Shown here piece after piece: positions 1 through 64,000 of a stretch of 64,000 nucleotides of DNA. Numbering within the stretch: the stretch's first letter is position 1; the number at the start of each line of letters is the position of its first letter. A program made the translations under genes and the position numbers. This DNA is from Rhabdophis nuchalis (taxonomy: Eukaryota; Chordata; Lepidosauria; Squamata; Natricidae). The stretch covers positions 102,501,375-102,565,374 of the forward strand of contig CM077644.1 in assembly GCA_039707465.1 (NCBI GenBank). The letters run 5' to 3'. Under the pieces are notes generated by a model. That model was not told the origin of the DNA. It ran no database searches and saw only the letters and a program-made list of their open reading frames with translations.

Positions 1-108
1 GGATAGCCATTTGTCTGAAATGCTATAGGGTTTCCTGCCTAGGCAGGGAGTTGGACTAGATGACCTCCAAGGTCCCTTCCAACTCTGCTATTGTATTATT
101 GTATAATC
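1..108 (+). mobile_element. CR1 LINE 3' end fragment
   Basis: The phrase 'gagttggactagatgacc' followed by 'ggtcccttccaactct' and a short ATTGTAT-like tail matches the highly conserved 3' end of amniote CR1 elements. The copy runs off the left edge of the window, so its 5' part is unseen. It is non-coding here; family call from memory of the CR1 3' UTR. Confidence 0.75.
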
Positions 109-396
109 ACCTTTGCCAAACTTTGGTCATTCGTGAAAAACCAGGGATCAGAGACAGCAAAGCTTCATACTCTGGAAGGCTAAGTCAGAAAGTATTTTTC
201 CAATTCCTTTCATGGATTAGCCTGTGGGTCCTGCTCACCCAGGCATCCCGCCCAAGCATCCCACCCAGGCCTATGATGAAAGGATCCTTTCCAGTGATAA
301 CCAATGTGCCAACAATTTTGTCAGCTCTCCCAGCCCCTAAAAACTTCAAGTGATCAGAGGTAACAAAGCAGGCAGAAAACCAGCTGCTAGGGTAAG

Positions 397-398
397 AT

Positions 399-449
<51 letters not shown>

Positions 450-482
450 TTCATTCATTCATTCATTCATTCATTCATTCAT
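397..482. repeat. (TTTA)n(TTCA)n microsatellite
   Basis: About 13 TTTA units followed by about 8 TTCA units. On the minus strand this reads TGAA units then TAAA units and sits directly after the L2-type LINE 3' UTR, so it is probably that element's own simple 3' tail, later expanded. Confidence 0.9.
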
Positions 483-483
483 T

Positions 484-1265
484 TGTCAACAAGTGCAAGG
501 AAACCAATATCAGTATAAACATAGATATGGGCACATAAAAAATGGCACAAGGAAATGGACATAAATAAGCAGAACATAGCCATAAACACATAAAATGAGT
601 ACATATAAATGGAGACAGTAGGACAGGGACGGTCCCTTAGGGATCTCTTAAGAAATGCATAAGGTCCACGGTAGACAGTTTAGGGTAAAAGGTATGGGGG
701 TTAGAGGAACTAACAACAGGATCAGGTAGAGTATTCCACACATTTACTACTCTATTGCTGAAATTGTTTTTCCTGCAATCAAGATTAGAACAGATTACAT
801 TTAGTTTGTATCTATTGAGAGCCCTTGTGTAATTGCGGCTGAAGTAAAAATAGTCATTAACAGGTAGGACATTATGGCAGATGATCATGTGCACTAAGCT
901 TAGGTTGGGACGTAGGTGGTGTAGTTCAAAGTTATCCAGGCCTAAAATTACAAGCCTGGTGGTATAAAGAATTTTATTACGAGCAGAGGAGTTGAGTACT
1001 CTTTTTGTAAAATACCTCTGGACCCTCTCTAATGTTTTAATGTCCAAAATGCAGTGTGGGTTCCAGGCAGGTGAGCAGTATTCAAGGATAGGTCTGGCAA
1101 AGGTTTTATATGCCCTAGTTAGCAGCATAGCATTACCAGAGAGGAAACTTCGTAAAATAAGGTTGACGACTCTGAATGCTTTTTTGGCAATGTTTTTACA
1201 GTGAACTCTGGGGCTTAGATCTTTCAAAATGAGCACTCCTAGGTCTTTAACAGAGTGTGGGCTAT
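484..1265 (-). mobile_element. 5'-truncated LINE (L2/CR1/Rex group), RT C-terminal remnant
   Basis: The minus strand encodes ~210 residues (637-1270) with the C-terminal signature of L2/CR1/Rex-group reverse transcriptases: KDLGVLI, ARPILEYCSPAWNPH, LERVQRYFTKRVL and NRVVNVWNTLPDPVV, ending in a stop at 637. The catalytic RT domain is absent, so this is a dead 5' truncation. A ~150-bp 3' UTR follows and ends in TGAA/TAAA repeats, the kind of tail known for L2 elements. The truncated 5' edge abuts another microsatellite (1266-1330). The open frame is unusually clean, suggesting a fairly young copy. Confidence 0.8.
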
Positions 1266-1330
1266 CTGTCTGTCTGTCTGTCCGTCCGTCCGTCCGTCCG
1301 TCCATCCATCCATCCATCCATCCATCCATC
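1266..1330. repeat. (TCTG)n(TCCG)n(TCCA)n microsatellite
   Basis: Three successive tetranucleotide blocks that differ by one base each, consistent with point mutation followed by slippage. It marks the 5' truncation edge of the neighbouring LINE. Confidence 0.95.
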
Positions 1331-2065
1331 AATATAGCTTGTGAAAAAAAATGTATTTGTACAAATCTAAGTAGGGCACTTTCTGTACTGATTCAGCCAA
1401 TTTCTCTATATAGTCTTTATTATACAATGTGAATACTGTTAACAGTATCCTTTTCTCATTTGTACTATTTCTATCCTAAAAGAGATACCTGGGCATTTTG
1501 TGTAATTAAACCCACAAAGATAATCCATCTGAAACTTGGCAAGGTTACAGTTTGTGCCATGCTGAAAGCCAAAAACTACCTCAGTATTACTAATTGTTCA
1601 CTTCATTTATCCAGAGAATAGGGCTCATCTATCGAGCTGCGTTGCCTGTGTTTTTCACCTCCCTGAAGTCAGGAGGAAATCCTTCACCTTAAATGCTATT
1701 GCCACAGCTTGTCCTTACCATGGATTCAAAATGCACACATTGCAGAATAGGAGTAATTGGTGATTCTCCTGGCTGAGATTCAAACGTCATTAAACTACAG
1801 GAAAAGGAAATATATAAGTGTGCTAGAATGATCTGAAAAATTCATCTAATAGGTTTTGCTCCCCAAAGGAATGTCATCCTATCTGTCTAACAACCACTAG
1901 ATGGTGGTAAGCATTTTATCTTTCTTGATTGCGTTGTGATGGTTCCCTGATTTCTGCTACTACTGAATAAGTGTTCTTGGAATTTGTGTGTGTGAGAGGG
2001 AGTTATGTCAAATTGTGGTGTGTTTTGGATCACCTCCATGTAATGCTAAGGACTAGCAATAGTCC
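1331..2065. other. Unannotated AT-rich stretch
   Basis: No coding potential, RNA gene or recognisable repeat seen by eye. Confidence 0.5.
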
Positions 2066-2067
2066 TT

Positions 2068-2272
2068 AGGCTTGTATACCATTTCACAGTGCTTTATAGC
2101 CTTCTCTAACTGGTTTACAGAGTCAGCATATTGCCCCCAACAATCTGAGTCTTAATTTTACCGACCTCAGAAGAACAGAAGGTGAGTCAACCTTGAGACT
2201 CAAACTGCAAAACTACTGGCAGCCCGCAATCAGCAGAAGTAGTCTGTAGAACTGCACCACCACAGCTCGTAA
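2068..2272 (-). mobile_element. tRNA-derived SINE (family with AGCAATAG-type tail)
   Basis: Reverse-oriented copy of the SINE seen best at 58724-58961. Shared blocks are 'cacagtgctttatagcc', 'tggtttacagagtcagcat', 'ttgcccccaacaatctgag' and a degenerate tRNA-like head near 2240-2270. It is old and diverged and has no function of its own. Confidence 0.7.
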
Positions 2273-2274
2273 TA

Positions 2275-4200
2275 TTAACCCCTTGATTAAATAGTCTACC
2301 TATTGACCACTTAATAGCAGCAGAAATTCAGAATTAATGCACCACTTGACTGCCATTTTGTGGTTATTTGGATAAGAGTTGGACTTTGAGGAAGGAGTTT
2401 CCCTGCGTAGGCATAGGTGGATAAGTAAATCAGTAAGGCCAGAATTCTGGCATGTCTTGTAACCATAGCATAAATACAGAGAAAGTACTCATTCTAACAA
2501 AAGGGCCGTAGGATCAACCATTCCATTGCATTGAACAAGTGGAAGAAGAATTCAAGAATATATAGCGTATATACAATTTCCATTTATCGTATGTTTGGGA
2601 TTGCACAAGGCAATGAGCACTCTTAAAACTTATGTTAAAAAAAAACCTAAATGGCTGCAGGAAAGGTGGGGAGTCAACATTCAAATATATCCATTCACAT
2701 AAGTACATGAAATAAAAGTAATATACTGATTGAAATATACTGATTGGTTTTATGCATTAATGTACTGATATATGGCTCATTCATTAATGTGTTTATTCAC
2801 TGTTAAGTTTTTCTGACATATTCTACCACCCCTGCAATTTTCCTCCTGCTCTAATAAAAAATGAAGTAGCTTCAAGCATTTGGAACTTTTTGCATTACAG
2901 ACTATGGAAACATTATTTTTCAGATCAAACCTTGAATCTTCAAGTGTCTCAAATCTTGACTCTTAAGCCTAAAGTGTTATTATCCACTCTTTGAATTTCA
3001 ATTATCCCATTCAAATTGAATCAAGGCTGATTTATAAAAGCCTACGATATCCAACGTGAATTTGCCAATATTAGGAAAATGAAGAAATATATGGCATATA
3101 TTCAGATTTCATTAAACATGTTTAACTGCAGCTTGATAATTTTTCTAAATTGTCTCCAAGGATAAAATTGTGTATGAATATACACAATCTTGCATTGCAG
3201 CCTGGTCTCCTCCAATTCCTGATGGCAATTCAGTGATTTATAATCTCAATAGATTGGAGAGGACCTGGATGCTTTCAGGAATCCACAAATACATTCGGTA
3301 TGCTTCTGGAATTTAAGAGCATCTTTAATTTTACTGATTCTGATTTCTGAAAGAAAATAAGCTCCCAAGTCTAATTTGAAATGGAGTCATTTTTTAATAC
3401 ATTGTGGTATATTAAATTAGAATTAACAATTAAATGTTAGCAATTAACATTTTGTAAAGCCGTAATTCCAAAGAGGCTAAGCCGAATTCTCATCCAACCA
3501 TTTAATATATACTTGACCCTAATGATAACAGAATGTGCCTCTTCAAATTAGGGCACTGATGTTACACTTGATAAAATGACATATTAGTGCAGGTGAATAG
3601 GGACAATGACTAATGAGTTCATGACACAGGATGCCAATTTCAAATGACTTCCATAAAAGCATCACTCCCTTAGTCCTGTGATGACTGTAATAGTTTTATT
3701 ATTGCAATAATTAGAACAAGAATTTGATTTTGATTGCATTTGATAGCCCTTGTGTCTGTAAATCTGCTGCCTTCTGGGAAGAGTAATACAGATCCAGTTC
3801 ATGTGTACTGTATGTACAATAGTTTTAACGCTGGAAAACATGCTTCTTTTGAATGTTTTGGCTATTGAAAATCTCATTGAGAATATTTGCATTTGCAAAT
3901 ACATGTGCAGTGTCAAATGGATCCAGTTGCTTTCACTATTCACATAGAGGCTTTTGCATATTACAGTTTAAGCTGCAATGCTTGTTATCACTATATCTGA
4001 TTAGAAGTTTGTAACTGTAGATAAATTTAGACCAATCAATGTGCTTGTTCCCATCTTTTTCAACCTCTAGAATAGTGCTACCCAATTTCTCTTCCACTTT
4101 CTAAATAATCTTGCTATTTAATATAGTGGCAGATTCTTTTCTCTGATGTCAGTACCAATATAAGGTTCGATCCCACCTATATCTAGTCCTTTATTTGGAT
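2275..4200. other. Unannotated AT-rich stretch
   Basis: About 1.9 kb with only short chance open frames (for example 2514-2708 and 3662-3943 on the minus strand), which show no codon bias or family motif. No repeat family recognised. Confidence 0.5.
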
Positions 4201-4202
4201 AG

Positions 4203-4538
4203 ACTAAAAAATCATTTCATTTCATTTCATTTCATTTTATTGGACTTCTATACCGCGCCACTCTCCCAGAAAGGGACTCGGGGCGGTGCACAGGAAACTA
4301 AAAACATGAATATAAACATATACCAGAAAGAATAAATACATCATAAATAATCGATAAAATCTTATTAAATTAAACTATATCCTGTGCTAAAAACAGTGTA
4401 AAACCCATTTGTTAAAACTTAATTTAATTTAAAATCAGTCGGTAAAATAATCTCGGGGAATTAGGCCAGGCCAGCTAACCGAAAGAAGTGTGTCTTTAGA
4501 TGTTGGCAGAAGAGGCGGAGGTCCGTGATCTTCAGCTT
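4203..4538 (-). mobile_element. L2/CR1-type LINE 3' end
   Basis: Read on the minus strand it ends with the GC-rich hairpin block 'accgccccgagtccctt', a short AT tail and (GAAAT)n. The upstream part retains 'ccggcctaa'-like C-terminal codons. Same 3' tail family as 13829, 24043, 37337 and the full element at 49585-52677. Confidence 0.75.
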
Positions 4539-4728
4539 TTCCTTCTACAGAAGTGCTTGATGTATTGAGAGTGTGGAAAACACTGAAATTCATTGCTCTT
4601 TAATAAAAGCAAGCACATTGAAGCTACTGGATAAAGAAATTAGTAAGAGGCAAAGGCTAAGGATGCACGGGTCTGCTTCCTAATGCTATTGAAACACCAC
4701 CGCTCTGCTAAAAACTCACTATTATACA

Positions 4729-4860
4729 GTGATGGCAAAACTTTTGGGCTCAGCATGTCAAACATTCAGGAAATACCTATCTTAATTTTGCTGGTGGTCA
4801 CTCCACACTCCTCCCACCAAACTAAAGAGAAACAAGTCTTTGCATTTCCCCACATTTAGG
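4729..4860 (+). mobile_element. Possible one-ended hAT MITE fragment
   Basis: Starts with CAGTGATGGC, the terminal inverted repeat of the 8443 and 10107 MITEs, but no matching right end is visible. Probably a truncated or diverged copy. Confidence 0.4.
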
Positions 4861-4920
4861 CCACTATGAACAGCAGCAGCAGTGGAAGCACCAAGGCTGG
4901 ACTTTAAGTGGAGACCTGGG

Positions 4921-5041
4921 CAGTGGTGAGATTTAGCCAATTCGCACCACTTAGGGAGAACTGGTTATTAACTTTCTGAGCAGTTTGGTAAACTGGTTGT
5001 TGGAAGAAATCATTAGGGCAGAGATTTGAATCCCACCACTG
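4921..5041 (+). mobile_element. hAT MITE, CAGTGGTG family (short)
   Basis: 121 bp with ends CAGTGGTGAG and TCCCACCACTG, and internal 'aactggtt' blocks shared with the copies at 26548 and 60324. Flanks GACCTGGG and AGCCTGGG match at 6 of 8 positions, a decayed 8-bp target duplication. Confidence 0.75.
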
Positions 5042-5447
5042 AGCCTGGGCCTTGACCTCACCCTTGCACCACCACTGCCACTCAAAAAGGCCACCTTGCA
5101 GTGCTCCCCGAGGTGTGCAAGCCTTGGGGAATGGCATGATCAGTCTCGCAGTCCAGCACTCTCAAGGATCTGCTTCACATTGCTAACCTTCTCTTTCTGT
5201 TGACAAGCTCCTGCAACCTACCCAAGGTCACACAAGGCCTTCATTGTTGACGTGGTTCTGAAGAACGCTCCTCCACAGCCTCTGAAGCCTTCGAAAACTA
5301 TATGAAATCATGTCCTGTACTCGCACAATTTTCCAAGAGTTCAAACGTCACGTGAGAGTATGGCATTCTCATGCAGCTTCCAGAGGGTTCAGAGGCCATG
5401 TAAGAGCACACCTCATTCTCACTCAGTCTGTGCAGCTTCTGAAAATT

Positions 5448-5690
5448 AGCAATAGCAGTAGCACTTAGATTTATATACTATTCCATAGTGCTTTACAGCA
5501 CTTCTGAGTGGTTTACAAATGTCAGCATATCCCTCCTCCCCAATCTGGGTCCTCATTTTATCAACTTCAGAAGGAGGGAAAGCTGAGTCAACTTTGAACC
5601 AGTCAGGATCGAATTCCTGGCTGTGGGCAGATTTAGTCTGCCCACAGGCTAATGTTCTGCATTCTAACCATTGCACACAACAGCTCTTTT
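5448..5690 (-). mobile_element. tRNA-derived SINE (same family as 58724)
   Basis: Minus-oriented. Starts with AGCAATAGCAGTAGC (tail), then 'catagtgctttacagc', 'tcagaaggagggaaagctg' and a tRNA-like head with box B-like 'aggatcgaattcc' near 5605. Diverged. Confidence 0.75.
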
Positions 5691-5993
5691 GTGCTTTTGC
5701 AAATAGTTGTTGGGAATGGGTAACTGCTGGTGTGTCACCCAAAATGCCATAGTGTGTCACCTTTGATTATTGCTCTATTATATTTGACTTTTTATATTTT
5801 GGTGAAATTAGAAATTATACTCTGTTTACAAACCTTCATTTTTTCATTTGTATGATTTGCCAATTTTTATTATATAACCATGATGGGGTAAGGTTTGGAG
5901 AATTGACATATTTTTTCTTCTGCTTGCAATGAATTAGTTTTTTTTATATTCTTGTCTTTCTTTTTACACATATGTATTTGTTAAATATTTGCT

Positions 5994-6052
5994 TATTTAT
6001 TCAATTTCTACACTGTCCATCACCCTTAAGTGACTCTGGATGGTTTACAACT
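5994..6052 (-). mobile_element. L2/CR1-type LINE 3' tip (short)
   Basis: TTTATTTATTCAATTTCTA followed by a decayed hairpin block (CCATCACCC, GTGACTCTGG, TGGTTTACAA). An old relative of the tails elsewhere in the window. Confidence 0.55.
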
Positions 6053-6215
6053 GTTTGTTTAAACAGCCACTTAAAGATTCTTTGAATATGCTTTAGAAAT
6101 ATTTATGGTAAATCAGCAGATTGAAAAAAGGAACATAGTGCTAAAATTGTGCTTAATGGAAAGCTTGGGAAATCTAGCATGTGTTTAAGTTTGCTTTTTT
6201 AATTCAATAATGAAT

Positions 6216-6300
6216 GTGTATATGTATGTATGTATGTATGTATGTATATGTGTGTATATATGTGTGTGTGTGTATGTATATGTATATAATTATATATAGT
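6216..6300. repeat. (TATG)n/(TG)n/(TA)n microsatellite
   Basis: Compound TATG, TG and TA repeat adjoining the tail side of the Sauria-type SINE. Confidence 0.95.
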
Positions 6301-6316
6301 TATAGTTACAGTTATT

Positions 6317-6667
6317 TAAGGTAAAGGTTCCCCTTGCACATATGTGCTAGTTGTTTCCGACTCTAGGGGGCAGTGCTCATTTCCGTTTCAAAGCCGAAGA
6401 GCCAGTGCTGTCCAAAGACATCTATGTGGTCATGTGGCCGGCATGACTAAACAGCGAAGGCGCATGGAATGCTGTTACCTTCCCACCGAAGGTGGTTCTT
6501 ATTTTTCTACTTGCATTTTTACATGCTTTTGAACTGCTAGGTTGGCAGAAGCTGGGACTGGTAACTGGAGCTTTTAATCTGTTACGCAGCACTAGGGATT
6601 CGAACCATCAAACTGCTGACCTTTCTGATCAGCAAGCTCTGTGTCTTAACCACTAAGCCATCACATC
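6317..6667 (-). mobile_element. Sauria-type tRNA SINE
   Basis: About 350 bp on the minus strand. The tRNA-like head has box A around 6645-6660 (TGGCTTAGTGGTTAAG) and a perfect box B GGTTCGAATCC at 6596-6606. The 3' end reads ACCTTTACC-like, compatible with the Bov-B-derived tail of squamate Sauria SINEs. Body blocks such as 'catgtggccggcatgac' are widely shared among squamates in my recollection. Pol III-transcribed when active; this copy shows moderate decay. Confidence 0.8.
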
Positions 6668-6675
6668 CCTTTCAT

Positions 6676-6727
6676 ATATATGTAAGTGTGTGTGTGTGTG
6701 TGTGTGTGCGTGCGCACGCGTGTGTAT
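6676..6727. repeat. (GT)n microsatellite
   Basis: GT dinucleotides with a GCGTGCGCACGCG interruption that is itself a short palindrome and may favour Z-DNA. Confidence 0.9.
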
Positions 6728-7286
6728 AAATGACACATCTTAAGTGAAAAACCCCCCCTAATCTTAACCTAATGTAGCCACACAATCTGTGCAAGAAATC
6801 CAGATGGAAACTAGTTAGGGATCTCATCTTCTTCATTTAAATTCTGTATCTTGATAATACTCCAATTCAGAGATAGTATAATTAACTTTCACTAAAAATG
6901 TCTTCTTCTTGACTTAATGTATGAGGAAAGATGGTATCAATGGAAAGATTAAAAGACAAAGGCAGAAACTGCATTCCAAGGAAGAGACATTCCATTTTCA
7001 AGTCTAGCTGTTTCTGTTCTATATTTCCTGGGATGCGACTGACAGCAGAATAGTCTTGACAAGTGGGTAGGACTGTAATAATTTAGAAGACTTGGAGATT
7101 GCTGAGGCATTTAACTCACTTTATTCCTTCAGGCCTCTTTGTTTGTTCAGTATACCAATAACCACTGGCCAAGTGCATAATCATACTGCCCTTCTGATAA
7201 GGGGACCCTGATGACAGGGAAATCAGTTAGAAGTCTGTGTGAGCGAGTGAGATCAAGAGTTCTCAGATGAAGAGAGATCTAGCTAG

Positions 7287-7490
7287 ATAATGGTATGGTG
7301 GTTAAGGTATTGGCCTAAAAACCAGGGAACTATGAATTCTAGTCCCACCTTAGGCATTAATACCAGCCAGGTCACCCATCTTGTGATGTACCAAGAGCTA
7401 CTCATAGATTGCTTGTCAGTAAAAAGAGAGGAGAAGCTAACTTAATCTCCCTGCCAAGGTGTTCTAAAAACTAGAGTAGACGCAGAGAAT
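7287..7490 (+). mobile_element. tRNA-derived SINE with 'gaccttgg' body
   Basis: Box A-like TGGTATGGTGGTTAAGG at the 5' end and box B-like 'tgaattctagtcccacc', then 'agccaggtcacccat'. Same family as the degenerate copies at 21556 and 39085. Confidence 0.65.
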
Positions 7491-8434
7491 GTTGTCACTT
7501 GTGTTCCCATAAAATGTTGCTCTGATAATGATGCATCTTTCCCAGGTGTATTGCGTTCAAGTTCAGACAAGCTTTCAGTCTGTTGAGATTCACCCTCCAA
7601 AAAAGCAAATGGCTTACTTACAAATCATAACATCTTTATAAGCCATAATGAAATCTGTAAATTATACCTCCAATGAATTCAGTTATGTCCAAATGAACTG
7701 GTTTAGGAAGGAAAGGCATGACCGATTGTAGTATTCAGAACCAACTAAATTTTCTGATGAGATATGAAAGTCAGAGCAATACATTACATTTTACAAGAGC
7801 TGGATTGGCATGTGTCATTAAGTCAGAAATGGGAGCAGTTGGTATGCTTTTCTTAGCTGTGCAACCTAAGATTACACTCAAACTGTGAAACTGTGCCTCA
7901 GTTGAGTATCTTTCAAATGAACATCTTTATCTTGTTTAGATTAAGGTTCAGTTTGTTTACCCTCCTCCAATCTCTTACTGAGATTAGACACCATTTAGAA
8001 TTTAGCAACTTGTTTTTTATGGGAAAAGAAAACATAAGAGAGTTAGATGCCTTCAGCATTCTGTTAACATCAAACTCCTAACCTTCAGTATCTGTCAACA
8101 GCTTTTAGTATATGTTAAATAGCATGTACAAAGCTTTTACAATATTAGCCACTATCAGTTGATTCAAATGCAACTGATTGAAGCAGAAATTCAGCCTGTC
8201 CCTTTCCATCAAAGTCACGAAACCCTTCCTATCTCAGATGTTCAGCTGACACAAGAACATATTTTTATTTAGCACATTGTTTCTAATTTGAGCATTAGAA
8301 AAAGTGGTTCAGTTGCAGTGCTGCAAACAGTCATTCAGTGTTTCCGGGATATTAGCTTTTTTTCATCTATTACCACAGAAAAGAGTTTTGGTGCACCTGA
8401 CAGAATAATGGATGATGGCGTAAAGTATTGTGGG
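7491..8434. other. Unannotated stretch
   Basis: No gene, RNA or recognisable repeat seen. Confidence 0.45.
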
Positions 8435-8442
8435 TTATAGTC

Positions 8443-8819
8443 CAGTGATGGCAAACCTATGGCACGGGTGCCACAGGTGGCACGCGGAACCATTTCTTAG
8501 GGCACGCGAGGCGATGCCCTGTTAGCACTAGCGTGCATGTGTGCGCTGGCCAGCTGATTTAGGCCTTCTTTTGAGGCCGTTTTTCAGCCTCTGGAGGCTT
8601 CAGGGAAGCTCCTGAAGCCTCTGGAGGTGGGGAGGGGAGGCTGTTTTCACCCTCCCCAGGCTCCTAGAAACCCTCTGGAGCCTGGGGAGGGTGAAAAAAG
8701 TGCGCCAAAAGCAGGGGGGGGTCATGCACATAGCATTATGGATGTGGCACGCCCACGCATGAGCCCCCTGCACTCCCCCCGCTTTTGGCACGCGAGCCAA
8801 AAAAGTTTAGCCATCACTG
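8443..8819 (+). mobile_element. hAT MITE with perfect 8-bp TSD
   Basis: 377 bp, termini CAGTGATGGC and GCCATCACTG are exact inverses, and both flanks carry TTATAGTC (8435-8442 and 8820-8827). An 8-bp duplication is the hallmark of hAT transposases. The interior is GC-rich with an imperfect inverted repeat (GCCTCTGGAGG / CCTCTGGAGCC). It has no transposase and must have been mobilised in trans. Confidence 0.93.
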
Positions 8820-8929
8820 TTATAGTCCATGTCCTCAGATATATGGACTATTATTCTTGATACAGAGAGGAATGTGTGTGCTGTAAATGCTCACATATAT
8901 GGTACGTGGATACAGAAGAGAGGTTAGTA

Positions 8930-9285
8930 CAGGTAGTCCTCAACTTACGACCAAACTGAACCCAAAATTTCTGTTGCTAAGCAAGACATTTGTTAAGTGA
9001 ATCAATGCCCTATTTTAAGTGACTTTTGTCCCATTTTATGATCTTTCTTGCTACAATTGTTAAGTGAATCACTGCACTTATTAAGTTAGTAGCATGTTGT
9101 TAGGGGAATCTAGCTTCCCCATTGACTTTGCTTGTCAGAAGATCGCAAAAAGTGATCACCTAACCCCGGGACACAGCAATCGTCATAAATATAACACAGT
9201 TGCCAATTTTGATCTGGATATTGATCACGTGACTATGGGGATGCGGCAATGGTTGTGTGTGAAAAATGGTCTACCTACCTATCCG
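8930..9285 (+). mobile_element. Tc1/mariner-like MITE, 3'-truncated
   Basis: Begins TA|CAGGTAGTCCTC, then 'acttacgacc', 'gctaagcaagacatttgtt', 'gtgatcacctaacccc' and 'catggggatg'-like blocks shared with 14219, 43557 and 58990. The terminal inverted repeat is missing on the right. Confidence 0.75.
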
Positions 9286-10098
9286 ACCTATAAATTGAAG
9301 GGAAATCAAATATAGCACATCCAGGCAGGGATAGCTACTTTCTTGATAGTAGCAATGCATAAAATAGTTGTTAAGAGGATTACAGAAAATTGGCAAACTG
9401 AACAATACAAATTGCCATGTGTTCAAAATAATGCATTACAGAAGATACAGACAATTATAATTAACCCCTCTCTATCTGACAGCTGGGGGAAAAAAGGAAA
9501 AATATTTCTAGGTATATGTCAAAACTGAGAAGACAACTGCTTTGGTAGTTGTCAGATGAGATATCCATGAAATGTTTAAAACAGAGATTAAAAGGGGGGG
9601 TTAAAGTTAATGATTTGAAGCAATGCTTCAAATAAGTAAATGAAATGCTTATTGAAATGAAATATATATAATTAAGAAGTTTAAACACAAAAAGATGAAT
9701 CCAAACTAAAATAGAATGAGAAAGAAAAAAAGAAAAGAAAAAAAACCTTAAGGTGCAAAAAGTGAGAGTAACAGAAAAATAGAAAATCAAGAAAAAGATA
9801 TAACAGATACAATTTTTTTTTAAAAGATGTGGTTTCTAGGTTCTTTAGGGCAGTTATAAGTGCAATTATAAATTGTCCTCTCTCTTTAAAGTTACAATGT
9901 GATTGCTTCTTTCGATAACCTAGTTTATTTGATCATGAAAACCATGAATCATAAGTTCATTTTTCTCATTTTTATGCAAAAAGTCCACAATGAGGTTCTC
10001 AGTTTTTTTTAAAATAAAAAATGACATTCTGAAGGTTCTTTTCTGCTGTTTCCCCCCCCCAAGATTTCCTCTCCTCCCTATGACCCCCTCCCTCATCG
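9286..10098. other. Unannotated AT-rich stretch
   Basis: Contains an A-rich low-complexity segment around 9715-9830. No gene or clear repeat family seen. Confidence 0.45.
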
Positions 10099-10106
10099 TA
10101 CTAGAC

Positions 10107-10404
10107 CAGTGATGGAGAACCTTCTCAGCACTAAGTGCCCAAACCCCACATGCCTAACCCCAGAAACACTGAAGACCAGCTGGCCAGTGCACATGCTGCC
10201 CAATTGGTCTTCTGGTTTCTGGTGCACACATGCATGCTAGCCAGCTGGTCTTCGTGCACACCAGAGTGCCGGAAACCCAAAGGCCAGCTGGCCGGGGTGC
10301 ATGCACATGCTGAAAACCCAAAGACCAGGTGATCGGCACATGTGCCCACAGAAAGGGCTCTGCTTGCCACCTTTGGCACATGTGCCATAGGTTTGCCATC
10401 ACAG
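10107..10404 (+). mobile_element. hAT MITE with perfect 8-bp TSD
   Basis: 298 bp, starts CAGTGATGG and ends GCCATCACAG, flanked by TACTAGAC at 10099-10106 and 10405-10412. Same terminal family as 8443 but a different interior containing several 'ccagctggcc'-type inverted blocks. Confidence 0.92.
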
Positions 10405-10412
10405 TACTAGAC

Positions 10413-11140
10413 TATTCTCACAAACAAACAAAATCCTCTTTGTTTCCTCTGTTCTCTTGGTATTGTAGCCTCCTTATTTAAATCCATTATTTTTATTGAG
10501 CCTTTGCTCACTCACTCACCCCTTTGTATGTGTGAGAGAGAGGGGAGAGGGGGGGAGAGAGAGATGAGAGAGAAACCTCCATGACTGAACTGGAATGATG
10601 CTAAATTTAGATCAAGTTCAAAGCCAATTGCTTGAGGCTATCCAGATGCATCCTCCACCTGTCTCAGATGCTAGCCCATTGCCAGAGGCCTTTCAGATTC
10701 TTTTAGTGCACTATATCACACTAACATAGTCCTAGTCTAATTAGTATATTTTTTGAGAGTGAGGGAGACAGATAAAATGTTCTGAATGGATCCTTGTAAC
10801 TTCCCCAATTGCATCAGGTTTTTGTTTTGCTCCCAATTTGCTTGTTTCTCCCTCTGAGAATAATCTATTCTACCCCATTTACTACTCAAGGTCGAAATGT
10901 TCAGAAGTTACTGTTCCTCTCACTGCTCCTTTCATTGCTCACACGCTAGGAGTAGGGAAGAGATTGCATGATCCACATTTCGATGCCAAGTTATTCAATT
11001 CAGACTTCCAATCTGTTCTAAGCTGGAATGCAAGCAGACACTGAAATCTGTGCTTTTGCTAATGTTGTAATACAGTCTGCAACCAAAGGAAAACATATGC
11101 AAAAATGTATATTTGGGGAAAGATCTAGAGTAGTGTATCT
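10413..11140. other. Unannotated stretch with GA-rich block
   Basis: A GA-rich low-complexity block lies at ~10530-10575; otherwise nothing recognised. Confidence 0.45.
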
Positions 11141-11144
11141 TTAA

Positions 11145-11298
11145 GTCTAAGGTTGGTTTAGTACATTGATGAGACCCAGGTCCAAATCCAGCCCTCAGTC
11201 ATAAAGTCATTCTGAGTGATTTTGGATCAGACACTTTCTGTCAGCCCATTAAAGGAGTGTAAGCCTTTCATGCTTCCTTGGGCTCTTGAAGAAAAGGT
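11145..11298 (+). mobile_element. Degenerate tRNA-derived SINE
   Basis: TRNA-like 'ggttggtttagtacattgatga', box B-like 'ggtccaaatccagc' and 'agtgattttggatcag' resemble the 7287 family. Highly diverged and directly abutting the GATA satellite. Confidence 0.45.
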
Positions 11299-13583
<2,285 letters not shown>

Positions 13584-13797
13584 CAATAATGGTTTTCTCT
13601 TACCTTCAATACCGGTTTGGAACTGGGCGCACAAGCGCATGCTCGCTTTGCTCATGTGCAGCACTTCTGCACATGTACAGAAACTTCTGCACATGCGTAG
13701 AGCATCTGTGATGACGTCTGGGCGAGTGGGCAGAGTCTCCTGCTGCCACTGCTACTGATTCGCCTGGACCGGGGCGAACTGGAGAATGCCACCTCTG
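13584..13797 (-). mobile_element. hAT MITE, CAGAGGTGG variant
   Basis: On the minus strand it begins CAGAGGTGGC and ends CCATTATTG, relating it to the CAGTGGTGGG family. CpG- and GC-rich interior with 'cacatgcg'-type repeated blocks. It separates a GATA array from a CATA array; the flanking tetranucleotides could be a diverged 8-bp TSD (ATAGATAG / ATACATAC). Confidence 0.7.
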
Positions 13798-13818
13798 ATA
13801 CATACATACATACACAGA
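13798..13818. repeat. (CATA)n / (CAGA)n microsatellite
   Basis: Short tetranucleotide run between the MITE and the next LINE tail. Confidence 0.85.
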
Positions 13819-13828
13819 CAGACACCTT

Positions 13829-14066
13829 CATTTCATTTCATTTCATTGATTCGATTTCTATACCGCCCTATCTCCCAAGATGGGACTCAGGGCGGTGCAC
13901 AGGAACTATAAAATATAAAATATAAAATACAAATAAATACAAACTGTCACAATGGTTAAAACGAGAATTAAACAAAATTTGGCCCGTGCTAAGAACATTA
14001 ATTAAAACCCAACTAAAATAATAAAATAGCTATCCCAGTTATGCCAGGCCGGCCATATGAAAGAAT
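13829..14066 (-). mobile_element. L2/CR1-type LINE 3' end
   Basis: (ATTTC)n, then 'ttctataccgccc', 'gggactcagggcggtg' and a ~190-bp AT-rich 3' UTR ending near 'gccaggccggcc'. 5'-truncated. Confidence 0.8.
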
Positions 14067-14218
14067 CTACAATCTGGCTTGTGATCCTAAACCATCCCAT
14101 CTTACCATGGCACTGCCACATTTGAGAGCTGATCATTGCTGGATCAGTTTAAGGTTGAATTCTTCTTTCCTACATAGAAGATTATATACAGAAAACACAT
14201 CGGGAATGAAAAGACATA

Positions 14219-14604
14219 CAGCTAATCCTCAATTTAACAACCATTTATTTATCAACCAGTCAAAGTTACAGCACTGAAAAAAGTGACTTATATCCAGTCA
14301 TCACATTTATGACTGCTAGGGTCACATGGTCAAAACTCAGGTGCTTGGCACAACCAGCATGTATTTACAATGATTGCAGTGTCCAGGAGTCAGGTGATCA
14401 CCATCTGCGACTTTCCCCGCCGACTTCTGATAATGAAAGTCAATGGGGAAAACCAGATTTGCTTAACGACCATGTGATCTGCTTAACAATGTCCACGATT
14501 TCCTTCACGAAGGTGGCTGAAAAGTTCATAAAATCAGGCTTGACTCACTTAGCAACCACCTGGCTAAGCAAGAGACATTCTGGTTGTAAGTTGAGGGCTA
14601 CCCT
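14219..14604 (-). mobile_element. Tc1/mariner-like MITE, near full length
   Basis: TA-flanked. Left end CAGCTAATCCTCAA and right end GTTGAGGGCTACCC are the decayed terminal inverted repeats of the family at 8930. Interior blocks 'gtcacatggtcaaaa' and 'gaaagtcaatgggga' match in reverse orientation. About 386 bp. Confidence 0.75.
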
Positions 14605-14609
14605 TATAA

Positions 14610-15105
14610 TTTTAAAGGCGGCGTGAGATTGAAGACGATTGAAAGTTGTTAAATCACTATCACCTGGAATGGGTCAAAAGCTAGGAAGCCTCTGGAAGGA
14701 TAATAAATTCTAGAAATGAAAAAAAAAATTCTACAAGGAGGTACACTTTTGTTATTTTAACTTATTGATGACTTTCACTTTGTCAGTTAAAACAAATGTT
14801 TTGGATAATACTTTACATATTTCCTTATGCTCTTCAACAATATTTTGTATTTACAGCTTTGTAGAATATGCTATAAGAAAAAGAGGTATACAGACAGAGG
14901 TACTGGGGAATAAATCTAGACTGTCTTCACACATATTCATCATAAAATGGCTGTTGATAAATGAGCAGTTACTGATCAGGAAAGACAGAAATGTTGTAGT
15001 AAAAATACTTTTAAGAATACTTTGTTGTAACAAGATGTATTGTCCCCTTATATATATAATTATATATAATTCTGCAACCTCTGCAGCTCTTTCTACTTCT
15101 TTTTC
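14610..15105. other. Unannotated AT-rich stretch
   Basis: Nothing recognised. The 14765-15157 open frame runs across the boundary into the LINE below and is not a gene. Confidence 0.45.
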
Positions 15106-15553
15106 TACATACGAGACCGCCTCCTGCCCCATCCCTTCGACCGATCCGCTCCCATAGAGAGGGCCTTCTCCGGGTGCCGTTGGCCGGGCAATGCCAGTTG
15201 GCGACACCCCGGGGAAGAGCCTTCTCTGTGGGGGGCCCTACCCTCTGGAACGACCTGCCCCCCGAACTACGTACCGTCTCGGACCTCTGCCTGTTCTGCC
15301 AGCGCCTTAAAACGCTTCTGTTCCAACAAGCCGGCCTAGTATAACCCCCGATACTGAGTTTTAACATTGAAAATTTTAATTAGAGGTTTTATAAGCTGGT
15401 TTTAGCATGGGATCATTATTTAATAGCTTTTAATATGGGTATTTATATGTATGTTTTGTTTTAAACTACCTGTACGCCGCCCTGGGTCCTTTTTTAGGAG
15501 AAGGGTGGGGTATAAATTGGATTAATAAATAATAAAATAAATAATTTATTAAA
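15106..15553 (+). mobile_element. L2/CR1-type LINE 3' fragment
   Basis: Plus-strand decayed codons around 15110-15340 match the C-terminal end of the element at 49585 (RSH.EGLL..P, WNDLPPELRT, LF..AGL). The 3' UTR ends 'cgccgccctgggtcc' plus AAATAA repeats. A 5' truncation with frameshifts. Confidence 0.8.
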
Positions 15554-15912
15554 TACTAGCTGATAGCCCAGGTATTTATTTATAGGGGGAAAACGTCTGG
15601 ACCAAATGTAATTTCTAATGTTGGATTTTTCCCCTTACCAGAAGGAACCCCCTTGTGGAGAACTGTGAAGCCATTACCATGGCAATTCCACTGTGCTGTA
15701 CAGTAGAAGCCATTTTAAGGCACAAAAGGCTGTATCTTAACAGAAAACACACTCTGAGGAGTGTTAAGGGTGTTTTACCCCACAGTATTTTTTTCCAGAG
15801 AGTATGTCATCTGTCTACCTAGTTTGGTTGAAATTGCTCAAGGTGTTCCAGAGTTATGTCAGAACACACACACACAAACACAGACAGCCATTTCTATATA
15901 CATATACATATA
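15554..15912. repeat. Unclassified interspersed repeat and CA/CATATA tail
   Basis: TACTAGCTGATAGCCCAGG start and 'gttggttgaaattgctc'-like interior, ending in (CA)n and (CATATA)n. It resembles sequence I associate with dispersed snake repeats and shares the 'ctagct' start with 29236, but I cannot name the family. The CATATA tail is the target of the solo LTR. Confidence 0.4.
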
Positions 15913-16002
15913 TGTTCTGACTCCCTCCCGACACAAGACAAATGACTAGACTGACTGCTACTTGGCAGCTTGCCTGAACTAACCTTGACTAGAAGATAAC
16001 AC
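15913..16002 (-). mobile_element. Solo LTR, 3' portion (split by gypsy insertion)
   Basis: On the minus strand this is the last ~90 bp of an LTR ending GAGTCAGAACA. It joins in sequence to 21003-21377 once the 4,995-bp gypsy element and one AACAC copy are removed, giving a ~465-bp LTR. It is flanked on the outside by CATATA (15907-15912). Confidence 0.8.
15998..16002. repeat. 5-bp target duplication AACAC (left)
   Basis: Matches 20998-21002 exactly; 5 bp is normal for Ty3/gypsy integrases. Confidence 0.95.
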
Positions 16003-16301
16003 TGTTAGATCAGACAAAGGATTCCGACTCAGGCATGGTCAAAACAACAGGAACGTTTATTCACACTATTTACAACACACACAAGATTCAACTGGCAAGG
16101 TTTCTTCTCTGGCAACCTCTTATATAGAGTTACCAGGCAGGAAACTCCTAGCAATGCACTTGCAACATTGTAACTCCTTTCCAGACAGATTCCAGACAGC
16201 TTGTCTCTGTTAATCACTGCAGCTGCTGGCTCAGTTCCGGAATGCGGTGACTCATAGGTTACCAGACGAGCTGTCTGGGACATAGGCTTGGGGACTCAAC
16301 A
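16003..16301 (-). repeat. Gypsy 3' LTR
   Basis: 299 bp, TGTTAGATCAG at the left and GGGGACTCAACA at the right, so TG...CA termini. By eye it is identical to the 5' LTR at 20699-20997. It carries TATATA at 16121-16126 and a minus-strand AATAAA at 16056-16061. Confidence 0.97.
16056..16061 (-). terminator. Poly(A) signal AATAAA in gypsy 3' LTR
   Basis: Canonical hexamer on the minus strand about 60 nt downstream of the TATA box. It would define the R/U5 end of element transcripts. Confidence 0.6.
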
Positions 16302-16312
16302 CTCCTTCCCCC
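16302..16312 (-). promoter_or_regulatory. Gypsy polypurine tract
   Basis: GGGGGAAGGAG on the minus strand immediately upstream of the 3' LTR. This is the standard position for plus-strand DNA priming. Confidence 0.9.
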
Positions 16313-16374
16313 ATAGTCAGTGCGCATGTGTCTAGGTTCTCTGTCCAACACAGTACATGCGCACGCGTAGTCGT

Positions 16375-19300
16375 TCAGTTGGCGGGGCGGTGTCGGGTCC
16401 GCCCTGACCGCCTTAGTTCTTGAGGAGGCTCCTCCCTGTGGGACACGGAGCCTTCGCCTACGTCATCGCGGCCTGCCCTCGGAGGTGGAGTTGCCGTAGG
16501 CGGCAATGGCGACCCTAGCAAGTCCGGGTGAGGGGGCGTGGCGACCGGGCTTGAGGTAGTTGGCATTTGCTGGCGAGTATTATTCTGGTAGGGTGGTTCC
16601 CCGATGGGCGAGGCCCCCAGCTGAGAGTCAGATTGGGCTGTGAGGTCCTGGCGGTCTCCCCGTGCTGTTCCCGCCGATACGAGGTCTGGACCGGCTAGGG
16701 ACTCCGGGGTTCCAAACAACTGCTCGGCTTGAGCAGAGAACAATGGCCCAACGGGGGCCAACGGGCAGGAACGGCCTGGCGTGGTGACTGCTGTTTCGGG
16801 CAGGCGGCGCCTCAGTTGATCCAGGTGGCGCCGCCACTCGGATCCATCCTGAAGGCCGACTCTGTAAGAACAGGGTCCGGTTACGTCCAAAATGGTTGCG
16901 GCAATCCATCGCGGCTCCCCTGAAAAGTTCCTTGCCCAAACCAGGTCCCCAATTTCAAATAAACGAGGAGTGGGAATCTGCAGGTTGCCCCTCTGCAACC
17001 CGTCGTAATCGGGGTGCAGTCTGTCCAGAGTGGTCCGCAAGCGTCGGCCCATCAAGAGCTCCGCGGGGCTTTTCCCTGTGGCTGGGCAAGGTGTGACATG
17101 CTGTCCCAAAAGGTACGCGGCCACCCTTGCCTGCCAGTCCCCTTTATCCAAACGGGCCAAGGCTTCCTTGGCTGAGCGCACGGCTCGTTCCGCGCGTCCA
17201 TTAGACGCCGGGTGATAAGGGGCGACTGGCGCGTGGCGGATCCCTTGGGTGGCCAGAAAGTCCAAGAAGGTGGAGGATTGAAATTGGGGTCCGTTGTCGG
17301 ACACAACGACGTCCGGCAACCCGTGGGTCGCGAACAGACGGCGCAAGGCACGCACCGTGCTCTCCGCTGTGGTGGAAGCCATGAGAATCACCTCCACCCA
17401 GCGTGAGAACGCATCCACCACCACGAGGAAATTCTGGCCATGGAAGGGACCCGCGAAATCCAAGTGGAGCCTGGACTATGGGCACCTGGGGGCGTCCCAC
17501 TCCCTCGGCGGGGAGACCGGCAGGGCCGGCCGGGACGATTGGCAGGAGGAGCAGGCGGCCACCCATTCCGCCACTTCAGCGTCCATGCCGGGCCACCAGA
17601 CATAGCTCCGGGCCAATGCCTTCATACGGACGATGCCTGGGTGGTTGGCATGGAGCGACTGAAGAACCATGTGCCGGAGAGGGGAAGGGACGATGACCCG
17701 ATCTCCCCAACACAAGCACCCACAATGGAGCGAGAGCTCCAGCTGGCGTGACTTGTAAGGCCGAAAGTTTTCAGCCACACTGCCCGAAGGCCAGCCCCTC
17801 AGCACCCATCGGCAGACCTGGGCGAGGACGGGGTCTGCGCGGGTGTGAGCGGCAACGGCGGAAGAGGACAGGGGCAAGTCCGACTCCGCGACCATCAGGA
17901 CAGAGAGAGCAGGCACAGGGGCCGGATCCGGCCCCGGGAGAGGGCAGCGGCTTAGGGCATCAGCATGCCCTATCTGCTTGCCAGGACGGTATAGCAGCGT
18001 ATAGTCATACGCTGCCAGGAATTCCGTCCAGCGGGTCATCCTGGGCGACAGGATGGGGGGTGTCGGACGGTCACCGGCCAATAGCCCAAGGAGCGGCTTA
18101 TGGTCCGTGACAACAGAAAAGGTCCGCCCATAGAGGTAATTGTGGAACTTCTTAATCCCGGACACTACAGCCAAAGCCTCCTTGTCGATTTGGCTGTAGT
18201 TTCTCTCCGTTTGAGACATTGTCCGGGAGTAAAAAGCAATGGGGGCTTCCGAGCCGTCTGGAAAGACGTGGCTAAGGACAGCCCCCAGGCCAAAAGGGGA
18301 GGCATCGCACGCAAGCGTCAGAGGAAGCCTGTCATGGTACTGGACTAGTACCGCATCTGACGTGAGCATGGCTTTGACAGCCGCGAACGCGTGTGCTTCG
18401 CGGCTGCCCCAGTGCCAGGCCGCGGATCGGTCGAGCAACCGATGCAGCGGCTCGGCTAGCGATGCCTTATGGGGAATAAACGACGCGTAGAAATTCAAAA
18501 GGCCGAGGAATGCCTGCAGCTCCGTTTTGGAGGCAGGAGTGGGGGCCTTTTGGATGGCCTCGACCTTGGAGGGGGTTGGGTGAATTCCTTGGGCGTCAAT
18601 CATGAAACCCAGGAATTCCACCCTAGGCGCAGCAAACGTACATTTGCTGCGTTTCAACTTTAAACCCGCGCCCCTGAAAACTCTGAGGACCTTCCGTAAC
18701 GTTTTGGCGAGTTCTGATATGCTGGAAGCAGCAATCAGGACGTCGTCAAAATACGGTACAACGCCAGGGAGCCCATGGAGCAGTCGCTCCATGAGGCTCT
18801 GGAAGATCCCCGGGGCTACGGACACGCCGAATTGGAGACGGCGACAGCGGAAAGCCCCACGGTGGGTCACGATGGTCTGCGCTTCCGCAGCCTCGTCATC
18901 CACCGGGAGCTGTTGGTAGGCCTGCGCCATATCCAGTTTCACGAACACTCGACCTCGTCCCAATGAGTGGAGTAGGTCTTGCACCACCGGAACCGGGTAT
19001 GGGTTCGCCTGAAGCCCGAGGTTGATCGTCGACTTATAGTCGGCGCAGATCCTCACGGACCCGTCGGGCTTAATGGGGACCACAATTGGGGTCTCCCATT
19101 TCGCCTGATCGACGGGTTCGAGCACGCCCTGCGCCACCAATCGATCCAATTCCGCTTCAACCTTGGGCTTCAGCGCGAACGGCAGCCTGTGGGCCTTCAA
19201 GCGGACTGGAGCAACCTGGGGGTCCAAATTTAGGGAAACTGGAGTGCCTTTGTATGTTCCTAAGCTGCCATCAAAGACGTCGTTGAACTCTCTGATTACT

Positions 19301-20604
19301 TCGTCTACCGGAGAACTGGCTGGCACGCTGTGTACTCCTTGGACTGACAGTCCCAAGGCTGGAAACCAGTCCAATCCGATCAAGGCAGCTAGGGGTTTGG
19401 CCACTACCAGGATGGGAAGGGATCCGTGGAAGGGGCCGTAGTCTACTCTCACTCTGTGCAGACCTAGAATGGGAATTTGTGAGCCCTGGTAATCTTTCAG
19501 GATCGTCGCTGTGAGGCCGAGATCCCGCTTCCTGAGCTTGGGGCAAAGCTTAACTAAATGCGCCCAGGACATGAGTGATCTAGAGGACCCTGAATCTATT
19601 TCCATTTTTACCCCCACCCCCTCTAAGCAAACCACTATTGACAGTCTCCTACTCTCTGCCTGGTCGTAGCTTAGAGCTGGGGGCATCTCCGCCAGCACGA
19701 AGCAGTCGGTCGGCTGTGGCTGGTAGCGTCCTGAACACTTCTGCGACCCTCGTTGTCCTGGTGGAACGGTTCTGGAGGCGGCAGCTGGCGTTGTCACTGG
19801 AGTGGCAGCACGGCACACAGCTGCTAGGTGTCCTTTCCTGCCACATCTGCGGCACACCGATGCCTTGAATGGGCACTCTGGTCTCTGGTGGGCCCCTCCG
19901 CAGCCTAGGCAGTTCCCGGACTTCTGCTGCGGTGTGAATGCGCGATTCAGCACGCGCCCGGTCACCCTCATGCAGTCCCCACGGTCTTCCTCCTCCAGCT
20001 CATCCAGTGGCGCTATTTCGTCTACCAGACACGCTCGTGGAGTGGGGAAAAGAGGAGGGCGCGCGCGGCCCATGTCGGATGTGGAGATCTCCGACAATTC
20101 TGTCGCGCGTGCTTCTTCCACCGCTTGCTCGAGAGTCAGGACAGTTTTTGAAAGCAAGCGGCGCTTTAGGCGGATGTCTCTTACGCCGCATACAAACTGC
20201 TCCAGTAGGGATTCCTCCAGGAAGCCAGCAGGGAACTCGCAGGGGATTGCGGTCGCTCTCAATTTCTGCAGGAACTCGGCTACCGACTGTTGCGGCTGTT
20301 GCACACATTGCCTGAATGCATAGCGATGCGCTATGCGGGAAGGCGCCGGCGCGTAGTGTGCTCTCAGGCGGCCCAGGAGATCGTCCCACGGCACTTCGTG
20401 CACCGCTGCGGGTGCTGCTATGGTTCGGGCGGTAGCAAACAATTCAGGGCCGCCGCACTGGAGGAATAGGCTCAGCTTCCTGGCAGGCGCGAGTTCGCCG
20501 TAGTCGCTGGCTATCAAGAAGCACTCGAACCGGGCTAAGAAGGAAGCCCATTGTTCCTTCATCGGGTCGAACGGTGCAAACGGAGGCATTGTCGCCGTAG
20601 CCAT
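16375..20604 (-). pseudogene. Gypsy gag-pol polyprotein with one in-frame stop
   Basis: Single frame from ATG at 20604 to a stop at 16375 (~1,409 codons), interrupted by one amber codon at 17476-17478. Order: mag-type Gag (residues ~10-170); two zinc knuckles, CX2CX3HX4C at 232-244 and CX2CX4HX4C at 251-264; protease DSGS at 337-340; RT with KLDMAQAY around 556 and YFDD at 618-621; RNase H with CDAS (766), DKEA (807) and DHKPL (834); integrase HHCC zinc region near 970-1010; then, after the stop, the DDE core (MDFAGPF, SDNGPQF, GRAERA) and a proline-rich C-terminus ending RSGRTRHRPAN. Acts in cytoplasmic particles and nuclear integration. The stop separates the integrase zinc domain from its core, so this copy is probably not autonomous. 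The frame continues unchanged after it, with no other damage seen. Confidence 0.95.
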
Positions 20605-20677
20605 GGTGAGGCTGTGCGTCGCGCTGCGCTCTGTTGTTGAAGTATTCGTTACCCGTTGCGTTCTAAGGCCACGGCCT

Positions 20678-20697
20678 GAATCCCACCTTCGTCGCCA
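20678..20697 (-). promoter_or_regulatory. Gypsy primer-binding site, tRNA-Ser(GCU)
   Basis: The plus strand here reads like the 3' end of vertebrate tRNA-Ser(GCT), from the T-loop GAATCCC through CACCTTCGTCG and CCA, for 20 nt without mismatch as I recall that tRNA. One base separates it from the LTR. Minus-strand DNA synthesis would start here. The mag element of silkworm is also described as serine-primed. Confidence 0.88.
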
Positions 20698-20698
20698 G

Positions 20699-20997
20699 TG
20701 TTAGATCAGACAAAGGATTCCGACTCAGGCATGGTCAAAACAACAGGAACGTTTATTCACACTATTTACAACACACACAAGATTCAACTGGCAAGGTTTC
20801 TTCTCTGGCAACCTCTTATATAGAGTTACCAGGCAGGAAACTCCTAGCAATGCACTTGCAACATTGTAACTCCTTTCCAGACAGATTCCAGACAGCTTGT
20901 CTCTGTTAATCACTGCAGCTGCTGGCTCAGTTCCGGAATGCGGTGACTCATAGGTTACCAGACGAGCTGTCTGGGACATAGGCTTGGGGACTCAACA
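20699..20997 (-). repeat. Gypsy 5' LTR
   Basis: 299 bp, same termini and apparently the same sequence as 16003-16301. Drives transcription toward gag-pol on the minus strand. Confidence 0.97.
20817..20822 (-). promoter_or_regulatory. TATA box in gypsy 5' LTR
   Basis: Minus strand reads CTCTATATAAGAGG at about two-thirds of the LTR, a good Pol II TATA box. Confidence 0.7.
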
Positions 20998-21002
20998 AAC
21001 AC
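20998..21002. repeat. 5-bp target duplication AACAC (right)
   Basis: Pairs with 15998-16002. Confidence 0.95.
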
Positions 21003-21377
21003 GATACCACCTCTCCGACTCTGTAAAACTCTATGACTCTGAAAAAACTCTCTGTTGTTTCCTGCAAACCTTTCTATGTACCGAAGATTTCTTTTAAAAC
21101 CTCTTGGGAGGGGCCAGTCAATTAGGCAGCTGCTACTGATTATCTCCAACTGTGTCGTTCTGCTAATTGCCGTTGCCTCCTCTCAATCCTTCTTAGCCTG
21201 ACATCAGGGAGAAACTGGGTTTCCTCTGCCCCACTACACCAAGCCCCAGGTGCCTCCTGATGCCTAGCCAGCCTCTCTGCTCTCTCACTCTCGGCCTCCT
21301 CCTCTAGAGCAGACTCATAGGACTCCTCACTAGAGGAATCCATCAGCAGCACATCCCGAGCCGGCTGGGCCACAACA
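21003..21377 (-). mobile_element. Solo LTR, 5' portion (split by gypsy insertion)
   Basis: On the minus strand it starts TGTTGTGGCC at 21377 and continues into 15913-16002, giving TG...CA ends. A TATA-like TTTTAAAA lies at 21092-21099. Outside lies CATATA at 21378-21383, matching 15907-15912, although the microsatellite makes the duplication ambiguous. No internal region remains, so this is a solo LTR from LTR-LTR recombination. An open frame of ~77 codons (21140-21373) is rich in Glu and Ser (DSSSEESYESALEEEAE) and spans most of the LTR's 5' part. Whether it was ever translated is unknown. Confidence 0.78.
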
Positions 21378-21470
21378 CATATACATATACATATGCATAT
21401 GCATATGCATAGACATAGACATAGACATAGACATAGACATAGACATAGACATAGACATAGATAGAAATAA
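21378..21470. repeat. (CATATA)n / (CATAGA)n microsatellite
   Basis: Hexanucleotide array, the continuation of the CATATA repeat at 15895-15912 into which the solo LTR inserted. Confidence 0.95.
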
Positions 21471-21555
21471 ATATTCCAGTAGGAAGCATTCCAAATGAAA
21501 CCATAACCTTGTGATTTAATTGAACCATGGAAATAAAGGAAAACTGAGGTTCAGT

Positions 21556-21708
21556 TAAGGCACCAGGCTAGAAACCAGGAGACTGTGAGTTCTAATCCTG
21601 CTGTAAGCCTGAAAACTGGCTGGGTGACTTTGAGCCAGACTCTCTCTCTCCCACCCTCCCTCCCTCCCTCCCTCCCTCCCTCTCTCTCTCTCAACACATG
21701 ACATCATG
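21556..21708 (+). mobile_element. Degenerate tRNA-derived SINE with (CT)n/(CCCT)n tail
   Basis: TRNA-like 'gttaaggcaccaggctag', 'gtgagttctaatcctgc' and 'ctgggtgactttgagcc', as in the 7287 family, running into a CT-rich array (21637-21694). Confidence 0.6.
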
Positions 21709-22113
21709 CTAGAGGACAAGCCATCAATTTCTGTCATGACCAATAGATCAACACTAGGTTGATTTGGAAAAAAAGCTGACCCTGCAAATGCTAGGAAGGG
21801 GAAAAAATGAAAATAAAGTTGCCAAAAATAGAAGATTGGGCATTCACACCACCATTCAATCACTTCACAACAAAAGTAAATGCAAAAATGACACACACAA
21901 CTCTCCTAAGAATTCTTCTGAAATACTCTCCTCTACCGCAAACAATTTTTGAAAGCAATTCATTTTTCATAAAACCGAATAAGAAACTTTTCAAAGGAAA
22001 TAAAAATCAGTAAATCAACCCAGCCTCAAGTATTACCACTAATTAATAAGCTATGTATTAAAAAAATGCTTGTTGTTGTCACTATCTAAATCAAACATGT
22101 TTAAGATCTAATC

Positions 22114-22398
22114 CAGGGTTGTCAAACTCAATTTCATTGAGGACTGCATCAGGGTTGTGTTTGACCTTGGAGGGCGGGAGCAGCTTGATGTCATTCATGT
22201 TGGCGGCTCCTTTGGTGGCTCAAGCACTCTGCCAGCGAAAACTGAGCTTGGGAGGGCTGTGTGTGACCCTCCCAAGTTCCATTTTCACTGGCAGAGGTAC
22301 CGTGGGCCGGTCCTTCACTGTTTCCAGGGTAGCTCCGCAGGCCTGATCTAAGCACACTGCAGGCCAGATCTAGGTTATGGGCCTTGAATGTGAATGCA
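22114..22398 (+). mobile_element. hAT MITE, GTGTCAAACTC family
   Basis: Starts CAGGGTTGTCAAACTC, followed by 'atttcattgagg' and an interior with inverted 'cttgggagg' / 'cctcccaag' blocks. The right end is decayed. Flanks ATCTAATC / ATCTGATG match at 6 of 8. Relative of 47911. Confidence 0.7.
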
Positions 22399-22399
22399 A

Positions 22400-24035
22400 T
22401 CTGATGTGTTCTCTAATAAAGGTAAGTAGAATTTCAGCCAAAAGTTTTTTTTTTAAAGAATCTTTTGTAGATGTTTCGAAAAATAACAACAAAAAGATCA
22501 TAGAATATATCTGTTCTTACTCTGAGCAGTTCTGTAAGTTCTTGCCCGAGTAAACACTTTTAAAAGACCTCAATGTGCACAGTGTGAGTCACTGTCTCTC
22601 CTAGAAGCTGTCTTCTCCTGCTGACAAGACACAAGGCCACATTTTTCAAAGTAGCCTGTAACTATCACAGACATGAAAAGCAGCTTGGTAGGGCCATAAA
22701 AAATGTCAAAAATAGAACAGATCTCTCTAGGTGTGGCTCAGGCATATGCTGTAAACATAATTTGTTTTCCCCTCTATACTATGCATTAAACTATATAGGG
22801 GGGGAAAAATGAAATTTAGAGTTTTTGTCAAGCAAATCATAGAAAATGAACTGGCTAGATCTGATGGCTTCCTAAAAAAATATGTTAATGTACTGGTTAG
22901 CTCTTTCCTAGCCGCTCATAGTGACTCAATTTATTTACTGAACGTCAGTCAGTCTAGCTACAGGAAAAAGAATTAGCCCTCTTTCCTTTTACCGAATATA
23001 TCTTGGATCTTCCTTCAACATTTTCTCTTTGGCTCAGTCATCTTAATTCAATAATATCCACGTTTTTACAGCCAGAAACCTTCTTTGACCACAACATGAG
23101 ACCTCTCCACACATGGATATACTTTTTTTCTATATTATTTGAATTGTTTAATTTTGTTTCAATCTAATAGTGTTAGATTTCTGAGCACAACATAGTGATC
23201 CACTATGAGATTATGAATGTCAGAGAAAATGGAGCAGAGTTGTATCAGCCTATCCCTGTATGATTTTTTTTTCACCCCAAAAGGGAGAGGTTTTTTTTAC
23301 AAACACAAGAATTTGAGGTCAGGAATGAAGAATATGAGAAAATAATGGAAGCTGTCCACCTCCAGCTTTCTCAGAGAAATCAGTGGTCAGAAGCAGAGAA
23401 TTCTGTACTGTGGATCTCACAAGAGCAGAGTTAGTACTTTGAAGCAGTTTTTTTCAACTGTTTCCTTTCTCAGCATGCTTGCATTGTTATTATAGTGAGT
23501 ATCAGCCAAAGGTTATTTCTCAGAATGCACTTTATAAATACATATTGTAAAGCTGAATTTCCTATGTTAGTGCCCTCTAATGTGACAAGCAATTACCATC
23601 ACCATCAACCAAGACAAGCAATGGCTGCTGTTTTCATAAGACCTCCCAGGAACATTATTCATTCTACAAAAAGTTGACTTGTCTTGAAAATATAATCCAT
23701 ACTTTCAGGAGAAAGATCCATCTCTATATATACGCTGATTTCCACTTTGAAGTCAATGAAGATTCAGATTTGGGTCCTTGACCTAGTTGAGCAGTTCTAG
23801 ATCAGACTGAGGCAAACTGAGATGGTTACCTAATTTTATGATCTATGATCCAAAATTCCAAATACCATATATATTTTATTTTAGTGCAACTGCAGTACGA
23901 CTACAATATCAGTTGTAGCTCTATGTAAATAGCATTATATTTAGGGAATGGCAAATATGTATAGGTCATTTGGAGAGGTCATATCAATTAATTTAGGGAA
24001 ATTGCATTCACATCCAAATATGTTCCCATTTCTTA
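22400..24035. other. Unannotated stretch
   Basis: No gene, RNA or clear repeat recognised over ~1.6 kb. Confidence 0.45.
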
Positions 24036-24525
24036 TTATTTTTTATTTTATTTATTTTATTAAATTTATAGACCGCCCCCTCTCCCCCATGGGGACTCGG
24101 GGCGGTGCACAGGAAATTAAAAATCAAATAAATACAACAATATACAAAATATTAAAACCGAATTAAATTACCCCTGTGCTAAAATATCACCATTAAAACC
24201 CTTAAAACCCTAAACAGCCGTACCCCTTAAAATTCCAATTAAACAATTTATTTCTACAGGCTATGTATGTTAAGTTAGGCCAGGCCGGCCTGATGGAAGA
24301 AGTGAGTCTTTAACATCTGGCGGAAGGAGCGGAGGTCCGTCGTTGTTCTGATTTCGGGGGGTAGGTCGTTCCAGAGGGTAGGGCCCACCACAGAGAAGGC
24401 CTTTCCCCTGGGCGTCGCCCGCTGGCATTGCCTAGTGGACAGCACCTGGAGAAGTCCCTCTCTGTGGGAGCGAATCGGTCGGAGGGATGTATGGGGCAGG
24501 ATGCGATCCCGCAGATAACTACAAT
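24036..24525 (-). mobile_element. L2/CR1-type LINE 3' fragment
   Basis: Minus strand encodes RDRILPHTSLRPIRSHREGL, then LWNDLPPEIRTTTDLRSFRQ and a stop at 24275 after HQAGLA, the C-terminus of this LINE family. The 3' UTR ends in the GC-rich hairpin and TTTAT repeats. 5'-truncated. One of the better preserved tails, with an uninterrupted frame of ~80 codons. Confidence 0.88.
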
Positions 24526-24539
24526 ATACTATCACACAT

Positions 24540-25312
24540 GTTTCTTTTTAATTGTAAACAAGAAACCTTAAGTCTAAATCCCTGGAAGCTGCTTTACATT
24601 TTATAAGTTTTCTCCATTGGTCTTTCTGTATTCCATTTAGAGAATTGATGAAAAGATTCTGCATTTGATGTAGAGAAATTGTGAAATTGATTGGTTTCCC
24701 CCCCATTCTATTAGTGAATGAGTTGGCAGATTTCTCTATACTCATTAGCAGTTAGCTTTTAGGGCCCAAAATGTTGAAAATTTCCCAGGTTGCTGTGTCA
24801 GAATAAAGCAACTATATTATATGATGTGAACCTGAAATAACTGGTGACGTTTTTCCATGTTCATCTATTTGCTTCTTTGTTTTTATTTTCCCTACACATA
24901 TATAGGCCTGTCCTCCAATTGCACCCCCCACCCAATATAAACAATATTTTTTGGTTACTCAGATCATATAAGAATTTTGTACACATATGGACAGCAGCTT
25001 CACATTCCATTCTTCATCTATCTGTCTATTAAGATAGTTTATCAAACTAGCTTAATTACCGCCTTCCAACTCACTTTCAACAGCCATTTTATGTACCTCG
25101 GCCAGATACGTTAAAAAAAAATTGTTTTTAAAGAATGGAACGTTAAATGGAACCTTAAAATTGATTTTGAGGAATGAAACCTCGGGGTCACATTTGGATA
25201 TTTCCATGCCTAGTTCAGTTTAGAATAGTTACAATAACAATACTTTTCTCATCTGTTGATACTTTAGGTGTTTAATAACCTTTTCCTGGCACAAGAATGC
25301 GGATCCTTGAAA
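24540..25312. other. Unannotated stretch
   Basis: Nothing recognised. Confidence 0.45.
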
Positions 25313-25314
25313 GT

Positions 25315-25372
25315 TTAGTTTAGTTTAGTTTTATTCGATTTGTATCCCGCCCTTCTCCAAAAGGACCCAGTG
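25315..25372 (-). mobile_element. LINE 3' tip (short)
   Basis: (TTTAG)n then 'ttcgatttgtatcccgccc' and 'aaaggaccca', a variant LINE 3' tip. Confidence 0.55.
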
Positions 25373-25589
25373 AAAGTGAATGAACTCTAAAAGAGAAAAT
25401 CCTCTGACATGTGTTAACCATTTTTACCAATAATTTTTTTTCACACAGGCTTCCCACGTGCTTTAGATCTTGAATACTATTATTTGATTTATAACCCACT
25501 TTCCTTTGATACAACAGAAGGTGGTGCACATAATGCTCCTTCTTCCTACTTTCCCACGATGACATTCTTCCCAAATGGGTTGGGTTGAT

Positions 25590-25715
25590 AAAGAGAAAAC
25601 ATGGTCCAAGCTCAGCCCCTCTGGCCTAATGCCTGAGGGAGGATTTGAACTCAGAGGCTCCTGGTTTCTATCCTGGTGCAGGATAGAACAAAGCTGTCCG
25701 CCTTACTGACTATTG
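25590..25715 (-). mobile_element. Possible degenerate tRNA-derived SINE
   Basis: Reverse box B-like 'ggatttgaactcaga' and 'ctcctggtttctatcctgg' resemble the tRNA-like head of the 7287 family. Weak. Confidence 0.35.
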
Positions 25716-25734
25716 CCTCGGAGGGCCCATGACT

Positions 25735-25752
25735 GGGGGGGGGGGGGGGGGG
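25735..25752. repeat. Poly(G) tract
   Basis: Homopolymer G run (about 18), a possible G-quadruplex former and a likely assembly error point. Confidence 0.9.
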
Positions 25753-26377
25753 CTGAGGTCATGATACAATGATATCAAACAAATGAGAGGTTTAGATTTT
25801 CCAGATTTTTCTCTGTCAATCTTGCATTGTCTCTTGGGAGGAATTCTACATAGTGTTGTTTTTGTAAAATATTTCATTTACGACCAGAGATTCTACCTAT
25901 GCCCTCTTATTCAACTCTAGCAGCTGTTTTGATATGCTGCAGATTTTTGGAATAAGAGAAACGACTTAAACTTACTCCTAGCCGCACTTTACCTGCTTTG
26001 TTTTGTTTCAAGCAAAATAAACCATCACCAAGAGAAGATTATGCTTGTGTTCACACACTATTCAATAACTGCTCAAGAGAAAAGATATAAATGGAATTGA
26101 GAAACCAAAAAAGTACTTTGAAAAAGTAAAACATTATGAAATGTGATTAACAGCACCAAGGGAAATATAAAATAACACGTTTCCAAGGAAATGGGCTGTA
26201 AGTGCACAGTCTCGGAATAGTACTGTACATCTTTAGTTCTTCGTCCAGTCACCTAATAGCCAAAGTGTCTGCCAATATCAACACAGCTGCTAAATGTCTT
26301 CCCAACCCAAAAAAGGAGAGACAACCTTAATTTAATATTTTGTTTGTGGAGACAAATTTCATCTTTAGTTGTCATTA

Positions 26378-26426
26378 GAGAGGGAGGGAGGGAAGGGAAG
26401 GGAAGGAGGGAGGGAGGAAGGAAAGT
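26378..26426. repeat. (GGGA)n/(GGAA)n low-complexity block
   Basis: Polypurine run of mixed GGGA and GGAA units. Confidence 0.85.
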
Positions 26427-26547
26427 GTAAAGCATGTTTACATAATTAACACAAGAGGAGGGTTGTATAGAAGAGAACATATGTAAAATATTGACTGCTA
26501 CAACCCATACATCTAAAATTTGATAAACTGGAGAGGATGGGGCAACT

Positions 26548-26923
26548 TAGTGGTGGGATTCAGCCAGTTTGCACCTATTCGGGAGAACCAGTTGTTAACT
26601 TTCTAAGCAGTTCGGAGAACCAGTTGTTGGAAGAAATCTCATTTTGTCGTCGTCGTCGTCCCCCCCCCCCCCACTTTACAGGACTAATCCTGTAAGGAAG
26701 GCAGGAAGGAAACATTCTGGTGTTGTTTTTAGCCTACTCTTTATTGCCCTGCTTATAGAAACTGCCTCTTTATTACATTGTAACAGCTAAAGCGAAGCAT
26801 CCATTGACATAAGTGATGTTGAGTTGGCCACGCCCACCCAATCACATGACCACTGAGCCCCACCTAGCCAGCTGATCATTAGGGCAAAGAACCGGTTGTT
26901 AAATTATTTGAATCCCACCAATG
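26548..26923 (+). mobile_element. hAT MITE, TAGTGGTGGG family, perfect 8-bp TSD
   Basis: 376 bp, starts TAGTGGTGGGATTC and ends GAATCCCACCAATG, flanked by GGGCAACT at 26540-26547 and 26924-26931. The interior shares 'ggagaaccagttgtt' with 4921 and 'ggccacgccca' blocks with 34253 and 56206. Contains (GTC)n plus poly(C). Confidence 0.9.
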
Positions 26924-26931
26924 GGGCAACT

Positions 26932-27665
26932 ACACAATGATTTTATCTAAATGGGTAAAATTGAGATTGATCTACAAATTTTGAAGGGTTTCTTTTGGTG
27001 GGGGGGGGTTATTCATGTCCCTTTTCTGGTGTATTAAACTGTTTATGTAGCTAATAAATACAACTTTTTTGTTTGTATACTTTTGGCCAAATCCAGTGAG
27101 ACATCATGACTTCATTCATTCATTTATTCCAGCGGTTTATTTATTTAAATTTATTTCAGTATTTTGCCTTTAAATTTGGCTGCTATAATCAGAGACCTTT
27201 GGAGGATGTGAAATAAGGGATTTATTGGATGTAGGACCCATTCAGAAAATGCATTGCTCACCTTAGCTTAGATCTATTTGAGATCAACTGAAGACAATGT
27301 TGGGTTTGAATCCTGAAATTTGTGTGGATTCAGTACAATTCTTACATTTATACAATTGGGATAGATTGACAAAGGCATCTTCCAAAGGAGAAATTGATTT
27401 GTGGCAATTAATGATAAACTCCTGGCAGCATGTCTGTTTTAAAGGACTGGATTTTTAGCATTCTACCAAACTTTCAAAAAAATTTATTGCTCATAAAATT
27501 CAATTTATTTTAGGTTTGTGAAATTTGATATTTGTGGTTGGGATATTTGTGGATACCTCCTTAAGCCACTCTTAAGGAGACTGCTTGAAATTGATCAAGG
27601 TACGACAGTTTAAAAATTTAGCACTGTTTTCAAATATTGGCAAATAATTTTTACTGAGGAGGAAA
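26932..27665. other. Unannotated stretch
   Basis: Poly(G) at ~27000 and a TTTA-rich block at ~27118-27160 are the only structure seen. Confidence 0.45.
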
Positions 27666-27667
27666 TT

Positions 27668-27686
27668 ATCTATCTATATCTATCTA

Positions 27687-27742
<56 letters not shown>

Positions 27743-27847
27743 ATCTATCTATCTATCTATCTATCTATTTACTGTATCTATCTATCTATCTATCTATCTA
27801 CTGTATCTATCTATCTATCTATCTATCTATCATCTATCTATCTATCT

Positions 27848-27944
<97 letters not shown>

Positions 27945-27985
27945 ATCTATCTATCTATCTGCTATCAGCTGTCTATCTACCATCT
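27668..27985. repeat. (TATC)n array interrupted by (TC)n
   Basis: About 300 bp of TATC (GATA on the other strand) with an internal ~55-bp TC run and repeated 'actgtatc' and 'catctatc' variants. Independent of the 11.3-kb GATA satellite because no LINE core is present. Confidence 0.95.
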
Positions 27986-28630
27986 AATTTTTGTAGACGA
28001 TGATGTTTCTTTTAAGTTAGATCTGAGCCATTTTACTGGATATCAATGGTAGTACTTCAAAAGTATAATAATGATTAATGAGAAAATTCCTTTTTGTGGG
28101 TGTGAACTCTGATGTGTCTGCTCAGACTACATCTCTGAAGATAATTTGACCTCAAGGGAAACTGTTCCCCCCCCCCCTTACATAAAATTCCAAATGAATG
28201 ATGCTTTGTTAAACTTTTTATCTCTCATGATACATCAGACTCACTATGCAATTGGTGGGAGAAGAGAACGTAAGAAAAACATGTAAGGGGTGGGAGGTAT
28301 TCTGGTCTCAGTTTTCTGATACCACATCAAAAGAAGCCAGTGCTTCTCTCCCCAACACCCACCAATCATGCCTCCCTATTTCTCCTGTTAACCATAGTAA
28401 AAGAAACAAGGGGAACAAAATTACTGGTTTCTCCCCTTCTCTCCCCACACTTCTCTCCCCACACTTCTCTTGGCATGCAGTTGCAGTGGGTGGGAGAAGG
28501 AGGGCCACTAGATTTTCTCCCTTTTCCCAGGTGAAAGCTATTTGTAGGGAAAGTGGCTCTGCCACTGTGCTTCCCACAGGAATAGACTATTCTTGACAGA
28601 TTTCTGCTGATATATTACTGAAAAATGAAT
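27986..28630. other. Unannotated stretch
   Basis: Poly(C) at ~28168. An imperfect direct repeat 'tctccccacacttctc' occurs near 28440-28470. The plus- and minus-strand frames at 28246-28596 overlap each other and show no family motif. Confidence 0.4.
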
Positions 28631-28988
28631 TAAAAGGCTCCCACCAACCCCCACCTTATTCTCAATTTTAGTCTTTTCTTTTCTTTGTTTGTCTTATTAA
28701 TAGAATGCCATTATATACTTTTACTTTATATACAAAAGGATGTAAAACCAATCAAGTAAAGTAAGGTTGAGATACAATCATTGTAATAATTGATATCCAA
28801 AACAAGTAATGATTATGGAAGAAATGCATAGAACTTTGTGATTAATTGACACATGTTTTATAATTTGTAATGGAAGATGGCTTCTGATGTTTTTTCAGAT
28901 ATGTTTGTTTTATACATGTTTGTTTAAAATAAATAAAAAATTACAAAGTCAAAAAAATAAATAAAAGGCTCCCACTAACCCCCAACTT
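28631..28988 (+). mobile_element. Short L1-like 3' insertion with ~27-bp TSD
   Basis: The 27-bp block starting TAAAAGGCTCCCACC at 28631 recurs at 28962 with two mismatches. Between them is an AT-rich insert ending in AAATAAATAAAAAA and 'caaaaaaataa', consistent with an L1-type 3' UTR and poly(A). 5'-truncated, no coding sequence. Confidence 0.6.
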
Positions 28989-29235
28989 CAGTAAAAGCTG
29001 CATTGCCTAAGAGGCAGGGATTGATGGATAAGCTGTATGGTAGGATAAGCAGTTCTGCCGACCAAGTGGACCTTCAGGGATAAGGAAGTAGAGAATGGCA
29101 TCAAAAAAAACTTCCTTCCTTCTTCCACTCTCATTGGTATTCCTGCCAACCATAGTGTCAGGGTTCCAAGTAACATCCTTAACGAAAGAAGACTCCAAGG
29201 CTTGAAGTTCCTCAAAGTTCCATTTTATTAGAGAC

Positions 29236-29345
29236 TAGCTTTACCCGGCCACGCATTGCTGTGGCCCAGTCTGGTTAAATGGCCAACCAATCTGTGTGTA
29301 GATCTACACTTGCACACATACACACAACCACCGTATAACCCCCAA
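29236..29345. repeat. Unclassified repeat fragment upstream of (CTAC)n
   Basis: GACTAGCTTTACCCGGCCACG and 'cattgctgtggccc' look like a dispersed snake repeat I recall but cannot classify. It abuts the CTAC microsatellite. Confidence 0.35.
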
Positions 29346-29573
29346 CCTACCTACCTACTGTATTTCTTCCTCTCTATCCCTCTACCTACCTACCTACCTA
29401 CCTACCTACCTACCTACCTACCTACCTACCTACTGTATTTCTACCTTTCTCCCTCTACCTACCTACCTACCTACCTACCTACCTACCTACCTACCTACTG
29501 TATTTCTCCCTCTCTATCTATCCACCTACCTACCTACCTACCTACCTACCTACCTACCTACCTACCTACTGTT
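29346..29573. repeat. (CTAC)n array in three blocks
   Basis: Three CTAC/ACCT arrays separated by near-identical 'tgtatttctnnctttct'-type spacers. The long plus-strand frame of repeated TYLP is a microsatellite translation. Confidence 0.93.
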
Positions 29574-29618
29574 AGAATTTTTTAATCCCAGTAGAAGGAG
29601 TATGGCCAGCTGAAGTAT

Positions 29619-29665
29619 GGCCAGCTGAAGAAGGCTAATAAGCCTGAAATGGATCCATCCTGGTC
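29619..29665 (+). ncRNA. Hammerhead ribozyme A1 (type I)
   Basis: Helix I GGCCAG / CTGGTC (six pairs, one G-U), core CTGAAGA, helix II AGGCT-AATA-AGCCT (five pairs), GAAA, helix III ATGG-AT-CCAT (four pairs including A15.1-U16.1), C17 at 29659. All conserved core nucleotides fit CUGANGA/GAAA/UH. Cleavage is predicted after 29659. A 15-bp duplication (29601-29615 repeated at 29616-29630) supplies a second, incomplete copy of the 5' strand and core. Confidence 0.9.
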
Positions 29666-29876
29666 TCTTTATTTTCAGCCCTTAAAAAATTCTAACACAT
29701 ATCTAAAAAATGTCACACAGCAGTAATCTAATTTGGTTCTCTGTCTGGATGACTCTGGGTTGAGTCGAAGGGCAGAGAGGGATGTCGTTGAGTCTCCTCC
29801 CCTTAAAGGGACCTCTTCACAGGAGCTGTGATAATTATTCTTCATTTAAGAGTCCTGTAAATTGGCTGATATATCA

Positions 29877-29947
29877 GGGATACCAGATAGCTCAAGGCAT
29901 AGAGAGCTTGCCTCAAATGCTGGAAAGCCCTGGTTCAAATCCCAGTA
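29877..29947 (+). promoter_or_regulatory. tRNA-like Pol III promoter of family A unit
   Basis: Box A-like TAGCTCAAGGCATAGAG at 29888-29904 and box B GGTTCAAATCC at 29932-29942, spacing 27 nt. Weak similarity to tRNA-Ala by eye. It ends 10 nt before helix I of ribozyme A2. Confidence 0.7.
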
Positions 29948-29957
29948 GAAGGAGTAT

Positions 29958-30004
29958 GGCCAGCTGAAGAAGGCTAATAAGCCTGAAATGGATCCATCCT
30001 GGTC
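29958..30004 (+). ncRNA. Hammerhead ribozyme A2 (type I)
   Basis: Same 47-nt sequence as A1. Cleavage predicted after 29998, so the A monomer between cleavage sites is 339 nt, within the size range reported for retrozyme circles. Confidence 0.92.
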
Positions 30005-30183
30005 TCTTTATTTTCAGCCCTTAAAAAATTCTAACACATATCTAAAAAATGTCACACAGCAGTAATCTAATTTGGTTCTCTGTCTGGATGACTCTGGGTT
30101 GAGTCAAAGGGCAGAGAGGGATGATGTTGAGTCTCCTCCCCTTAAAGGGACCTCTTCACAGGAGCTGTGATAATTATTCTTCA

Positions 30184-30205
30184 TATATATACATACATAC
30201 ATACA

Positions 30206-30254
<49 letters not shown>
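30184..30254. repeat. (ATAC)n(AT)n microsatellite
   Basis: ATAC then AT repeats at the junction between the family A array and the PLE 3' end. Possible original PLE target. Confidence 0.95.
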
Positions 30255-30338
30255 GTTTTCTGAGGTTTTCGCGGGTGTTTGTATGTAGGTCTTTGGTTGT
30301 TCGGGTTTTCTCCCGTGTAGAATTGGAAGTATCTTCAC

Positions 30339-30378
30339 GACGTTTCGATGAAATCTCATTCATCATCTTCAGGCTGGT
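30339..30378 (-). ncRNA. Hammerhead-like motif at PLE 3' end
   Basis: Minus strand: CTGAAGA (30372-30366), extra T, helix II GATGAA...TTCATC, GAAA (30346-30343), then ACGTC with a possible one-pair helix III. Matches the minimal hammerheads described for PLEs. Helix I is weak here and the extra base after the core is non-canonical. The PLE stop codon (TGA) overlaps the first core bases. Confidence 0.55.
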
Positions 30379-31904
30379 GCTTCCGGCTTGGTGCTTCCAG
30401 GAGCAATGTGAGATCTCAGCCGGTTCCTCTTTTTAACTGCCAGTGGGGGTGTGACCTGATTGGGTGGGAGCTTGGCTGCATTCTGATTGGGTGGAGGTGT
30501 GTTCTGATTGGTAGGGGGTTTGGCTGTGCTCTGATTGGATGGGAGTTTGGCTGTGCTCTTATTGGTTGGGGGCGTGTTCTGTTTGGGTGGGGACCTGGTT
30601 GTGCTTGTGTTAGTCTGAGTTGCAGAGGAATTTGACCTGGTGAGCTGCATTGCTGTTGTTTGGCTTCGCGTTTGTGGTCGTACCACATCTCTGTGGTGAG
30701 CATCAGTTTGCTTCATGTATGGATTGGAGGGGTTTAAAGTGGCTAATAATGCAGCTTTGGTCTGGCTTCTGGTTTGTGGTCGGGCTTCTGATTTGTGGTC
30801 ATCATCGGTGTGGGTTTGGGTTTGCTTTTTGCATGGATGTGTGATAGTGACATCCTGTGTGGTTTTCGTGAGTGTGGGTCTGGTATCATTCTTTGTGTTA
30901 GGGACTCGTTTGTCAGTGAGGGCAGGTTTCCAAATGGCTGGTAGGCGGGAGGTATCATCTCGTTTATTCATGCTGTGTGGCCGCTTTTCTATCTCAATAG
31001 CTTCTCTGATTATTCTGTTGTTATAGTGTTCAATTTTGGCAATAGTTCTGGTCTTTTTAAAGTCTATATCATGTCCTGTGGCTTTGAAGTGTTGGACCAG
31101 GGAAGAAGTTGGTTCCTCCTTTCTGACTGAGTTTTTGTGTTCTTCAATGCGTGCCTTTATTCTTCTGTTGGTTTGTCCAATGTATGTGGTGGGGCAGGTG
31201 GTGCATGGGATTTCATATACTCCTTGATTTTCTAACTCTATTTTCTCTTTGGGGTTTCCTAGGATGGTGGATATTTTTCGGTTTGTGTAGAATGCTGTCT
31301 TGATGTTGTGTTTGTGGAGGATCTTGCTGATTCTGTCTGTGGTGCCTTTTATGTATGGGAGGAGGGCTTTGCCGTTTTCTTGTTCACTGTCTTTGGCTTT
31401 AGTGGGGTTTTCTTTTTGGATTAGGTTAGTGATCTTGTTTCTTTGGAATCCGTTGGATGTTAGTACGTTGGTGAGAGTGTGTAGTTCGGTTTTTAGGTGT
31501 TGTTCGTCGGCTAAGCGTTTTGTTCTGGAGATGAGTGTCTTGGCTACAGAGTTGATCTGTGCTGGGTGGTAGTGTGAGAGTGCATGCAAATAGCGGTTTG
31601 TGTGTGTTTTCTTCTGGTAGATGGTGTGTCCTAGGGATCCGTTGGATTTCTTATAGACTAAGACATCCAGGAAGGGGAGTTGGTTATTGGCTTCTGTTTC
31701 CATGGTGAACTGTATTTTGGGGTGTAGACTGTTGAGGTGTGTGAGGAAGTTGTCCAGTTTATCTTTTCCATGTGGCCAGATTATGAACGTGTCATCTACG
31801 TGTCTGAGCCAGAGTTTGGGTTTGTGATCTGATTTTTCTAGAGCTTGGGTTTCAAAGTGTTCCATGTAGAGGTTAGTAATGACAGGTGAGAGGGGTGATC
31901 CCAT
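30369..31904 (-). CDS. PLE reverse transcriptase / GIY-YIG endonuclease (partial ORF)
   Basis: Uninterrupted frame of 511 codons; the first in-frame ATG at 31904 is internal to the original RT. Residues 1-40 contain MGSPLSPV and the RT active site as LRHVDDTF (usual form YVDD, so His replaces Tyr). The GIY-YIG domain has GVY (228-230), a Cys pair CTTC (234-237), YIGQTNRRIKARIEEH (241-256), a His pair HFKATGH (272-278) and a candidate catalytic Glu in IREAIEIEK near 301-305. Residues ~335-495 are a Thr/Asn/Gln/Pro-rich tail built of near-repeats (RPQTRSQT twice, then NQ-T-PP units). Without the N-terminal RT the copy cannot be active, but the clean frame implies recent insertion. Confidence 0.9.
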   Translation of the reverse strand: MGSPLSPVITNLYMEHFETQALEKSDHKPKLWLRHVDDTFIIWPHGKDKLDNFLTHLNSLHPKIQFTMETEANNQLPFLDVLVYKKSNGSLGHTIYQKKTHTNRYLHALSHYHPAQINSVAKTLISRTKRLADEQHLKTELHTLTNVLTSNGFQRNKITNLIQKENPTKAKDSEQENGKALLPYIKGTTDRISKILHKHNIKTAFYTNRKISTILGNPKEKIELENQGVYEIPCTTCPTTYIGQTNRRIKARIEEHKNSVRKEEPTSSLVQHFKATGHDIDFKKTRTIAKIEHYNNRIIREAIEIEKRPHSMNKRDDTSRLPAIWKPALTDKRVPNTKNDTRPTLTKTTQDVTITHPCKKQTQTHTDDDHKSEARPQTRSQTKAALLATLNPSNPYMKQTDAHHRDVVRPQTRSQTTAMQLTRSNSSATQTNTSTTRSPPKQNTPPTNKSTAKLPSNQSTAKPPTNQNTPPPNQNAAKLPPNQVTPPLAVKKRNRLRSHIAPGSTKPEAPA

Positions 31905-31925
31905 GGGGTAATTTACTCTGGTTTG

Positions 31926-32097
31926 GGAAGCTCTGATTTTTGGGGATTGTGACCAGTTTTTCTGTATCCAAGCTAAGCCAGTGACTTAAAACCTTTGGAT
32001 TGTTTACTTCAATGTTGAAAGTTTCTATGGCAAAACATTCCTCAATAAAAAAAAAACACCCCAATAATCCATATATATATATAGATGGAGGAAAACA
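31926..32097. other. PLE 5' flank, unclassified
   Basis: Short sequence of unclear origin with poly(A) at 32047 and an AT repeat at 32072-32083. Minus-strand codons (SHWLSLDTEKLVTI) are in a different frame from the PLE; origin not determined. Confidence 0.3.
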
Positions 32098-32214
32098 GTA
32101 AGGGAAACAGTATGTCTCCTCCCTTTAATTGGGGCCTAATAATAACAGGTTGTTGTGAAACAATTACCTATACTAATATACCCTGTCTAAGCTGATGTAA
32201 TAGGGGAACTGGTT

Positions 32215-32269
32215 TGGCTTAAGTGTGAGGTTCCTCGCCTTGCATGCAACATAGCCCCGGTTCGAATCC
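32215..32269 (+). promoter_or_regulatory. tRNA-like Pol III promoter, family B unit 1
   Basis: Box A-like TGGCTTAAGTGTGAGG at 32215-32230 and perfect box B GGTTCGAATCC at 32259-32269. 'ccttgcatgc' between them resembles a tRNA-Ala(TGC) anticodon arm. The ribozyme starts 13 nt downstream. Confidence 0.75.
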
Positions 32270-32282
32270 CAGTAAGGGGTAT

Positions 32283-32329
32283 GGCCAGCTGATGAGAGCT
32301 AATAAGCTCGAAATAGATCTATCCTGGTC
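32283..32329 (+). ncRNA. Hammerhead ribozyme B1 (type I)
   Basis: Helix I GGCCAG / CTGGTC, core CTGATGA (the commonest form), helix II GAGCT-AATA-AGCTC, GAAA, helix III ATAG-AT-CTAT, C17 at 32323. All core bases canonical. Relative to family A, helices II and III keep pairing through paired substitutions. Confidence 0.94.
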
Positions 32330-32560
32330 TCTTCTAATTTAATTTATTGATCAGCTCATAAAACTAACACACACATATCTAAAATATTATACAACGTAAT
32401 TCTTGGCTTGCTGTTTGGATGGTCTCTAGCGATGAGCCGATGAGCAGTAAGGGAAACAGTACGTCTCCTCCCTTTAATTGGGGCCTAATAACAGGTTGTT
32501 GTGAAACAATTACCTATACTAATATACCCTGTCTAAGCTGATGTAATAGGGGAACTGGTT

Positions 32561-32615
32561 TGGCTTAAGTGTGAGGTTCCTCGCCTTGCATGCAACATAG
32601 CCCCGGTTCGAATCC
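32561..32615 (+). promoter_or_regulatory. tRNA-like Pol III promoter, family B unit 2
   Basis: Box A-like at 32561-32576 and box B GGTTCGAATCC at 32605-32615, same as unit 1. Confidence 0.75.
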
Positions 32616-32628
32616 CAGTAAGGGGTAT

Positions 32629-32675
32629 GGCCAGCTGATGAGAGCTAATAAGCTCGAAATAGATCTATCCTGGTC
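32629..32675 (+). ncRNA. Hammerhead ribozyme B2 (type I)
   Basis: Identical 47 nt to B1. Cleavage predicted after 32669, giving a 346-nt monomer from B1 to B2. Confidence 0.94.
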
Positions 32676-32709
32676 TCTTCTAATTTAATTTATTGATCAG
32701 CTCATAAAA

Positions 32710-32712
32710 CTA

Positions 32713-32751
<39 letters not shown>

Positions 32752-32752
32752 A
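32710..32752. repeat. (CA)n(TA)n microsatellite
   Basis: Separates the direct family B array from the inverted copy. Confidence 0.93.
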
Positions 32753-33052
32753 TTGTTTCTCAACAACCTGTTATTAGGCCCCAATTAAGGGAGGAGACAT
32801 ACTGTTTCCTTTTCTGCCTTTCGACTCATCACCAGAGATCATCTAGACAGCAAGCCAGGAATTACGTTGTGTGATTTTTTAGATATGTGTGTTAGTTTTA
32901 TGACCTGATCAATAAATTAAATTAGAGAGAGACCAGGATAGATCTATTTCGAGCTTATTAGCTCTCATCAGCTGGCCATACTCCTTACTGGGATTCGAAC
33001 TGGGGCTATGTTGCATGCTAAGCAAGTAGCCTAGCACTTTTAGCCAAGCCGG
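32753..33052 (-). mobile_element. Hammerhead-bearing tRNA retroelement, family B inverted copy
   Basis: Minus-strand, nearly one full unit, more diverged in the body than B1/B2 ('gacctgatcaataaatt', 'gagtcgaaagg'). The tRNA-like head is present with box B decayed to AGTTCGAATCC (32991-33001). It forms a long inverted repeat with unit B2 around the CA/TA spacer, so read-through RNA could fold into a ~300-bp hairpin. Confidence 0.88.
32931..32977 (-). ncRNA. Hammerhead ribozyme B3 (type I, inverted)
   Basis: Minus strand reads the same 47-nt ribozyme as B1/B2, fully conserved although the surrounding body and box B have diverged. Confidence 0.93.
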
Positions 33053-33059
33053 TTATATA

Positions 33060-33950
33060 TATATATTTAAAAGGCATAGATTAAATAGAAAATAACAGAA
33101 TTTTCATCTTTCCTTCCAGGAAATGAAAAAGGGACCCAAAATGTTTTGTAAGGAAGTAAGTCTATTTCTACGCTTCCCAAAATCTTCTGGATATTTCTTA
33201 TGCTATAACCAACACCCCCCCCCCACCCTACAAAAGTATAACAGCAGAAATAAAGCTAAACTTATTTTAAAAGCTTGATGGATTCTTAAAATTATTTTCT
33301 ATATTTTTAAAAAGAAATCTAAGAAACTTGGTATGAGGCCCATTTGGGGCCCAGAAACCTTCTTGGAAACGAAGATAAGGCTGCAGATTGGCACTTCTCT
33401 TTGTAGTATGTCAAGTTTCTTTTTTCTTTTTTGTAAAAAAAAAAATGCAGAGAATGCAAACAGGCAGAGCAGCCACCTGTCAGGCACCAAAGAGGATCTC
33501 CATGCACGCACTGGGTGTTATGCTAGAGAGCCAAGTGCTAGCATTTCAGTCCGAATTAGATCTCTTATTCAGACAGAACTTTTTCTGTCTTTACCTGAAT
33601 TCCATTTTACACTTCTATGCACTAAGAAGAGTTTCAGTCAGCCTTAGTTAATGGATCTTCCAATTCAAATAACTCTTTTGATTTTCTTCTCCTCACATAA
33701 TAACAAACTGCCGCCCTCTCACAACTCTCCCATTAAGTCTGCTTGATTTTTATACTGTCTCAGCCTCTCCTTTTTCTAGACATTATTTATCAGAACAATC
33801 ACGACACTCTACCTCCTTCTCAATTATCTCTCCTCATCCATAATCCAACACTCACCTTATCTACCAAGTCGGTATTATTAAATTTACAAGTAGAATTGTA
33901 TTGCTAAGTAAGCACAGACTGCGGCGAATTAAGGCTATAATGTCAAAGTT
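33060..33950. other. Unannotated stretch
   Basis: Poly(C) near 33215 and poly(A)/(T) near 33420-33445; otherwise nothing recognised. Confidence 0.4.
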
Positions 33951-33954
33951 TATT

Positions 33955-34140
33955 TATTTTTAAATATATATTTATTTATATCACACCTTTGTAGTTTTCT
34001 ACAAATAATTTAAAGTGGCAAATATTACCAATAGACCTCCCTTCTTCTATTTTCCTCAGAACAACAACCCTGGAAGGTAGGTGGAGCGAAGGGAGGGAGT
34101 GTTAGGCTTAAAGTCACCCAGCTGGCTCAAAATACAACTG
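33955..34140 (-). mobile_element. Degenerate SINE/LINE 3' portion
   Basis: (TTTA)n, 'tttatatcacacctttg', 'ttttcctcagaacaacaaccctg' and 'gtcacccagctgg' match, in reverse, the 3' half of the 7287-type SINE and its LINE-like tail. Confidence 0.6.
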
Positions 34141-34252
34141 CTTATTTTGTTTTAGTAAGTGTCTACTGAGGCTTTCAGAAAGGATTCCCACATATCATAT
34201 CAGTGTCTTTGGGCCTCTAATCTTCTTCAGTTCAGTGTAATACCACTGGAAG

Positions 34253-34412
34253 CAGTGGTGGGTTTCTGCAGGCTCGCACCTACTCGCAAGAGCCGGTTGG
34301 TGAAATTTAGAGAACTGGTGAGAGGGGGTTCCACTGGCATACCTGGAAATAAATCTGGCCCGCCGCTGCCAGTGACCCAACGAGAAGGAAAGGAAAGGAA
34401 AGGAAGGAAGGA

Positions 34413-34488
<76 letters not shown>

Positions 34489-34664
34489 ATTTATCATCAC
34501 AATTGAGTCCAAAATTTTGGTTGCTAAGCAAGAGCGTTGTTAAATGAGTTTCACCACATTTTAAAAGGTGGCCACTCCCACCCTGTCACATGACTGCCAA
34601 GCCACGCCCACAAAATAGGCCACACCTACAGAGTAGGTTCTAAAAAATTTGAAACCCACCACTG
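34253..34664 (+). mobile_element. hAT MITE, CAGTGGTGGG family, perfect 8-bp TSD
   Basis: 412 bp, termini CAGTGGTGGGTTTC and GAAACCCACCACTG exactly inverse, flanked by ACTGGAAG at 34245-34252 and 34665-34672. Contains an internal (GGAAA)n(GAAA)n expansion at 34381-34488. Reverse-oriented relative of 56206. Confidence 0.95.
34381..34488. repeat. (GGAAA)n(GAAA)n microsatellite inside MITE
   Basis: About 100 bp of pure polypurine. Frames on both strands here are artefacts. Confidence 0.95.
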
Positions 34665-34941
34665 ACTGGAAGCCATTTCATGGTTTCCCATTTAATCATG
34701 AAGAAATTATCTAAGAAATGGAAATGTAATTTTAGAAGCGGATTGAGAGAAGGTTTCACTGTGACAACTTCCACACAACAGTACCTTCACATAGGAAATC
34801 ACAATAACACAACAGACGTTTGTGCCAGATGTCTTCCATATTAATTCCATCTGGGCTGCACAAGGCCAGCACAAAGAGCAGAGCGAGAAGTACATAGCAT
34901 TTGCTAGTTGGGCTCTTTCATTAGCCTGGCTTCATCTAAGC

Positions 34942-35076
34942 CAGGGGTCTGCAAAGTCGGCTCTTTTAAGACTGGTGGACTTCAACTCCCAGAATTCCCC
35001 AGCCAGCTATGCTGGCTGGGGAATTCTGGGAGTTGAAGTCCACCAGTCTTAAAAGAGCCGACTTTGCAGACCCCTG
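34942..35076 (+). mobile_element. Perfectly palindromic hAT MITE, 8-bp TSD
   Basis: 135 bp made of two 66-bp arms that are exact reverse complements, with a 3-bp centre TAT. Termini CAGGGGTCTGCAAA. Flanked by ATCTAAGC at 34934-34941 and 35077-35084. No mismatch seen in the arms. Either a very recent insertion or maintained by arm-to-arm correction. Confidence 0.95.
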
Positions 35077-35084
35077 ATCTAAGC

Positions 35085-36225
35085 AATTTGTGGATGGTCC
35101 TAAGTTAATATCTGATAGAGGAGAGAAAGAGGGGGGGAAAGAGAGAAGATAAATGCAATAACCAGAAATGCAGCAAGGAAGAGCTGTGGTTGTGCTAGCA
35201 CTGGAAGGTTGGCAAAGCCTCAGAAATGGAGCAGATTGAAGAAGCTCTTTGGGGGAAGCCAGGAGGCCTGGTCTTATTTTCATCCACTTCATACAGTTTC
35301 AAATGCTGTGCTTAGGGGCAACCAAATCTCTCTTCTGCTAAGTAGAAGGGTTGAGCTCTGTCTTGTGACCTGCCTCTCTGTTTCAAACAAGGCTTTGCTA
35401 ACTTTGCCATCTTACTTCTCCCATCAGTATTTTCTCTCTCTGCCTTTATCTCATCCATGGTCCTTTTAATAAATTTCCTAAGCCTTGGTCATGATTCACG
35501 ACAAGCAATACACAAAATGGTACTTTCTTCTGAATGTAGGTCAATGCATCCCTTTTAGAGTACATGATAAATTCATCACAATCACAGCCTGGAGAAAATT
35601 TACTCTCAGACATAAGTGCCTTTTTATATATGCCGCACATTTCTATCCAAATCTGAACTCTAGATTAAGTATGGATTGACTTTAATAAATCATAATGTGT
35701 TCCAGATAAGTAAGTGGGTTTTCAGTGATAAAGATGAAGTCAGGTCTTGGGTAAAATTATTTAAAGTGATGGAATTAACCAGATGGTGGCTAACAATTCA
35801 GTGTGGCATGCTATTTACTGTTTGTCTAATTCTGAGATGATTTCATGGTACTCAGGGTGGAATTGAATGATCAGTCTGAACAATTCAGATTTCTTTTTCT
35901 TTTTTTGGTTTTTCCCCACAACATACAAAAAATATGGAACACTTCACGACTTTGTGTGTCATCCTTGCGCAGTCTGAATCAGAATTCAAACTTCTGATAT
36001 TGTTGTTAATAGTATTTGCCCTTTCCTTAAAAGTATAATTGTCATTAGTTATTCCAGTTAAGTAATATAATAACATTCTGTTCAAATGTCTACTTTGTGG
36101 GAAAATTGAATATTTGATATATTTCTAATCTCTGAAATATGTAAAATATTTTTTTTCTAGTTATTTTCAATTGATCACATTCGTCTAATAGGAAATAATT
36201 GTTATCATCTTCCTAACATGAATGA
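35085..36225. other. Unannotated stretch
   Basis: No gene or clear repeat seen. Confidence 0.45.
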
Positions 36226-36227
36226 GT

Positions 36228-36430
36228 TGCTCAGTAACAGAAAACAACAATCCAGTCAAGGATCCAGCCCAACCCACCAATACTGACAGGGCAAAACACT
36301 ACTCACTAGTGTATAAAATTAGAGCAAACTCCACTCTCTATTAGCACTGATGATATTACCTAATTTGGTGATGAAACATGCAAGAAAACTACCAAACTCA
36401 GAAAGCACCAAAGGGCCCCACAGTCCAATC
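36228..36430 (+). mobile_element. PLE terminal fragment (second family)
   Basis: Contains 'gcactgatgatattacc', 'ggtgatgaaacatgc' and 'aagaaaactaccaaactcag', the layout I recall for vertebrate PLE 3' regions, with no coding part left. Confidence 0.65.
36343..36385 (+). ncRNA. Degenerate hammerhead-like motif in PLE fragment
   Basis: CTGATGA at 36347-36353, extra T, helix II ATTACC / GGTGAT, GAAA at 36373-36376. The GUC cleavage triplet has decayed to ATG, so it should not cleave. Confidence 0.6.
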
Positions 36431-37334
36431 CTGAGCTATAAATATTCTCTTCTATCCATGCTGTTTTTAGTTGACAAAATCTTACTTCACACTCAGTATC
36501 TCTCTTACTTTTTGTCCTGAGACCTCATGGTCCCTTTAAAAAAAGAGTAGAATATATTGCTGCCTTCCTTGACTTGGTGTCCTACTTGATGTTCAGAAAA
36601 TAAGATTTCTCATTGTAGGGGTTTTGGCCCCAATAAATCTAGAGGGCATCAGGTTTGGAAAACAATGAAGCTGAAGGTCGCAGCAAATAAAAAGCTCATA
36701 GCATTTGCAGAGTTAAGATGGGATTCTCAGCTACTGATTCTTACATTTCTAATTAAAAAGTTCTCTTGACGGGCATATATTAGATACAATAATGTCCAAC
36801 ATTTCATCCCTAATAACTCTGCTTAAAAGGATTATGTAGCAGTTAATGAGAAAGGCTGTCTCTGCTTTAGACCCTGGAGGGTTGCTATCAGCCAAAGAAA
36901 ACCCTGCTGGGTCATCTGCAGAAGAGAAGGAACTTGCAAGCCAAATCAGGTTTACTATGTCATGTCAAGTGAAAGTTAACATTAAACTCCTGGAACATGT
37001 GTGCACAATATTTTGCTATCCATTCATTAGGCCCTGGTTCACAAATTGTGGCTTTAGAATGCTGGAGCAAGACAGAGGGCATTAAGGTTCAACTTGACAA
37101 TTGCCCATGAATAATTCGTTCAGTATAAGAGTATCTACAGCTTTGCATTCCAAAGGAAAAAGTGAGAGTTTAAAGTACAAGCTAATGTTATTTCTTTGTT
37201 TGAACGTATAGGCCACCAGATCCAATAAATTGGAGTAGATTAAATAGTAGAAAAGTACCTTACGTCCATGGTGCAAAAGGTCCTTGCAATAAGTTCATTT
37301 CAATACAGTGGCACTTATTTCTGAATGGCAGCAC

Positions 37335-37336
<2 letters not shown>
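36431..37336. other. Unannotated stretch
   Basis: Nothing recognised. Confidence 0.45.
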
Positions 37337-37365
<29 letters not shown>

Positions 37366-37866
37366 GTTTAATTTGTAGACCGCTCCCTCTCCCCAAAGGG
37401 ACTCGAGGTGGTGCACAGGAAATTAAAAAGCATATAAACATAGACCCATTATAAATATATAAAATCGAATTAAACAAACTATAACTCTGCGCTAAAAACC
37501 TAAAATCCTTAAAAACTAAACCCCTTAAAAACCCGATTAAAACAGTTTAAATATTCAGACTGAAGGCTAGAGAGGTAGATTAGGCAAAGCCGACCTGATG
37601 GAAGAAGTGGGTCTTTAGCTTTTGGCGGAAGGAGCGGTGGTCCGTGGTTGTTCTGAGTTCGGGGGGTAGGTCATTCCAGAGAGTTGGGCCCACCACAGAG
37701 AAGGTCCTTCCCATGGGCGTCGCCCGCTGGCATTGCCTAGTGGACGGCACCTGGAGAAGTCCCTCTCTGTGGGAGCGAATCAGTCGAAGGGATGTGTGGG
37801 GCAGGATACGATCCCGCAGATACGATCCCGCAGATACGATCCCGCAGATACGATCCCGCAGATCCC
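37337..37866 (-). mobile_element. L2/CR1-type LINE 3' fragment
   Basis: (ATCA)n tail, hairpin 'gaccgctccctctcc' / 'gggactcgaggtggtg', AT-rich 3' UTR, then minus-strand codons (RSHREGLLQVPSTRQ, WNDLPPELRTTTDH) up to a four-fold 14-bp repeat (37805-37860). 5'-truncated. Confidence 0.87.
37805..37860. repeat. 14-bp x 4 tandem repeat in LINE coding region
   Basis: GATACGATCCCGCA repeated four times without mismatch. Not a multiple of three, so it shifts the LINE frame. Confidence 0.95.
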
Positions 37867-38482
37867 ATTCATATGATGCACACTTGATATGCACTATAAA
37901 TGTTGAATTGGTTAAAATAGTCATATTTTTATAGCCATAATAGTAAAAAAAAGTCATAAATTTATTAGAAATATATATATATATATGTACTTGACAAACA
38001 TTTGCACTGGTAATTATAAATAGAATTGTAACTGCTTAATGTTATAATGATATATCATGCTTTTTTGCATTTCTTTTACTTTTTTTATTAAAGCACCTAT
38101 ATGTGTTCTTTTTTTTCTCTTTGTGACAATATATTGTATGTATCTCCATCATTATCATCTTTTTTTATTGAAAAACAATACGATAAATTTTAAAAAACTG
38201 TAATCTGGAAAATATACCTGGTAATCATATATTCTAGATTTAAAAAACTTTTTTTAAACAAGCATTTCTTTTTCCACATGCTTCTGCACTGCTGTTTCTT
38301 TCAGTCACCAAGAGTGCATTTATTTGTCCAGGGGCATAATCATATTCCTACTGTGCTTTTTGCAGTAAACATGCAGAACTGATTCAGGGGGTAAGAGGAT
38401 TTTCTGTATCCAAACACCAAAAATTAGGGGAAGACAGGCACTATTTTCACCAGAATCTTCTTCCCTTTTTATTCTTGGGAAA
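37867..38482. other. Unannotated AT-rich stretch
   Basis: (AT)n at 37970-37986 and poly(T) runs; nothing else recognised. Confidence 0.4.
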
Positions 38483-38483
38483 A

Positions 38484-38893
38484 AAATAGAATAGAATAGA
38501 ATAACAGAGCTGGAAGGGACCTTGTAGGCCATTTAGTCCAACCCCCTCTCAAGCAGGAGATCTTATAACATCTGAGAGGTAGTTGTCCAGTCTCTTCATG
38601 AAAACCCCACAACTTCTGAAGGAAAGTTGTTCCATTGGTTGATTGTTCTCACTGTCTGAAAATTTCTCCTTATTTCTAGGTTGAATCTCTCCTTGATCAG
38701 TTTCCATCCATTATTCCTCATCTGGCCTTCACGTGCTTTGGAAAATAGGCTGACTCCCTCTTCAGTTGACTAGACATCTCCAGTTCCTGCAACTGTTCTT
38801 CATATGTTTTAGCCTCCAATCCCCTAATCATCTTTGTTGTTCTTCTCTGCACTCTTTCTAGAGTCTCAACATCTTTTTATAGTGTGGTGACCA
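38484..38893 (-). mobile_element. CR1 LINE 3' fragment
   Basis: (GAATA)n then 'cagagctggaagggacctt' and 'ccaaccccctctcaagcagg', the reverse of the CR1 3' end seen at 1-108, continuing into decayed codons to ~38890. 5'-truncated. Confidence 0.85.
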
Positions 38894-39084
38894 TAGAATA
38901 GATAAAGCATGTTAGAATACTTTATTTGACAAAGTGTAATAAGATACACAAGGAATTTGTCTCCAGTGCAGAAACTCTCAGTATAATACAAAACAACAGA
39001 GTAATAAGACAGTGCTGTGGGAATTAGGTGTTCATCAGAGTGATGGCAGGGGGTAGGAACTCTCACTCAATAATAGAACTAGCT

Positions 39085-39285
39085 GATTTGGTGTAGTGGT
39101 TAAAGCACGGAACTGGGAGACTGGGAGCTCTACGCCCACCTTAGGCACAAATCTAGCAGAATGACCTTGAACAATTACTATCTCTCAGCCCTAGGAAGGA
39201 GACAATGGCAACCTGCTTCTGATATCTGAAGAAAATGGCAGGGAGTAGGTCAGGCAGTTGCCAGGAGTAAACAATGACCCAAAGT
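39085..39285 (+). mobile_element. tRNA-derived SINE (7287 family)
   Basis: Box A-like TTGGTGTAGTGGTTAAAG, box B-like 'gagctctacgcccacc', 'aatggcaacctgcttctg' and 'ggtcaggcagttgcc'. Diverged. Confidence 0.65.
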
Positions 39286-40175
39286 CTTTTTTTTTTTTAA
39301 GAGAAAGCCTGCTGCCAAGCTTACTTATCACATTTCAAGAGCGGAACAGGCAACTTCTCCTTTCCCATTCATGGTTTCTCATGTCCTTATTCCTTTTTGC
39401 ATGGCAAATTAGGAGTTTGCCCCTTAGGTTGGATAGTAGATCCAAAACAGAGATAGTAAATCCAAGATAGAGGACCATGTGGTACCTGCCTGCCATATAT
39501 AACTATAAATGTGGTGAGGAATTCATCAATAAGGGTGGCAATAGTTATTTAGCACTACAAACACGATTGAATATATACAGGTTCAAATTCAGTCTTGCAA
39601 AAGCTGATATTCAAAGCCCTTGTCCAGATGGGTGCATCTGTTTGCTTTCTCTCTAATTCAAACTTGCTCTCAATTTCCTTTTGATGAAGAAATTTGAGCA
39701 TCTGGGTCAATGTTTTGCCAAAATTCTCCCAACCGAATGAAATCCTTACCCATCGCTAAAAATGACCTCTTCAGATATGAGAGTTGCTACAAATGATTGA
39801 AGTTGCACCTGAAAATATTTTCAAAGATTACATTAGTTTGGGCAAAGCCGTTAGACAGAAATGAATTTTAAAGTTTGAACAAAATTATGTGCTGTGATAC
39901 GAAAGAGGACAAGAGGATTCATGAGGATATATCGTTCCAGGTTTGACCTGTTTTGCTTGATTTCATTTTCAGACCTTGTAAGCCAAGCTCCAGTGAGTTC
40001 CTGAGGAAAATATTCTAACTGGCATTTTGCTGTGTATCCATCCCTGTGCAAAAAATGTGCTTTGCGCATCCAGATAATGTTAGTAGCTGCTTAGCTGCGC
40101 ATACCAGAGAACTGGATGAGCAAAGCAAAATCGGACAGCAAATTTGAAATAGCAGAAACACACAGTAATGTCCCT
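39286..40175. other. Unannotated stretch
   Basis: Nothing recognised. Confidence 0.45.
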
Positions 40176-40177
40176 TC

Positions 40178-40306
<129 letters not shown>

Positions 40307-40385
40307 TTTAGGGATGCTTGATGAAGTTAAAATAAGTTATTTGGATTATTTTGCACTACCTTCACCCAAATTAGATTCACCAGAT

Positions 40386-40475
40386 GGTATCATCTTGTCT
40401 GATCTTAGAAACTAAGCAGGATCAGACCAGCTTAGTAGGGGTCTGGGAGACCCCCAGGGAACACCGACCTGTTTT
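40386..40475 (+). mobile_element. 5S rRNA-derived fragment (5S-SINE head or pseudogene)
   Basis: Matches the second half of vertebrate 5S rRNA: TTGTCTGATCTTAGAAACT, box A-like AAACTAAGCAGGATCAGAC (40410-40428) and box C-like TGGGAGACCCCC (40444-40455), 'cagggaacaccg'. The first ~35 nt of 5S are missing and it is diverged; not a functional 5S gene. Confidence 0.8.
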
Positions 40476-42600
40476 AAAAAATCTCAGAAGAAGCTCTCTT
40501 TTGTATGTATCTATTTGTGAAGTTGAAAGGAGTCAAGCTCAACTAAAGGGTGATTTGATATTTTAGATCGACTCATATTTTTAGCCAGAAGATTGGCCAT
40601 CTTATTTCTTTATTCTTCTCCTTTGATGTTCAATCAGATATCACAATGTTTTTACTTCCCTGAATCTAACCCAATGTAGTCTGATGAAATAAAAGTGAGT
40701 TTGATTCCAGGACTAACTTTCATACCTCTGTTCTCATTTTCTTTTACAAAGAATATTAAAGGGCCGATTTGAAAATGCAGGAAATACAAGCAGGTTAGTT
40801 AAACAAAAGAAACCTTAAATATTTTACTGACTTTCTACATGAAATATCTTTTAAGCATTCTATGTCTTTGCCCTTTCTCCTATGTATCATTTAAGGAGCC
40901 TTTCAGAATTTATAGGTTGAAAAACCTTTTCATGTCAGCCTTGGCTCTTTCTATTTGAAAAAAAAATATTCCAGGCTATAGCTGAACTAAAGGAAAGTGT
41001 TAAAACAAGTTGACAGTTATTTCCTTAAAAAAAATCGGTCACGAAAGTGACCATGAAACATGGTCGCTGCACTAAAATGCTTCTGGAGAAAATAATTTTA
41101 TGATGATAAAAAATATTTCATGTTGTTGATTATTTCCTAATAGATTGCACTCTTCCATTCTTATTTTCAAAGGGAGAGCTCTGTGAAGGAGGAAGAGAAA
41201 AAGGAAGAGAAAATGTTCCTTTCATAAAAAACTATGTTTAGGCATCAAGACTTATATTTTGGTGTCTTTCTGTCACAAGACCATATCAATCCAGCCAGCC
41301 TGAAAGCAATTGGAGAATACTGTTTCAGGATGAAGCATTTTCAACTTTTACTCTTCTTCTTCTTCTTTTTTAAATGAAGGTGACTGGACAAAGGAAAGAA
41401 GCTGAGAAATAATTTTTCTCCCAAGAGTAACAGCATGGGGTATGAGTAGCCAATTTATTATTCTCTCCAGATGAACGGTATATCATTTGAAGGACTCCAT
41501 AAGGGCCCTCCTATTTATATGGAATGAGAAAATTAACTTTAAACAGAATCAAGTACCTCCAAGGAGATGATGGGTCACCCACAGTCTCTTAGGCCCGGAT
41601 GCTTTTTAAAATAAGGAGTTGAGATGGAGAGAAAGAATAATTGTCAATGCCCTGAGAAGGCAAATTTAAAAAATGATTGATTAATACTAAATAGTAAACA
41701 AACAAAACAAAAGACCCATCAGTCTTCTCTTGGTGTGGGAATCCAATGAACTAAGAGAGCAGATAAGAATCTTTAAGAGAGGAATCTCCCACTCTCACTA
41801 AACTAGATTTCCCACATTTATTTGAAAGAAGAAATGCCATAAATCAGATGTTTGTTTCTACTACATTTGTCTTTGGATTAGCTGTTTAACCTTCAACACG
41901 GGAAATCGTCTATGTTCTACTCCTGTGCAGTGATCTCTCCCTTCCTTTCCAAGATGTTTTTTTTAAATTCTGGTTAGATAAAATACATCGGAATTCTCTC
42001 TCCTGGGGGGAAAATATAATATTCCAAAGTATGTAATTAATGTATTACAAAGGAATCGGGTTTTCTATCTGCTAAAAAAGAAATTTTCTATCACTGATGA
42101 GGTCTGGCAATCTGTAACAATCACACCGAGAAATGCAGTCGTGTTTACTTGTGAATTCTGCAATGTAAATCACATATCTTATGAACTTTGAATGTGATGC
42201 AGTTTCAATCAGTGCAAATTGCTTGTCGTTTTAAAGTAAAGTCTAGTCTCTGCTCCAGAATTATCTTCACACAAGTTTGTCTTCATAGGTTGGAAATGAG
42301 GCAAAAGTTTGTTTAAAGTTACAAAAGATACAGTATATGCAGCTTCCTATTCTTATATCTGTGACTTTTACAAGATTAGATATTGTTGGTGATATTATAG
42401 GTTACATGACTCATAATCCTTGCCATTGATCATGCTAGGTGGGTAGTTGAAGTTCAAAACATCTAGAAAGCTGTAGGTGGTTTATTCTAATTAAAACAAT
42501 TTGATTATTTAATTTAAGTTATTCTAATTAAAACAGTCTAGTAATAATTCAGATATTATCCAACAACATGCATAGTAATTTGCACAAAAATGAAAATAAT
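40476..42600. other. Repeat-poor stretch, no gene seen
   Basis: About 2.1 kb without recognised repeats or coding signal. Could hold conserved non-coding sequence; not testable by eye. Confidence 0.4.
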
Positions 42601-42605
42601 TGGAA

Positions 42606-42872
42606 TCTACTTCCGCCAACGTCTTAAGACATATCTATTCCAACAAGCCGGTCTAGGATAGCCCCTACTTCTGACTTTTAAAATTAAAATTAATTTGGTA
42701 TGGTTTTAAAATGGGTTTTTAGCACGGGTCTAATAATTTAATATATTTTAAATCGATTTTGTATTTTGTATTTTGTGGTTTTAATAATGCCTGTGCGCCG
42801 CCCTGGGTCCTAACAAGGAGAAGGGCGGGGTATAAATTTAATAAAATAAATAAAATAAATAAAATACTTACA
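42606..42872 (+). mobile_element. L2/CR1-type LINE 3' end
   Basis: Decayed last codons ('ttccaacaagccggtctag'), AT-rich UTR, 'gcgccgccctgggtcc', 'aagggcggggtataaa' and AAATA tail. Confidence 0.8.
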
Positions 42873-43556
42873 GTACACTGTATTTTTAAAGAAAGAGTCT
42901 GATTTGTTAGGCTTCATTTAACTCAAATAGCAGCTTAATTTTAGTGATATTTTTTACTTTCTGAATATAAAGATGGGCTTTATAACATTATAATTGTTTA
43001 GCTGTGGAAAGCAAATTCTATTGCAATTCTACATTAATGGGTAACTTAAATGTTGCTATTTACTATGCTTTCCTTGATCATTGCATTTGGATTCTGCATT
43101 GCTGCAACTAGGAACAATCTACTTTTGGGATGTAGTTATAGTAACATATTGGTGGTTAAAAGAAAGGGCACTTTTCAATTGATTTACTGGTAAATAAATT
43201 GTTATAATTTCCCCCTAAAATGTATGTAACATTTTGAAATCAATAGACTTAACAGTTGTTCTAACAGCAATGGTTATGTTCCCTGGAGTCCTTTCAATCC
43301 GGGGGGGGGGGGGGGGGGGGAGGAGGCAGTCTGGCATTTCCCATGAAATGAAAGAAAAATGTGCCTAGCCCTGCAGCATAATTCATGTAAAGGAATGTTT
43401 TCCTCTCCTCTACTGAAATCTCTCTTTCCTTGTATTCTTACCATAGAACAGGAATTCTAATGGAGCATTCCATTCCTTGGGGGATAATTTATGGAAACTG
43501 AAACCTGAAGCTCTAACTATAACGTGTTTCCATCAGAACATCAAGATGTCCAAGTG
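42873..43556. other. Unannotated stretch with poly(G)
   Basis: A poly(G) run of ~20 lies at 43301-43321; otherwise nothing recognised. Confidence 0.4.
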
Positions 43557-44769
43557 TACACAGGTTGTCCTGCACTGACCAGGATCCAAAATTTCTGCTG
43601 CTAGGTGAGGCAGTTGTTAAAGTGAAGCTAGAATTGTATTTGCAAAAAATTGGAGAAATGAGAAACTACCCTCTCAAGAGGAAATTATCCGTAAGATTAT
43701 GGATTGTGCAGAAATGAGTAAACTGACATTTGAAATTAGAGAACAAGAGGATGAACAATTTTATAAAGTATGGAATCTGTTCTATCAATGGTTAGATAAA
43801 AGAAATCAGGAGATATAATATAAAAGAATTTCTAGATATAAAAGTCAATTGTTATGAATGATAGATATTGTAATAAGTTGAGACTATGTTATTTTAGAAA
43901 GATATTTTGTATATTAACTAGACTATTAATGAGATACATATATAATGGAAAATTTAGATAACCTTTTGGTTTTATATAGAGAAAATATTATGGGTGTTTG
44001 ATTAAGTGACATATCTTATAGTAATAATGCATTTACTAAAGACAATTGAGAATAATGTTATAAAACAGGAAGTTATGGAGATCCTTTCTTTTTTTTTCCT
44101 TTTTACTTGTTGAATAATTATAGAAAAACATTAGTTTTTGTCAGATATTTCTTGTTACTATACAGATAATTAATTACCTAAGAGGATAAGGTGGTATGAA
44201 ATGAAGAAAAGCCTTAATTCCATACATATATATTTATATACTTAAACTTAATAATGATGATATATTGGGTTACATTGGATTGAAAATTAACAACTACATT
44301 TGTAATTGTAAAGACCGATGCACAAAAACCTTGAAAATGATTGAATGTTTTTACTTGTTTTTTATGTTGAAAATAAAAATTTATAAAAACCAAAAAACAA
44401 AATTTCTGCTGCTAGGTGAGGCAGTTGTTAAAGTGAATTGTGCTGCATTTTACTACCTTTTTTTGCCACGGTTAAGTAAATCACTGCAGTTATTAAGTGA
44501 ATCATGCGGTCCTTAAGCAAATCTGGTTTTCCTCATTAACTTTTCTTGTCAGAAACCGGCTGGGAAGGTGACCAATGTTGATCCCATGATATGGCAGTGC
44601 AACAGTCAGAAATACATGCCAGTTGCCAAATGCCAGAATTTTGATCATGTGACCATGGGGATGCTGCAACAGTCATCAGTGTGAAAAGCGTTCATAAGTC
44701 ACATTTTTCAGTGCTGTTGTAACTTTGAACCATCACTAAACGAATGGCTATAAGTCGAGAACTAACAGT
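43557..44769 (+). mobile_element. Tc1/mariner-like MITE interrupted by L1
   Basis: Left end at ~43557 (ACACAGGTTGTCCTGCACT) and right end 'ctataagtcgagaactaacag' at ~44769 are the decayed termini of the 8930 family. The middle (43627-44398) is replaced by an L1 insertion. Without it the element is ~400 bp. Confidence 0.75.
43588..44437 (+). mobile_element. 5'-truncated L1 LINE with ~39-bp target duplication
   Basis: The 39-bp block beginning AAAATTTCTGCTGCTAGG occurs at 43588-43626 and 44399-44437 without mismatch. The insert opens with codons of an L1 ORF2 C-terminus (LPSQEEIIRKIMDCAEMSKL), then a ~600-bp AT-rich 3' UTR ending AAATAAAAATTTATAAAAACC. Structure indicates target-primed reverse transcription. 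Confidence 0.85.
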
Positions 44770-47700
44770 ATTTTCTGCAAAAGAGCTCAGGTTATAGAAA
44801 GGCAAAGAGGTGGACAAGGCAAGCAATCCTAATGGAAACTGAGCCACCCTCTTTTAGAGCAATCTGTTACAATAGTAACCAGTATCCATAGTAAACTATT
44901 TCTACAATGTTGCTTATTTTCAAATGCAATTGTCACACACAAAAGCAGCTTTCGTTGTTGTGGAGTCAAACCCGCAACCATTACAACCAAATAAATCCCT
45001 TTTTAAATGAATGCAATAAAATCAACAATGTAGGTCAGTTCGCGCTGATGAAGGACAAATATATGCGTGCGTGAACACACACAAATATAATCACAGCTCA
45101 ATCTTCTGCTCTTTCAGGAGCATTAAAGTCGAGATGTATAAGCTGCAGCTTATACTTTGACAAATTGAATTTCATTCCTTCATATCACAGCTGCCTATGC
45201 AATCTGTCTCATGCCACTTCTGCCTTAGAAGTTTCTATCTCCTTAGAAAGGATTATAATTTGAAAATACAGCTGAGGAATCTCTCGGTTTTAATTCAGCT
45301 TTTAGAAAGCGAATATGCATTATTAATAATGGCGCTGAGGCCATCTATTCTTTTGAATGGTGATACAATAACATCTGTAATTGTTAAGTGCCCCAAACTG
45401 AAATATGGCTTTTTAAAAACATGTATCATGTATATCAGCTAGGCGGCTGTAAATGGACTAAATAAATACATGGTTGTACATATTGGTGCAATTGGGCATT
45501 ATAATGACAAATGGCTGTGAATGCTAATCCTCTCTGCACGGGTACGTATGCACGGGTGCGTTCCAAAAGCAAAATTAAAATGTTGTGAAAATATGTTTTC
45601 CCTAAAGTGGTTAATCAATTAACAGAAAAGCATATCATCTCTACAATGTTCTGTCACAGTATACTCCACCATACAGTTTATAGGTCACTGAGTCACAGCA
45701 CAAAAGCTCACATTCTTTTGAGTTGTGTGCTTAATTGATCTCTCTTCTATTTTCTGTCTGCCGCAAGATCTACATACAGTACATATATCACAATTTGGGG
45801 TTATACGGAATATAGTTGAAAACAATTTTGACTTTAAGAGCTTTGGGGAGAGTCTTCTTTGCAATTAACACGAGAGCACGGATGGCTTTCACTGGCCACA
45901 TTTTTCTACCCACCCCTCTGTTTTATCCTACATTTTTTTAACCAGTCTAAGAATTCAGTTGTCTTGGAAACTTGAAAACTTGCAGACAGTTTTGGGAATC
46001 TTTTGCTGGGCTAGCAGAGGCATTGCCAGAATATGAATCCGAGATTTATATTTTTCCTATGGCTTATGAATGGTTTTGTTTTTCCTCCATGTGTGATGAC
46101 TATAAACATTAGAGTGAGTGACTAAGAATCACTCTGGGACACAATCTGTTGGGAAATGTCCCACACTAACCTTCATCTAAATGAGCACAAAGGGTACATT
46201 AGTCCTACTGAGCTTGTCTGTGGCTGTCAGTTCAGTTTAGCACGACTTGCAGAGGGAAAACTTTCCACTGGGTCTGTCCTTGGAGGGGTTGTGCATTTGA
46301 AAGTGTGACTTCATTGACTCACAGCTACTTTAGCAGCCTTTGTAAAAGCAAAGGGGAAAAAAAAGGATTGACGAAAAATATCATGAGACTGGTATTTATT
46401 AATTATAAATTTAACTGCAGGCTGAGGACTGTAAGCACAGCACAGTATTATTTTCTATATTACATAAAAACCATTTCTCAGCCTGACACTTAAAAAAATC
46501 CTTTCATACAATGATGTAACCAAAAGCAGCAGAGGATGGGTTTAGGAGGGACAAATTTAGCTCTTACAGTATTTCATCCTTCATCTATATATGGAATTGA
46601 TTTTATTTATTCTTACATAGGAAAAATAATGTTGTAAGAGGGATCCTAGATTTCACTCTAGGCACTTCACTCTTTTGTTTCTCACTACTGAAGCAAAATA
46701 TTTTTTTCATTTAATGTTGGAATAGTAGGGGCTTCCAATCAAATCTTATCAGATGCAATTTGGAATTTCAGTACATTTTTCAATAAAAAAACAAAATAGC
46801 CAAAGAATAAAGAGTATGGTTTTATTTTACATAGAAGGACAATTAATTTTATTTAGATTAGCTGAGAATATTAAAGAATTCTAAACTGGTAGCTTATTTC
46901 TTTTTTTAAAAAAACAAGTAGACTTTGAGATCCAATAAGCTTCTTTGATGATTTTTCAAAACTAAAAAGACCAATTAGATGCATTTAGTGAACTAAGAAG
47001 AATAAAATCTTATGTAACAATTCATTCAATATATCATTTTGACAAGACAAAATCTGGGCACTGCCAAAATCTGATTGGCATTTGACAGAGTAAAGAGAAG
47101 ATAAAAGAGATTTGGGTTTCAAATAAACAATAGAATAGAAATATAGTCTCCTGGAAATCAGTTTTAGAAGGGAAGTAAATGAAGGTTTTTAAACATTATC
47201 TTCAATTTTACTTACCATTGTCATTGGGGCACGCTTTCAAAATGAATATATATTAAACAGAACTGTACGATCAGTATGAGAGGCTGGAAGATGCCAAGAT
47301 CAGCCAGTCATTCTGAAAAGAACAGAGACAGAAGTCATGTACCCTATCTGAGCTGAGACTTTCTCTAGTTGCCTAAAAAGCTGAGATAACTGTTGTATCT
47401 GACAGATCGGTTTTGGAAATATTATTTTTAAAACTGTCTTTTCTTTATTTTTAAAATATTGTTTTATTGTAATGTTTTTCAGACTGGCAACTTTAAGGTG
47501 CTCAACTGCCAAAATTATAAAATACAAATAGCGCACTGTATTATTTGAATACACAGTGTTGCCTATAGATTATTAAAACTCTGATAATTTAAATAATTTA
47601 AACTTTTAAATATAAAAAAGAAATGTCTGTGGCAATATTAACTTTGATTTCCAAAGTATTAATGCGAACAAAGATAAAGTTACTTAAATTTTACTTCTAA

Positions 47701-47902
47701 AACTGTGTTGTGTCATTAATAAGTAACTGCAATCAGCATTAAATTATACTGTAATACGCTTTAAATGATTGTTTTGTAAAAGTTATGCTTCACACCTTGC
47801 AGGAAATATTTCAAAAGAGTTAATGAATCACCAACAACTTTTTCAAACTTGTTAGAGGTCTGCAGCAAACTTCAGTGAAGAAACTGAGGTTGGTTGGATT
47901 AC
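44770..47902. other. Longest repeat-poor interval
   Basis: About 3.1 kb with no recognised transposon, microsatellite or coding motif. Open frames such as 45197-45442 lack family motifs. Candidate location for conserved non-coding elements. Confidence 0.4.
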
Positions 47903-47910
47903 AGCTACAA

Positions 47911-48041
47911 CAGGTGTGTCAAACTCACATCACGGCGTTGTCACATGATGTATTGTGACTTTTTCCCCCTTCACTAAATTGGGTGTGGGCGTGGCTAGCG
48001 TGTGATGCATCTGTCCTGCAGGCTGCGAGTTTGACACCCCG
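47911..48041 (+). mobile_element. hAT MITE, GTGTCAAACTC family (131 bp)
   Basis: Starts CAGGTGTGTCAAACTC and ends GAGTTTGACACCCCG. Flanks AGCTACAA (47903-47910) and AGCTACAG (48042-48049) match at 7 of 8. Confidence 0.88.
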
Positions 48042-48162
48042 AGCTACAGTATCCAAGAATAAATCCAACCAGGATAAGGTCTCTACTATGTAAATACTTT
48101 TTGAAATGGAGGCTTGATTAACAGAAGATTCAGAGATGAAATTGTAAATTCTATAGTGGCCA

Positions 48163-48902
48163 AGACATGAAAATGTACCTCCGCACAGTCACTCAAACAC
48201 TTGTGATATCCCGTCTAGACTACTGTAATGCTCTCTACATGGGGCTCCCCTTGAGATGCACCCAAAGGTTACAGCTAGTTCAGAATGCGGCCGCGCGGGT
48301 GATTATGGGAGCCTCACGGCAGTCCCATGTAACTCCCCTCCTGCGCGAGCTGCACTGGCTGCCTGTGACCTTTCAGGTGCGCTTCAAGGTGCTGACAACC
48401 ATCTTCAAAGCGCTCCATGGCTCGGGGCCTAGTTATGTGCGAGACCGTCTCCTGCCCCACACATCCCTGCGACCGATCCGCTCCCATAGAGAGGGACTTC
48501 TCCAGGTGCCATCAGTCGGGCAATGCCGGTTGGCAACACCCAGAGGAAAGGCCTTCTCTGTGGCGGGCCCAACCCCCTGGAACGACCTTCCTCCCGAACT
48601 TTGCACCACCTCGGACCTTCGCCTTTTCCGCCAGCGCCTAAAGACGCACTTTTTTCATCAAGCCGGCCTAGCCTGATTACCCTATAACGATGAAGTCTAT
48701 AATTAGCAACAGTGTTTTAATTAGGGGGATTTTAGTAAATTTTAGTAAATTTTAGCACAGGGTTTTTCGAAATTTAATTTGTTTTTATGAAATTATTTAT
48801 TATGTATCTGTATCTGTATATTTGTTTTTAACCTCATGTGCGCCGCCCAGAGACCCTTCGGGGAGATAGGTGCGGGATATACGTCAAATAAACTAAACTA
48901 TC
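48163..48902 (+). mobile_element. L2/CR1-type LINE 3' fragment with open RT C-terminus
   Basis: 169-codon open frame (48167-48676) with ISRLDYCNALYMGLPLR, LQLVQNAAARVIMG, LLRELHWLPV and WNDLPPELC, the L2-clade RT C-terminal region, ending HQAGLA. 3' UTR with 'cgccgcccagagaccctt' and an AAATAAACTAAACT tail. The RT core is missing. Confidence 0.9.
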
Positions 48903-49584
48903 TCTGTGATAATAAAATGGCACCTTTGTATCATTCTTATTTCTATGCAATTAAACCCACCACTTTCTATTTAATAGCTTCTTATTAGTTTTCAAAAATA
49001 AAAAGGTAATTTACAAAGTTCCACAAAAGGAAAAATAGGGAAAGGGGACAACAGGGAAAGTTTAAAAAGTGACACATTCATGAAATGCTATGAAAAAGTT
49101 ACTTCCAACTGCCTTCAATACAAGTACAAATGTTGTATATATAAAACACTCGCTTGTTTCAGTTAACAAAAAGCAGATACAAAACTAAGTAGTCATTTTT
49201 AAAAAAATATTTCATTAAAGGAGTCAATTTTGCCATTTCTGCCAGAACCACTGCTTGCTATTAAGAGTCACATTACATATTAAGAGGCACTCATGTGACT
49301 GCCAAGAAAATTGAAGCTTCATTACATTCTTTGTTGTATTTAGCAAAAATTACTCTTTGCTCAACCTCAGTGTCTGCTGGTAGAGGGAAGAGGTGGGGAA
49401 ACTCTACCTATTATGACATCACTACACAAGATAAAATCTTCAGCCATTATCAAAAGGTAAAATGAGCTTGGAATGTGACTGCACTTTTTGACAATGGAAC
49501 CATATTTCTTCAGTACTTTGGCCACAATAAATTTTTCATACAGCTATTTAGTTCTACAAAAACACACACGTACACACACATATC
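48903..49584. other. Unannotated AT-rich stretch
   Basis: Nothing recognised. Confidence 0.4.
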
Positions 49585-52500
49585 AGGTTATGGGAGGGCG
49601 CACCCGTTGTTTGCTAGCGGTTGTGCTCTCCGGTCCCCAGGGCTCTTCTCGCACTCCAGGAGGTTCGGGATCACAGGGCCTGGGCCCTAGGCTGATGCTA
49701 TGTAACACCAGGTCCGTGGTCAACAAAGCCCCCCTCATCCATGATTTGGTGTTGGAGGGGGAGCCGGACCTGGTGGGTATTACGGAGACCTGGTTGGGCC
49801 ATGAGGGGGGAGTACCTCTCGTGGAAATGTGCCTACCAGGTTACCAGGCATTCCATCAGCCACGGGCCCAGGGTCGGGGTGGAGGGGTGGCGGTTATTAT
49901 AAAGAATAGTCTTGATCCGAGGGAGACCGCTGTGCCACAGACAGCTGGTGGTGAGTCCCTGTGTGTGAAGTGGGGCCCTGGGAGGCAGCTGGGCTTGCTG
50001 ATTCTGTACCTGGCTCCCCGCTACGTATCAGCAGCCCTGCCCGAGCTTCTCGATGTGATAGCTGAGGTGGTGGTTGATACCCCCAGGCTGTTAGTCATGG
50101 GGGATTTCAACCTGCCATCGATAGGCAAAACATCCGAGATGGCCCGGGAGTTCATGGCTTCCATGACAGCCATGGACCTCACCCAACTAATTCATGACCC
50201 TACTCCACTGGTGGACACACGCTGGACTTAGTTTTTGTCTCCGGCCAGTGGACGAATGATCTTGGATTAGGGGAATTAGTCATCACACCCCTGTCATGGA
50301 CAGATCATTCTTTCCTCCGGCTTGACTTCCCAACTGCTACACCCCACCGCGGGGAGGCGGAACCAGAGATATCGAGATGGTTCCGCCCCAGGCACCTGAT
50401 GGACCCGGAGAGGTTCCAGATGGAGCTTGGGCCAATACCTGAGACCCTGACCTGCGACTCGACTGAGGACCTAGTGGCTGCCTGGAATAATGTGGCCATG
50501 GGGGCCCTGGATCAGGTCGTGCCCTTGCGGCCTCTCACTCGGTGCCGATCTACCTTGGCTCCTTGGTTTTCTGAGGAGCTGAGGGTGATGAAGCGCCAAA
50601 AGAGATACCTAGAGAGCATTTGGAGGTCCACTCGCTCCGAATCCAACTGAACACGGGTACGGTCGCATTTGCGGACCTACCTCGTGGCGATAAGAGCGGA
50701 AAAACATAACTATCTCTCCGCTCTTATCGCATCCGCAGATAACTGCCCCGCCGCCCTGTTTAGAGTGACCCACTCCCTCCTTCAACAGAGGCTGCGGGAA
50801 GCTCCGTTGCAGGGTGGTGCAGAGGAATTTGGTTGTTATCTGCAGGATAAAATCGCTCAGATCCGGGACGAACTGGCCTCCAACGAGGTTAGTCCGGGCA
50901 GGCAGGTGGAGGCAGGTCTTGAGACCGTTTTTTGGGAAGAGTTCGACCTTGTGACTCCTGATGACATGGACAGGACGCTGGGGCGGCTGAATGCTACCAC
51001 ATGTTTATTGGACCCGTGTCCCTCCTGGCTGGTACTGGCCTCCTGGGAGGTTACATGAGGCTGGCTCCAGGAAATAGTGAACGCTTCCTTGAGTGAGGGG
51101 TTTCTACCATCCGTCTTGAAAGAGGCGGTGGTGAGACCCCTCCTCAGGAAGTCTGGACCCAGCGGTGTTGGCTAATTATCGTCCGGTCTCCAACCTTCAC
51201 TTCCTTGTGAAGGTTGTTGAGAGTGTGGTGGCACAACAGCTCCCCCAGCACCTGGAGGAAACTGTCTATCTAGACCCGCGCCAGTCCAGCTTCCGACCTG
51301 GGTACAGCATAGAGACAGCATTGGTCGCGTTGGTAGATGATCACTGGAGGGCTCGGGACAGAGGTTATTCCTCTGTCCTGGTCCTATTAGACCTCTCAGC
51401 ATCTTATTGCATCGGCTGGAGGGGTTGGGGGTGGGAGGCACCGTTTTGCGGTGGTTCTCCTCCTACCTCTCCGACCGGTCGCAATTTCTGTTGGCAGGAG
51501 GGCAGAGGTCGACGTCAAGGCCCCTCACATGTGGGGTGCCTCAGGGGTCGGTCCTCTCCCCCCTCCTGTTCAATATCTATATGAAGCCGCTGGGTGAGAT
51601 CATCCGTGGTTTTGGGGTAGAGTTCCATCAGTATGCTGATGATATTCAGCTGTACATCTCTACCCCTGATCACCCCAACGATGCTGTTGAAGTGATGTCC
51701 TGGTGTCTGGAGGCCGTGCGGGTCTGGATGGGGAGGAACAAGACTGAGTGGCTGTGGTTTCCGGCGTCACGATATAGCCAGCTGGTTCCATCTCTGGCTA
51801 TCGGGGGTGAGTCATTAGCCCCCGCAGAAAGGGCCCGCAACTTGGGCGTCCTTCTGGATTCTTGGCCTTGGATGACCATGTGACGGCCGTGGCCAGGGGG
51901 ACTTTTTATCAAGTTTACCTGATACGCCAGTTGCACCCCTTTCTAGATCATGACGCCCTACACACGGTCACTCAAGCCCTCGTCATTTCCCGCCTGGACT
52001 ACTGTAATGCTCTCTACATGGGGCTCCCCTTGAGGTGCACCCAGAGGCTCCAGCTAGTACAGAATGCAGCCGCGCGGGGGATTTTGGGAGTCTCAAGATA
52101 CTCCCATATAACACCTCTCCTGCGCGAGCTGCACTGGCTGCCTGTGGCCTTCCGGGTGCGCTTCAAGGTGTTAGTAACCATCTTCAAAGCGCTCCATGGC
52201 ATGGGTCCTGGTTACCTGCGGGACCGCCTCCTACCACATACCTCCCTTTGACCTGTCCGCTCCCACAGAGAGGGCCTCCTCAGGGTGCCGTCGGCCGGAC
52301 AATGCCAGCTGGCGACCCCCAGGGGGAGAGCCTTCTCCATGGCAGGCCCCGCCCTCTGGAACGACCTGCCCCCCACCCTCCGCACTATCACGGACCTGCG
52401 CTTCTTCCGCTGGGCACTAAAAACACACCTATTTTATGTGGCCGGCCTGGCATAGTTTTAACAGTATATTTTTAACGGTATATTTTTAACTTAGTGATTT

Positions 52501-52677
52501 TAAAAGTTTTTAATCATAATTTTAGCACAGACCCCTAAATTTAATCCTCTTTTATATTGTTATTGTATGTATTGTCTTTTTATCCTTTCTGTGCACCGCC
52601 CCGAGGCCCATTGGGGATATAGGGCGGTATACAAATACGATTAATAAATAATAAATAAATAAATAAATAAACAAACA
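49585..52677 (+). mobile_element. Decayed near-complete L2-type LINE (ORF2)
   Basis: About 3.1 kb and GC-rich against its surroundings. Order: APE endonuclease, linker, reverse transcriptase, C-terminal region, 3' UTR with hairpin 'caccgccccgaggccc' and (AAATA)n. No ORF1 is visible, so it begins just upstream of the endonuclease. It is the best template in the window for the many short 3' fragments (4203, 13829, 15106, 24036, 37337, 42606, 48163). Confidence 0.93.
49640..52453 (+). pseudogene. L2-type LINE ORF2 (APE endonuclease + RT), broken
   Basis: Endonuclease in frame to 50231 with NTRSVVNK, ITETWLG, GRGGGVAVI and VMGDFN; a frame change near 50220 leads to 'WTDHSFLRLDF', the SDH-like motif. 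Nonsense codons follow at about 50648 and 51056, and frame changes near 51150, 51400 and 51870. RT motifs visible are NYRPVSNL, VVAQQL, QSSFRPGYSIETAL, VLLDLSA, GVPQGSVLSPLLFNIY and HQYADDIQLYI (YADD at 51632-51643). The sequence around RT motif A, which carries the first catalytic Asp pair partner, is shortened by a deletion near 51395. The C-terminal region matches 48167-48676. Non-functional. Confidence 0.9.
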
Positions 52678-55600
52678 CACACATACACACCATATGGTCG
52701 CCAAGAGATGAACTAAGAAAAAAGAAGAAGAATGGAAGTAAAGTATAATGGAAACCCAGAGAAGTAAATTTAGGTGGAATAAATCCAGTAAGCAGGAGAT
52801 TTAAATGATAACAGATGCATTGATTTAAAAAAAAATGCTTTATAAACATACAGACATAACAGCAAGATCACTGCCAAATTTTGCTATCAAGTTTCAATAA
52901 GCCAACCCCTAACATAAAAATGAATTGTGATAGTAAAATGGTCCAGAAGACTAAAGATATCACTGCTGGGAGATAATAAACTAAGAAAAATCAAGAATCA
53001 GAGCCAAAATTAAACACTCTAAATAAAATCAGGTTTCTCCATAATCCACTCCATCCTTTTAATATAACAAATTTAATGAGATGTCATGACTATAAAACAG
53101 TCATTGTGAATCACCAAGAAATGGAGGCTGGCATTCGCTCATTCCAAAGAGATCCCTAAGAACCCATCTCTGCAATATTCTTTTTATTTGAATCTCTGAA
53201 GAATTTCAGCTCTGGATGCTGTTATAAAAACAGCTGAAAGCTACAATGCATGCTTTGAGCAGGCTACAGAATATACCGCAAAGCTTTGTTGTTATTGTTG
53301 GTTTTGGCCTGATGTTCATGTTATTAATTTAGTTTCTATGTGGCATTCCAGCTGCTAGAGAATTTTCTTCCATATCTGCTATACTTCTTCCCCCCACCAA
53401 GTGTCTTATTAGTGGAAACATTTCTGTGGTTCCCTAAAAATAACTTCAAACAGACAGTTGGTTGTGGTCTAAGTGAAACGGTCAACAAGTAATATGACAT
53501 TTTACAAGTTTGCATGTAGCTGTGGAAAAATTAAAACACCCCACCATCTACCGTATTTGGCAGAGTGAGAAAGTGGCAGAGCAAATTTAGGATGTACTTT
53601 AATTAAGTTGCCAACAATTTCTCCAAACAGAAATGTATGAAATGAGAAGTAAGAGGCGCTGGATAAGAGAGGCTTCAAACAGAACAACCTGAGGGGAAAA
53701 CTAAATGGGTGAGGATCTTATTATTTTATTCAAACTCTGAAGTGTTACAGCTTCTTTGGGTTCTTGTTTCTATTAAGGTTGAGTGACCAATTTATACCTA
53801 CTATGTTAGATTCATTCATATTCATTTAGAAGTCTGTTCTACGGGGTTACTAAATTAACTGGAATTTAAGTCTTCTTTAAATTCACATGTTTTCTCCCCA
53901 ACTTTATCTCAAAAAATGCACTTAAACCTATCTTCTTAAACTATGCATTTCTGTATTATTTTAGTTTGAACCGAGAACTCCATGACTGAACTGGGAATTG
54001 CAGTTCAGAAGAAAGCTGAAACTTAGTCTATTCTCAAGGCTTCCCCTGGTATCGAAAGTTTGAGGATGAAATTTGACATTTTTTTACAGGCCTGGGTGCC
54101 TAAGAGTCTGAAACTCTAATGAATTTTGACATAGTAATAGAGATTTTACTCTATTTTTAGCAAAGTAACAACCATATTTAGAATAGTGGTATAGGCCACA
54201 TATGAAACAAAATAACAGGACAAAAGGCCTATGATTGAACCAGGAGAAATATTATAGTCTTTCATCTGTGGCTTCCTCCTTCAATCCCTTTTGCCGGGGA
54301 GGTGAAATGATGCTGGTATCAGTCTAAATCAGGTTTGTAATAACATTAGACTTTACTTCCCCTTCCCTTCATAGCAGGGAACATTTTTAAATTTTAACTG
54401 GTGAAAACTGTTCTTATTGGTCAGCCCTTCCCCCAATTCATAGACCTGTATATGCATCTTTCCTGAATGAATACTTTTACATTAAGTTTTTTGTTTTTAA
54501 TCTTTCTTTTCATATTCTTTCCTACTATGTGTGCATTTTGAATTATTGGAGAAAAATAGTCACCAGACAATTCCATTCACAGAATCAAGGACATAATATA
54601 TAGAGCATGTTTCCATAAAATTGTACCAAGTTGCTTGTACTGAAATGTATAGGGGATTTTATTTGCAGCGTTCAGAAGTCTTCCTTTGGTTTGAATTGAA
54701 GGCAGTTGAAGAAAAGTAACTACAGAGAGAGAAAAGCTGATGGAAGGGCATAGGTTAACCTTCTTTAAAGTATCCTTCCTGACATGGAAACCCACCTTTC
54801 AATTACAGATTTAATTCTTTCCTGAAAGAGAAATTTTTCATTTCATAAGTGTTTTTCCCTCCCTTTCTTTGCCTTCATCAAAGCTTTCTATACAGCTAAA
54901 AAAAGCAACCTACATTATCATCATGCATGATTTGGGACATTTAAATTAGGCCTGCTCATGTGTATTATTTGTGCACATTGAATTTTTGGTTTGCTTCCTT
55001 TTCTCTTTAGTCATTCGTTACCTTGGCTTTCCAACATCCTGTCTGGATTCAGTTTTGTGGCTGATTCCTTGACAGGATATGAGCTCATTAATTTAAATAT
55101 ATGTGACCAATGTTGTATAATCTAGACCAAAATTGCATTTCAGGGATGTTTACAGTAGAAAGGGAGTCGGGAGATAGTAGGCTGTTAAATCTGACCTCCC
55201 TCTGATGAGCAGAATAGGGTGAATTAAGGACATCGTTGAAGGAAAAGGCAAAGACACTGTCAAAGAATGGAGTTTGCTACGTGCACTGATTTTTGGTGTG
55301 ATGCTACCCCCACTTCCCATTTTACTTTGAGTTAACTTTACCAAGCTACACAAACCAAAGTTGCTTAGGCATTAAAATATTTACAAAATATTGCACAAAG
55401 ACCTTTGGTATTCTTGAAGGAGCATACATGAAAAAAAAAATGTTGAAACTATATAAAAGCTGCCTTTCCCTGATGCGATTATAATTAAGAATAGGCCTTG
55501 ATATTCCTGAGATCTTAAGACCACTTTGAAATTACCTCAGCATCTGAGGTATGGAGAAAGTCCATTGGGATCTTGAATCTGCATGACTGGCTTTTTGTAA

Positions 55601-55915
55601 GGCATTGTAAGGGAGTCATTTGAGGTAACATTGAAGGGCTGGAGATGGTAATACACATGCTACCTGGGCAACCTTTTGCGCTCAAAGGATTTCACTGCCT
55701 TTTGATAGGTGGAAATAGGTGTCTCATTCTACTGAAAGAAGAATCAACTACTAAGCTAGAAATTAAGGCATGCTATTTTTCATCTCAGACCTCAAAAAGA
55801 GCAAAATATGTGTCCCTATCAAGAGATTCTGAATGATCCATCATTTACTTTTATTTATGTGCTGCCTTTCTGTATAGAGGGAAGAAATGAGGGCCCATCA
55901 TCTTATGTGCAACAT
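52678..55915. other. Unannotated AT-rich stretch
   Basis: About 3.2 kb without recognised repeats or genes apart from short A- and T-rich runs. Confidence 0.4.
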
Positions 55916-55916
55916 A

Positions 55917-56024
55917 CCTATATCTATATCTATATCTATATCTATATCTATATCTATATCTATATCTATATCTATATCTATATCTATATCTATATCTATA
56001 TCTATATCTATATCTATATCTATA
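55917..56024. repeat. (TATATC)n array
   Basis: About 18 hexamer units; a second block with TATACC variants is at 56139-56205. Confidence 0.96.
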
Positions 56025-56026
56025 AA

Positions 56027-56138
56027 AGAAACAGACATGAGGATCTCCGGAACTTTAAAATATAAAATATATTTAAAAATATATTGCTCACTGAGCTTTC
56101 GTTAGCAACTGCTAACATCGTCAGAGTGTCTATAATTC
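56027..56138 (-). mobile_element. PLE terminal fragment (third family) inside hexamer array
   Basis: About 110 bp of non-repeat sequence embedded between two TATATC arrays. It carries the hammerhead-like core below and an AT-rich end, as expected for a severely 5'-truncated PLE in simple DNA. Confidence 0.55.
56085..56128 (-). ncRNA. Hammerhead-like motif (PLE type)
   Basis: Minus strand: helix I CACT / AGTG (four pairs), core CTGACGA (56124-56118), extra T, helix II GTTAGC-AGTT-GCTAAC (six perfect pairs), GAAA (56100-56097), AGCT C with a minimal one-pair helix III. All core positions fit CUGANGA/GAAA/UH apart from the extra T. Confidence 0.65.
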
Positions 56139-56205
56139 CCTATATCTATATCTATATCTATACCTATACCTATACCTATATCTATATCTTTATCTATATC
56201 TATAT

Positions 56206-56591
56206 CAGTGGTGGGTTTCAATTTTTTTTAGAACCTACTTTGTAGGTGTGGCCTATTTTGTGGGTGTGGCTTGGCAGTCATATGACAGGGTGAGAATGGC
56301 CAACTTGTAAAATGTGGTGAAACTCATTTAACAACGCTCTTGCTTAGCAACCAAAATTTTGGCCTCAATTGTGATGATAAATTCCCTCCCTCCCCCCCCT
56401 CTCTCTCCCTTTCTTTCCTTTCTTTCCTTTCTTACTTTCTGCCTTCCTTTCCTTTCCTTCCCATTGAGTTACCGGCAGCAGCAGCCCAGACTTACTTCTG
56501 GGTCCGCCAGTGGAACCCCCTCTCACCGGCTCTCTAAATTTCACCATCCAGTTCTTGCAAGTAGGTGCGAGCCTGCAGAAACCCACCACTG
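56206..56591 (-). mobile_element. hAT MITE, CAGTGGTGGG family, 8-bp TSD in microsatellite
   Basis: 386 bp, ends CAGTGGTGGGTTTC and GAAACCCACCACTG..., flanked by ATCTATAT on both sides (56198-56205 and 56592-56599). Reverse-oriented relative of 34253, with a polypyrimidine block at 56385-56460 at the matching internal position. Confidence 0.92.
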
Positions 56592-56599
56592 ATCTATAT

Positions 56600-56646
56600 C
56601 TACCTACCTACCTACCTACCTACCTACCTACCTACCTACCTACCTA
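56600..56646. repeat. (CTAC)n microsatellite
   Basis: About 11 units adjoining the MITE right flank. Confidence 0.93.
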
Positions 56647-56726
56647 TTCATACATTTTCATATATATCATAGGTTTTTTTCAAGTTTTTTATCCATGTTT
56701 GTTTGGATGCTTATTTTTGCAAATGT

Positions 56727-56748
56727 GCACACACACACACACACACTC
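56727..56748. repeat. (CA)n microsatellite
   Basis: Ten CA units. Confidence 0.9.
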
Positions 56749-57059
56749 ATAATCATGTGATGCAAATACCCCAAAAATTCAGTCATGATCTGGGCACATG
56801 CAAATAAAACTGAAGATGTATATCACCATTTTTACAATTTTCTCTATAGAAGTTGCTTGCTGTATACTATGAAGTTTGCCACAGGGCCTTTTTTCAAATT
56901 TCTCCCAACTTCTGCCCAGGGCAGAGCATTCTTATTAGTACAGTTCCAAGTGTAGATTTTTCTATCCAGGGAACTCTTCTCATAATGCACCTTATATTCC
57001 TTCTGTGCAATCTTTACTTCTCATGTTGTTCATGAGTGAGCACTTTGGAATCATACAAC

Positions 57060-57246
57060 GGCTCGGAGAGGAGGATGGAAGGGGGAGAAAGAGAAGGAGA
57101 GAAGGTAGGAAGGGGAAGAGGAAGAGCAGGAGTAGGAAAAAGGGAAGGGAAGAAGGGAGGAGAAGGAGAGGAGGAAGGAAGGAAGTAGAGAAGGGAGGGA
57201 GGGAGAAAAGAAAGGGAAAACAAGGAGGTGTTAGAAAAGGAGGAAG
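57060..57246. repeat. GA-rich polypurine tract
   Basis: About 185 bp almost free of pyrimidines, composed of GGA, GAAG and GAGG units. The 84- to 115-codon frames here are compositional artefacts. Confidence 0.93.
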
Positions 57247-58150
57247 GGATGGTAAATAAAGCAACCCAAATTGTACATTATAAATTATTAAATGAAATAA
57301 TAAATGTATAAGAATGATAAATGTAAAGAAGAATACCAATTATATGAATGCATACTTAAAATGGTATGTAAGAGAATAAAAAAATAAAAATTCTTTGGAA
57401 AACGGAATCATACAATGGCTTGTTAATAACTCAGTTAATTCGATTCTCAGGCAGACTTCTTGCATTACTATTACTGTGCCTTATTCAGCTATTTGGAAAT
57501 TATTTTGTGAGGGATCTGCCAGCTAGTCAGCAATACATCAGACTGAGTAACTTTTGTTGTTTGGTTAATTTTACATTTCAGTGATGTGCAAAGTTTGGCA
57601 ATACCAAATTGCATATCAGGCTTAGAATGAAGCCAATTCTCTTGAGTCTGGTAAAACACAGAAACCAGAGATGGGCTAGCTAACCTTTCTTTATTTCTCA
57701 CGCTAATCTCTTACAAAATGGAAGACAAAATTGGCAATTACCAAAGCTGGACTTTTAATTACTGATTCCAAGCCAAAAGAGGAAACCGAAACTAAGGTTT
57801 ACAAGCATTTTTCTCGATATTTAGCAAAAAGAAAAAATCAAGATTTTAACTTGATAACAAGACAAAACTTTCTCATAAGGTCATTGTTGAAAAATTACTG
57901 GTAATTTATATTTTGGTTTGCAGCCAGCATATTCCCAGTCAGTCCCTATGTCTAGATCAGAGGAAGTATACACGCCACTTAGTTCAGCTAGCAAAAATAT
58001 GTAGCTTGGTGTTTATTTATTAAACATCAGAAAATATTTAAAAAGCAAACCAGTTAACTGGCAAAAATGGGATAAAAGGCAGACAAAAACAGAGGCAGAG
58101 GTGGGGGAGGAGAGAGAGGGGATAATGTAAAATCTGTTCCATTGTTCATC
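57247..58150. other. Unannotated AT-rich stretch
   Basis: Nothing recognised. Confidence 0.4.
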
Positions 58151-58154
58151 TCTT

Positions 58155-58161
58155 TTTCCCT

Positions 58162-58195
<34 letters not shown>

Positions 58196-58219
58196 CCCTC
58201 CTTCTCTCCCTCCCTCCCT
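58155..58219. repeat. (CT)n / (CCCT)n tract
   Basis: Polypyrimidine run. Confidence 0.92.
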
Positions 58220-58723
58220 GTAAGACAAGGACAGAAAGAGCCTGTGACAGAGTCAAAAGAGGAACTAGCCTGGAGTCGTTATGTTCCCACAAGCAGTCCG
58301 AGTTCAGCCCCTCTTGAATTCCATTAACTCTTATCTAACATCAATTTAAAGCTAACTATTAATTGACTTGATTCTTGTGTATAGGCACGAACAATAAATC
58401 AGCTTAACTGGAACTGGAAAAGTAGGTCGTTACGAAGCCATGGTTAAAGAAACCCTTTGGTGGATAGGGATGATGAATCCATGCACTTGCCCAAGTCTGG
58501 CAGGGAAGATTCCATAGGCATGATGGGGCATCTAAACAGTAATCATAGAACATTTAGTATACTATTGAGCAGTTTATGACAATATCTCTCTCAGTTAAGG
58601 TCACTTGAATCACACATTTTAGTTATAGCAGAGATTTACTTGACATAGTTCCCCTGCCTACCCCTACCCTTAATATTCAGTGGTTATGCTGAAAACTAGA
58701 GGCTAAAGTCAAACATGCATGCC

Positions 58724-58961
58724 AGTGATGGCACAGTGGTTAGAATGCAGTATTGCAGGCTACTTCTGCCAACTGTCAGCACTTCGATTCTCACCGGCTC
58801 AAGGTTGACTCAGCCTTTCATCCTTCTAAGGTTGGCAAAATGAGGACCCAGATAGTTGGGGGCAATATGCTGGCTCTGTAAACTGCTTAGAGAGAGCTGT
58901 AAAGCATTGTGAAGCAGTATATAAGTCTAATTGCTATTGCTATTGTTATTGCTAAAATAAA
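58724..58961 (+). mobile_element. tRNA-derived SINE, best copy of family
   Basis: TRNA-like head with box A TGGCACAGTGGTTA (58729-58742) and box B-like 'cttcgattctcacc' (58783-58796). Body 'caaggttgactcagcc', 'gttggcaaaatgaggaccc' and 'gggggcaatatgctggctc', then tail (ATTGCT)n. Reverse copies at 2068, 5448 and 62017. Confidence 0.82.
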
Positions 58962-58989
58962 GCACTGGAAATATTATTTGGTTAGCTAG

Positions 58990-59222
58990 ATGAAGACAGA
59001 AGATGGCTTTCGCATTGATTTTGCTTGTCAGAAGGTCATAAAAGGTGATCACATGATACCATCATAAATATATGCCAGTGCTAAGCATCCAAATTTTGAT
59101 CATGTGACCACAGGGATGCTACAACAGTCAAAGTGTGAAAACAGTCATAAGTTACTTTTTATGACTTGTGTGACCCTTAAGAGGGTCATTAAGTGAATGG
59201 TTGTAAGTTGAGGACCACCTGT
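58990..59222 (+). mobile_element. Tc1/mariner-like MITE, 3' half
   Basis: 'cattgattttgcttgtcag', 'gatcatgtgaccacagggatg' and the right terminal repeat 'gttgaggaccacctg' followed by TA. 5'-truncated relative of 8930. Confidence 0.8.
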
Positions 59223-60322
59223 ATGAAGCTCTGATAAAGAAGCCGCTGCAATGTTGGAGAACAGTGTTGTTCATTGGCACATTTTTCTCTCACCTAGGTA
59301 CCTCTATTGCTTGCTGCAATGTGGTGTTAGAACATCTGTTTTGCATGCTGGTTTGACATTTGGTAACTGAATTTTTCCATAAAGACTGTGAAAGATTCAG
59401 GGTTAATATTATTGAGCAATACATGTAATACATGCAATAAATCTTAATAAGCAAGCAAACTCTTTGTGGACTTTGTAATGTTACAAGTCGTGGGAGACTC
59501 TTTGGCAGTAAGGAAGAGAAAGGGCTTGAGGCAAGAGTGGGGAAGTGGGAAAAATGGGGTAGCTTTGTAAACTATTATATAATAAGAGTTCTAAGTTACA
59601 GTTTATTCAGGATACTATGTTAAGGACTGAAAGAAAGCAAAGATAGACAATGAGGATGGGATCCTGTAACGTAATATAACCATAGCTTCCTCTGATCTTG
59701 ACGTTCCTCATGCTGAATATTAATGCCAATAATTATTAGCTGTGGATCAGGAGCAGGCAATTAATTTTCTCAAGGAACCATATGAGAAATTAGGACTATG
59801 GTGGAAGGCCAAACCAATGAAATCTGGTGTGATGCCTTCAAACTCCGTCACCTCAATTCCTCAGCCTGATCCAGGTGAGGGGCGAGTGCTGCACAGGTTT
59901 GGAAAAATGCCTTCTCTCCTCAGCCTCCTGTGGCCACCAGCTGACTGAAGGAGTGTACACCTGACTGTGCAGAGATGTACCCAGCTCAACTTTTTTTTCT
60001 GCCCCCGTGGCACACTTTTGACTTCTAATTTCCGATTGATCTCACGTAAGCTGGACAAGGACAGCCAAAGGGCCAGACCTGTAAAATGCCCAGGTCTTCT
60101 GTGGGTGAGCACTTTTGTATACTCTGAAATTGCTATCAGGCTGGCCAGAGAAGATGTTATTCAAAACATTACATCCAGCACTGTTCAGGAACTCCAATAC
60201 AATTGATTTTTCTAAGCTTACCAGGAAAAAAGAATATATTTTCACAAGTTGATTTTGATTAATAATCCACTTCATGGAAGAATGTTACAATGGAACTGTT
60301 TAGGTTTGGATATGGAATACAA
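59223..60322. other. Unannotated stretch
   Basis: Overlapping short frames at 59742-60275 on both strands lack any motif; no repeat recognised. Confidence 0.4.
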
Positions 60323-60323
60323 G

Positions 60324-60631
60324 TAGTGGTGGGATTCAACCAGTGTAACAACTGGTTCACTGAGCACTCGCTTTCCAAGCAAGCGTGCACCAAACACGCA
60401 CTCTGCATACACACATTATGCTTGAAAACAGCTCTAAAACTTACCTTCTACTGCAGCCCCAGTGAGTAAAACAGTTGAGGCATGGCAATCCGCTCTGCTG
60501 AGCCTATCAGCTGGGCTTCAAACAAAGAAAATATAGGACAGACTAGCGTAGGGGCGTGTGGGCGGGTCCAACTGATCGCCAGAACTACTGGTTCACCTGA
60601 ACCAGTCCGAACCAGCTAAATCCCACCCCTG
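60324..60631 (+). mobile_element. hAT MITE, TAGTGGTGGG family, decayed
   Basis: 308 bp, starts TAGTGGTGGGATTC and ends AAATCCCACCCCTG. The 8-bp duplication is no longer clear (AATACAAG / AATTACAAG). Confidence 0.75.
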
Positions 60632-61070
60632 AATTACAAGTGCCTAATTAATGAAGGCATACATTTGATAATGTGCTAGGGGATTAGCTAAATCATCTGG
60701 CTATGGAAATTTAGAAACAGAACTGATTTGAGATTAAGTGGTGAGAAAATACATTCATAAAACATTGTGTGATAACTCTCTGCAGTAGGAAGATCTGACT
60801 CCGATATGAACTGTAAGCAGTTACTGTGGCCAGTTTATACGAAAAGTGCATAAGAAAAATGATGCCTAATGGAAAGTATGAGTAGCATATGTAGACGCTG
60901 TAGACTTCCATTAATTTTGTTAATGAGCAAACGTGCTGAAAAGGCCAGGAAAATGCAGCCAAAAGGTACCTGGGGAAACAGTGCTTTCACATAAACTGTG
61001 ATTCAAGACAATCACAGGCAGAAATTTCTTGTTATAGCTGTGAATGACTATAGTATAAACTATATTCAGT

Positions 61071-61118
61071 GCACTACCCTATCCTCTAGTATAGTATTAC
61101 TAGAGGATAGTGTAGTGC
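61071..61118. repeat. Isolated inverted repeat (hairpin)
   Basis: 21-bp arms with one mismatch (GCACTAC-C-CTATCCTCTAGTA and its inverse) around a 6-nt loop. No flanking duplication seen. Confidence 0.85.
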
Positions 61119-61577
61119 AGCAAACATTTCTATTTATATTGGGGAGTGGGGGCAGAAATCCTCAACATTTAGTTTGAGTTTAGTACCCTAAACTAAACAT
61201 ACAGTTCCTAAATAGGAATTAAAATAACCATATGCAAGGAGAAAGTCTATCAGGGCTTCTAGGACAACTTTAGAACAATATTTGTTTATGTATTCATGAA
61301 TGGTTGTTATTAAATGCAGAAATAATACATTCAAAAGACAACAAACATAGTAGGTCTTTTTTTCTATAAGATTCGATGCAAATGTTAATTTAATGCAAAT
61401 ATTTCAGATTAAGAGGATCTATTTTTGAAAGAACTGTTGCGCTCTGATGCCAAAAACACTTTGCTAAGCTTGTCTTTTCAGATTAGCCATCCTCTGCCTC
61501 AAATGTCATTTCTGCAAGGCCTTAATGTAAATTGTCTTTCCCCACCTCCCTACCCCTGTTGCTCTTTATGAAGATCC

Positions 61578-61667
61578 TTCCTTCCTTCCTTCCTTCCTTC
61601 CTTCCTTCCTTCCTTCCTTCCTTCCTTCCTTCCTTCCTTCCTTCCTTCCTTCCTTCCTTCCTTCCCT
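61578..61667. repeat. (CTTC)n array
   Basis: About 22 pure units. Confidence 0.96.
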
Positions 61668-62016
61668 GAATAATCATTTGCTCTAACTGTATTTAGTCTT
61701 ATTTAAAAGCAATCAAGGATACTATGACATTACCCTTCCCCTGCCCCAATATTCACCCAGCTTTGCACAGATTTCATGTTCCACATCTGGAGCAAAGATT
61801 AAGAGAGCTTTAAAGCTCTGTGCAATCTCTCAGTATAGATTCTTGATGCAAAGAGGACAGGTAGGGAGGATTAAATGTCTGATATAACTGCAGTGAATAT
61901 ACCTTATACATGGAGCTTAGAGTCATCATATCGGTGTGTTGCTACAGACTCAGTACTAGACCCAAACTGTAACATACACTTCATAACCAGGAAAGCTCAG
62001 GGCAAAGGACACAAAA

Positions 62017-62250
62017 GAGCAATAGCAATAGCACTTACATACCACTTCACAGTGCTTTGCAGCCTTCTCTAAGTGGTTTATCTAGTCAGCATTTTGCCCC
62101 CAACATTCTGGGTCCTCCATTTCCGACCTTGGAAGGATGGAAGGCAGAGATAACCTTGAAGCAGTCAGGATCGAACTGCTAAAGTCAGTAATGAGTTAGC
62201 CTGCAGTACTGCATTCAAACCACTGTGCCACCACGGCTACTTCTCTCCAT
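62017..62250 (-). mobile_element. tRNA-derived SINE (same family as 58724)
   Basis: Tail AGCAATAGCAATAGC at the left, 'cacagtgctttgcagcc', 'tttgcccccaacattctggg', and the tRNA-like head reversed with 'aaccactgtgcca' at 62218-62230. Confidence 0.8.
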
Positions 62251-62635
62251 TTAGGTGGGAAGTGATTGTATCCCAATCTTTCTTCCTAACTGTGTCAGAG
62301 ATACAGAGTGAAAAGTAGTGGCAGCAATGCAGAGACTAGATTCATTTCTATTACATATACTGTATTCATTTGGAACATCCAAATGCAGCCCTTATGTCAC
62401 AATTTGACAACAGGGATCCCTCAATTTTGTTTCTTCAATTACGTTCTTGCAATTAAGTCCTTACTATTTCAGGTGATTGTCTTATCAAAGGTGGGCAGCA
62501 TTTTTGAGTCGCTGGGGCCACACATTTTTTTCTTAACTTATTTTAGTGGAAGAAGTCCATGTGCCTTTACTCCCTATAGAGAAAGAAATCGCATTTTATT
62601 AGTATGCAATAATTCACCAAGTATAATTTTAGAGG

Positions 62636-62638
62636 GTT

Positions 62639-62710
<72 letters not shown>

Positions 62711-62828
62711 TCCCTTTCTTTCTTTCTCTCCTTCCTTCCTTTCTTGTCTCTCTTTCTCCCTTCCTCTTTCTCTCTCTTTCCTTCTTTCTCTTTCTCTCTC
62801 TCTCTCTCTCTTACTCTTTCTTTCTTTC
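62636..62828. repeat. (TTTC)n polypyrimidine array
   Basis: About 75 bp of pure TTTC followed by degenerate CTTT/CTCT units. Frames of FLSFFLSF type are artefacts. Confidence 0.96.
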
Positions 62829-63225
62829 GAAAGGGACACCATAGGTGGACCTAACTAGATGTTATGAACCATAAAATATATGGCACCTTACAAAGCTGAC
62901 CCACCAACTGAGCAACAGACACTTCACTGCTGTGAAAAAATATTCCTTGTATTTACATAATATTCCACCTTTTATAGGCTTTATAAACATATGTATTTCC
63001 ATAAAAGAAGAGAGAGATCTGTTGGCAAAAGTGGGATGCATTGTTAATCTGAGGGGACAGTCAGCTTTATCTTTCCTTTTCATCCAAAGCTGGTGAAATA
63101 ATAGTTATTCTGAAGTGGTGACAGAAAAGGATGAAGTGAGGGGCCAATATTTTTGTCTCTTGTATCCATGCAATATAAAAGCATTAGTGTGGGTGCCTTA
63201 TTTGTCCTATATTTCCCCAAAAAGT
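62829..63225. other. Unannotated stretch
   Basis: Nothing recognised. Confidence 0.4.
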
Positions 63226-63304
63226 CTTTCCTTCCTTCCTTCCTTCCTTCCTTCCTTCCTTCCTTCCTTCCTTCCTTCCTTCCTTCCTTCCCTCCCTCCC
63301 TCCC

Positions 63305-63361
<57 letters not shown>
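63226..63361. repeat. (CTTC)n(CCCT)n(CT)n(CA)n compound array
   Basis: Four successive simple blocks, each differing from its neighbour by one base type. Confidence 0.96.
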
Positions 63362-63364
63362 ACC

Positions 63365-64000
63365 CTGGTCTGGGCACAGAAATGGTAGCGGTGGTGGTAG
63401 AGCTTGCTTTAGCTCTCCACCATCCTAGAACTGTGCCACACCAGATGCGCCCGGCAGCAGTGACAGTAGCGGCAGTGGGGAGAGAGCTTGCTTTGGCTCC
63501 CTGCCATCCTGGAACTGTGCCTCACTGGGGAGTTCTCCTGCGTGGATGCGTCTGACAGCAGCCGCTGTAGCAGTGGTGGCAGAGCATACCCTGCCTTTGC
63601 GGGCCTATTCTCCCACCCGAATCAACTGCAGTGGGAATTTCTGTGCAGACGCTCCTGGCGGCAGTGTGCTCAGTGTCAGGAAGACCCGGCGCCCATTTCT
63701 TCAAGCAGTGGTCTCTTCAAGCGGGGCCCGAATCAGCCATGGGGCAGGTGGGGGACCTCTGATGACCTCCAACCCCAGCAGCTGTCACATGACATTGCAG
63801 GGACCCATGCTTCCTCAACCCCCGCCTTCTGCCATCTCCAGTGCTGCTTTGCATCCCGTTGCCAGCTGCAGTTGGCTTTCTCCTAGTGATCCTTCCTGGC
63901 TGCACTCCTAGAGTGATCACATGGCATCAGAGAGGCAGGTGCCAAGGCCGCCCTGGGCACCTGAAACAGGACATGGCAGCTGCTGGGCAGCCGCTCCTTC
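63365..64000. other. GC-rich unclassified segment at window end
   Basis: GC- and CpG-richer than the rest, with overlapping frames on both strands. An imperfect direct repeat of ~100 bp ('gagcttgctttagctctcc' near 63397 and 'gagcttgctttggctccct' near 63485, each followed by 'gccatcctggaactgtgcc'-like text) suggests a repeat or the start of a GC-rich element. It continues past the edge; no motif lets me name it. Confidence 0.4.

Follow-up and report, generated by a model that had tools for sequence, protein, structure and literature searches.

The window, a stretch of 64,000 nt, carries two short arrays of hammerhead-bearing units, array A and array B, with a truncated Penelope-like element (PLE) located between them. 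The features are as follows, where S1 and S2 denote two clusters of array 3' ends within the unit that are described below:

29570..29585, minus strand: inverted 16-nt piece of unit A (unit positions 23-38), joined to array A at its 5' end; all 16 nt match (E 0.017), which is weak when taken alone
29584..30187, plus strand: array A, in which an incomplete first unit is followed by a full 339-nt unit and a last unit that runs to unit position 189 (S2)
29599..29630, plus strand: tandem duplication of 15 nt where hammerhead A1 begins
29619..29665, plus strand: hammerhead A1, predicted cut after 29659 (hammerhead scan)
29933..29941, plus strand: box B of the tRNA-like head of unit A (unit position 274), no strict box A
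29958..30004, plus strand: hammerhead A2, predicted cut after 29998 (hammerhead scan)
30257..31904, minus strand: 5'-truncated PLE with a provisional far end, 3' end toward array A; its ORF (31904-30369) covers the end of the RT domain, then GIY-YIG
30339..30372, minus strand: sequence resembling a minimal PLE hammerhead, read by eye; no Rfam match at E up to 10
32096..32721, plus strand: array B, in which a partial unit starting at position 122 precedes a full 346-nt unit and an end piece to position 52 (S1)
32215..32268, plus strand: tRNA-like head of unit B1, box A to box B (box scan)
32283..32329, plus strand: hammerhead B1, predicted cut after 32323 (hammerhead scan)
32561..32614, plus strand: tRNA-like head of unit B2, box A to box B (box scan)
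32629..32675, plus strand: hammerhead B2, predicted cut after 32669 (hammerhead scan)
32736..33054, minus strand: copy of unit B in inverted orientation (87-89% identity), running from unit position 230 through to 203 (S2)
32931..32977, minus strand: hammerhead carried by the inverted copy, with the same sequence as B; cleavage predicted between 32937 and 32936

A preliminary description of this DNA had proposed a retrozyme-like retroelement, an assignment that is borne out and extended here from the window to the genome. As proposed, the predicted cleavage sites are spaced by 339 nt in A and 346 nt in B, and the units encode no protein, the longest stop-free stretch across three joined units being 67 amino acids (A) and 52 amino acids (B). 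With a GC content of 0.431 (339 nt) and 0.416 (346 nt), both fall within the range of retrozyme repeats, namely non-coding tandem units of ~170-400 bp with less than 50% GC. The first A copy is truncated inside the head and the start of its ribozyme carries the 15-nt duplication, while the 16-nt inverted piece can be interpreted as the other arm, although a very short one, of a head-to-head twin. Pieces of LINEs are also present in the window.

All five 47-nt hammerheads lie where they had been placed, with the core, a 6-bp helix I, a 5-bp helix II and C17 intact (positions follow the usual hammerhead numbering), and thus display the type I fold with conserved core of metazoan non-LTR retrozymes. 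The same scan returned no match when applied to 200 first-order Markov randomisations of the window. By contrast, the 4-bp helix III of the preliminary description is no ordinary stem, but forms, together with the A15.1-U16.1 pair, a perfect loop-less palindrome of 10 nt. When folded as a hairpin, helix III comprises 3 bp around GAUC and brings no gain (A, -11.3 either way; B, -9.4 when it is present and -11.1 when it is absent), whereas the cofold minimum is a two-strand hammerhead (-39.2 for A and -35.0 for B). The RNA is predicted to cut itself, most likely as a dimer; a two-molecule hammerhead also applies to the axolotl ribozymes.

The hammerheads of the two families differ at seven of 47 positions, and every difference preserves the structure, a property shared by 491 of 3,000,000 random variants. 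Among 12 repeatedly seen variants, five pairs are doubly changed, compared with none in six slid controls; over 50 distinct sequences the count is seven, compared with two or three in slid controls (12 of the 193 hammerhead instances, in which the 5' arm was not recognisable, were left out). Each of the three family comparisons also shows the hammerhead to be the best conserved part of the unit: between A and B, 39/47 hammerhead positions and 97/188 body positions are shared, so that the retroelement reading passes the refutation test of ribozyme conservation set for it beforehand. On these sequence comparisons, the ribozyme is under selection. The proposed Rfam check gave a divided outcome, since nothing in the window matches at the curated cut-off, whereas other genome copies pass that of Hammerhead_1. 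When E values up to 10 are admitted, Hammerhead_HH9 is matched by the three B-type copies (33.5-33.7 bits against a cut-off of 52 bits; E 7e-6 to 9e-6), and no family by the two window A copies. Exact hammerhead patterns gave no matches in viral contigs or in bacterial and archaeal genome contigs, as expected because the element is animal.

The tRNA-type promoter that had been placed in each full unit is retained only in part. With GWTCRANNC as the box B consensus and TRGYNNARNNG as that of strict box A, both families carry a perfect box B, whereas strict box A is confined in the window to the two B units, being absent from A and from the inverted copy. Among 150 hammerheads (mostly B-type), 129 are accompanied by box B and 97 by box A, and box B most often lies 14 nt from the ribozyme rather than the 10-13 nt first given. 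ARAGORN found no tRNA in the window. Unit A contains one TTTT and 74/80 B-type units contain none, an absence that is uninformative as Pol III terminator evidence because 36% of B shuffles also lack TTTT. Copies starting at a Pol III start are represented by only 2/56 5' ends (unit positions 222-240), the rest being spread. Since box B is general but strict box A is not, a Pol III head of the unit is plausible only.

Two genome searches gave 2163 and 1621 first-look candidates, of which the best 40 places of each were scored, revealing many scattered copies, as expected for a retrozyme, in ~80 short arrays at separate places. The best full copies are mostly 97-99% identical, and 45 of 56 arms exceed one unit, the longest reaching 8.6 units. 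Full units within one arm differ less than units of different loci (2.45 versus 4.0). At locus L044, two unit types alternate strictly (X-Y-X-Y) at three sites, and the units within each of the loci L073 and L039 are heterogeneous. The scored copies thus establish a family that is young, tandem and widely scattered over many contigs.

The ends of these arrays follow a pattern of their own. For the B arms (those shorter than 100 nt being left out), 48/56 3' ends fall into two clusters, 25 at unit positions 44-70 (S1) and 23 at 190-206 (S2), with the end windows picked after inspection of the data, whereas the 5' ends are spread, with two and two in the same two stretches (56 arms). In family A, all 31 of 31 3' ends among the matches listed lie at S1 or S2, 17 of them exactly at 189, a count that covers listed matches, so that short pieces are under-represented in it both as array starts and as array ends at S1, and from which 11 matches were left out (eight at 74-88% identity and three fragments of at least 94% beyond an array on C2). 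Neither cluster coincides with the cleavage site; S1 lies in ACACACATAT and S2 follows CAATTAC. In each of the 21 S2-type pieces the unit is retained up to around position 190, and 18 of them continue with A(TA)n. The arrays thereby show the pattern of fixed internal start sites with an optional tail that characterises Penelope-type insertion. Runs of (TA)n or (CA)n adjoin 39/55 3' ends, compared with 6% of 5000 controls, indicating AT-rich targets as for Penelope. A search for target duplications gave only one clear short flanking repeat, an 8-nt candidate at L070, the microsatellite flanks hiding such repeats. In addition, five of 56 5' ends, including that of the rearranged L045, lie within 2 nt of the cleavage site, where 0.65 are expected.

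Head-to-head twins with their 3' ends outward, another Penelope-type feature, occur at 13/39 B loci and 21/40 A loci among those scored, and both arms end at the same two internal sites. S1 is paired with S2 in 9/13 twins, or 10/13 if L061, where the next piece ends at 68, is assigned to S1 (P 0.044, post hoc), which is no more than suggestive of a pairing of the two sites within twins. Twin arms are less divergent from each other than from other loci in 10/13 cases, yet the means are 0.0134 and 0.0136, and the unweighted mean divergence within arms (0.0140, 44 arms) is no lower than the twin-arm mean; the arms are therefore not clearly copies of one molecule.

The PLE between the arrays provides a candidate for the copying enzyme. 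Its ORF is closest to snake and lizard proteins, which makes a squamate host likely, and has RT and GIY-YIG matches below the Pfam cut-offs. The local PLE is young, all 40 of 40 scored copies being 99-100% identical. The PLE itself occurs head-to-head at L054, L069 and L074, where its ends lie near 271-279 and at 304, and PLE sequence lies near the arrays at 17/39 loci, 13 with matches of at least 95% (raw counts). Among the published Penelope marks, PMC3846280 describes copies that lie head-to-head and a 3' tail that is optional, and PMC11167929 describes AT-rich cuts, extension of both strands, internal starts in an AC-rich stem loop and two start sites, with hammerhead cleavage being dispensable for insertion of anole Penelope in vitro. 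The array ends resemble these marks, and Penelope retrotransposons therefore likely copy the element. The unit has no ORF and, encoding neither RT nor GIY-YIG, is not a PLE proper.

Thus, the element is a metazoan-type retrozyme whose arrays likely record reverse transcription of a processed, probably circular RNA by the resident PLE. Transcription, perhaps driven by the tRNA-like head through Pol III, would yield a multi-unit RNA, in which two ribozymes may associate via their palindromic helix III and cleave, after which monomers or dimers could be closed by a host RNA ligase. To judge from the ends, the PLE enzyme would then open AT-rich DNA and start copying inside the RNA at S1 or S2, running round the circle for one to several units before halting at varied places, while the twins suggest that priming would also occur at the other DNA end and that the two cDNAs would be joined through their 5' ends. 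In its full form, in which monomeric and dimeric ribozyme-cut circles are copied by rolling-circle, target-primed reverse transcription from both break ends to yield mirror-image multi-unit arrays, we propose this scheme tentatively and at slightly less than an even chance. The long arms, the alternation at L044 and the 5' ends near the cleavage site give hints only of a circular template.

The circle step is open to challenge, as linear multi-unit RNA could give the same arrays. The PLE enzyme might copy uncut linear transcripts of existing arrays, the ribozyme only trimming the RNA and a circle being unnecessary: arrays of several units are available for transcription, the heterogeneous units of L073 and L039 suit a linear template and cleavage-dead RNA inserts in the in vitro assay with anole Penelope (PMC11167929). 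We nevertheless consider this unlikely, since it leaves unexplained both the first origin of multi-unit arrays and why the ribozyme is the best conserved part, and the strict alternation at L044 would demand an alternating source.

The frequent box B and box A as well as the LINE pieces in the window would be accommodated by an ordinary SINE with a tRNA head, mobilised by a LINE and carrying the hammerhead as a passenger. LINE twin priming also generates head-to-head pieces, in which one arm starts at the 3' tail whereas the start of the second arm varies, unlike the shared pair of internal end sites seen here. Because copies rarely begin at the head, most arms exceed one unit and the ribozyme is under selection, a SINE origin seems improbable. 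Spread of satellite DNA via unequal crossing-over, which would account for the head-to-tail tandem units, is hardly credible given the many short arrays at separate places, and is refuted for the sampled loci by the clustered 3' ends, spread 5' ends and mirror-image twins.

The retrozyme precedents cited at the outset, plants and invertebrates, were too narrow: the axolotl and other amphibians carry retrozymes (PMC7229834), so that the vertebrate precedent is closer than assumed. The same account describes the axolotl HHR_Amex1/2 repeats and the newt satellite as non-coding tandem units of 330-350 nt with low GC and in two families, bearing a type I hammerhead with a short helix III and palindromic loop, in genomes that, as here, contain PLEs. 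The present family differs in its likely squamate host, the 10-nt helix III palindrome, the tRNA-like head and the Penelope-like insertion-end pattern, which is not described in the available part of PMC7229834; moreover, RNA circles, demonstrated there for metazoan retrozymes, are only predicted here. Poseidon of anole (PMC11167929) and Adineta Penelope (PMC3846280) share head-to-head copies, two internal 3' end sites and AT-rich targets, but differ from the unit, which is ~340 nt, has no RT or endonuclease and carries a full-size rather than a minimal hammerhead. Schistosome Sm-alpha and Sj-alpha (PMC2770079) are likewise SINE-like and of high copy number, combining a tRNA-like part with a hammerhead, albeit in flatworms. 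The intronic amniote HH9 (RF02275), the best Rfam match of the three B-type ribozymes, although below the curated cut-off, is an isolated conserved motif, unlike the tandem units here. No paper on reptile retrozymes was found among titles and abstracts in open-licence PubMed Central.

Animal retrozymes form abundant small RNA circles, and PMC7229834 leaves the reinserting enzyme open while naming PLEs, on account of their co-occurrence, hammerheads and tandem copies, as a strong candidate. In the present family, it is the insertion sites that resemble those of PLEs, and together with the young PLE in the same genome this renders the enzyme question testable with one protein and one ~340-nt RNA. 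The findings extend retrozymes from amphibians to a likely squamate. A retroelement origin has been proposed for amniote hammerheads (PMC6155905). If circles are indeed copied, the mobilising enzyme of a retrozyme would be readable from its insertion sites, and the domesticated amniote hammerheads could stem from a source related to this lineage.

A full-hammerhead scan of the window (64 kb, GC 0.407; contig C2:102501375-102565374 of a 1.918-Gb assembly) returns exactly the five copies of the preliminary description, while 200 Markov versions of the same stretch give no hit. They lie in two types of non-coding, retrozyme-like unit, A and B, arranged as follows:

29584..30187, forward strand: array A, units of 339 nt
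30257..31904, reverse strand: 5'-truncated element, assigned as Penelope-like
32096..32721, forward strand: array B, units of 346 nt
32736..33054, reverse strand: inverted B-type copy

The hammerhead sequences of both A copies are identical, as are those of the two B copies and the inverted copy. A and B differ at 7 of 47 positions: one is the free position 7, and the other six amount to three base pairs in which both partners are replaced. Core and pairing survive in just 491 of 3,000,000 random variants with seven changes. Across the window and 47 loci fetched from the same genome (L001-L008, L039-L077), a 5' arm can be recognised in 181 of 193 hammerhead instances, 139 of which keep the core intact and every one of the 16 pairs. 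Among the 12 variants seen at least twice, five pairs are doubly changed (helix I, C-G/U-A and G-C/A-U; helix II, two pairs; helix III, A-U/G-C), whereas six slid controls show none; for the full set of 50 distinct sequences the count is seven, versus two or three in slid controls. When real units of families A, B and D (D from locus L006) are compared, the hammerhead is more conserved than the other long segments in all three pairings; set against the rest of the unit, ribozyme conservation thus favours the preliminary description.

Identical positions between unit families, by segment
Pair: hammerhead; body; head (tRNA-like part)
A-B: 39/47; 97/188; 45/71
A-D: 35/47; 94/188; 35/71
B-D: 43/47; 129/185; 41/69

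Some units carry A for G12 of the core (L048, 1746-2092, and L076, 1697-2043, both reverse strand), as do the upstream flanks of the L039 and L073 arms; this change would be expected to block cutting at the affected junction. An isolated hammerhead-like motif at L001:1501-1543 (G000:C4:77436078-77436120), outside any unit of this family, scores above the Rfam Hammerhead_1 cut-off (38.1 bits) and seemingly has A at the expected G12 position.

In the repeated variants, helix III forms a palindrome centred on GATC, except in one variant with a C-A mismatch. Fold prediction gives it no extra stability in a single molecule; with two molecules, the predicted minimum-energy fold is a double hammerhead. 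In axolotl, ribozymes whose helix III is short and whose loop is palindromic are described as poor cutters in monomeric form and better ones when dimeric (PMC7229834), and we therefore predict that those of units A and B would likewise favour dimers.

Of 150 intact hammerheads, 129 have box B (GWTCRANNC) no more than 45 nt upstream, and 97, mostly B-type copies, have a strict box A (TRGYNNARNNG) farther upstream. Two box pairs precede hammerheads in the window, versus 0.7 expected anywhere in it. Of the tRNA-type promoter proposed earlier, box B is general, but no strict box A is present in unit A or in the inverted copy; tRNA gene prediction and an Rfam search of the window call no tRNA. Pol III transcription of the units is plausible from these motifs. 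Box pairs without a hammerhead, typical of tRNA-headed SINEs, occur at 6597-6660 and 62168-62230 (both reverse strand).

DNA matches to unit B number 200, spread over the window and 39 further places; those to unit A number 185, at 40 places including the window. These are lower bounds, from 40 scored candidates per search out of 2163 (B) and 1621 (A) at first look. Full units are mostly 97-99% identical (two A units, 93-94%), and the A/B family is young. Full B units differ on average by 4.0 per 348 columns between loci (3046 pairs, median 4), 2.45 within an arm, or head-to-tail run (91 pairs, median 1), and 0.3 between opposite arms (23 pairs, three loci).

Numbering each unit from the first base past the predicted cleavage site, the 3' ends of the 56 B arms that reach 100 nt or more (39 loci) fall at 44-70 (S1, 25 arms), 190-206 (S2, 23) or elsewhere (eight), whereas 5' ends are spread, with only two in each stretch. 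In all 21 last pieces of S2 type the unit continues to about 190, and in 18 of them A(TA)n follows. Unit A, whose body is 52% identical to that of B, shows the same two sites: of its 31 listed 3' ends, nine lie at S1 and 22 at S2 (17 exactly at 189); 34 other A arms lack a listed end piece and fall outside this tally. Both sites differ from the predicted cleavage site and from the start of the tRNA-like head. Twins in head-to-head orientation, their 3' ends pointing outward, occur at 13 of 39 loci for B and 21 of 40 for A; the gap between the arms ranges from -10 to 78 nt. In the window, a 16-nt inverted piece adjoins the 5' end of array A, whose last unit stops at 189; array B stops at S1, and S2 is where the inverted copy stops. 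Runs of TA/CA/TG (8 nt or longer, within 40 nt) are present in 39 of 55 3' flanks, versus 10 of 56 5' flanks and 6% of 5000 controls. Clustered pieces, old and young and in both orientations, occur at L053:1516-2840, L071:1038-4291 and L048:18-2904; it is as if arrays draw new insertions into their own AT-rich tails.

The ORF between the arrays (31904-30369, reverse strand) encodes the end of a reverse transcriptase domain (E 0.0016) and then GIY-YIG (E 0.0038), both below Pfam cut-offs. Near the top of its matches are relatives from snakes (Ahaetulla, 88% over 61%; Vipera, 84% over 37%) and lizards (Podarcis, 68% over 82%; Phrynocephalus, 66% over 62%), and from these domains and named relatives the element is therefore classed as Penelope-like. 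The 304 nt at its 3' end show 99-100% identity in all 40 scored copies, out of 1261 candidates at first look. Matches occur in 17 of 39 B loci (13 at 95% or more), a raw co-occurrence count, and head-to-head copies at L054, L069 and L074 end near 271-279 and at 304. Other window elements are ORFs resembling those of LTR retrotransposons, set in GC-rich DNA and carrying RT, RNase H and integrase domains (16375-20604, reverse strand), a broken LINE with endonuclease and RT pieces (49488-52475, forward strand) and a long (TAGA)n array with a higher-order period of 136-144 nt (11299-13583).

For Penelope of Adineta, copies arranged head to head and a 3' tail that may be present or absent are described (PMC3846280). 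An anole Penelope-like element is described as cutting AT-rich DNA and extending both strands, with copying that begins inside the RNA at an AC-rich stem loop and a tail bounded by two start sites (PMC11167929). Because the retrozyme arrays resemble the insertions so described in ends, twins and targets, we infer by analogy that a Penelope-like enzyme would copy the retrozyme; a LINE origin was compared by end pattern only. As a counterpoint, anole insertion in vitro is reported not to need hammerhead cleavage (PMC11167929).

Arm length bears on whether the template is circular; in B it reaches 8.6 units (at least one unit in 45 of 56 arms, at least two in 23). Four successive units at L044 alternate at three linked sites, as a dimeric circle copied twice would give. 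In the longest arm (L073) Y always follows X, yet the order is less regular, and at L039 it is mixed. Five of 56 5' ends, one of them rearranged (L045), lie within 2 nt of the predicted cleavage site versus 0.65 expected, a number compatible with copying that runs off the end of linear, cleaved RNA. Twin arms are closer to each other than to other loci in 10 of 13 cases, with equal means (0.0134 and 0.0136); the unweighted within-arm mean divergence is 0.0140. A circular RNA template is thus only hinted at.

The retrozyme reading of the preliminary description holds, but its precedents, plants and invertebrates, extend to vertebrates: retrozymes are described from axolotl and other amphibians (PMC7229834). 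The element is accordingly a variant among metazoan retrozymes and no new kind. Within the searches made of open-licence PubMed Central, its new features are a likely squamate host, a tRNA-like head on a retrozyme of a vertebrate and, most notably, insertion ends of Penelope type. The retrozyme would behave as a non-autonomous passenger of some Penelope-like element, without itself being one.
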